The notes under the pieces were generated by a model. It had not been told where the DNA came from, ran no database searches, and worked only from the letters and a program-made list of their open reading frames with translations. The translations under genes and the position numbers were made by a program. A DNA stretch of 35,118 nt from Leptolyngbya sp. FACHB-321 (GTDB lineage Bacteria > Cyanobacteriota > Cyanobacteriia > Leptolyngbyales > Leptolyngbyaceae), in contig NZ_JACJPI010000053.1 of NCBI RefSeq assembly GCF_014695975.1, positions 1 through 35,118 of the forward strand, given 5' to 3'. Position 1 is the stretch's first letter. Each line of letters starts with the position of its first letter. Below, in pieces: positions 1 through 35,118 of the stretch.

Positions 1-282
1 TACCCAGATAGCTTATCGGGTGGACAAAAGCAGCGAGTGGCAATTGCCCGTGCCCTAGTCAGCCGTCCCAAGCTTGTCCTGGCTGATGAACCTACTGCCG
101 CGCTGGATAAAAAGTCGGGGCGTGATGTGGTGGAACTAATGCAGAAACTAGCAGCAGAACAAGGTTGTACCATCTTACTTGTGACTCATGACAACCGCAT
201 TTTAGACATTGCCGATCGCATTGTGTACATGGAAGATGGTCGTCTGGCAAATCATCCCGACTTGGTTGCTGCAGCCGAATAA
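1..282 (+). CDS. ABC transporter ATP-binding protein, DevA-like, 3' part only
   Basis: The reading frame is open from base 1, so only the last 93 codons are present. They hold the ABC signature LSGGQKQRVAIARAL, the Walker B segment LVLADEPTAALD with its catalytic Glu, and the switch histidine in LLVTHD. Walker A lies outside the window. Wording around the motifs (KSGRDVVELMQKLA, then RIVYMEDGRL) resembles the DevA/LolD/MacB group of ATPases that drive MacB-type exporters; in cyanobacteria the DevBCA exporter is the best-known case. Naming DevA is inference from these motifs. The partner permease and membrane-fusion genes would lie upstream. Nothing follows it on the same strand, so it is probably the last gene of its operon. 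Confidence 0.85.
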   Translation, partial: YPDSLSGGQKQRVAIARALVSRPKLVLADEPTAALDKKSGRDVVELMQKLAAEQGCTILLVTHDNRILDIADRIVYMEDGRLANHPDLVAAAE

Positions 283-497
283 TACTTTCAAACCGAGCTT
301 TTTCGTTGTCTACCGTGAGCGCCTACGGGCGGTTGCGTCCTAATGTTTCGAGTAACAGGTTGCTGAGGGTAACGGGCAGCACCTAGTCTTTCACCGCCCT
401 TTGGAGGCTAAATTGATTGTAAGCCATAGGTTTTAATTATTTCGTTTGTCGTCTACCTTGTGGCCTTTGTTGTTAGACTTCAGCGTTAATCACACCA

Positions 498-715
498 TGT
501 AAATGAGCAGAAAATATAGCGCGATTTGCAAATGAGTTGCGCAACGAGTCAGAGCAGCTCCAGTCTAGTGTTTTAGCTTCTGATAAGTTGACATCCAACT
601 GCCTTTAAGGAACAGCAATTGGCAGTGAATCAAACCCTGCAACGCGCACGAGTTTCAACTTTATAAGCTTGTGCTATCTATTTGCAAATTGCGCAAAATC
701 TTTTGCTCAGTCACA
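498..715. mobile_element. MITE-like element, copy A (218 bp)
   Basis: The element starts TGTAAATGAGCAGAAAATAT and ends TTTTGCTCAGTCACA. The ends are imperfect inverted repeats, and both continue with a subterminal GCGCxATTTGCAAAT block. It contains no gene. Its left 43 bases differ at only 6 positions from the inverted right end of copy B (32312-32529), which is also 218 bp. A third copy lies at 33231-33445. No target-site duplication is visible. The rest of the stretch 283-859 shows no gene or other signal. Confidence 0.6.
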
Positions 716-859
716 GATGGTGAAGCGGAATGTTAAACTGCTGCATCTTTGGTGCTATGCAAAGATGCATCTTGGCAAGAACCCCCTGCGGTCAGACAAG
801 TTTTCGTTACCTTCATAGCCAACCGTCATTGCAACGTTGCTGCTTAAAGGCGCACTAAC

Positions 860-2407
860 TTATTTTCTAACACTAGCGTTTACGGCACTTAAGCCTGCAA
901 TCGTGGGTGCATTGATGACTTCACCTGTTGCACCAAAGCGTGAACCATGACAAGGACAATCCCAAGATTTTTCAGCAGAGTTCCAAGCAACAATGCAGCC
1001 CAAATGCGGGCAAACGGCTGAACATTCATGTAGTTCACCAGCGTCATCGCAGTAAGCAGCCACTTTGGTCAATCCGTGTCGAATGATCGCCCCTGTTCCT
1101 GGGGTTAACTGTTTAGCATCCTCAATCTCACCACCTGTAACCCAAGCGGCATACTGCGTTACGACATTCACCCCTTCTGTAAGCAGGTCAGCCGCTGCGC
1201 CCACAGGTACTCGTCCTGGGTTATATAGATTCTTCCAGGGATTTTGGTGTCCTAAAATCAGGTCAGTCAAGAGCATGCCAGCGATCGTGCCATGAGTCAT
1301 TCCCATGCCTGAATCACCCGTTGCAATGTAAACATTCTCTGCCTGGTCCGGGCTTTGCCCAATGTATGCCAGTCCATCAGCTGATTCCATCACCTCACCG
1401 GACCAGCGATACTCAATGCTTTCAACCATGGGAAAGCGTTCTTTGGTCCAGGTTTCTAAGGCAGCATAGCGAGCGTCGGCATCATCGGCCTGTCCGGTCT
1501 TATGGTCTTCGCCCCCCACAATGAGCAAATCGTAAGCTTGCCCATTGCTGTTCATCGTTTGCGTGCGAATGTAGTGATAGGGGTCGAGTGTATCCCAATA
1601 GAGACCTTTAGCAACCGCACCAGCGGGCACTTTTGCCGCAATCACATAGGTCTGATAAGCGGCTTGCTTTAGGTGTGTAAAGACGCGATCGTTAATGGGA
1701 GAGTTCGTTGCAATCACAAGCGCATCAGCGGTGACAGTGAATCCTGCTTGTGTTTTCACCTCGGTTGGAGAGCCACCCTTGACTTCACTGACGTGGGTGT
1801 GAGTGTAAATTCGTCCGCCATAACGGATGATGGCAGCTGCCAAACCTGCAAGATATTTCTGGGGGTCAAACTGAGCTTGTTGCGGAAAGCACAAGCAGGG
1901 ACCCACGGCAGCGCTGGTGATGGGCGGCTTCGCCAGTTTTTCAACACCCATTAAACCGGCACGATGAGCTGCTTCCAACTCTTGGTCCAGCTCTTTAGCA
2001 TCATCTAGTGTGGCTGCAAACAAGTAGCCATCCAGCCGCTCGAAATCGCAGTCAATGTTTTCGGCAGTGACGATGGCTTCAACCCGTGCGATCGCTGCTG
2101 TGAAGCTGTCTGCAACTAATTTTGCCGCTTCCTTACCACGAGTAGCTTCAATCTCGTCATAGCGATCATCCAAGGCGGTAGCAAGATGAGCGGTCGTCCG
2201 AACCGTTTGACCACCCCCAATCGCCCTACCCTCTAGCACTACTACAGCTTTCTGCTGCTTTGCCAACAAGTAAGCCGTTGCTAGCCCTGCAATGCCTGCT
2301 CCAACCACACAAACATCGGCATGAAGGGTTTCTGTTAAGGCTGGCTGCTCAGGAATTGTTGCGGTTTCCATCCAAACCGAAGTGCTTTGCCCGGAACTTT
2401 TGTACAT
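860..2407 (-). CDS. FAD-dependent oxidoreductase with C-terminal Rieske domain
   Basis: The 515-residue protein joins a DAO-type flavoprotein to a Rieske [2Fe-2S] domain. The FAD-binding GxGxxG is VVGAGIAGLA at residues 35-44. The C-terminal Rieske ligands are C466 and H468 (in CPHLGC) and C484 and H487 (in CPCHGS); C471 and C486 match the structural disulfide pair of high-potential Rieske proteins. The family oxidises amine-type or similar substrates and passes electrons through the cluster; the substrate cannot be read from sequence. There is no signal peptide, so it is probably cytoplasmic. ATG at 2407 has AAGG about 10 bases upstream. It stands alone, converging on the MITE at 498-715. 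Confidence 0.9.
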   Translation of the reverse strand: MYKSSGQSTSVWMETATIPEQPALTETLHADVCVVGAGIAGLATAYLLAKQQKAVVVLEGRAIGGGQTVRTTAHLATALDDRYDEIEATRGKEAAKLVADSFTAAIARVEAIVTAENIDCDFERLDGYLFAATLDDAKELDQELEAAHRAGLMGVEKLAKPPITSAAVGPCLCFPQQAQFDPQKYLAGLAAAIIRYGGRIYTHTHVSEVKGGSPTEVKTQAGFTVTADALVIATNSPINDRVFTHLKQAAYQTYVIAAKVPAGAVAKGLYWDTLDPYHYIRTQTMNSNGQAYDLLIVGGEDHKTGQADDADARYAALETWTKERFPMVESIEYRWSGEVMESADGLAYIGQSPDQAENVYIATGDSGMGMTHGTIAGMLLTDLILGHQNPWKNLYNPGRVPVGAAADLLTEGVNVVTQYAAWVTGGEIEDAKQLTPGTGAIIRHGLTKVAAYCDDAGELHECSAVCPHLGCIVAWNSAEKSWDCPCHGSRFGATGEVINAPTIAGLSAVNASVRK

Positions 2408-2893
2408 TACTGCTGCCTTAAATTCTTTGCCCTCTCTCAGAAATCTTTACACAACTTCATAAAAGCGAGGGTCTCTCGCAAGGAGGAGAGGCGGCAAAAG
2501 CAACACTCAGCAAACCATTAGAGCGAGTTGCTAGAACTGGTAGTGGCGAAATTTTCACCGACCTTAGGCAACGAACGTGATGATCGCAAACCTTAAGCAC
2601 GTCTAACAGCTGCCTAACCAGTTGCTGCGCTGAGGTGCGACCATGCGGTCAGTGAGTTGCAAAGGTTATCTGTGTCCAATCGACCGCCTGCATGAAGCAT
2701 GTTGGCGGTGCCAGTTCATCGTTCAGCCAGCAATCAAGTTGACGTGCCAACCAAAGCGCTTTCTGTAGCTGCAATCACAACCAGCAAAGATATTGTCCAA
2801 CTTGTGCGGTGCTCCCATGCTGTCTCCCCTTTGTAGTGAGTGTTGAAGTCACACTGATGGGACGGTAGAGAGCCGGTAGGGAGAAAGGGTAAG
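2408..2893. other. intergenic stretch, no supported gene
   Basis: No open frame here has a convincing start or composition. The only structure seen is an imperfect hairpin at 2684-2708 (CCGCC, CATG, CATG, GGCGG). It may be the 3' side of the nucleotidyltransferase-like gene or decayed sequence. Confidence 0.4.
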
Positions 2894-3742
2894 TCACCTT
2901 TCTGTGGTTAGTCCAGCAGCTATGATTGCTTGACTGAGTGCTTCTGTAAGATCCAGTGTTTCTGCCCACTGGAAAAGGTAGTCAAAGTCTAATGCTTGAC
3001 CTTGTACTTTGAGTATGCCGATCACGTCTCGCCATTGCTTTTCAGAGTTTGAACGCTGCCCCCAACGCAATTTGTTCAGTACAAGGTCTTCAGGCGAAGC
3101 GAAATAAACCGATCCGTAGCCAATAATGTTAATTAACTGTCTGCGGGCAAATTTGAGTCGATCAAACTTGCTGTCTTGAGCAAGGACTAAGTCGCAGCGT
3201 GAAATGGTTACTTGGTGGGTAATACTGAGTGTCTGCACGCGACCGTCCCTTAAATCTTCAACACCGGGGACATAGAAGCCGTTTGCTTCTAGTTGGCTGA
3301 CCAGTACTGACAGTTGGGTTTGTTCTAGTGTGAACACAATGTCAAGGTCTCTGGTTGCCCTCACTTCGCCATAGGTTGAAGAAGCCACACCCCCAGTAAT
3401 GTAGTAGGGCACCTGGATCTCGGTCAATAAATTATGGAGCAAGAGCGCTAATTCATTTGAATCCTGAATCCACGTCATTACAGTGCCTGTGATTGGAAAG
3501 GGAACAGCGTCAAGGCCTAAAAAAGCCTTAGCGACGTAAGGCGCTAGTTCTGCTTCTGTCAAGTTTGGGTGACGTTGGTATAGCCCACTAACGCAGAAAC
3601 GACGGGTCGAGCTTGTGAAGGCAGTTGTCATGAGAAAGCGATCGCTGTTCGACTTTTGCCGCAGCAACGCAAACTCATATACGTCAGTCTCAAGACTGGT
3701 GTCACTGGCTTGGGACTGGTAGCCTGGCTTGACTATTGCCAT
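2894..3742 (-). CDS. nucleotidyltransferase-fold protein (AbiEii/MNT-like) with N-terminal extension
   Basis: The 282-residue protein carries a nucleotidyltransferase core: ITGGVASSTYGE followed by the metal-binding DLD at residues 132-134, a second conserved SPEDLVLNKLRW segment, and a helical C-terminus. Stand-alone relatives in cyanobacteria are about 180-200 residues. Here roughly 90 residues precede the core and include LYQRHPNLTEAE and YVAKAFLG, which resemble the small partner proteins often encoded next to such genes, so this looks like a fusion of the two (inference). Family members are linked to toxin-antitoxin and abortive-infection systems, but also to housekeeping tailoring, and no toxic activity can be claimed. 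ATG at 3742 follows TAGGAC. The gene is monocistronic as far as can be seen. Confidence 0.75.
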   Translation of the reverse strand: MAIVKPGYQSQASDTSLETDVYEFALLRQKSNSDRFLMTTAFTSSTRRFCVSGLYQRHPNLTEAELAPYVAKAFLGLDAVPFPITGTVMTWIQDSNELALLLHNLLTEIQVPYYITGGVASSTYGEVRATRDLDIVFTLEQTQLSVLVSQLEANGFYVPGVEDLRDGRVQTLSITHQVTISRCDLVLAQDSKFDRLKFARRQLINIIGYGSVYFASPEDLVLNKLRWGQRSNSEKQWRDVIGILKVQGQALDFDYLFQWAETLDLTEALSQAIIAAGLTTER

Positions 3743-3920
3743 GTCCTAGTTTTCGAAGTAAAGGGTAGGAAAGACGTTGGCGTTACCCCGCTCTGTGGTT
3801 AGTTTAACTTGCCTCGTGACCAGCCAACCTAACGCCCTATGAGGAGAGTCAGGAACGACCAAAAACAGACTGGTAAACCCTCTCACTTGTATTAGCGTCT
3901 TTTGACTTTTAAGGACAAAT

Positions 3921-4217
3921 TTAAGGAAGCTGCTGACTCTGCGTTGCCCATATTCTGCCTTCTGGAGTGAGTTTGATTTGCTCTACTTTGCCAACCAGTC
4001 CTTGTGCTATGAGCTGCGTGACTTCAGCTTCTGAGAGTGCATAACCTAATTTGGTACCATTGTAATAAAGCTGATAGGCTTTGGTTCTAGGGTCTTGCTG
4101 TAACCAACAGTTTCCGTTGACTAAGGCGGCAACAATAGCCGCTTGTGACTCGTTGAGGTTAATTTTGGCGCTAATGTCGATGTTGTTTTGGCCTGAAGAG
4201 CCTTGGGGGTCGAGCAT
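3921..4217 (-). CDS. hypothetical protein, 98 aa
   Basis: I do not recognise this protein. It is soluble, with no signal or membrane segment. The order of predicted elements (KINLNESQAAIVAALVNG, YQLYYNGTKLGYALSEAEV, QLIAQGLV, KVEQIKLTPEGRIWAT) suggests a small winged-helix-like alpha/beta fold, but that is a guess. The start at 4217 may be extended; an upstream GAGC offers only a weak ribosome site. It lies 34 bases downstream of the PD-(D/E)XK-like gene on the same strand and could be co-transcribed with it. Confidence 0.6.
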   Translation of the reverse strand: MLDPQGSSGQNNIDISAKINLNESQAAIVAALVNGNCWLQQDPRTKAYQLYYNGTKLGYALSEAEVTQLIAQGLVGKVEQIKLTPEGRIWATQSQQLP

Positions 4218-4251
4218 GGTTGTTTATTTGGCTTGAGCTGCAAAGCTCAGT

Positions 4252-4851
4252 TTACCGAGGCTGTAATAGCCAGACCAAAACGCCGAGTATCGTGTCAACG
4301 GGTGGTAGCGTATGGTCAAGCAAGTTGATTGTCAGTGTTTGTTCTTCGAGCTTGAGAAAGCGCCACTGAGTGCCGTTACTCACACTGCCGAACACAGGGC
4401 TGCCGCACAGTCCGTTCTGCTTGTTAAAGATTTGAGCCGCTACGACTTCAGCAGCACATTGACCTAACCCCGTGCTAATGTCGGCTTTTTTAGCTTCAAC
4501 CACAATGATTGCAGGCGCTTCAATAAACAGTTGCTCAGGTGATTTGCTGACCAGGAAGTCACAGTAGCCAGTGAGTTCACGACTAGGATCGACATTAAAC
4601 TCTTCTCCCGAAAACACACTGACTTGCCCAGGCAAGAGCCGTCTTAACTCTAGTAAGACAGGATTGATAATGCCTTCAGACCTAGCTTTTTCGCTGCCGA
4701 CTGCTGCCCAAGGGACGTTTTGCTTCAGCGTTTCGCTCAACAAGTGACTCGGCATGATTGGCTCAATAGGAGGCAGAAAGTTTTCGACTTCTACTACCTT
4801 TAAGTCAAAGTCTCGCACGGCTTTGCGGAGACTGAATTGGTTGTAAGCCAT
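4252..4851 (-). CDS. PD-(D/E)XK nuclease-like protein
   Basis: The frame is open upstream to 5058, but ATG at 4851 (MAYNQFSLRKAV) is the natural start and gives 199 residues. The central part has GYCDFLVS followed by IIVVEAKK, the D...(D/E)xK pattern of the PD-(D/E)XK nuclease fold, then GLGQCAAEVVAAQ, the usual following helix. Proteins of this look are common as unannotated single-domain genes in cyanobacteria and resemble the N-terminal domain of type I restriction HsdR subunits. No methylase or specificity subunit is nearby, so it is not a complete restriction system. Nuclease activity is inferred. The N-terminal domain of the ParA fusion at 26796-28196 is of the same broad fold. Confidence 0.7.
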   Translation of the reverse strand: MAYNQFSLRKAVRDFDLKVVEVENFLPPIEPIMPSHLLSETLKQNVPWAAVGSEKARSEGIINPVLLELRRLLPGQVSVFSGEEFNVDPSRELTGYCDFLVSKSPEQLFIEAPAIIVVEAKKADISTGLGQCAAEVVAAQIFNKQNGLCGSPVFGSVSNGTQWRFLKLEEQTLTINLLDHTLPPVDTILGVLVWLLQPR

Positions 4852-4957
4852 AGCTTGAGTTACTTGCAATCTCTGGTCATGTTCATTGTACTTGGTACCG
4901 CTCTGCTGCCTGGATGGGGCCGTATAGGTGGGTCGTCTGCGAAGTTTGTGTGATTCG

Positions 4958-5446
4958 TTATACAGGTTCTCCAAACGATTGCCGATACATTTGCCACTCG
5001 TTTTCAGAGCCGACGAAGACATCGTAGCCCTCAAAACAAAGTGCGGTTTCCACAACATGAACCACTCTTGCTACGTCTTCGCTGCCTACGGTCGCAACAG
5101 TGAAGCTGAGCGAACCATGTTCCCCTTCAGGCGACTCCAGAGCAATCGCCCACCATAAAGCGTCGTCGCGCATGTTTTGCGTCACTGCAACCCGTGTTGC
5201 GTAGCCAGTGGGCAAGTCGAAGCTGCAAGCCCAATCCCATTCATTGACACCGATTGCTCCTAGTAGACTGGGCATTGCTTCCAGTCCCCGTTGCTCGTAG
5301 AAGAACGCTACTGTCTGACTTTCAGCTTTTGCCAGAGTAGCCCAACCTTCAACTAAGGTTAGTATATGTTCTTCGTTGTTTGGGTTTAGCAGCCGTAGCG
5401 CCTGGTCCAGCGCTTCAGTCAATTGCTCAGTGAGGTCATTTTTCAT
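4958..5446 (-). CDS. hypothetical protein, translationally coupled
   Basis: A 162-residue soluble protein of unknown function, rich in acidic residues and aromatics (WDWACSFDLPTGYATRVAV, DDALWWAIALESPEGEHG). The frame runs upstream to 5551, but ATG at 5446 is preferred because CAAGG precedes it and because it overlaps the end of the upstream gene: GGCTATGAAAAATGA contains both this ATG and the TGA of the 166-aa gene. Such an overlap implies coupled translation and a shared transcript. Confidence 0.7.
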   Translation of the reverse strand: MKNDLTEQLTEALDQALRLLNPNNEEHILTLVEGWATLAKAESQTVAFFYEQRGLEAMPSLLGAIGVNEWDWACSFDLPTGYATRVAVTQNMRDDALWWAIALESPEGEHGSLSFTVATVGSEDVARVVHVVETALCFEGYDVFVGSENEWQMYRQSFGEPV

Positions 5447-5936
5447 AGCCTTGCCACCGCTCAAAAACGTGTCTGTGTTGCCATAACGACTGCATAGGTG
5501 CGCTAAAGAAGCCAGTGTCAGCGTCTTCCGCTTTCGCTGCCTGTTCCTCAATCGGCGGCAGAGACGCGCTGAGAGCGAGGTGTAGAAAGCGGTCTAAGGT
5601 CAGGTCGCTGGTCGTGTCGACCGCAAAGACAAGCTGCACTTCCTGTTCGTCTGGGTGGCAACGCTGCCCTGCCTTCAGGAGGGACAAACGCAGGTTAAAG
5701 TTTTTGCGGTTGTGCCAGTAAAGGTAAAAGCTGTACACCCAGAGCAAAGTGAGCTTGTACGTCCAGCCGTTCTTGCTTCTTAACCGGCTGCGGTAAATGT
5801 AGTGTTGCTTGAACGACCATGTAGTTCCTAACCAACGGTCAACCCACTGCGCGATCGCACACCGTTCGTCGTCTTCTTCGTTGTCCCACGGCAGGCTTGT
5901 TACACCTGGAGGGTAGCTCCAACCAAACTTACTCAT
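5436..5936 (-). CDS. hypothetical protein, MSKFGWSYPPGV type
   Basis: A 166-residue protein chosen from ATG 5936, which follows GTAGGAGAGAC, a strong ribosome site; the frame extends upstream to 6005 without a better start. The N-terminal MSKFGWSYPPGV is a phrase I associate with small plasmid or phage genes in cyanobacteria, without a known function. The middle is rich in aromatics and basic residues (LLWVYSFYLYWHNRKNFN). It is coupled to the downstream gene at 4958-5446 by an 11-base overlap and follows the 66-aa gene by 82 bases. Confidence 0.7.
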   Translation of the reverse strand: MSKFGWSYPPGVTSLPWDNEEDDERCAIAQWVDRWLGTTWSFKQHYIYRSRLRSKNGWTYKLTLLWVYSFYLYWHNRKNFNLRLSLLKAGQRCHPDEQEVQLVFAVDTTSDLTLDRFLHLALSASLPPIEEQAAKAEDADTGFFSAPMQSLWQHRHVFERWQGYEK

Positions 5937-6018
5937 GTCTCTCCTACTCTTAGAGGTTCTTTTGGGCGTTAAGTCGCTGCTGTGCTGCCGCTTGCTCAGT
6001 GTCAACCCAGCGTTTTAG

Positions 6019-6219
6019 CTATAGCTTGAGTGTCTGTACTTCGTGCTCCAGACTGCTGATCCGTTTTGTCAACTGTTCGTGTTCTGACTCATGACGGTGC
6101 TTTTCAGGGTCATAGCCCACACGGGTCAGAAAGGCTTGCATTTCAGCCGCTTTGACTACGTAAGGCAGGCTATCCCAACCCGGTTCGCCCCAACGCGGTA
6201 TTGAGTTTGCTTCCGTCAT
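6019..6219 (-). CDS. hypothetical small protein with C-terminal coiled coil, 66 aa
   Basis: The protein begins MTEANSIPRWGEPGWDSLPY and ends in a heptad-like segment (ESEHEQLTKRISSLEHEVQ) that should form a short coiled coil. ATG at 6219 is taken because TGGAA lies about 9 bases upstream; the open frame also reaches 6243. It begins just after the terminator of the phosphatase gene, so expression needs readthrough or its own promoter. Function unknown. Confidence 0.6.
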   Translation of the reverse strand: MTEANSIPRWGEPGWDSLPYVVKAAEMQAFLTRVGYDPEKHRHESEHEQLTKRISSLEHEVQTLKL

Positions 6220-6233
6220 GGGCGTTCCAGAAC

Positions 6234-6266
6234 AAAAAAACACTCAACAGCAGAAGCCATTGAGTG
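6234..6266 (-). terminator. rho-independent terminator of the phosphatase gene
   Basis: On the minus strand CACTCAA (6260-6266) pairs with TTGAGTG (6241-6247) and is followed directly by seven T residues (6234-6240). It lies 34 bases after the phosphatase stop codon. Confidence 0.8.
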
Positions 6267-6299
6267 CGGAAAGGGAAGGGGTTTGGGGCATGTGCGTCG

Positions 6300-7028
6300 T
6301 CAAGACAGGCGGACTGGCGTTGCGCTGTCGACCAGACGACGGACTCTGGCCTCGTCTGTGAGCACGTTCACCTGGTAGACGGTTTGTGTTTCCCAGTTAA
6401 GTGCAGTCAACCAACCACTTTTGCTATGGTACACCCCTGTTTCCAGGTCATACCAGTTCGGTCCTTGGGCAAGGTTGCCCACCGGGACTTGTGAGCCGTT
6501 CTCGGTTTTGAGCAGAAACGTGATCGTGTGACCAACAATGATCGTTTTCTCACCCAGGAACAGTGGCTTCTTACTGCTGAGAAACTCGTCCCTGATCCAG
6601 CAACACTCCTCAGCTGTCTGCTCTTCCAGTGGCAGACCAGGCATAAGCCCAGCGTGTACTAAGAGAAGGTCTCCCAGGTCAAGGTAGAGCGGTAGGGACT
6701 GCAACCAGTCGAGGTTAGCCGTGAATGCGTTCAGTCCTTCGGTTATGCCGCCGTACTCCTTGAGCGTCTGGGTGCCGCCATTACGCAGCCAGTTCAGGTA
6801 GCTGTTAGCGTCTCCCAGCAGGGCACCCAAAGCCATTGCTTCGTGATTTCCTAGCAGGCAGGCGTGCCCACCGTCTTTCACAAAGTCGATTACTTGCTTA
6901 CTCTGTGGTCCTCGGTCAATCAGATCGCCGAGGAAGTACAGCTTGTCCGCTGGTGAGGCTGCCAGTGTCAGCAGAGACATGAGTCCCTCAAAATGCCCAT
7001 GCACGTCCCCAATAATTATGCCTGCCAT
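6300..7028 (-). CDS. metallophosphoesterase / PPP-family phosphatase
   Basis: The 242-residue protein has the three PPP-family metal-binding signatures in order: GDVHGH (residues 7-12), GDLIDRGP (34-41) and GNHEAM (60-65), with a later LLVHAG and VGHT for the remaining histidines. Length fits the bacterial PrpA/PrpB and ApaH-like group, whose members remove phosphate from Ser/Thr/His or cleave dinucleoside polyphosphates. The substrate cannot be decided. ATG at 7028 is preceded by AGAGG. Its upstream region is occupied by the tnpB insertion sequence, whose right end is about 25 bases before the start codon, so the original promoter has probably been displaced. Confidence 0.9.
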   Translation of the reverse strand: MAGIIIGDVHGHFEGLMSLLTLAASPADKLYFLGDLIDRGPQSKQVIDFVKDGGHACLLGNHEAMALGALLGDANSYLNWLRNGGTQTLKEYGGITEGLNAFTANLDWLQSLPLYLDLGDLLLVHAGLMPGLPLEEQTAEECCWIRDEFLSSKKPLFLGEKTIIVGHTITFLLKTENGSQVPVGNLAQGPNWYDLETGVYHSKSGWLTALNWETQTVYQVNVLTDEARVRRLVDSATPVRLS

Positions 7029-7052
7029 GTGGCTAGCCTCTTGAGTGAATTA

Positions 7053-7093
7053 CCTGACGCTCATCGTTAGGCGATAGAGCGCGGGCTTCCAAC
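7053..7093 (-). repeat. IS605-family right-end / guide-RNA scaffold segment of the first tnpB
   Basis: On the minus strand the end of tnpB runs GGAAGCCCGCGCTCTA, a 12-base spacer, then GAGCGTCAGG. The same two blocks recur in the orphan copy at 8406-8446. In TnpB systems the omega RNA (reRNA) ends at the element right end, so this segment is the likely scaffold, with the guide read from adjacent sequence towards the phosphatase gene. Confidence 0.5.
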
Positions 7094-8278
7094 TTCAACG
7101 GAAGCAACCTCGGAGTGCATGGCTTTTTTACGTCCAGCACCCTTCGGATTTACACTCCCTCGATTGGCAGTAGCGCTGATTCCCAACGCCAATAACCGCA
7201 AGCCTTCATTCTTGATATTGATCGCGGCATTGACATCCCGGTCATGCCGCTGACCACAGTGAGGGCAAAGGAAGGAGCGCACAGAGAGAGCCAGCTTGGG
7301 GAGCGATAGCAGTGTGTTGGAGCAAAGGTGCGAGGAAGGAAAGAACCGATCGATTTCTAGATAGGTCTTGCCGTCAAACTCAGCTTTGTATTTCAACATC
7401 GTGCAGAACTTTCCCCAACCAGCGTCGCTGATGGCTTTGGCGAGGGTGTGATTCTTGACCATGTTTTTCACTGCCAGATTTTCCACCACCACAACTTGGT
7501 TTTCGTTGACTAGCTTGCGGGATAGTTTGTGGAGAAAATCCTCTCTGACCCTAGCGATTTTGCTATGAACTTTAGCCACCAGGCGACGCGCTTTGCAGCG
7601 TGTCTTACTACCCTTTTGCTTGCGGGATAGCTTCTGCTGTTTGCGTTTCAGGTTCTTAGCGTGTTTTTGGAGGTGCTTCGGGTTGTGAAACTTGGAGCCA
7701 TCAGAGGTGACAACAAAATCAATTAACCCCAAGTCAAGCCCAACCGCCTTACCATCGCTGCTGCTTTCAGGCATCGCTTTGCCGTCATCAATGAGCAACG
7801 AAGCGTAGTAGCGCTCATCTGGTGTTTTTGAAACGGTGACAGTCTTGATTGCACCTGTGGGCAAAGCCCGATGCAGCTTGGCTCTGACCGTACCGAGATT
7901 GCCAGGAAACTTGATTGCTACCCCATCCAACATCTTCACGTTTTGAGGGTATTGCACAGACTGACGAGCAAACTTACTCTTGAAGGTGGGATATTTTGCC
8001 CTGCCCTCAAAGAAGTTGATAAACGCCTGCGAAAGATGTAGAACGGCTTGCTGGAGGCATTGCGAATAAGTCTCCTTTAACCATTCAAACTCTTGCTTTA
8101 AAGCTGGTATCCGCTTCTTCATGTCGTAAGCAGACACGCCTTTACCCGTCTCTTTGTACGTCTGAGACATCAAAGAGAGCGACTGATTCCACAACCATCG
8201 TGTTGCACCAAAGTCTTTGGACAACTGGCTCACTTGCTCAGCAGTGGGGTAAATGCGTACTTTTGTCGCTTTCAACAT
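7067..8278 (-). CDS. tnpB: IS200/IS605-family RNA-guided nuclease TnpB (first copy)
   Basis: A full-length 403-residue TnpB. The RuvC-like catalytic residues are all present: D182 in VGLDLGLIDF, E266 in VVVVENLAV and D348 in HDRDVNAAINI. The basic arginine/lysine-rich region between residues 200 and 250 fits the RNA-binding part. The zinc ribbon is unusual: CPHC (C338, C341) is intact, but the first pair reads C319-S-N-T, so one ligand is missing, which I believe is common in this cyanobacterial subgroup. No tnpA accompanies it, so it is an IS1341-like, non-autonomous element. TnpB proteins cut DNA under guidance of an RNA from the element right end. It sits between the phosphatase gene and a truncated gene. 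Confidence 0.92.
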   Translation of the reverse strand: MLKATKVRIYPTAEQVSQLSKDFGATRWLWNQSLSLMSQTYKETGKGVSAYDMKKRIPALKQEFEWLKETYSQCLQQAVLHLSQAFINFFEGRAKYPTFKSKFARQSVQYPQNVKMLDGVAIKFPGNLGTVRAKLHRALPTGAIKTVTVSKTPDERYYASLLIDDGKAMPESSSDGKAVGLDLGLIDFVVTSDGSKFHNPKHLQKHAKNLKRKQQKLSRKQKGSKTRCKARRLVAKVHSKIARVREDFLHKLSRKLVNENQVVVVENLAVKNMVKNHTLAKAISDAGWGKFCTMLKYKAEFDGKTYLEIDRFFPSSHLCSNTLLSLPKLALSVRSFLCPHCGQRHDRDVNAAINIKNEGLRLLALGISATANRGSVNPKGAGRKKAMHSEVASVEVGSPRSIA

Positions 8279-8405
8279 ATCATCAGCTTAGCGTGTTTCC
8301 AGATTGATGCTAAAAGCTGTAGTTAAGGTGTTCGTTTCAGTGCTGTTGCCTTCTCTGTCTTACAGAAGCGGTCAGATAACGCACCTCAACTCACGCGCCT
8401 TTCAT

Positions 8406-8446
8406 CCCGACGCTCACCTTTCAGGTAGAGCGCGGAGCTTCCCGTC
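8406..8446 (-). repeat. orphan IS605-type right end without its tnpB
   Basis: The minus strand reads GGGAAGCTCCGCGCTCTA, a 10-base spacer, then GAGCGTCGGG, matching the right end of the neighbouring tnpB (7053-7093) block for block. The short frame ahead of it, REAPRST then stop, parallels the tnpB C-terminus SPRSIA then stop. No other tnpB sequence is attached, so it is a remnant or a stand-alone guide-RNA locus. It lies about 130 bases beyond the tnpB start. Confidence 0.55.
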
Positions 8447-8538
8447 TAAGAGCTAAGACGTGTTGCTGCATAGCGTTTGCTGCCAGAAAAAGTGCCCTTG
8501 CAGGCTGACGCTGTAGCAGGGGCAGGGAGAGGGTGGGT

Positions 8539-9234
8539 TTAGCGCTGGAACGGTTCCAGAAATTGCAGCACTTCCCCGGCAGTGAAGGTGGGGAACTCTG
8601 TGTCCGTGTCTGGGTTAAACGTTTTCCACTCCAGCAGTGCTGGGAGCCACTCCCCTGCAATGTCGAGCGGCAGTTCATGCGAAAGAGGAAAGTTGCCGTC
8701 ATTACCGAGTACACAAGCCCCGGTGTCGTCATAGAGAGCGAGGTTGGAGAAGTTCAGTTCGAGACCATACTGCTGTACGAAGCGACAGAGAGGATGCTCC
8801 TGGTTGTCCAGGCTGCCCACTGTCGCCAATGGGTCATGGGTCTTAAGCCAGACTGTGAACGCCTCCAGGGTCAGCACCTTTAATAGCTGCCGTTGCAAGG
8901 GGGTTGCGTCCGTGAGTAACAGCGTTTGCTCTGCGGTTTCGAGGGCAAACAGCGCTGTTTGGAGACAAGCACCCTCTTTTACACCTGAGTTAGTCAGACC
9001 AATCAACGTGCCTTTCAGGGCTGCTTTGACCAACCCTTTACGTAGCCGTTGCCGCGCGTTGCTCTCTGAAATTTCTACGTTTTCGGGTGCGGGCGTTGGG
9101 GTCTTGGTCGCTTCATGCAGAAACAGCAGGAAAGCACGACCCTCCTGCTCTGGTGTCTGGTAAGACGTCCAGTTGCGGTTGGGGTAGACATAAGTCAGGT
9201 AGTCTTTGACAACCACATGACTGCGAGTTGCCAC
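8539..9234 (-). CDS. hypothetical protein, 5' end disrupted by an insertion sequence
   Basis: The recognisable reading frame continues upstream of the GTG at 9234 to about 9337 (phrases such as SNLKTIAYFSYQDLTIAI and THYVGWEAV) and stops abruptly at the right end of the IS605-type element, with no ATG. The insertion has therefore removed the natural start. What remains can be read as 231 residues from GTG 9234, which has GGGA 7 bases upstream, so a shortened product is possible. The C-terminus is acidic and soluble (FPTFTAGEVLQFLEPFQ). No matching 5' fragment was found on the far side of the element. Function unknown. Confidence 0.6.
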   Translation of the reverse strand: MATRSHVVVKDYLTYVYPNRNWTSYQTPEQEGRAFLLFLHEATKTPTPAPENVEISESNARQRLRKGLVKAALKGTLIGLTNSGVKEGACLQTALFALETAEQTLLLTDATPLQRQLLKVLTLEAFTVWLKTHDPLATVGSLDNQEHPLCRFVQQYGLELNFSNLALYDDTGACVLGNDGNFPLSHELPLDIAGEWLPALLEWKTFNPDTDTEFPTFTAGEVLQFLEPFQR

Positions 9235-9387
9235 TGCTTCCCAACCGACATAGTGGGTGCTTGTCTGTCTCTTTTCGCTGATGGCGATTGTGAGGTCTTG
9301 GTAGCTGAAGTAGGCGATTGTTTTGAGATTGCTTTTGAAACCTCCCCCTGCTAAAGCACCGCTCCGCTGGGGGATTCCTCTGAACCT

Positions 9388-10893
9388 TTAGCAAGCTTTT
9401 AGCCCTGAATGGCTGATCTGGCTTGCCTTTTCTGAGTGACTAGGGATCTGCTCTACCGGAGGTTCAGACTTCGGGCTTTCGGCAACGCCTACTCGCTTTG
9501 CAGATTGAAAATGCTCCCATGCCCCTAGCAAGGCGGCTTCCATCCCCGGATACTGGTCTACAGCATCCTGCAAGGAGAGCTTGTCCTGAACAATGTATCG
9601 AGCCAGATACGCGCTAAACAAATCGCGGTGCATCACAATACCAGTCTGGTCATAATGCACTCGTTCTGAGAGAGACTTTTTGATCCGCTCCCCGGTCAGA
9701 TGCGTTTGCGATAGCGCTGTTGTCTGAGTCGAAAACTTGGTGACTGACCCGCCAGCGTTTGCAGCTTTGCGCACCAGTTCGGCTTGAAAGAATCCGGGCG
9801 ACTTCGCAGCAATGGCTTTACCATACCGCTTCTGCCAACCCTTCACTGACACTCGTTCAGTTTGGATGTGGTTGCCATGCCGCAGAATCTCATTCACCAA
9901 TTGGCGGTTTTGAGACTTAGCATAAGCAACTTTACGGCGCTCTAGCTCCCGCTTCTTGCGGGTGAGAGTACGATAGCGGTTTGAGTTGTGCCACTGGCGT
10001 TTCCCTTTCTTGGACTTGCCTTTTTTCTTGACAGTCTTGCGTCCCCGCCGAGCTGTGAAAGCAGGCTCAAAATTGTCAGGATTGTTGGCACGCTTGGAGC
10101 GCTCCATCTGGCGTTGCAAGGCGCTAATTTCTTGCTCAAACGTGGGTACACCTTCAGCAAACGGCAGTAAGCCAGCCTGATCATCGGCGACAAACGCCAC
10201 GTTGGAAACGTTCAGATCTAACCCTACAGTGCCTTTTGAGACATAGTTTTCCGGTTTGGCGTAAGGCAAGCCTTCGCAAATGAGTTGGGCATACCAGCGC
10301 CGGACACCGTTCAGTTCCCGCCACAGCAGGCGGACGTACTTGATGGGACTGGCAAGACCGTGCTGCATCACCTCATTATCGGGGTCAAGCATGCCAGGGA
10401 GGCACAGCTTGCCCCAAGTCAGACCCTCAGCCGTCCAACGAATCCCCTGCTTGTTGGTTTTGCCTTCCATACAGCGGAAGCGCGTTGGCACCTTGTAGCG
10501 CACCTTCTTAGCCTTACCAAATAACACCCGTTCACTGGTCTTAAAGGCGCGGGTAGCGATCGTCTGCTGCGTATTCGCATCCAGCTTCTCTGCCAGCCAT
10601 TGGGAGCGGTCAGCCGTCAGTTTGGCATACGAGTGCAACGCAAACTCACTGTAGCGATAAGCCGTACGAACGGCACTGAACGCCTCGGTTCTGAGCTTGC
10701 CTTTGGGCAGTTTACGAGCCGCTTGATAGGCTTCAGCTTGTCTCACTAACGCCAGGCGTACCATTGCTTCATTGAGACAGGCGTTATACAACTGCCGTCC
10801 AGCTTGCCACCGAGACAGCAAAACCTTTTCCTGAGCGGAATCGACCACTAAGGGAATGTCTGTGACAAAGGATGGTGTTTTACTGCGAGGCAT
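9388..10893 (-). CDS. tnpB: TnpB-family protein of the IS605-type element (second copy)
   Basis: From ATG 10893 the product has 501 residues; the frame also extends to a TTG at 10917. RuvC-like residues are D226 (TVGLDLNVSN), E346 (HIQTERVSVKGW) and D424 (VMHRDLFSAYL). Between the last two lies TTALSQTHLTGERIKKSLSE, the usual sequence in a TnpB branch that lacks the CxxC zinc ribbon, so the absence of cysteines is not damage. A Lys/Arg-rich region spans residues 283-322. A C-terminal tail of about 70 residues after the RuvC domain is longer than usual and Ser/Glu-rich. The frame is intact, whereas its tnpA partner is dead, so the protein may persist only as an RNA-guided nuclease. Confidence 0.88.
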   Translation of the reverse strand: MPRSKTPSFVTDIPLVVDSAQEKVLLSRWQAGRQLYNACLNEAMVRLALVRQAEAYQAARKLPKGKLRTEAFSAVRTAYRYSEFALHSYAKLTADRSQWLAEKLDANTQQTIATRAFKTSERVLFGKAKKVRYKVPTRFRCMEGKTNKQGIRWTAEGLTWGKLCLPGMLDPDNEVMQHGLASPIKYVRLLWRELNGVRRWYAQLICEGLPYAKPENYVSKGTVGLDLNVSNVAFVADDQAGLLPFAEGVPTFEQEISALQRQMERSKRANNPDNFEPAFTARRGRKTVKKKGKSKKGKRQWHNSNRYRTLTRKKRELERRKVAYAKSQNRQLVNEILRHGNHIQTERVSVKGWQKRYGKAIAAKSPGFFQAELVRKAANAGGSVTKFSTQTTALSQTHLTGERIKKSLSERVHYDQTGIVMHRDLFSAYLARYIVQDKLSLQDAVDQYPGMEAALLGAWEHFQSAKRVGVAESPKSEPPVEQIPSHSEKASQISHSGLKAC

Positions 10894-10955
10894 GATGTCT
10901 TTTGCCAACTGGTACAAGCATACTGTTGATATTGAACCTCTATCAACAAGTTTTT

Positions 10956-11352
10956 ATGAGGAAAGAAGCATTTGCATATGATTATGAAAATCACTCAGTC
11001 GGAATTGCCACCGTCCATCTAGTTTGGCTTCCAGTACGCCGCAAGCTAGTGCTGCGAGGAGATGTAGCAGTACGTTGTCAAGAGATCTTTTACCATTTGG
11101 CAATTGAAAAGCGCTGAGCAGTTTTGGCACTGACGGTAGAACCAAACTACATTCACTGATTTGTCCGGCATCAGCCTCAAGACTCTATTACTCAGATCGC
11201 TAACGCCTTCAAGGGGAGATCATCACGGTTTTTGCGAGACGCGTTTCCGCACCTGAACAAGCTACCAAGCTTGTGGACGCGCTCTTACTGGCATTCTACG
11301 GCTTGCAAGGTCAGCCAAGCGGTGATTGAACGTTAGATCAACGTATCCACAC
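10956..11352 (+). pseudogene. tnpA: tnpA of the IS605-type element, inactivated by three in-frame stops
   Basis: The frame opens with ATG at 10956 and reads as a Y1 HUH transposase: NHSVGIATVHLVWLPVRRK, then EIFYHLAIEK, EPNYIH, SITQIANAFKGRSSRF and LWTRSYWHSTACKVSQAVIE. It stays in one frame but is broken by TGA at 11115 (a Trp position in relatives), TGA at 11157 (inside the HUH region) and TAG at 11334. The last is codon 127, exactly the number of the catalytic tyrosine in the ISHp608 TnpA. The HUH motif itself reads Y-I-H, so a metal ligand is lost as well. The protein cannot be functional. The C-terminal boundary is approximate. Confidence 0.85.
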
Positions 11353-11480
11353 CATACGCACTAAACGGCCAGGAGACGGCGCTTAAAAGCGCTCGTTGGA
11401 CTTTCCACCCCGACCTGAAGGCGTGGGGCTACCAGTCCGATCCGCTAATCTTGTGTGGGGATCAGTGTTAACGACCAATG

Positions 11481-11514
11481 AAAAAAACCAATGCCCTTTG
11501 GGGGCAGGTTGGTT
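11481..11514 (-). terminator. rho-independent terminator after the 78-aa gene
   Basis: On the minus strand AACCAA (11509-11514) and inner CCC residues pair with GGG and TTGGTT (11487-11492), followed by a T run (11481-11487). It lies about 17 bases beyond the stop of the gene at 11532-11768. Confidence 0.75.
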
Positions 11515-11531
11515 CTGGTCAAACCTATGAA

Positions 11532-11768
11532 CTAGGCATTGGCAGTTTGAGCTTTGAGCGCTTTAAGGGTGGCACGCAGGTTGGCAACCGAGTCCTTGAA
11601 GTAAATGCTGTTTTTGCCTTCAACTCGGACGGTTGCGGTCGTGATCAGCACTTCAGCAGCAGCGTTGTCTATGTTACGACCATTGCCAGTCAGTGCCTTG
11701 CGAATGGCACCGCACAAACCGAAATATTGCGAGGCGAGGTAAGCGTAGCCGGATTTGGGTTGAGACAT
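11532..11768 (-). CDS. hypothetical protein, 78 aa
   Basis: A small soluble protein (MSQPKSGYAYLASQYFGL at the N-terminus, DSVANLRATLKALKAQ at the end). The start is secure: AAGGAG lies 9 bases before ATG 11768, and a good terminator follows the stop, so this is a single-gene transcription unit. I do not recognise the family. The composition, basic and helix-forming with an alternating valine/threonine strand (VLITTATVRVEGK), could fit a small nucleic-acid-binding protein, but nothing proves it. Confidence 0.7.
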   Translation of the reverse strand: MSQPKSGYAYLASQYFGLCGAIRKALTGNGRNIDNAAAEVLITTATVRVEGKNSIYFKDSVANLRATLKALKAQTANA

Positions 11769-12342
11769 GGTGGATTACTCCTTGTTATATGGTTGTCTTG
11801 GATCTCACCCCACCGAAGCGACAGCGACCTGACCGGACGGCTTCTACTGTGCTCGTTTTCCGCTCAGCCACAACCAAAACACCACAACCACCCAACACGA
11901 TCGCTCATTTCGCTGCCGACACAAACCAAAAAGCGTTAACCCCGTTCGGGGCTAGACGCTGGCTGTAGTTTCCACTTCCGTTTTCTACGAACGCGGCGCA
12001 GTGACCACGAAGCTGCTTTTTGCACTCCAGGCTCCACTTTGCTACCCTACTGGTGCGACAGCACGTTGTGTCTACTGCCAAGCGAAAAGTACTAACTTGA
12101 AGGCTAGTTCTCACCCAGTTTCCACCTATATACTACTGAAAGCACCGCTCTACGTGTTCTATTGCCTTACCTGTAGCACCAGAAGGGCAGGAACTGGGAG
12201 CGATTGCTCAAGCGTTAGGGCGAAACCCAGGCGATCGCCTAAACTTGACAGCACAAGTAACATATTAGGTCTGTAGGGTGACTGCCCTATCTTTGTCTGT
12301 TGTGTTCCCCCGTCATACGTAGGAATTTCGGCTCCGTGCTGT
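11769..12342. other. intergenic stretch with a terminator and a coding relic
   Basis: No full gene is supported. Besides the minus-strand terminator at 11928-11960, the plus-strand frame ending at about 12270 reads IALPVAPEGQELGAIAQA and then NPGDRLNLTAQVTY before a stop. It looks like the C-terminus of a lost gene, but has no start codon. Confidence 0.4.
11928..11960 (-). terminator. minus-strand terminator-like hairpin with no obvious gene
   Basis: AGCGT (minus strand, 11956-11960) with inner CCCC pairs with GGGG and ACGCT (11932-11936), followed by five T residues (11928-11932). No convincing protein gene lies on the minus strand upstream (11965-12342), so it could end a small RNA. Confidence 0.55.
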
Positions 12343-12534
12343 GTGCCTACTGATAACAACAACTTTGCCCTGGAGTTATATCAGCGTGCCTATAAGAAGG
12401 CAGGCGAAAAGAAGCGTCCAGCAGCAAAGCGGATTGGGCGGCTGAAGGGACAGACATTGGTGCAAGCGCGGCAGGCAATTTGTGAATGCTTGAAGGCGAA
12501 TGGGTATGACCCAAAGATGTTGAGCCAGTCCTAA
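12343..12534 (+). CDS. small basic hypothetical protein or gene remnant
   Basis: The frame starts with GTG at 12343 (no clear ribosome site) and is open further upstream, so this may be the C-terminal end of an older gene. The 63 residues are Lys/Arg-rich (LYQRAYKKAGEKKRPAAKRI, GQTLVQARQAICECLKANGY), suggesting nucleic-acid contact. It precedes, with a 34-base gap, the 59-aa gene and the OLD-type gene on the same strand and may be the first member of that operon. Family not recognised. Confidence 0.4.
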   Translation: MPTDNNNFALELYQRAYKKAGEKKRPAAKRIGRLKGQTLVQARQAICECLKANGYDPKMLSQS

Positions 12535-12568
12535 CAGACTGCCTATGTGTTGAAATGAGGAGTCGAGG

Positions 12569-12748
12569 GTGAATCTGGCACTGCTCTTTCAGACCTTGCA
12601 ACCGCTCTCGAAGCCTGATCGGATTGCCAATATTACCTCAGGGAGAAGGGCGATGAGCAATGAGGAATCGCACTACTGGTTTGCGAAAGTGTTAAATGGG
12701 AAACGGAGCCAAGCACTGAGGGCAATTCGAGTGCTATTGGGAGATTAA
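12569..12748 (+). CDS. small hypothetical protein upstream of the OLD gene, 59 aa
   Basis: A GTG start at 12569 with GAGGAG 6 bases upstream gives a protein beginning VNLALLFQTLQPLSKPDRI and ending SQALRAIRVLLGD. The segment MSNEESHYWFAKVLNGKR looks conserved rather than random. The stop is 14 bases before the ATG of the OLD-type gene, so the two are surely co-transcribed and the small protein may be its partner or regulator. I do not recognise a named family. Confidence 0.6.
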   Translation: MNLALLFQTLQPLSKPDRIANITSGRRAMSNEESHYWFAKVLNGKRSQALRAIRVLLGD

Positions 12749-12762
12749 AGCGAGAGATTTTG

Positions 12763-14532
12763 ATGTTTATAGAAGGATTTGGTGTTGCAGGGTATAGAAG
12801 CTTTGGTAGCGAACTTCAAAGAATTGGACCGTTCAGAAAGTTAAATTTAATCGTAGGGCAGAACAATTCAGGAAAGTCCAATATTCTTTCATTTCTTGCT
12901 CGGCACTATCAAGTAGCACAACAATCAACTATTTCTAGAGTACGGAAGTGGGATATAGATGCTCTCGATCGTCCACTTAAAGATAGTACAGGCAAATTGA
13001 TTGTTGAATTTGGCTGTAAGTTTGACTCTGATTTTTATATAAAAACTATTTTGAAGAAATATGAGCGCCAACTGGAATCAAGAGGGAGTTATGGCAAAGG
13101 TTTAGTTCAACGTATTCTTCAGGCAGAAGCCTTATCAAAGGGGACTTCGTTAGCATGGTTTAAATATGAAGGAAATTGGGGAGAGCAATTAGTATTCTCA
13201 TCAAATCAAATCGATGAGATATTGCAAGAACAAGTATTGGCAGAGCATGAGTGGCTGGACGCATGGGAAATTTTAACCAGCACTCCACAAAGTCGCCGCT
13301 CTGGGGGAAATATTCAACAAAATTGGATACCTGAGACTTTGCGAGTATTAAGCCCAGCACAAATTGAAATACCAGATGTTGCGCTTATTCCTGCAATTAG
13401 AAAGGTTGGAGATCCAGGTTCAACCGTAACACGAGACCATAGTGGTAATGGTTTAATAGATAGGCTAGCTGAACTACAAAATCCAAAGCTTGAGCAACAA
13501 CCTCTTAAAGAGCAATTTGAGCAAATAAATAACTTTTTGCGTACTGTTACAGACAACCCTACAGCTACCTTAGAGATTCCACATGACCGCAATATGATTT
13601 TGGTTCATATGGATCGAAGGACTTTACCTTTAGCCTCACTTGGTACAGGAATTCATGAAGTCGTAATTTTAGCAGCAGCGGCAACAGTTATTCAGGGACA
13701 AATTCTTTGCATCGAAGAACCAGAACTTCATCTCCATCCTCTGTTACAAAAGAAACTTTTACGATATTTAAGTGTCAATACAAACAATCAATACTTCATA
13801 ACGACCCATTCCGCTCATCTACTTGATACTCCTGGCGTAAGTATCTTTCATGTTCGACATCAACATGGACAGTCTACAGTTGAACCTGTTTATACGTCAG
13901 TAGGCAAAGCCTTAATATGTGCAGATTTAGGTTATCGAGCTTCTGATTTACTTCAAGCAAATTGTGTAATTTGGGTGGAAGGACCATCAGATCGAATTTA
14001 TCTCAGACATTGGATACAAGCTAGCGATTCCTCGTTAATTGAAGGCGTGCATTATTCAATCATGTTCTATGGGGGTAGGTTGCTTAGCCACTTAACCGCG
14101 TTAGATCCTGAAATTGAAGAATTTATTTCTCTACGGAGACTGAATCGTTATATTTCTATTTTAATTGACAGCGATCGCGCTAGTTCACACAGCCCAATTA
14201 ACGCCACAAAACGAAGAATCAGAGACGGGTTTAACCAGGGACCTGGATTTGCATGGATTACTAAAGGTCGAGAAATTGAAAATTACATTGCACCAGAAGT
14301 GCTTGAGCGTGTCGTTAGGAGCATTTACCCGGAGGCTGCCAGTATGGTTGACACGCAACTATATGCTCATTGCTTATTTTTTAAGACGGCAAAGGGTGTC
14401 GTAAAAGATAGGGTAGATAAAGTCAAGGTCGCCCACGAAGTAGTGAAATATGAACCAACACTTGATGTTTTGGATCTGCGAAAGATGATTGCTAAATTAG
14501 TCAGTTTTATACATGAGGCTAACGGAGTTTGA
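12763..14532 (+). CDS. OLD-family ATP-dependent endonuclease (AAA ATPase + TOPRIM)
   Basis: The product, 589 residues from ATG 12763, has an SMC-like ATPase: Walker A GQNNSGKSN (residues 32-40), a signature-like LGTGIHE, Walker B ILCIEEPELHLHP and the switch histidine in FITTHSAHLLD. A TOPRIM domain follows: WVEGPSDRIYLRHW with its Glu, then ILIDSDRAS with the paired aspartates, then GREIENY. This is the domain order of OLD proteins, which nick or cut DNA and often take part in phage defence. No UvrD-like gene follows, so it is not a Gabija pair. The gene is visibly AT-richer than its neighbours, which suggests recent transfer. It is preceded by a 59-aa gene 14 bases away. Confidence 0.85.
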   Translation: MFIEGFGVAGYRSFGSELQRIGPFRKLNLIVGQNNSGKSNILSFLARHYQVAQQSTISRVRKWDIDALDRPLKDSTGKLIVEFGCKFDSDFYIKTILKKYERQLESRGSYGKGLVQRILQAEALSKGTSLAWFKYEGNWGEQLVFSSNQIDEILQEQVLAEHEWLDAWEILTSTPQSRRSGGNIQQNWIPETLRVLSPAQIEIPDVALIPAIRKVGDPGSTVTRDHSGNGLIDRLAELQNPKLEQQPLKEQFEQINNFLRTVTDNPTATLEIPHDRNMILVHMDRRTLPLASLGTGIHEVVILAAAATVIQGQILCIEEPELHLHPLLQKKLLRYLSVNTNNQYFITTHSAHLLDTPGVSIFHVRHQHGQSTVEPVYTSVGKALICADLGYRASDLLQANCVIWVEGPSDRIYLRHWIQASDSSLIEGVHYSIMFYGGRLLSHLTALDPEIEEFISLRRLNRYISILIDSDRASSHSPINATKRRIRDGFNQGPGFAWITKGREIENYIAPEVLERVVRSIYPEAASMVDTQLYAHCLFFKTAKGVVKDRVDKVKVAHEVVKYEPTLDVLDLRKMIAKLVSFIHEANGV

Positions 14533-14695
14533 TCGCTATTCACTTAGATGCTTAAATTTTGCAAATGCCTGAAAGAGTAGTACCGTAGAGCCTAATATTT
14601 GAGCGACCAATATAGTTTCCCCTCATTAAAGTAGACCTATGCATAGAAAACTGTGAACTGTAGTCAGAATCTATAGTTTATTAGTTGTGACGATT

Positions 14696-14771
14696 GCAGG
14701 CAGCTACCGTCTGTCGAAACAAACTTCGCCATTGGTTTATTTTCAACAAAATAACGTTATAAGCTGCCTGC
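14696..14771. repeat. 10-bp inverted repeat pair downstream of the OLD gene
   Basis: GCAGGCAGCT at 14696-14705 is repeated inverted as AGCTGCCTGC at 14762-14771, with 56 bases between. It could be a very short MITE or a transcript-end structure between two convergent genes. There is no T run, so it is not an ordinary terminator. Confidence 0.45.
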
Positions 14772-14789
14772 AGTTGCCTAACCTAGGTT

Positions 14790-15908
14790 CTAGGGCATGA
14801 GTGCGTTGTTATAAAGTAACTGGGCTGTCTTTTCTTGTACAACCGAGTTTTTCCAGTAGTTGGTGTGAGCATTGCCAGGGTTGTCGCCTGTGTCTACTTG
14901 AAACTCTTGAATGGCGCGATTGTGGTTGTAAAGCCTGCGAGTGCCAAAGCCAAGTAGATCGTCAACATCGTAGAAGATGTTCCAGCAAACCCGATTCGGA
15001 TCGGTGATGCCAATATCGGTGGCATCCAGTAACTTTTTGTTAGCAAAACTATCTACAACCTTTTGGCTTCTCATGAGCAGAATCGGGAGTTGTGATGCAG
15101 TGCTGGTGAGTGAACCCAAGCGCAACTCGCCTTTTTTTGCTTTCTCTCGCCAGCGCTCAAAATCTGTTTTGTCCGTTTCAGTCGCAGCTTGATCGAGGAA
15201 GCCTGGTCTGTAATCGGGGTCTCTGTTAAACAGCCCAAAGAGGAAGTCGTGAGTGAGCGTAACGCCAAGGCTTTGCCCCCATAGGTGCAGCCGCACATCG
15301 GGTTCATCAAGATAAGGGTGCAGTTGACTGAGCACTTGATGATAGACCCGTTTGCGCACGCGTTCTTCGCCATCAGCAGACGCGTAATAAATCACGTCAC
15401 CCAGTCCGCGTGTGACGATGGTTTCTCGGAGTCCGACCACGAGATTGCGGACAAAGAGCAATGTGGGAGGATCATAGGTGATGCCACCATAGCGGCTACC
15501 AAGCAACTTCAGGACGTAATTGTTCTCTTCATTGACCTCACGCAGTACTTTGTGAGCAACGCGTTCGTTAACGAAATTCTGGGCGCGGGTCAACCGTTGA
15601 TCATCGTATAGCTCATCAACTGATGGTTCTGAAGCGGCAGGCAGTTCATGCAGCCACTCCACGCCAATAAAGGGAAAAGTATGCTTTTCGCCATCAGAGG
15701 CTGTCTGGGTAAAGTTTTCAAACAAGTTAGCCAACTCTGGCTGTCTCTCTACTAACGCCTTCCAGAACTCTTCATAGATAACGATTTTGCGATCGTCAAA
15801 CAGTTTTTCCAGGATTCCTTGTGGCGGTTCCGGTGTAATTAAGGGGTCGCGCGGCTCCTCATCGGGAACCATGCCATGAACCAGAACCAGAATATTAATC
15901 GGGGGCAT
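14790..15908 (-). CDS. alpha/beta-hydrolase-like protein
   Basis: ATG at 15908 follows AAGGAGATAGCG, a near-ideal ribosome site, and gives 372 residues; the frame extends needlessly to 16049. The N-terminal strand ILVLVHGM (residues 6-13) and the later LHLWGQSLGVTLTHDFL contain the HG oxyanion region and the G-x-S-x-G nucleophile elbow of alpha/beta hydrolases. There is no signal peptide. Between them are charged helices, so the fold has large insertions. The substrate is unknown; lipase or esterase-like activity is the simplest reading. It converges with the OLD gene. Confidence 0.65.
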   Translation of the reverse strand: MPPINILVLVHGMVPDEEPRDPLITPEPPQGILEKLFDDRKIVIYEEFWKALVERQPELANLFENFTQTASDGEKHTFPFIGVEWLHELPAASEPSVDELYDDQRLTRAQNFVNERVAHKVLREVNEENNYVLKLLGSRYGGITYDPPTLLFVRNLVVGLRETIVTRGLGDVIYYASADGEERVRKRVYHQVLSQLHPYLDEPDVRLHLWGQSLGVTLTHDFLFGLFNRDPDYRPGFLDQAATETDKTDFERWREKAKKGELRLGSLTSTASQLPILLMRSQKVVDSFANKKLLDATDIGITDPNRVCWNIFYDVDDLLGFGTRRLYNHNRAIQEFQVDTGDNPGNAHTNYWKNSVVQEKTAQLLYNNALMP

Positions 15909-16166
15909 CGCTATCTCCTTGATAAAGGCTTGTAACAGGCTACACAAGCGATCTAACTTTTCAGGAAATGGATACAGAAGTTTATTTCTCACAAGACGAA
16001 TATTGTTACTAGTCATCTCTGGTGGGACACTGCCTGTAAAAAAGGGCAAATTGACAGAGAGCTTTTTATTTCAGCGTCCTTGCCCCATGCCCGACCCTAA
16101 ACCTGATCGCAAGTCCGTCTTTATCGAAAAAATTATGCTTGTAACACTCCTCAATGAGTAGGTGTA

Positions 16167-16313
16167 TTACGAGCATGGTGGCAACCCGTTCAAAGGCTTG
16201 CATCGGTGGTATTCGCGGAAGCCGTTGTCGTTTAGCCGGGCGAGTGTGTTGGGTTCGCTGCTGCTGCCTGTCTGATTCGCCACACCAGTAGGAAAAGGGT
16301 TCTTTAGTGCCAT
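16167..16313 (-). CDS. small hypothetical protein, 48 aa
   Basis: ATG at 16313 has CAAGGTGT about 7 bases upstream. The product, MALKNPFPTGVANQTG at the N-terminus and FREYHRCKPLNGLPPCS at the end, is soluble with two cysteines. Composition is protein-like, but no family is recognised. Confidence 0.4.
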   Translation of the reverse strand: MALKNPFPTGVANQTGSSSEPNTLARLNDNGFREYHRCKPLNGLPPCS

Positions 16314-16446
16314 TGCTACACCTTGAATTTCAAGGCGCTGACTCGTCAGAGTCCTCAGTCTCCAAGACCGTAAACACAGCCGCAAGCAACGTCAAAAAAA
16401 TTGCGAACCTTTGCAAAGACTTTTGGCATACCCTTTTGTAGTTGAC

Positions 16447-16965
16447 TTAGCGTTTCCACCCACCTAAACCTGCTTGCTGTGCCCGTCGGCTGACTAGAGC
16501 GATCGTCTTTTTAGCGCGGCAACCTGGCTCTTGTTGGAACTGCACCCAACCAGTAGCAGCTAGTTCAGTCTGGACAAACGTGCCTGTAGTCAAGTGGACT
16601 TCACGTCTCTCGGTTGCGGCTGGTGCTGCGGGAGCCACCAGGTCATCAAGGTAAACTTCGTTGTTGGAGCTTGCTAGCAGGGCTATAAGTGCGCGTTTAG
16701 CCTCACGTCGAGCTGTTGGGTCTACGAACTGACTCAGGCAACTTAAGACCACTGTGCTGGGTCCTTTGTCTGACGGACTTGAGGGACTTAAAACTAAGCT
16801 CAGGTCGTCGTTCACGCTACTGACCTTGTGGGCAGCAGGAGAATGAGTGCCCTGCACGACCGTGGGAGGAGTGCGGGTGCGGTAGAGTGCTGTGGCGACT
16901 ACGAGGACTGCCTGCACGAGCGCCAGAGCCAGGACTAATTGAGAGAGGGCATTCCACTTCTTCAT
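16447..16965 (-). CDS. hypothetical membrane-anchored protein
   Basis: The N-terminus, MKKWNALSQLVLALALVQ followed by AVLVVATALY, is one uncleaved transmembrane helix or signal anchor; the remainder, about 150 residues with a Pro/Ser-rich linker and an Ala-rich domain, would be outside the cytoplasm. The start is uncertain: ATG 16965 has a poor ribosome site, and a GTG at 17001 in frame would add 12 residues. A minus-strand terminator ends just upstream, so it has its own promoter. Function unknown. Confidence 0.55.
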   Translation of the reverse strand: MKKWNALSQLVLALALVQAVLVVATALYRTRTPPTVVQGTHSPAAHKVSSVNDDLSLVLSPSSPSDKGPSTVVLSCLSQFVDPTARREAKRALIALLASSNNEVYLDDLVAPAAPAATERREVHLTTGTFVQTELAATGWVQFQQEPGCRAKKTIALVSRRAQQAGLGGWKR

Positions 16966-17009
16966 AGCCGTTAGAGTGCCCTGGGCGACTTTGCTCTTCA
17001 CTCTAGCTG

Positions 17010-17035
17010 AAAAAACTAAACCCCGAGAGGTTTAG
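17010..17035 (-). terminator. rho-independent terminator on the minus strand
   Basis: On the minus strand CTAAACC (17029-17035) pairs with GGTTTAG (17016-17022) and is followed by TTTTTT (17010-17015). It would end transcription arriving from the operon at 17558-18393 or from an RNA in the gene-free stretch between. Confidence 0.75.
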
Positions 17036-17557
17036 AGCTAGTACTGTTTTATCGATCGTGTTGGGTTGCCGGGGCAGGAATCGGCATGGTGACCGACACA
17101 CTGCTCCCCGGCAATAGGTACGAGGTAGGGCGGGCTTTGCGCTTTTCCCTACCGCATTGCAGTGAGAGCCTGCAACTCGCACATACCGATGCCGTTCCAC
17201 CCTCTACTCAGGTTGACGCCAGCTCTCGTAGTTGGAACGTTGAAGCCTCGGTACATTGGGGTAAGTCACGCATGTAGCCAATCGCCATACCGGAAGGTCA
17301 ACAAGGACTCCGACTGACACACGCGATGCTGGGTCGTTTTCCCTTTGTGAGGGCACGCCCAGTCTGGAACCTCAGCTTGTCGACTCAGACCCGAAGGCGT
17401 AAGTTAGTCCGCTTTGGTATGCTCCAGAACCCACTTTCCTGCGCCGACAGGCGGTGAAAAGAAAGGGGGTAAAGGAGCTAGCCCCTCCCTCCCTCTGCTT
17501 CTGTTGCTTTCGTTGTTTGAGTTGGCACGCTGGCAACGAACATAAACCCCATTATGT
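17036..17557. other. gene-free stretch between operon and terminator
   Basis: About 520 bases with no convincing protein gene on either strand. It may be a long 3' untranslated region of the operon at 17558-18393, ending at the terminator at 17010-17035, or carry an RNA gene. No tRNA-like clover-leaf motif was found. Confidence 0.4.
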
Positions 17558-17860
17558 TTACAACAGTGTTGCTGAACCACGCGAATTTCCCTTTGCGGTA
17601 GTTCTTTGTTTGCATACTCTAGTAACAGCGGGTTTTGCTAGCACTTCTGGCGCTGTTCCTTGCTTGCCTTCACGCCTGAAGCGACGTCTGAGTGCACGCC
17701 TCATAAGCTTCAGTTCTGCGCTTTTGTGGCAAGTATCCCGGTGTCGGCACCGCTTGATCCAACTGCGTTTGTTGTTCTCTATAAGCGTTTTCACTACACT
17801 GCTGACACGCTGAGCATGGGTTACAGGTTTGGTATGAATTGAGTCGTTATTGGTTACCAC
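17558..17860 (-). CDS. small basic hypothetical protein, coupled to upstream gene
   Basis: The GTG start at 17858-17860 overlaps the stop of the preceding gene (GAGTGGTAACC holds both), which supports coupled translation. The 100 residues are strongly basic, with an Arg-rich middle (KLMRRALRRRFRREGKQG) and HRDTCHKSAE, as in nucleic-acid-binding proteins. No family recognised. Without the overlap I would have doubted it. Confidence 0.45.
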   Translation of the reverse strand: MVTNNDSIHTKPVTHAQRVSSVVKTLIENNKRSWIKRCRHRDTCHKSAELKLMRRALRRRFRREGKQGTAPEVLAKPAVTRVCKQRTTAKGNSRGSATLL

Positions 17861-18393
17861 TCTCTGTATTGCTGGCTCTGCGTGTCAATTGTGTCTAAGG
17901 AACGAAACCGAGAGCCAACAACACCGTCCAGTGGTCCGCCTTCGAGTACAGTGCCAAGAGCAGTTTCATACTGCTGAAGGTGCCGCCAGACCGCACTCAC
18001 CTCTATTGCGTCAGGGTCATTACTGCCAACAACCCGTAGAGTCTGAGTCTCTCCTAAGAGGGCGATCGCTACCTTTTCCTCAACGGTCGTAGCGTACATA
18101 GGGCTTCTAATGTAGAACCGGAACAGCAAGTAGTAACGCCACTGCTGTTGTGGTTGCAGCTCCAGGAATCGTTTTTTACCTTGTTCACAGAGTGCGTTTT
18201 CGTCCTTCAGGACGTGAGCGAAGCTGTCTAGGTCAGCGGCAAGCGCGACAATCGGCTGACCTTGAAAGGGGTCTCCTACCTGCACACTGTCCGGGAAGGT
18301 TCCAAGGTTGTCTGAAATTCTCAAAACTTTGAGCCACCCCTGTACGTTTTGGTGGTCGTAAACGAGCGCATAGCGGTTCTGTGTGGTTTTCAT
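17854..18393 (-). CDS. hypothetical protein, 179 aa
   Basis: ATG at 18393 follows GGTAGGAGAAGCC, a strong ribosome site, and is preferred to the frame's upstream limit at 18465. The protein is soluble and acidic, with YALVYDHQNVQGWLKVLRI and QWRYYLLFRFYIRSPMYATT as its most distinctive segments. The family is not recognised. It is the first gene of a two-gene operon, divergent from the exported protein at 18664 and sharing with it the region containing the 18559-18579 inverted repeat. Confidence 0.65.
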   Translation of the reverse strand: MKTTQNRYALVYDHQNVQGWLKVLRISDNLGTFPDSVQVGDPFQGQPIVALAADLDSFAHVLKDENALCEQGKKRFLELQPQQQWRYYLLFRFYIRSPMYATTVEEKVAIALLGETQTLRVVGSNDPDAIEVSAVWRHLQQYETALGTVLEGGPLDGVVGSRFRSLDTIDTQSQQYREW

Positions 18394-18558
18394 GGCTTCT
18401 CCTACCAATGTTGTCCTAATGCCACGCCAGTACTGTGCTAACGCTCTTGAGGTTGCCCATAACAAGTCTGTGTCGCCGGACTAAAACCGCGTAAAGACGA
18501 CGGACAAAACCCCGCTTGTCAGCCTCTAACCCCCACCTAACACAAGAAGGCAACACAA

Positions 18559-18579
18559 ATAGTAGTTTTGTACTACTAT
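18559..18579. promoter_or_regulatory. perfect 7-bp inverted repeat between divergent genes
   Basis: ATAGTAG (18559-18565) and CTACTAT (18573-18579) flank a 7-base spacer in the 270-base gap between the divergent genes at 18393 and 18664. The arrangement is typical of a repressor or activator site serving both promoters. No T run follows, so it is not a terminator. Confidence 0.5.
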
Positions 18580-18663
18580 GTTCCTAACGTCCCTGTAAAT
18601 CGTCTGTAACTCACTTCTCGGATCGAGGTTTGCCTTCGGTTCTTTTGCCACTTGAGGACGATT

Positions 18664-19644
18664 ATGAAAGTTTGCTATTTAAAGCTGCTGAGCTTACTGC
18701 TGAGTCTGGCTACACTTTTTGCTGCTGCGCCAGTCCGCGCCGAGAGCGGTGCGCTAGATTTTGGTGTTCGTGCGACTGACACCCCTGTTATTGTGGCTGT
18801 TTTACCGTCTGAGGAGTCGGAGCCGTTACCCAGCGACGTGGTTGAGTCGTCCGCTCCGTCTGAACCTCAGTCGCCTGCTGTAAGTTTTGACCCTTCGGGG
18901 GGCCAAGGGCCGTCGGTAGCAACTGCTGCCCCAACTTCAGCACCAAAGCCGGCAACGGGAGAGGCTGACCTTTTCGCAGGTGGTTCTGACTCCTTAGTTG
19001 CCCGTACCGTCGGACACGCTGAAGGCACCCGCACACCCAACGGTAGTAAAACTCGTGCCTATTACGGGCATTCTGACCCTGGCAACGGGGTGTGGAACTT
19101 GGGCAGCTTTTCGTACCAGCATGGAGCTAGTTCGCCTGAAGCAGCGGACGAGAAACAGCTACGGCGCTTAGAGCGGCAAGCAGAGGTGATTCGACAAAAA
19201 GCAGACGCACATCGCTTGAACCTATCGCTAGAAGAAGAACTGAACGCGATCGACCTGGCAAATCAGGCTCCTCTGGCAGCTTTAGACACGCCTAGCTATG
19301 TGGACTGGCTGAAGAAGGCACACGAACGTGGTTTAACAGGTTCAGACGCTGTGTTGTGGGCACGTACGCAGTCCTACTGGAATCCGCGACGCAACCGCTG
19401 GGAAGCACCTGGGCTAGGCAATACAGAAGACAACATTAGCCATGACCAGCATCGACGGCTCACCGCGATCGCACGGGCGCTAGACATTTACCGACAGCAA
19501 GTGGCGGCGCGTCGTAAAGAAGAAGAACCGCAGGTAAAAGTGGCAAACAAACCACCGGAAGAAGCGATCGCAGACCAGATCATCTTTCAAAACCTGTCGC
19601 CCACTTCACCTTCTGAACCCAGTTTAGTTGTCGTTGTCCCCTAA
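18664..19644 (+). CDS. exported protein of unknown function
   Basis: ATG at 18664 follows TTGAGGACG, a good site; an upstream TTG at 18652 is less likely. A signal peptide is clear: YLKLLSLLLSLATLFAAAPV followed by a likely cleavage after RAES. A low-complexity Pro/Ser/Glu linker of about 80 residues follows, then a conserved-looking globular part with VGHAEGTRTPNG, YYGHSDPGNGVWNLGSFSYQ and DEKQLRRLERQAEVIRQKAD. The globular part resembles proteins seen near plasmid transfer genes in cyanobacteria and could act on peptidoglycan, but I cannot identify catalytic residues. The protein is probably periplasmic or secreted. Confidence 0.7.
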   Translation: MKVCYLKLLSLLLSLATLFAAAPVRAESGALDFGVRATDTPVIVAVLPSEESEPLPSDVVESSAPSEPQSPAVSFDPSGGQGPSVATAAPTSAPKPATGEADLFAGGSDSLVARTVGHAEGTRTPNGSKTRAYYGHSDPGNGVWNLGSFSYQHGASSPEAADEKQLRRLERQAEVIRQKADAHRLNLSLEEELNAIDLANQAPLAALDTPSYVDWLKKAHERGLTGSDAVLWARTQSYWNPRRNRWEAPGLGNTEDNISHDQHRRLTAIARALDIYRQQVAARRKEEEPQVKVANKPPEEAIADQIIFQNLSPTSPSEPSLVVVVP

Positions 19645-19645
19645 C

Positions 19646-19675
19646 AAAAAATCTCTCCACCGTTAAGGTAGAGAG
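19646..19675 (-). terminator. rho-independent terminator after iscB
   Basis: On the minus strand CTCTC (19671-19675) and ACC pair with GGT and GAGAG (19653-19657), followed by a run of T (19646-19651). It lies about 70 bases past the iscB stop and directly abuts the stop of the convergent gene, which it may serve partly. Confidence 0.65.
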
Positions 19676-19744
19676 TCTCTGAATGTTTGCCAGTCTGCTC
19701 ATTAAACCTGTGTATGGGAGCGAAAAGGAGTTGCTCGAGTCAAA

Positions 19745-21028
19745 TCAAAAGCCATAGGCATAACCGTCCTGTTTGTGCTTGAATTTGACACCGATCATAC
19801 TAGAAAGTTCGACTCTGAAACCGTTAAGCAGCACTTCAAAACCCTTTGCAGTTGGAGTTCTTACCCGACTGGTATATTTACCCTGCTTGACGTGCTTGCG
19901 ATCTTTAGTCAGCACAAAAGCAACAACGTCCCCCGTTCTGACATGGGTGTAGACTGCTTTCGGCTGCTTTACAGCAGGAAACCCCGACGCATTGACACGT
20001 CTGGATTGTCGGCTGCCTTGTCCCTTGCAGTCCACTAACAGCGGTTGAGCAGTCAGAATGTTGACCTTCGCACCTGATTCCCCAACACACGCGGCGTCCA
20101 GGCTGTGTGACTTCGCTAGCCCTTGCTGACAGCGGTTGAACTTTGTCCGTCCACCTGTCCAGCACCGTATGTCTGAGCAATGCTGTCTCGCCATGCTGAC
20201 AATAGCAAAGCGGGTAGAGTTGACAGCCGCCGCGTCCTTGAGCGGTGCCTTAGCCTGCGCTAAAACTCGCTTCAGTACATCAGGCTTGCCAGCCAGAAAG
20301 TCCCCCACGTCCTGATTCCCTTTCTTTGTGTTGCAAGGCTCACAAGCGAGACAGAGATTACTGACCCGATCACTGCCACCTCTGGACTTAGGGTGAATGT
20401 GTTCGATCTGGAGTGGAGTGTCTTTGGCACCGCAATAAGCACACTGACGTTGCCACTTCTCTAGCAGGTATTCACGGACTTCATAGCCTGCTAGAGTACC
20501 TTGCTGGTAATCCAAACCACTGATCTCAGGGTTTTGGAGTTGCTGCAGGTCAAACCGAACTTGCTCAATTTCCAATGTGACAATAGGACAGTAGCGCGAA
20601 AAGCGTTTGATCCAGGTAGAAACGGTCTGGACGCGGTGACTCAGAGACGGAGCTAGCCAACCAGGAGGCTTACAACGATTGAACCGTGCCTTGCGATAAC
20701 GGAGGTTACGGCTGCGGCGTCTACGCCTAAAGCCTGCGCGTTTAGTTAAACCGACACTGATGCCTAAGCCCCGGTGTTTTAATTCCATGCGGAACACAAT
20801 GTCAGCACCCTGCTGAATGGCAAAGCCCGTAAACTTGGAACCAGGGTCGATTTTGAGCCGATACGATTGTAGTGTGGGGTTAAGCACCTGTTGCTGCAGT
20901 ACTAACGTATAGGGATAGGTGCAAAAGACTGCTGCCTTCCCTTGGTCTTGAAGTTCCCTGGCTCTGGCAGGGTGAACCATGTTTAGAGGTGTTAAATCGG
21001 CATTGAGCAAGAACACGTAATTTTGCAT
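19745..21028 (-). CDS. iscB: IscB RNA-guided HNH/RuvC nuclease
   Basis: The 427-residue protein from ATG 21028 (GGAG 8 bases upstream) shows the IscB order: an N-terminal PLMP-type domain (LTPLNMVHPARARELQ), RuvC-I D61 in KIDPGSKFTGFA, an Arg-rich bridge helix (RAGFRRRRRSRNLRYRKARF), RuvC-II E155 in EQVRFD, an HNH domain with CAYC, H210 in EHIHPKSRGG and N224, and RuvC-III H308/D311 in SHSLDAA. A C-terminal domain with VRTGDVVAF and GKYTSRVR completes it. All catalytic residues are present, so it should be active. IscB is the ancestor-like relative of Cas9 and is guided by an RNA encoded just upstream. The frame is open back to 21187, but that part is the RNA region. No tnpA is adjacent. Confidence 0.9.
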   Translation of the reverse strand: MQNYVFLLNADLTPLNMVHPARARELQDQGKAAVFCTYPYTLVLQQQVLNPTLQSYRLKIDPGSKFTGFAIQQGADIVFRMELKHRGLGISVGLTKRAGFRRRRRSRNLRYRKARFNRCKPPGWLAPSLSHRVQTVSTWIKRFSRYCPIVTLEIEQVRFDLQQLQNPEISGLDYQQGTLAGYEVREYLLEKWQRQCAYCGAKDTPLQIEHIHPKSRGGSDRVSNLCLACEPCNTKKGNQDVGDFLAGKPDVLKRVLAQAKAPLKDAAAVNSTRFAIVSMARQHCSDIRCWTGGRTKFNRCQQGLAKSHSLDAACVGESGAKVNILTAQPLLVDCKGQGSRQSRRVNASGFPAVKQPKAVYTHVRTGDVVAFVLTKDRKHVKQGKYTSRVRTPTAKGFEVLLNGFRVELSSMIGVKFKHKQDGYAYGF

Positions 21029-21330
21029 TTCTGCGGCTCCCTCACGGGGTAAGGTTTGCTTTAACTTTGCTCTGAGGCTTGGTACTGGAGTCGGTGTTTC
21101 ACCTTCACAAACTAGGCAATGTTCCTCTCCTGACCGCTTGAGACTAGCGAATCTCATTGGGGTCGTGACCTTTTGAGCGCTTCTCACCTTGCGGTGAAGT
21201 CTGGCGTAGCTGGGTACTGAGGATTACTCCCTTTCCCTCCGAATCACTCCGGTTGTTAGCTACTCACGCCGGGTGCCCTCCTAGACTGGACTTCAAACTT
21301 TTGCTGCGTCAGCAGTCTTGGGGAGCAGAC
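21029..21330 (-). ncRNA. candidate omega RNA of IscB
   Basis: The 300 bases directly upstream of iscB hold no gene but many short stems on the minus strand, for example TCACC-GCAA-GGTGA within 21184-21200 and TGCTG-ACG-CAGCA near 21300. IscB omega RNAs are transcribed from exactly this position, run up to the start codon and take their guide from sequence at the 5' end. Limits are approximate; the call rests on position and structure, not on a family match. Confidence 0.5.
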
Positions 21331-21336
21331 CTGTCA

Positions 21337-21528
21337 CTAATAGCCGTAACGCCCAAAGCGGTCTTCCAGGAACTCCTGGTACTGGGTGTCAACCAACTCG
21401 TCTGTCTGTATGAGAGGGAAGCCAACTGAAACTTCTTGAGCTTCGGGTTGGACGTTCACCTCTGTGGGTGTGGTCGTACCGAGAGCAGCGCTCTGCGGTG
21501 CCTTCGTGACAACGATTTCTGTGCTCAT
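21337..21528 (-). CDS. small acidic hypothetical protein, 63 aa
   Basis: From ATG 21528, which has no strong ribosome site, the frame gives MSTEIVVTKAPQSAALG at the N-terminus, a Val/Gln/Glu-rich middle and an aromatic, Arg/Gly-containing end (EFLEDRFGRYGY). Composition is protein-like and acidic, and the ending is distinctive, but no family is recognised. It lies immediately upstream of the IscB RNA region and may mark the site where the iscB element inserted. Confidence 0.45.
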   Translation of the reverse strand: MSTEIVVTKAPQSAALGTTTPTEVNVQPEAQEVSVGFPLIQTDELVDTQYQEFLEDRFGRYGY

Positions 21529-21683
21529 GGGTCAGTCTGTTTTGCTAGCAGTGCATACCCATGCCGCGACAGCGGTGCGCTAGTGGTGTTTCATTGACTC
21601 AAGCTGTGGAGTGACTGCTGTGAAAAAAACGTAGCCTTTTAAGGTGCTGGTTAGCCTGGAAAGCACTGTGTTTGTACTAGCTA

Positions 21684-21827
21684 CTACCGCTCCCCTTGCG
21701 CCTGCAACACCTGCTCAATCGCTTCCAGCCGTACCGAAGCCTGAATCAACGTTGTGCGATCTAGAACATCCAGGTGGGTGAGTTCCAGACCAACAGTGAC
21801 ACCAGTTTGGTGAATGCACCGATTCAT
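21684..21827 (-). CDS. 47-codon ORF overlapping the end of the third tnpB-like gene
   Basis: The ATG (21825-21827) overlaps the TGA stop of the tnpB-like gene in the arrangement ATGA, the classic sign of coupled translation. The product starts MNRCIHQTGVTVGLELTHLD and ends IEQVLQAQGER; it is mostly helical with a Leu/Ile/Val pattern. It could be a small partner of the nuclease or lie within its guide-RNA end region. Too short for the usual gene-length cut-offs. Confidence 0.4.
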   Translation of the reverse strand: MNRCIHQTGVTVGLELTHLDVLDRTTLIQASVRLEAIEQVLQAQGER

Positions 21828-23164
21828 GACGCAGAGCGTACATGAGCGGCTTCTCGATCCCAGAGATGAGATAAAGTAATCGGCATTCTCGACTTGCCTC
21901 CAGAGCTTTTGCTGGAAGGCAACTGACGACCATTTCTGTACGCCAGCTTTTGTTTGTATGCCCAGTAACGAGCAGCAATATTGTAGGAGCCGTTGAGGTC
22001 ACAGTTGAACCGTTTTCCGGTCTGGAACGTCGCTAAAGCATAGTTAGCCTTGCTGCGTTGCAACTTGCCAGAACCGTCATACGCCCAAGAGGAGGTGCCT
22101 CTGTGGTAAACCAGTGCGACCTTGCCACCCACTTCCACAAACTTGTTTTCTGTTAGTTGCACCAACAGGCGATGCAACCAGCCATGAAAGCGTTGTTTGA
22201 GCGTGGAACGTTTACGTCCACCTTTGGGCTTCCAACCTTGCAAGTCTTCAAACACAATCACATGAGCGCCATGCTCTAAGGCGAGCCGCACAAGCTCTTT
22301 TGAGAGGTGCTGTGCCATGTTGTGATTGAGTCCAACCGCACGACGATACAGCCCCTTACAGAAACCTTTAGAGAGCTTCTAGGTGAGCTTTGCTTTGGCT
22401 CTGATTTGCCCTAAAACCTTGTCACGGCGGTTTATGTCAGTCCCTCGGTGTAAGAAACGTCGAGCGATTACAGTGCCGCCGCTACTGACAATGGTAGCGG
22501 TTGCAGTCGTGTTGATACCTACATCAACAGCACAAACAAGATCGCTTGCTAGCTTTTGGGGGTGCAACTTGAACGGCACAGACAAATGAGCCTTGCCGCC
22601 CTTCACAATCAAGTAGGGTGAGAGTCCTTGGCTGTGTTCGAGCAAATGACGCTGCCGCAGACCCGCAACAGGCACTTTGACCCACACCCAATCAGAAGCA
22701 TTCCAAACCTTGATCTCAGCGACGTCAAACTCGTTGTGAAATTTGATGCACTGCCCCCGATACAAAGCCGGATAGCAGCCTGCTTCTGGATTGAAACGAG
22801 GTGGTTTAGCATCACGACGCTTGCGGTCTCCTGACTGCCAGGTACGATAGCGAGTCAGAAAGGAGGAGACTTGACCACAGACAAAGGTAATGGCGGCACG
22901 TCGCAAATAGCTAGGGAACTTATAGAAACGTTTGCCAAAATAACTGTGTTTCGGGTGTGGATTTTTCCTGGTTTGATGCATGAGCTTTTCCACTGCCGCA
23001 CACTGACTAGAAGCCTCACTGATTTGCGCCCAGTGCCCCATGACAACATAACTAAGCGCTTTGCAGTAAGCCCGATACTCTCTGACCGTCAGATCCAGAT
23101 GGCTTTTCGCCGCTGGAGATGGGTTAAGAGTCCATTTGTCAGTGCGTACAATTGAACTACTCAT
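21824..23164 (-). pseudogene. third TnpB-like gene, split by one in-frame amber codon
   Basis: Reading from ATG 23164, 261 codons end at TAG (22379-22381), but the same frame continues without a shift as KLSKGFCKGLYRRAVGLNHN and then the part that could start at 22318. Together there are 446 codons. The RuvC-like residues fall on both sides of the stop: D214 in CAVDVGINTTAT, then E306 in VIVFEDLQGW and D389 in RFNCDLNGSYNIAARYW. It belongs to a TnpB branch without a zinc ribbon. Unless the amber is read through or is a sequencing error, the protein is inactive. A candidate -10 box TATACT lies close before the ATG. A 47-codon ORF overlaps its 3' end. Confidence 0.8.
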
Positions 23165-23257
23165 AGAGAAAAGTATATTGGAATCTGTGCTCGTCCGATA
23201 GTCTAGCCGTACCGCTCACTGGCGCTTGATGCTTCGCCTACAAACGCAGGATGCGCG

Positions 23258-23500
23258 TCACGAATGCTCAATGAGCAACCACAACACGTCTGACCGCAAC
23301 GCTTTCCGTTCCTCGTAGCTCAACGTCTGGTGTAAACACTCCGGCAACTGAGCAGGTAAGGTGCTGATTGACTGAGCGATCGCTTTATCAACTGCTATCC
23401 ACATGCGTCGACAGTAGTGGTCATAGAGCCATTGCAATCCCTTTAAAGCTGCTGTGGGCGGCGGTGTCTTGTTGACTGTCCAGTACTGCGGTCTGTCCAT
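23258..23500 (-). CDS. hypothetical protein, 80 aa
   Basis: The product begins MDRPQYWTVNKTPPPTAAL and ends ALRSDVLWLLIEHS. It is soluble and helix-rich (LQWLYDHYCRRMWIAVDKA). ATG 23500 has only a weak upstream site (CTCAAG). Composition supports a real gene, with no recognised family. It is divergent from the decayed plus-strand gene at 23627. Confidence 0.55.
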   Translation of the reverse strand: MDRPQYWTVNKTPPPTAALKGLQWLYDHYCRRMWIAVDKAIAQSISTLPAQLPECLHQTLSYEERKALRSDVLWLLIEHS

Positions 23501-23626
23501 GAATTGACTTGAGAACTTGAGACGGCTGGCTTTGAGGCTAAATTACTACTATGGGCTTGAGTGGCAAGACGTTAAGACAAAGCTACTGGATCTGGGTATC
23601 GGTCGAGCCGACCCAATAGAGGGCAA

Positions 23627-24242
23627 ATGTTAGATGACCTCTGGCGATCGCTTCAAACTGCCATCACTAAACCCGAAGCCGCTAAACTTGCTCCCCTCTG
23701 GCAAGCGCTCGAAGCGGCCCTGGCACCACTGCCACAAGAGGATCAGCTGCGAGTAGCCACAGAGGCGATCGCCCAGCTTGCTGAGGTCTACACCGCCCAT
23801 GCTGACGCGCTACTCAAAAGCCTGGATTGAGAACCCACACCCACAGAACCAGTTCTAGGCGCTGACTTCCTTGCTGTCTTGGTCAAACAAAGCACGGCAC
23901 TCAACTTAGAAGCCCTGGTTGAAGTGGCTCCAGCCGAGCGACGATCACGGGTGAGCCATCCAAGTGATTCTGCCTGGAGTGATAGACAAGCAAGCCTTAC
24001 TAGATGCGCTGGATGCGATGCAGCCGTTGTCTAGGGCCCATGCCGAAAATGTGGGTGCTTGGTCAAGTGCGATCGCTGATTACCTGCAACAGCATCCATC
24101 CACATTGCTGGTAGAGGCACAACAGAGCCTTAAAATGCCGTTAGTCGAACTCTGGATTGGAGCCTTATTGTCTGGTCAGGTCAAACTAGAGCAACGTGGC
24201 AACTTTTATCAAGCTGATAGCATCTGGCTAGTGCCTCAATGA
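23627..24242 (+). pseudogene. decayed gene of about 205 codons with a stop and a frameshift
   Basis: The frame starts with ATG 23627 (GAGGGC upstream) and reads LWRSLQTAITKPEAAKLAPL to a TGA at 23828. The same frame goes straight on with EPTPTEPVLGADFLAVLVKQ and VEVAPAERRSRV, which is plainly coding, and then near 23958 coding sense moves to another frame (VILPGVIDKQALLDALDAMQ to GNFYQADSIWLVPQ, stop at 24242). So one gene of about 205 codons has been broken by one nonsense codon and one frameshift. It is Ala/Leu-rich, soluble and of unknown family. Either half might be misread as a small separate gene. Confidence 0.65.
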
Positions 24243-24311
24243 AGAGTCTAAACACTCTATCGGCTTGATCCTACTCGGTCAAACAAGCCACAAAGGGCAG
24301 ACAAGAAGTTC

Positions 24312-25274
24312 TCAGTCCTGTGACAGATTAGGTGTGAGATGGGAGAGTAGTAGAGCTGTTTCAGAAACGAATTTTTGCGCAGCAACAAGCCCTGGAAATG
24401 TCGCCTCGTGAATAACAGAATTTCTAGCTTCAATAATGAAGCTTATGCGCTCCTTCTCTGGTAGTGCTATGGGGAGTAAAGCAGCTAGTTTAAATCGTCC
24501 GCCAAGCGTACGATAACTATACTGCTTCAAAGGATTCTCTCCGAATTTAGTTTCCGAGTTATTAAGCTCTAAAATTATTCGTTTGGTAAGACTAACTTCA
24601 AGAGCCGAAGCTGCTTCAAGGATTGCTTTGCGGTAGTCTTCCCTGGCAAGCGCTCGGTAAGAATCAATTAACAAGCGATACTGTAAGTTTGGGGGTAATC
24701 CATCTGATGCCAGCTTGCAGATTTGACGAAATACATCAAGCTTAAGATTGTTGGCACTGGGTAGAGCTGTTATTACAACCTCAACTTTGCGGTGGGGGCG
24801 GATATAGCCAAGGCTACTTGAATCTGGATGAAACAACTCTAGTCTGCTACCAATAGAGCCACTAACATACATATTTTTCTGTCCACGCTCCTCCAAAATC
24901 TCGTAATAATCAGAGAAGAGCTGTATCCAGTTAGATTGATAAATTTTTTGGACGCTTGTCTCAACGTCATCTACCGTTATGTCAAAACTTATAAGTGCAC
25001 GCTCAACGCTAGAAACTCCCTCTGGATAGGACAATGGATGACCCCAAACAATAGGGTCATCACCTCGCTTCCATGTGCTTGCAGCAGCAGGTGCTTTTAA
25101 GCCTTTGTGAAGTGGGTCTTTTTCCTTCTCACCCCAGGACGGCAAAGACGGCATTTCGAGCGTGCCATGATAGTCGCCCATCCTTATTGGGAAGCTCTGA
25201 CCAAGAACATCTGGTGAACAACACAGTGCAAAGGGAAAATTAAGTAACCCCAATATTTGTGTGGAATCAGCCAT
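24312..25274 (-). CDS. HEPN-motif protein, possible RNase or defence factor
   Basis: A 320-residue soluble protein from ATG 25274 (GGCAGGAC upstream). Its C-terminal third has the look of a HEPN domain: helices YRKAILEAASALEVSLTKRI and RFKLAALLPIAL, then R284-N-S-V-I-H289 in EARNSVIHEA, which matches the Rx4H catalytic signature of HEPN RNases. The N-terminal two thirds are not recognised and could sense a ligand. HEPN proteins act in toxin-antitoxin, CRISPR and abortive-infection systems, but some are only scaffolds. No antitoxin-like partner is adjacent. It seems to be transcribed alone. Confidence 0.65.
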   Translation of the reverse strand: MADSTQILGLLNFPFALCCSPDVLGQSFPIRMGDYHGTLEMPSLPSWGEKEKDPLHKGLKAPAAASTWKRGDDPIVWGHPLSYPEGVSSVERALISFDITVDDVETSVQKIYQSNWIQLFSDYYEILEERGQKNMYVSGSIGSRLELFHPDSSSLGYIRPHRKVEVVITALPSANNLKLDVFRQICKLASDGLPPNLQYRLLIDSYRALAREDYRKAILEAASALEVSLTKRIILELNNSETKFGENPLKQYSYRTLGGRFKLAALLPIALPEKERISFIIEARNSVIHEATFPGLVAAQKFVSETALLLSHLTPNLSQD

Positions 25275-25516
25275 AAATGTCCTGCCTCACTCTTAGAGCT
25301 TTTGGTGCTTTGTCTGAGTCTAACCAGTAGACATGAGCTCCAATCAAAAAGGCTCTGCCTCACTCTAGTGCTGTGCGTAGTAGAACTTTCAAGCTGTTCA
25401 GCTAATCTCTGCACTGTTCCAGTTCATTAGCAGATTATGAGTAGCAAATTTTTCGATTGTGCCACCTTCAATATGGTAGTACAAGCGTTTTTTGTTGCAA
25501 ACGCAATTTGCAAAGA

Positions 25517-25927
25517 TCAATACCCCCAACTCGCATTGCTCACTCCCCAAACTGGACGTTCTGGCATCGGTGCCCAACCATAAACCACCGTGTCACCGCA
25601 ATCGGGCGATCGGTGCAGGCGCTTGCGAGTTTTTTCCTTATCCTCAATCTTGGTTCTGTCCTTGCCGGTCTTTTCGTAGTACGTCCGGGCAAGGTCATCT
25701 ATCACCTCATCCTCGTACTCACCCAACGGGACGATCGCTACTACTAACGCGACTTCTTCCTCTACCGATTCGCAACCCTTATCGCTACCCACCTCAAGCA
25801 AGTGACCGAGCGCGAGTTCACTGTCCGTCGCACATGGAAGACGGAGTTTGCATACCACTTTGGCTAGACTTTGCTCTACAAGCTTAATCAGTCCAGCCTG
25901 ACGCAGTTCTAAGGCGATCGCATTATG
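25517..25927 (-). pseudogene. terminase-large-subunit-like C-terminal fragment
   Basis: The open frame from 25927 (no start codon; a stop precedes it) ends with VIDDLARTYYEKTGKDRTK and then IEDKEKTRKRLHRSPDCGDT. The last phrase closely follows the C-terminal nuclease-domain pattern of phage terminase large subunits, (V/I)E.K...(R/K)RLGRSPD.GDA. The ATPase half is absent. It is either a relic of a prophage or of a plasmid gene using the same fold. Three overlapping frames on the other strand look like shadows. Confidence 0.5.
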
Positions 25928-25995
25928 TCATTGGGCGGTGCCCATCACTTTCCGACTCAAACCCAACGCCTTGCCGCTACGCTCGGTGGTAGGGC

Positions 25996-26793
25996 TCATA
26001 AGGTAAACAGCGTCTTTAGAGCTTTGAGTTTGGCAGTGTCGATGCCACAGTCTAATTTAGTGATGGGAGTCAGGCTCTTCCACTTGCTTCGATCGGCACC
26101 GGCGATCAGATCGGACACGGCTTCAGGATCAACAGTGCCAAAGCCACTAAGCTTATGGCTCGTTAGGTAAGCTAAACGCTCCAAGATTGCTGCTCTCGAT
26201 GCCTGCTTAAGGCTGATGGCAGCCGGTGGTTCTGGCAGTGGCGGGGGCGGCGTTAGATAAAAGGCGGTAGCTAAGGCATCAAGCTTTTTACCTTTAGTGA
26301 TGCCACATTTGAGCTTGGTAATCGGTGTGAAATCCTGCCAGATGCTTCTGTCTGCCGCCGCAATTTTACTGGCAGCGCTCGTCGCCTCTAAGCCTTTCAA
26401 GGGGCTTCCGGGCTGGCTAGCAAGGTAGTTAAGGGTATCAGCCAAGTCTTGCTCGGAAGCGGTGGTTAGGTTGACCCACAGCGTTTGCCCTAATTCGACT
26501 TCTACCTGTGTCTGCATCGCTTGATTAACGACAATGCACCAAACGAAATCGAGGTGTACCAGCCGAGCCGCATCCAGAATCTGTGTATTGAGAATGGCCT
26601 GATACTTATCTTCACCCAATAACCGGACGACCACAGGCAGAATGTTCTTGCCTGTGCCGGATAGTTCCTGAGCGATCGTCTTAAGGATGATGGGTTGAGT
26701 GTCAGACTTGCCCTTAATAAATTTGCAAGGGAGACGGCGGATTTGACCGAGTGTGACATCAAGCGGTGATGCCTCTGTTTGTGTGGCAGTCAT
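25996..26793 (-). CDS. ParB-like partner protein with duplicated C-terminal module
   Basis: The ATG at 26793 comes 2 bases after the stop of the ParA-fusion gene, so the two form an operon. Residues 1-105 resemble the ParB/sulfiredoxin fold: DVTLGQIRRLP, then EDKYQAILNTQILDAARLVH and VWCIVVNQAM. The rest is an internal duplication: residues 115-180 and 199-265 align, with ADRSIWQDFTPITKLKCGI against ADRSKWKSLTPITKLDCGI, separated by a Pro-rich linker (PPPPLPEPP). The repeated module is probably a small helical DNA-binding unit. By analogy it would bind a centromere-like site and stimulate the ParA ATPase. Confidence 0.75.
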   Translation of the reverse strand: MTATQTEASPLDVTLGQIRRLPCKFIKGKSDTQPIILKTIAQELSGTGKNILPVVVRLLGEDKYQAILNTQILDAARLVHLDFVWCIVVNQAMQTQVEVELGQTLWVNLTTASEQDLADTLNYLASQPGSPLKGLEATSAASKIAAADRSIWQDFTPITKLKCGITKGKKLDALATAFYLTPPPPLPEPPAAISLKQASRAAILERLAYLTSHKLSGFGTVDPEAVSDLIAGADRSKWKSLTPITKLDCGIDTAKLKALKTLFTL

Positions 26794-26795
26794 AG

Positions 26796-28196
26796 TTAAT
26801 GATCGATAAAGTTTGGGTTTAAGAAGAGTTCGTCAATCAGCTTGGTATAGAGCTTGGTAATCGGAGAGCTTTGCCAGCAGATCACTGGAACGTGCTTAAA
26901 CTCGGCAACTTTCGTCTGTGCAAAAGTACTTAAACGAGTTTTACATTGGTTGCCGCTAAAGTTACTTTTCTTCAATTCCTGCTTAATGTGTTCCTCTAGA
27001 ACAACGCCTGCGTCTCCAGGGCAATTGCTAAAGACAATGCCAAGATTCCAGGGTCCAAGGTGCAACCGCTCTTTTTTCGCAGCCCTCACCTCACGGAACT
27101 TGGGGAGCGTAGTGCTGTAGAGTTGCACAGCATGGTGTAGAGACTTGCCACCGAGATCGATGGGAATGAGCACCGTATCACAGGTGAGAAGCACGCTTTG
27201 AGTGAGCTTGTCAGGGGTGGGGGAGACATCGATAAAGATGTAGTCATAGTCCAAGTACAACAGCTTGACTAACTTTTTGAAGATGACAGCAGTTTCGACA
27301 TCGTCACTATCACGAAAAGCTTTAAGCCCTTTTTCATCACTGGAAAGCACTGAAAGCTTGAAGTCTTTCTTCATCTTGTCAGTGGTGGGAAACTTGCGAA
27401 TCTGAATAGCTTTGTTTAAGATCTGCTTGGCTTCGTCCCACTCTTCAAGCTGAATTTTCTTGTCGCATTGCTCCAGGTAACCTGGGAGCCAATTAGGATC
27501 AGCGCCGACACCGCGCGTTAAATCATTTTGTGGGTCAAGGTCAATGAGCAAGACTCGTTTCCCTTCTAGTGCTAAAGCTGCCCCCATGTTGACAATGTTA
27601 GTTGTCTTCGCCACACCACCTTTCTGATTCCAGATGGCAGACACTAAAGCAGTGTGCGGATGATCTAGACAGTACTCTAGCTGCTGCATTAAACCCGGAA
27701 GGCTTGTTTTAGTCACCTTTTGAATGGGCGTCATGGGCAAGACTAACCCGTCAACACGCCGCCAAAGCTGGAAAAAGTCACCGTTGAAGACCAAGCCGTA
27801 GGAAGCCAAGAGATGAGGAGAAACACTGTTGTTTAAGTAATGTTTGATGCCTCGATTGTTTTTACCGCAGTCCTCATAACCTACGGCTTGTCGGTAGAGG
27901 GTATGGTTTTTACAAGCGGCTGCAAAATCTTTCTCCGGAATAGCAGCCAAGACTGGATCGCGCCTTTTGTTTTCAATCACCAACACAGGTGCTTGATTGA
28001 TGTCTTGATAGATCAAGCGGTCAGGCGTACCAAAACCTGATCCTAAGTTCTGCCCAGCTTTAATTTGCTGAAAGTTCAAACCTAGAGATTGCAAAAGCGG
28101 TTGAACAAGACTTACCTCTAAGCTTTGTTCATTGTAGTCAGTCGGCAGTTCAGCCCAATGTTGAGCCAATTTTTTATAAGCGTTTAAACTTCTCAT
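26796..28196 (-). CDS. parA: ParA-type ATPase fused to an N-terminal PD-(D/E)XK-like domain
   Basis: The 466-residue protein is two domains. Residues 1-150 resemble an HsdR-N-type PD-(D/E)XK nuclease fold: GTPDRLIYQDINQAP then VLVIENKRRD, giving D59 and E75-x-K77. Residues 183-466 are a ParA/MinD ATPase: deviant Walker A NQKGGVAKTTN (191-201) with the signature lysine K192, Walker A' LLIDLDPQND and Walker B YIFIDVSPT. ParA proteins segregate plasmids with a ParB partner, here the next gene. A nuclease-like head is unusual; it may bind DNA without cutting. ATG 28196 has GGAAAA upstream. A decayed small gene lies further upstream. Confidence 0.85.
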   Translation of the reverse strand: MRSLNAYKKLAQHWAELPTDYNEQSLEVSLVQPLLQSLGLNFQQIKAGQNLGSGFGTPDRLIYQDINQAPVLVIENKRRDPVLAAIPEKDFAAACKNHTLYRQAVGYEDCGKNNRGIKHYLNNSVSPHLLASYGLVFNGDFFQLWRRVDGLVLPMTPIQKVTKTSLPGLMQQLEYCLDHPHTALVSAIWNQKGGVAKTTNIVNMGAALALEGKRVLLIDLDPQNDLTRGVGADPNWLPGYLEQCDKKIQLEEWDEAKQILNKAIQIRKFPTTDKMKKDFKLSVLSSDEKGLKAFRDSDDVETAVIFKKLVKLLYLDYDYIFIDVSPTPDKLTQSVLLTCDTVLIPIDLGGKSLHHAVQLYSTTLPKFREVRAAKKERLHLGPWNLGIVFSNCPGDAGVVLEEHIKQELKKSNFSGNQCKTRLSTFAQTKVAEFKHVPVICWQSSPITKLYTKLIDELFLNPNFIDH

Positions 28197-28358
28197 GCCG
28201 TTTTCCAGCCTCCATAGAAAGCCTGCTGAGAACGCCCCATAGCCCTGCCAATCAAGCTCATGTTTTTTCTCCCGCCATCACTTCTTCTCTAAAGTGCCCT
28301 ACTTATGGGGGGATTAACAGTGAACATACAGAAGCATGACATAAAGTTTTTGACTGCT

Positions 28359-28564
28359 TCAAAGAGTGTGTTCAGTATTACCTAAGGCAGCTTCTCTAAT
28401 AGCTGTCCGCAACCACTCAGCTCGATTCGGCAGCGATGGGACATAGGTGTCCAAAGCTTTGGGCAAGAACACTGAAATCGGTTTCTCAGCTAGCGCTTCA
28501 TTGCCAATCGGCTTAAAACGGGTGCGATCATCTCCACAGGTTTCGGTCAGGGCTCAGTTGTCAC
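28359..28564 (-). pseudogene. small RHH-like/antitoxin-like gene with a 5' frameshift
   Basis: The frame ending at TGA 28359 reads DDRTRFKPIGNEALAEKPIS, VFLPKALDTYVPSLPN and RAEWLRTAIREAA, a pattern I know from small cyanobacterial proteins that look like ribbon-helix-helix DNA-binding proteins. Its frame has no start codon: the plausible GTG at 28564 is in another frame, and a one-base shift near 28550 is needed to join them. So it appears broken, although a sequencing error could explain it. It lies upstream of and in line with parA, where an autoregulator would be expected. Confidence 0.5.
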
Positions 28565-29199
28565 TTGAAGAACGTCACACTGTCTGCAAAGGAAGTCACA
28601 GCGTCCTTTCTTTAAGTTGCCTTAAAGACTCACTTTCTCATATTGGACAGTCACATATTGTCGATCAGTTTAGTGATCTGCAATTTCCATCTTGTGAAGG
28701 AGCCAGATCTCTAGCGCCCTTTGCCAATGAGGAGCGTCAGCTTGCAACGCTAGCACCTGTCAGCGTTTTAGGCTTTTGGCCCACTTCTAATCTGTGCTGT
28801 TTAACCACAGCTGATCCCAGGTCATCACAAGCCAGCACGCTGGTCTGGAGGGACACTGACCCATGACGCCACTCATTGGCAAACCGCGCCACCTTTTCGG
28901 CTCGGACTAACGGCTGTGCCGTGGGCAACCCCTCGCTCGCTGCCACCGCAGATGTTAAGTGGGCACCTGCTGGCAGCGATCAGGGAGTTGCTCTGGGCGG
29001 AGGGTTTGACCCGTTGCCCTCATGAGACTCTTGGTGCTGCTGCTGTGCTTGATTCGCTTTGAGTCAATCTTTGGACGAATCGTCGGTCAGACTGATCGCT
29101 CAGATTGAATTTAGCAGAGCCAAGTAGAGTGCAGCAGGACATGACTTGATTTGATTTTGGAGTAACGCTAAGCGACGAACGTTTTTAGAACTCTCCTTT
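28565..29199. other. gene-free stretch between the par operon and the MocR gene
   Basis: Several overlapping open frames exist on both strands, but none has a good ribosome site or protein-like composition. It may be decayed sequence at the junction between plasmid-like and chromosome-like DNA. Nothing else recognised. Confidence 0.4.
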
Positions 29200-30663
29200 C
29201 TAAAGTTCTCCTGGTGCGATCGCCTGCACCAACCGCTGCACCCCGAGCCGAATCTGTGTTTCATTGAGCTCGCTGTAGCCAAAAATAAACTCACCCTTGC
29301 CCCCCGCACCCAGATATTGCGCTTGCGCGGACATCAAACCCACTCCAACTTTGGCTGCCCGAGCGATGAGTGCTTCATTACTCCATGGGGTATACAGGCG
29401 CACCATAAGGTGAAGACCTGCCTTCTCGCCAAAGATGGCAACCTGATCGCCCAACTGAGCGTGCAGTTCCTGCACCAATACCTGACGGCAGCGATCGTAC
29501 CGTGATCGCATTTTGCGAATGTGGCTTTCCAAGTATCCTGCCGCAATGAAGTCGGTCAGCACCTGTTGTTCCAGCATAGGCAATTGGCGATCGTGCAGCC
29601 ATTTGGCTTGAGCAAACAACGCAACGAAGTGGGGCGGCAGCACTAAATAACCAAGACGCAGAGCCGGAAACAGCACTTTGGAAAACGTGCCCAAATACAG
29701 CACCGAATCGTTTTGGTCGAGTCCTTGCAAGGCCGGCATGGGGCGGTCACCGTAGCGATATTCACTGTCGTAGTCGTCTTCTAGAATCAACGCGCCGTTC
29801 TGTTGCGCCCAAGTCAGTAGTTCCAAGCGGCGCGGCAGCGAGAGAGTGGCTCCTGTGGGAAACTGGTGAGACGGCGTGACATACACCAGACGAATGGCGG
29901 GCTGCACTAACTGTTCGACCATTAGCCCGGATGCATCGACCGGAATGGGAATCAGCTTGGCGCCATGACTCTGGAAAATGCGACGGGCGCTCAAGTAGCC
30001 CGGTTCTTCAATGGCGATCGCATCCCCTGTTTCGATCAACAGGCGCAGGATCAGGTCAAGTCCCTGCTGTGTGCCGTTGGTGATCACAATTTGTTCGGGC
30101 TGACACTGCACGGCACGAGAACGGCAAAGATACTGCGCGATCGCCTGCCGTAAAGGGAAATAGCCCTGAAAATCAGTGGCATAGTCCAACCAACTGGAGT
30201 CAGCGCAGCAGCGACGCGAGAGCAATTTGCGCCAAAGCTTAAGCGGAAATTCTCTCAGCGCGGGTCGTCCGTAGCGAAAGCTAATTGGCAAATCAGGTTC
30301 TGGTTGCAGCGTGAAGGGCGTTTGCGCCAGGGTTGCGCCATAGCGAGAGAGCGGCACAGTCAATGGCTGCGATCGCGCCAGCATGGGAGCTGCAAGGGAC
30401 TGCATCCAATCGTCGGGCAGTTGGGCACAGACGTAAGTGCCAGAACCAACGATCGTTTCGAGATAACCCTCACTCTGTAAGCGATCGTAGCTTTGGGTGG
30501 CAGTGGTGCGAGAGATGCTGAGCGACTGAGCGATCGCGCGAGTAGAGGGCAGTTTCTGACGCGGCAGCAGTCGTCCACTCAAAATAGCTTGCCGCAACTC
30601 GTCATAAAGCTGCTGATGCAGCGGAGTCTCAGAGTAATGGTCTAAAACGATCGCAACATCCAT
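29200..30663 (-). CDS. MocR/PdxR-type transcriptional regulator
   Basis: From ATG 30663 the product has 487 residues: a GntR-type winged helix-turn-helix at residues 1-75 (PLHQQLYDELRQAILSGRL, KLPSTRAIAQSLSISRTTA) fused to a fold-type-I aminotransferase-like domain. PLP-binding landmarks are ITNGTQQGLDL, the aspartate in LILEDDYDSEYRYGD and the Schiff-base lysine in YLGTFSKVLFPALRLG. Such regulators usually act from the divergent promoter region, sensing PLP or amino-group ligands. Here it faces a GNAT gene and a PNPOx-fold gene, a common partnership, with an inverted repeat between them. Confidence 0.9.
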   Translation of the reverse strand: MDVAIVLDHYSETPLHQQLYDELRQAILSGRLLPRQKLPSTRAIAQSLSISRTTATQSYDRLQSEGYLETIVGSGTYVCAQLPDDWMQSLAAPMLARSQPLTVPLSRYGATLAQTPFTLQPEPDLPISFRYGRPALREFPLKLWRKLLSRRCCADSSWLDYATDFQGYFPLRQAIAQYLCRSRAVQCQPEQIVITNGTQQGLDLILRLLIETGDAIAIEEPGYLSARRIFQSHGAKLIPIPVDASGLMVEQLVQPAIRLVYVTPSHQFPTGATLSLPRRLELLTWAQQNGALILEDDYDSEYRYGDRPMPALQGLDQNDSVLYLGTFSKVLFPALRLGYLVLPPHFVALFAQAKWLHDRQLPMLEQQVLTDFIAAGYLESHIRKMRSRYDRCRQVLVQELHAQLGDQVAIFGEKAGLHLMVRLYTPWSNEALIARAAKVGVGLMSAQAQYLGAGGKGEFIFGYSELNETQIRLGVQRLVQAIAPGEL

Positions 30664-30680
30664 TTCGCTCAATCATTGTC

Positions 30681-30729
30681 AAGTGGACTTATAGCAAAAC
30701 ATGAAATTGGCGCTTTTGTCAGTCCACTT
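30681..30729. promoter_or_regulatory. perfect 9-bp inverted repeat, probable MocR operator
   Basis: AAGTGGACT at 30681-30689 is repeated inverted as AGTCCACTT at 30721-30729, in the 116-base gap between the divergent MocR and GNAT genes. A -35-like TTGTCA with TAAGCT 16 bases on could serve the plus-strand genes. MocR family members bind paired sites in such gaps. Confidence 0.65.
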
Positions 30730-30779
30730 ATGGGCGTTAAGCTAACAGTGTTCGAGTTTATTGCCATTCAATCCTGCTC

Positions 30780-31253
30780 ATGCCAGCGACTATCACCTTA
30801 CGAAACGCGACTGCCGCAGACGATGCGCTAATCGCGGCGCATTTTTACCAAATGTGGCGAGATAACGATGTTCCTGCTGAAGCGATCATTCCCCACTGGC
30901 AAGCTGAGATGCAGCACTATCTCGATGAGGCACGGCGATCGCTGGACTATCAGGCATTTGTCGCAGCGGTGAATAATCGGGTTGTGGGATCGGTGGGATG
31001 CCAGCGGTTCGCAGGACTCTACCCCAACATTCTCGAAGCCTCTTATCGACAAGATGGCTATCTCTGGGGGGTGTATGTAGAGCCTGACTTTCGTCGTCAG
31101 GGCATTGCCACGCAGTTGACTGATCGGGCGATTGCCTACCTCCGCTCATTGGGCTGCACCCATGCCGTCCTCAATGCCTCCCCTGCGGGTAGACCGGTTT
31201 ATAGCCGCTTAGGATTTGCTGATAGTAACGTGATGCGACGATCGCTGACGTAG
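30780..31253 (+). CDS. GNAT-family N-acetyltransferase
   Basis: The 157-residue protein has GNAT architecture: MPATITLRNATAADDALIAA, a central AFVAAVNNRVVGSVGCQRF strand pair, then LWGVYVEPDFRRQGIATQL, which contains the acetyl-CoA pyrophosphate loop R-R-Q-G-I-A, and a closing PVYSRLGFADSN. The acceptor is unknown. It is followed after 15 bases by the flavoprotein gene on the same strand, so both are one operon, divergent from and probably controlled by the MocR regulator. The acetylated substrate is likely linked to the signal sensed there (inference). Confidence 0.88.
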   Translation: MPATITLRNATAADDALIAAHFYQMWRDNDVPAEAIIPHWQAEMQHYLDEARRSLDYQAFVAAVNNRVVGSVGCQRFAGLYPNILEASYRQDGYLWGVYVEPDFRRQGIATQLTDRAIAYLRSLGCTHAVLNASPAGRPVYSRLGFADSNVMRRSLT

Positions 31254-31268
31254 TTTTAAGGGAAAGTT

Positions 31269-31940
31269 ATGACTCATTCAGAGACCACCGATACGACGTT
31301 TTCGCAGACCCAACGCACTCAGATTAAGCGCCTGCCCCAGCGGGGAGAGTACGATCGTCAGACGATTTATGACATTCTCGATGAAGGCTTGCTTTGTCAG
31401 GTTGGGTTTGTCGTCGATGGACAGCCGTTTGTGATTCCTACTGCCTATGGACGAGTGGGCGATCGCCTCTACATTCACGGTTCTCCTGCCAGTCGAATGC
31501 TCCGCACGCTCAAGGAAGGCGTGGAAGTCTGTGTCACTGTGACGCTGCTCGATGGTCTTGTCCTTGCCCGCTCTGCCTTTCACCACTCGATGAATTACCG
31601 TTCGGTTGTGGTCTTTGGTCGGGCAACGCTGGTCGAGGATGCTGAGGAAAAACTGGAGGCGCTCAAAGCCTTTACCGAGCACGTGATGCGCGATCGCTGG
31701 GCAGAAGTGCGTCCACCCAATCGACAAGAGCTGATGGGAACGCTCGTCTTGGCACTGCCACTGACAGAAGCCTCCGCCAAGCGGCGATCAGGTGCGCCAC
31801 TCGATGATGAAGCCGACTATGCCTTGCCCATCTGGGCCGGTGAGTTGCCGCTGCAATTGACGACCTTAGAGCCAGTTGCCGATCCGCGTTTAGCCGCCGA
31901 CATCGCGCTGCCTGCTCACGTGCAGCACTACCACCGCTAG
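31269..31940 (+). CDS. PNPOx-fold (FMN split-barrel) protein
   Basis: A 223-residue protein of the pyridoxamine 5'-phosphate oxidase-like family (flavin-nucleotide-binding type). Segments such as IYDILDEGLLCQVGFVVDGQ, PFVIPTAYGRVGDRLYIHGS and FHHSMNYRSVVVFGRA match the split beta-barrel and the FMN contact loops. GGAAAG precedes ATG 31269. Members reduce or bind flavin and haem degradation products or small oxidised substrates. It is the second gene of the operon behind the GNAT gene, and the pairing with a PLP-binding MocR regulator is recurrent. Confidence 0.88.
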   Translation: MTHSETTDTTFSQTQRTQIKRLPQRGEYDRQTIYDILDEGLLCQVGFVVDGQPFVIPTAYGRVGDRLYIHGSPASRMLRTLKEGVEVCVTVTLLDGLVLARSAFHHSMNYRSVVVFGRATLVEDAEEKLEALKAFTEHVMRDRWAEVRPPNRQELMGTLVLALPLTEASAKRRSGAPLDDEADYALPIWAGELPLQLTTLEPVADPRLAADIALPAHVQHYHR

Positions 31941-32311
31941 CGTTGCTGCGATCACCGCTGCTTTTCCATACGTGCGATCGTCGCGTGCCTGTCTGCTACA
32001 ACCCATGGAAGGTCCTGCCGCTGCTCAAGCCTGGGGTGAAATCTTAAGTAGGGTCGAGACTCAAGTCACAGGCAATGTCATTGCCAAACTTCGTTAGCAA
32101 GCCGAGCTTGCCACCCGACCAAACTCTAACCATCGCGATACCAGCCTGGTGGACGGACGGCAATCCGTATCAGCAGGCTTGTCTTAAGGAAAGCTGGCTA
32201 ACTGGATTCAATATGAGGCTATGGTTCAAGCCGTCCGTCCGGTGAAGCGCAATCTGTTAGCTGTCTTTGGTTGGTTGAGTTGGGGAGTATTAGATGATTG
32301 ATAAATTCAGC
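31941..32311. other. intergenic stretch with two short coding relics
   Basis: Two short frames look like leftovers: one at 32005-32097 ending SRVETQVTGNVIAKLR, the other ending with RNLLAVFGWLSWGVLDD just before the MITE at 32312. Neither has a ribosome site. They could be ends of genes lost to rearrangement. Confidence 0.35.
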
Positions 32312-32529
32312 TGTGAATGAGCAAAAAATATGGCGCAATTCGTCAATCGATGGCGCAATCGGTCAATGCAACTCTAAATAAGCCTTCCAGCTTCTAACAG
32401 CTTGGGATGAACGGTGTCTAAGCAGCAGTAACTCGAAGTAGGCTAGAAGCTTGAAACATTTGTGGACTCTGGCTTCGAAAGACTATGCCACTCATTTGCA
32501 AATTGTGCCATATTTTTTGCTCATTCACA
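32312..32529. mobile_element. MITE-like element, copy B (218 bp)
   Basis: Terminal inverted repeats start TGTGAATGAGCAAAAAATAT on both strands and continue with GGCGCAATT on the left and GGCACAATT on the right: a nearly perfect 29-bp match. Subterminal repeats of the GGCGCAAT type follow on the left. It is exactly as long as copy A (498-715). No gene and no target duplication are visible. Confidence 0.7.
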
Positions 32530-32744
32530 CCTTAGAAAAGCCGCCCTTCGGTTCGTCAGGCCATGGCCTTGGCTTTCGCACACTGGTTCGTCAGACCAAA
32601 GACTTTTCCTTAGCACGAGCGCCTTAGCTCCTTTCAAATACTTTCAATGGCATTAACAGTTAACTCAAATGCTTCGAGGAACTTGTATGCCATGTCTCTA
32701 CATCAAACAGCTTTTTGGCAACCAAGACGATGACTATGTTGGTT

Positions 32745-32782
32745 AGTAGAGAGAGATTGAGCACGTTCAATCTCTCTCTACT
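32745..32782. terminator. strong 16-bp hairpin at the end of the lipoprotein gene
   Basis: AGTAGAGAGAGATTGA (32745-32760) and its perfect complement TCAATCTCTCTCTACT (32767-32782) flank a 6-base loop. The second arm contains the stop codon and the last four codons of the minus-strand lipoprotein gene. No long T run follows on either side, so termination or mRNA protection are both possible. Confidence 0.6.
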
Positions 32783-33150
32783 TTAGACTCACGCGCCTCC
32801 CCGCCTTCCTGCTCTACAGCGCCTTCCTGCTTCCCGCCTTCCTGCTCTCCGCCTTCCCTTTCGGCAGTGCCTTCCTGCTTCCCACCTTCCCTTTCAACAG
32901 CGCTTTCCCTTTCAGTAGTGCCTTCCTGCTCCTCGCCTTCTTTTTCAACAGCACCTTCTTTTTCAACAGCGTCTTCTCTTTGGACAGCACCTTCCCCCTC
33001 CCCTTGTTCAGCAGCGCAAGCAACGGCACCCATTACAACTACACTCGCTAAAGCAATCTGGGTTAGGCTTTTGACAAACTTGCTGATCATGACTTTCACT
33101 GCTGCTTTACTCAACGATTGCTGATGGTTGGAATCAAGGTTCATCTTCAT
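32767..33150 (-). CDS. Glu/Gly-rich repeat lipoprotein
   Basis: A 127-residue protein. A signal segment, MISKFVKSLTQIALASVVVM, is followed by GAVAC with C45, a plausible lipobox (A-V-A-C), so it should be lipid-anchored in the membrane. The mature part is almost pure repeat: EKEGAVEKEGEEQEG, EREGGKQEGTAEREGGEQEG and so on, a strongly acidic, disordered tail built of units of about 5-7 residues. The start is uncertain: ATG 33150 gives a 20-residue extension, and ATG 33090 starts directly at the signal segment. DNA repeats there could change length by slippage. Function unknown. Confidence 0.7.
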   Translation of the reverse strand: MKMNLDSNHQQSLSKAAVKVMISKFVKSLTQIALASVVVMGAVACAAEQGEGEGAVQREDAVEKEGAVEKEGEEQEGTTERESAVEREGGKQEGTAEREGGEQEGGKQEGAVEQEGGEARESKVERD

Positions 33151-33230
33151 GCTATGGAAAGGCTATAACCTAACCTTCTCCTTTAAGTTCAATCTTCTTT
33201 CTGAGTCAACCAAGTCTTTTTGAGGATAGT

Positions 33231-33445
33231 TGTCAGTGAGCAGAAAGAATGGTGCCATGAGCAAAGGAGCGGCGCAGTAGATGAAGCGCTACAACAGTGC
33301 CCCAGCTAACCTTAGAGGCATCAGGTCTTAGAGCCCGTCAGCGGGTGGTAGCCGTGAGTCAAAGCGTGGCATGGCAGTAAGGAGAGAGGTTCTACGGCTG
33401 GTGCCACTCCTTTGCTCATGGCACCAAATAAGCTGCATCTTCACA
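33231..33445. mobile_element. MITE-like element, copy C (215 bp)
   Basis: It begins TGTCAGTGAGCAGAAAGAAT and ends CATCTTCACA. Inside each end lies a better-conserved inverted block, TGGTGCCATGAGCAAAGGAG (33250-33269 and, inverted, 33407-33426). The spacing of TGT, TGAGCA and GGCGCA is the same as in copies A and B, and the length is nearly the same, so all three belong to one family. No target duplication is seen. Confidence 0.55.
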
Positions 33446-34035
33446 TTTGTGGTCATGATTAGACCGCTTTAGTCAAAGCTGATAGTGCAGGTGTCGCTCG
33501 CAGTGGCTTCTCATAAGTAAAAAGCTCGACTTGTGATCGGCGATCGCCTGCTGCTATGAGGCTATCTCGACTAGGAAGACAAGGATTCACCAGGATCGGA
33601 CCGCGATCGCCACATGAAAGAAGAGTCATTGGTGGTCGTACCGAAACCGCTTTTGAGGGGTGTACTAGTGTTCTTGGACTAACCTTGGACTAATTTGAAG
33701 CAAAAGTGGGTAGTACAGAGGCGCTTTTTGCTCCTTTGCAGCGGCTGAAACCCTTATTCCACGTTGCACCGTTGCTCCGGGGTGCAACTAACCAACAAAA
33801 CTAGCCTTACGTTAAGCCGGACGATGAAAGCCAGACGCAGCAGAACTGTAGCATCCCTAGGCTCAACTTTCGCACGGAGCGCGGCTCTACCCCTGAGTGC
33901 GACCATGACCGGTGCTGCCTGGTCCAAACGGCGGGTTGAGTCTGACCGGCCAGCACCACTCAAGCCTGAGCAGACAGAGGGGGCACAATCTGCCAAGCTA
34001 GGGTCTTGGCGCTCACAAGATAAAGCAACAAAGCG
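33446..34035. other. gene-poor stretch with a hairpin and a tandem 11-bp repeat
   Basis: Two structures are visible: a tandem near-repeat CTTGGACTAA, CTTGGACTAA at about 33673-33694, and a perfect hairpin GTTGCACC (33763-33770) / GGTGCAAC (33781-33788). An open plus-strand frame at 33824-34042 overlaps the start of the next gene and could be translated in coupling with it, but its Ser/Arg/Ala-rich composition looks like chance. Confidence 0.4.
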
Positions 34036-34860
34036 ATGCTGACCCACACCCCTTTTACGGCTGAGACTCGCCGGCAATACCTGCAGAAATGCTTCGCAGT
34101 TATGGAGTGGCTCCACGACTTTGAATGGCGCCGCCCAATTTACTTCCGTCAACCAAATTTTAGAGAGCGACTGAGACAGCAAACTGCTTATAGGGAGCAG
34201 TTGCCGGCCTTACGCGACGAGTACCGCGCTGGCGTCCCGATGCTGCCACTGTCGCGGTGCCCCTACTGCCAGACCCTTAACTATTTGTCTTTTGATCACT
34301 ACGGGCTCGATGGCTTGTGGTGGCGTTCGGATGAACGCTGGCGTAATGGAGCGCAGCAGCAGTTGTGCCCACACTTCTGGACCCTTTCCGGTGCCGTCAA
34401 GTTGGCAGAGGCTGTGGCTATAGTCCCCTTCCGCTCGGCGCCTGGACCAGAAGTACCCTTTGTGGTGCCCTCGGCACTACGGGAGCATCCCCTCCAGGTC
34501 GTCATCTCTCAGATCCAAGTCGGTGCCCACACTGCTTACCCGATTGCTTACTTTAGTGAAACCAAACCACTCACACTCGCAAATCCCTTCCCGGAGTGGT
34601 CGACTGAATGGGCGGTTTGGGTCCAGGAGCACAATCGCTATGAATGGGCTAGAGCGCCTTATCTTCTGTTTAAGGAGCAGGCTGATTTTGACCTGGCGCC
34701 CTGGATGGCGCAAGGACGCGTGGCGTGGATTGCACCGGGTGACCCATCCTTCACGCTGCAACAGCAAGTCCAAACGTGTCCGTATCTAGACTTGCCTGGG
34801 GATCAAGAATTCGTTCTCATTACTAACGGTATAGTCTCATCGATCAACCAGAAGCTCTAA
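34036..34860 (+). CDS. hypothetical protein with CPYC motif, 274 aa
   Basis: The protein begins MLTHTPFTAETRRQYLQKC and has a well-formed domain with SRCPYCQTLNYLSFDHYGLD, followed by QLCPHFWTLSGAV, suggesting a zinc site or a redox pair formed by CPYC with a later Cys/His. Trp-rich segments (LDGLWWRSDERW, WSTEWAVWVQEHNRY) are notable. There is no signal or membrane segment. The ribosome site at ATG 34036 is weak. I do not recognise the family; many proteins with this sort of composition serve as immunity or adaptor proteins, but that is not evidence for it here. Confidence 0.65.
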   Translation: MLTHTPFTAETRRQYLQKCFAVMEWLHDFEWRRPIYFRQPNFRERLRQQTAYREQLPALRDEYRAGVPMLPLSRCPYCQTLNYLSFDHYGLDGLWWRSDERWRNGAQQQLCPHFWTLSGAVKLAEAVAIVPFRSAPGPEVPFVVPSALREHPLQVVISQIQVGAHTAYPIAYFSETKPLTLANPFPEWSTEWAVWVQEHNRYEWARAPYLLFKEQADFDLAPWMAQGRVAWIAPGDPSFTLQQQVQTCPYLDLPGDQEFVLITNGIVSSINQKL

Positions 34861-34883
34861 AAGCGGTCTGCCGCTTGACTTTT
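34861..34883 (+). terminator. weak terminator-like hairpin after the CPYC gene
   Basis: AAGCGG (34861-34866) pairs with CCGCTT (34871-34876) over a 4-base loop, then GACTTTT. It begins directly after the stop codon of the preceding gene. The T run is short and interrupted. Confidence 0.5.
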
Positions 34884-35118
34884 ACAGCGTCCTCGCCCCA
34901 ACCCATGCCAACTTGGCATGCCTCCTTTGAGAGACAGTGCCACAGCTGACTTGGCGATCGCCATCCACTACGCCCAACCCGACACACGCATGCGAGTGGT
35001 TGCTAAACCCGCAACTAACCAACGATAGAAGCAGCATCCTAGCTTAGGCATCGGCGCTAACAGGAACGAGAGCATCGGAGTTGTAGACTATAACTGAACG
35101 GTGATTGAGTCCAGTTTT
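34884..35118. other. window end, possible 36-codon ORF
   Basis: The one notable frame is 34918-35028 (+), which reads MPPLRDSATADLAIAIHYAQ and ends VVAKPATNQR; it contains a HIP1 site and has no ribosome site. It may be a gene relic. Nothing else is recognised up to the end of the window. Confidence 0.3.

Follow-up and report, generated by a model that had tools for sequence, protein, structure and literature searches.

The cassette and its features

The window, meaning the whole stretch of DNA analysed, is the complete 35,118-bp contig C49 of Leptolyngbya sp. FACHB-321. An initial annotation had picked out the locus 26796-28196, which holds a gene predicted to fuse a nuclease-type head to a ParA ATPase. 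That gene stood up to analysis, and a second gene at 25996-26793, encoding a ParB-like protein, had been missed; it starts 2 nt past the fusion stop codon on the same strand. The features referred to throughout are the following:

25996..28679, reverse strand: block of DNA common to the window and contig C21 of the same genome (blastn)
26796..28196, reverse strand: fusion gene, HsdR_N-type PD-(D/E)XK head plus ParA ATPase (open reading frame, Pfam, 60-sequence alignment, AlphaFold model)
27663..28196, reverse strand: nuclease-type head, residues 1-178 (Pfam HSDR_N and HSDR_N_2 in relatives, hhalign to a type IIG N-terminus)
26799..27656, reverse strand: ParA domain, residues 181-466 (Pfam AAA_31, VIA-align)
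25996..26793, reverse strand: ParB-like partner gene, 265 aa (adjoins 54 of 60 aligned fusions; predicted model)
26482..26745, reverse strand: partner N-domain of ParB/Srx fold, residues 17-104 (Foldseek, VIA, ParB_N in relatives)
26251..26481, reverse strand: first helical repeat of the partner, residues 105-181 (VIA match to ComEA 8dss)
25999..26211, reverse strand: second copy of the same repeat, residues 195-265 (alignment, by eye)
28359..28553, reverse strand: possible small ribbon-helix-helix-like reading frame upstream of the fusion (label by eye)

The ParA domain of the fusion

The fusion frame encodes 466 aa from an ATG start, and its AlphaFold model (md02fdfc933ac) has a mean pLDDT of 81.3. 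A complete ParA domain with K192 and a Walker A motif had been proposed in the initial annotation and was readily recovered: Pfam AAA_31 matched residues 186-362 (E 1.5e-28; 100.4 bits against a cut-off of 27), and the domain carries KGGVAKTT (signature lysine K192, and K197) and a Walker B aspartate, D323. Each of these three residues is kept in 60 of 60 aligned fusions, which are open frames collected from annotated plasmids, genome and viral contigs, and whole-genome scans, the genome-contig scan having supplied the best 80 of 526 matches. Structural comparison of the ParA domain with H. pylori Soj using VIA-align gave a Z of 25.4 (rmsd 2.4, 246 aligned), and the model scored 22.1 against 3ez2 and 21.7 against 7npe, with the carboxysome-positioning McdA also among its structural matches. 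Judged from its sequence, the window fusion carries a complete ParA ATPase domain.

The nuclease-type head

The head contains E23, D59, and E75-x-K77, followed by G134, N138, and Q143. Its predicted elements are a helix (23-37), strands at 45-47, 60-62, and 72-76, helices, and a strand at 133-137, an order that in the AlphaFold model fits the PD-(D/E)XK core fold, of which an E23-type residue is typical. D59, E75, and K77, which had been named before any alignment was made, are kept in 58, 60, and 59 of the 60 fusions, and E23 in all 60; after a 90% redundancy filter the counts among the remaining 54 fusions are 54 for E23, 52 for D59, 54 for E75, and 53 for K77. All four fall within the ten most conserved of 178 head columns, in a domain whose median column has a modal frequency of 0.42-0.43 and whose mean pairwise identity is 36%. 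Conservation across 60 fusions rules out a chance D/E/K pattern. The initial annotation had taken conservation of these residues as the mark of an enzyme, and by that standard its alternative, a fold used for binding only, is disfavoured.

Two fusions depart from the active-site pattern. The fusion at L022:4989-6365 has D59N and also stands without an adjacent partner, a joint loss of active-site residue and partner. The one at L289:5838-7217 has D59G and K77T and retains both its ParA motifs and its partner, so that it is apparently a natural nuclease-dead variant in which the nuclease may be dispensable.

The match of the window protein itself to HSDR_N is weak (11.8 bits and E 0.22 for the whole protein, 15.6 bits and E 0.015 for the head by itself; cut-off 25.1). 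Among 22 heads, HSDR_N matched 13 at E<=1 (best 8.3e-5) and HSDR_N_2 matched 12 (best 2.2e-9), and the divergent fusion L311:4112-5581 passes the HSDR_N_2 cut-off with 36.8 against 25 bits. A profile of the head also matched frames of 1143-1354 aa in the cyanobacterial genome scan, and one of these long frames, L307:1470-5468, contains Eco57I methylase and TaqI_C specificity domains. Aligning the head with the N-terminus of this type IIG enzyme by hhalign gave a probability of 96.9 (E 1.9e-10), and that N-terminus itself passes HSDR_N (26.4 against 25.1 bits). The family matches in relatives and the hhalign result together point to a head that descended from a restriction-enzyme domain or from a common ancestor with one, and they favour the PD-(D/E)XK assignment made at the outset. 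All PDB rows listed for the whole fusion model were of ParA/MinD/nitrogenase-type ATPase fold with no nuclease among them, and head profiles found no nuclease in PDB sequences at E<=10; the head fold therefore rests on sequence profiles and on the order of elements in the model. In BFVD, an HsdR_N-named protein appeared at rank 5 (E 1.8e-3, TMq 0.23).

As an observation on the family, L311:4112-5581 with its partner at 3351-4091, L272, and L039 make up a third, divergent fusion group, and the ParA domain of L311 scores far higher (169 bits).

The ParB-like partner

The window partner alone had no Pfam match at E<=1. Its predicted model (m79ef53372d12, mean pLDDT 83.8) matched Noc and ParB by Foldseek (best E 1e-5), as well as PadC and KorB, and residues 17-104 aligned with M. 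xanthus ParB at a VIA Z of 12.5 (rmsd 2.5, 84 aligned). ParB_N matched 14 of 22 partners at E<=1 (best 8.3e-5). At the position of GERR, the CTP box of ParB, the window partner reads NTQILDAAR, and GERR was found in none of the box rows of 59 aligned partner frames, one of them too short to show the box. The equivalent site is mostly (G/A/L/S)N(S/T/H)..(Y/L)-like, N69 being present in 53 of the 58 partners with the box visible. Canonical use of CTP by the partner is therefore doubtful.

The first repeat behind the N-domain weakly resembles the helix-hairpin-helix DNA-binding domain of ComEA 8dss (Z 6.9, rmsd 2.3, 63 aligned), which perhaps reflects a common arrangement only. In relatives, the C-terminal half consists of one or two repeats, carries a SAP/Rho-N tail, or ends earlier; Rho_N matched 10 and SAP 8 of 22 partners at E<=1. 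From sequence and model, the partner is best described as ParB-like, with additional repeats that putatively bind DNA.

Three fusion copies are present in the Leptolyngbya sp. FACHB-321 genome, in the window, on C21, and on C63. The C21 fusion is 87% identical to the window fusion at the protein level, and the common block (84.8% identity over 2687 aligned columns) spans both genes and ~480 bp upstream. The C63 fusion is distant from the window copy, and the N-domains of the two partners differ; yet window positions 25988-26424, covering the C-terminal half of the partner, match L186:10630-11066 of the C63 copy with 87.6% DNA identity. C-terminal partner modules have thus, by sequence comparison, been swapped between copies within one genome. 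This one case suggests that it is the N-domain, and not the C-terminal module, that pairs with the matching ParA.

Pairing of the two genes

Of the 60 aligned fusions, 54 have a ParB-like gene next to them, at an intergenic gap of -59 to +53 nt, and the fusion comes first in all 54 pairs (only the downstream side was inspected). An adjacent partner is present in 38 of the 43 cyanobacterial genomes with an open-frame fusion, and partner-profile matches occur in 46 of 386 cyanobacterial genomes. On plasmids, where the initial annotation had advised looking for the same fusion, partner and fusion queries returned the identical 7 of 72,556 records, with the fusion match spanning head and ParA; the seven include two L. 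boryana plasmids that agree in length and have an identical match.

The fusions without an adjacent partner are L022, already mentioned, and L266, L267, L268, L271, and L274. The latter five are open frames with intact active sites, and their genomes contained no partner-profile match anywhere, which suggests that the partner would not be an obligatory antitoxin. Three of them (L266:6847-8301, L267:6605-8011, and L268:5376-6767) have rpsB-tsf as a neighbour (by eye); the three genomes concerned measure 2.5-2.6 Mb and belong to one genus.

No iteron- or parS-type array attributable to the operon turned up upstream of six copies, where repeats were limited to short inverted or two-copy pairs; a site of this kind may escape detection or be located outside these regions. 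A repeat array at L187 was considered as a centromere and rejected, as it belongs to a neighbouring gene, in its His-rich end. The ribbon-helix-helix-like frame at 28359-28553 (reverse strand) starts KPISVFLPKALDTYVPSLPNRAEWLR and has ATG in the C21 copy and CTG at that codon in the window. It was found in 2 of the 23 upstream regions listed, those of the window and C21 only, and was dismissed as a conserved third gene of the cassette.

Distribution, replicons, and locus history

Head-profile matches occurred in 53 of 386 cyanobacterial genomes, and at least one open-frame fusion in 43. Broken copies or remnants only were found in six (G083, G121, G145, G289, G357, and G385). Left out of the 43 were G078, whose fusion is interrupted by a contig end, G022 and G087, whose frames are type IIG-like and without a ParA motif, and G048, where the scan match lay in a 1321-aa frame and no ORF of >=45 aa in 9 kb matched the head profile. 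Up to three fusion copies are found per genome, and there are plasmid copies too.

Of the 60 aligned fusions, 20 lie on contigs of 1.7-6.8 Mb, some of them in single-contig genomes, 6 on named plasmids, and 34, including that of the window, on shorter or unassigned contigs. Some large-contig fusions are near rpsB-tsf, gyrA, or gmk, and several copies on shorter contigs have housekeeping-like neighbours such as rtcA, tag, and purL (all named by eye). Among fusion-bearing plasmids, ParA/ParB pairs are also present on CP091923 and CP091917, and ParM on CP091917 and CP091922; ABRG53g, a plasmid of 12.6 kb, has no annotated AAA/ParA-type ATPase other than the fusion. A quick tree does not separate plasmid from chromosomal copies, with at least three changes among 26 assigned rows.

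One genus allowed the history of a single site to be followed: 10 of its 12 genomes hold the block there, joined on its contig to one flank or both, one of these ten copies (G357) having an in-frame stop, while in G418 the flanks are adjacent without the block and in G419 only the 3' end of the partner is left. In-frame stops also interrupt the fusions of G121 and G385. In G083, a transposase-like gene (by eye) lies between the head and the ParA part, and 77 aa are all that remains of the partner. Separately, the cassettes at L264:4934-6164 and L265 lie a few kb from recombinase-like genes (by eye) in 1.7-1.8 Mb genomes, possibly within a genomic island; the L264 locus also encodes a short protein with a SAP/Rho-N-like end.

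No fusion was seen among 241 + 239 + 238 = 718 genomes of three other phyla, in a scan with cyanobacteria as the positive control; head matches at E<=1e-6 were found in 1/241, 0/239, and 1/238 genomes. Candidates from other phyla were rejected as a type IIG-like enzyme (L342) or for having no ParA motif in the 648 residues examined (L344), and the plasmid match H19 proved to be a plain ParA/ParB pair in which the match begins inside the head. Among the loci kept from three viral-contig scans, the fusion was found on one contig only, L100 (= L343). The viral scan with the partner profile was insensitive, as it matched nothing although L100 encodes a partner. A phage origin was set aside on the basis of this one viral contig and of phage records that gave ParA-region matches only.

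Defence-gene context

Neighbouring genes were compared using one to two nearest ORFs per side, called mechanically (90 of 158 near and 90 of 106 distal ORFs). The 90 nearest ORFs matched 98 PADLOC families with at most four members each, and the 90 distal ORFs of the same loci 147 families with at most three each, so that no enrichment of defence genes beside the cassette was found by PADLOC in nearest against distal ORFs. Matches of the fusion itself in PADLOC 2.0 (2023 library) were confined to the ParA region and to PDC-M28B (window, E 3.4e-5 at 187-221; L018, E 3e-8 at 162-234).

Comparison with known systems

Type Ia partition ATPases (P1 ParA, SopA, and V. cholerae ParA2) are alike in combining a ParA of the same fold with an extra N-terminal domain. 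Theirs is a helix-turn-helix, whereas that of the fusion is of restriction-nuclease type with a nearly invariant active site. The partner shares its ParB/Srx-fold N-domain with the CTP-binding clamps ParB, Noc, and KorB, but has no GERR, and its C-terminal half is made of repeats or a SAP/Rho-N tail, where ParB has a parS-reading helix-turn-helix. The head matches the N-terminal HsdR_N-type domain of a type IIG enzyme (Eco57I/MmeI-like enzymes; HsdR is the type I counterpart), and the fusion differs from these enzymes in having no methylase, specificity, or helicase domain, its ATPase being ParA.

In SspE, a ParB/Srx-like domain acts with a nuclease in DNA defence, and the partner gave a weak structural row against it (Z 3.1). 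GmrSD and SspE differ from the cassette in having no ParA, another nuclease, and another nucleotide motif. Wadjet and Lamassu include a nuclease part, and their ATPase and nuclease families are unrelated to those of the cassette. The abstract of PMC4619093 describes a ParB/Srx-like domain and a nuclease in DNA defence for GmrSD (GmrS), and that of PMC10586767 presents anti-plasmid SMC systems (Wadjet) and Lamassu as cases in which a DNA-organising ATPase is turned against extrachromosomal DNA, a likeness to the cassette by analogy only. The literature searched, with most subscription journals outside its scope, held no description of this fusion, nor did passages of PMC5379612. The ParA/ParB pair and the HsdR_N-type nuclease are known kinds; their combination appears undescribed.

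Interpretation

The conserved head, the partner gene, and the frequent chromosomal copies argue for an undescribed DNA-targeting system over ordinary plasmid inheritance. The main reading, to which I would give roughly even odds (about 0.5), is that the two genes form an accessory cyanobacterial cassette, on plasmids and chromosomes, that encodes an ATP-licensed DNA-targeting nuclease. That the fusion cuts is something I infer from its sequence. The target is probably foreign or aberrant DNA, a guess guided by the accessory distribution and the kinship with restriction enzymes, and among the options raised in the initial annotation the cutting of invading DNA would be the preferred one. Its other version, the killing of plasmid-free cells, loses ground to the fusions that have kept intact active sites although no partner could be detected.

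ParA dimers that carry ATP attach to DNA regardless of its sequence, and ATP hydrolysis is stimulated by ParB. By analogy with this biology, ATP binding would pair up the nuclease on DNA and the partner would set it free: with ATP, the ParA part may dimerise and coat DNA, dimerisation would bring two nuclease heads together on one duplex, and the ParB-like partner, by controlling ATP hydrolysis, would load the complex on or clear it from particular DNA. The outcome would be ATP-licensed cleavage of DNA missing a host feature, with plasmids or phages as the likeliest targets. A more far-reaching version, which I advance tentatively and at somewhat worse than even odds, is that the cassette represents a new class of immunity or genome surveillance in which ParA dimers assemble a restriction nuclease and a GERR-less ParB-like protein picks the DNA to be cut; if so, SMC-based anti-plasmid systems would have a ParABS counterpart in it.

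In favour of a nuclease cassette are the near-invariant active site, the type IIG kinship, the pairing with a partner, the patchy spread, and the broken copies. Against a role in defence stand the site occupied in 10 of the 12 genomes from one genus and the rpsB-tsf site in another, as fixed sites in two lineages are unusual for fast-turnover defence genes. Together with the lack of PADLOC enrichment, they leave some weight with a role in chromosomal maintenance. Its fuller form, in which the proteins position cellular cargo or repair DNA on the chromosome as housekeeping functions, could draw on these fixed loci and on ParA relatives that position non-DNA cargo, such as the structural match McdA, but open-frame copies in only 43 of 386 genomes, accompanied by broken copies and losses, by up to three copies per genome, and by copies on plasmids, make it quite improbable.

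The likeliest alternative takes up the partition framing of the initial annotation: a ParA and ParB-fold pair that occurs so tightly together in the same plasmid records could be a divergent ParABS-like segregation module, in which the head replaces the type Ia helix-turn-helix for DNA binding or regulation and cuts nothing. The fusion being the only annotated ATPase of its type on ABRG53g and the persistence of the nuclease-dead L289 would suit such a module. However, mere binding would not need near-invariant catalytic residues, a plasmid role is unlikely for the 20 of 60 copies on chromosome-size contigs, the partners are without GERR, three plasmids hold other partition genes, and no iteron or parS array was seen upstream of six copies, with the caveat on such sites given above. 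I consider this module rather unlikely, and an ordinary plasmid partition operon is disfavoured as the whole story by the chromosome-size contigs, the co-resident partition genes, and the missing GERR. An addiction module of toxin-antitoxin kind, with the nuclease ParA as toxin restrained by its partner, is very unlikely: the close spacing of the two genes, which often overlap, on plasmids and chromosomes alike and occasional toxin-antitoxin-like neighbours (by eye) speak for it, and against it speak the five intact fusions that have no partner, the partner profile being the only antitoxin looked for, as well as the order of genes in the 54 pairs, where the fusion precedes the partner.

ParA and ParB are textbook segregation proteins, and if the nuclease is live, the ATP-licensed cassette would be a case of segregation machinery recruited for the destruction or surveillance of DNA. 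The genes could be read as plasmid partition, and the labels in the plasmid records examined are 'AAA family ATPase', 'ParA family protein', 'hypothetical protein', and 'Rho termination factor N-terminal domain-containing protein'. The cassette may also affect transformation barriers in cyanobacteria.

The window contig

The ends of contig C49 share no exact overlap of 20-399 bp. The right flank of the window, MocR-GNAT-PNPOx, is 86% identical to a contig of the congener G389, and MocR homologues in other members of the family lie on contigs of 0.1-1.2 Mb; on these grounds the window copy of the cassette is probably chromosomal.

Elsewhere in the window, the reverse strand encodes a 480-aa protein with RRXRR and HNH domains (19745-21187), which I take to be IscB-like, a TnpB/OrfB-type IS605 transposon protein (7067-8278), and a shorter, fragment-like protein of the same type (21824-22318). 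On the forward strand, ~11 kb from the cassette, 12760-14532 encodes a 590-aa AAA_15/AAA_21 ATPase, a possible defence gene.
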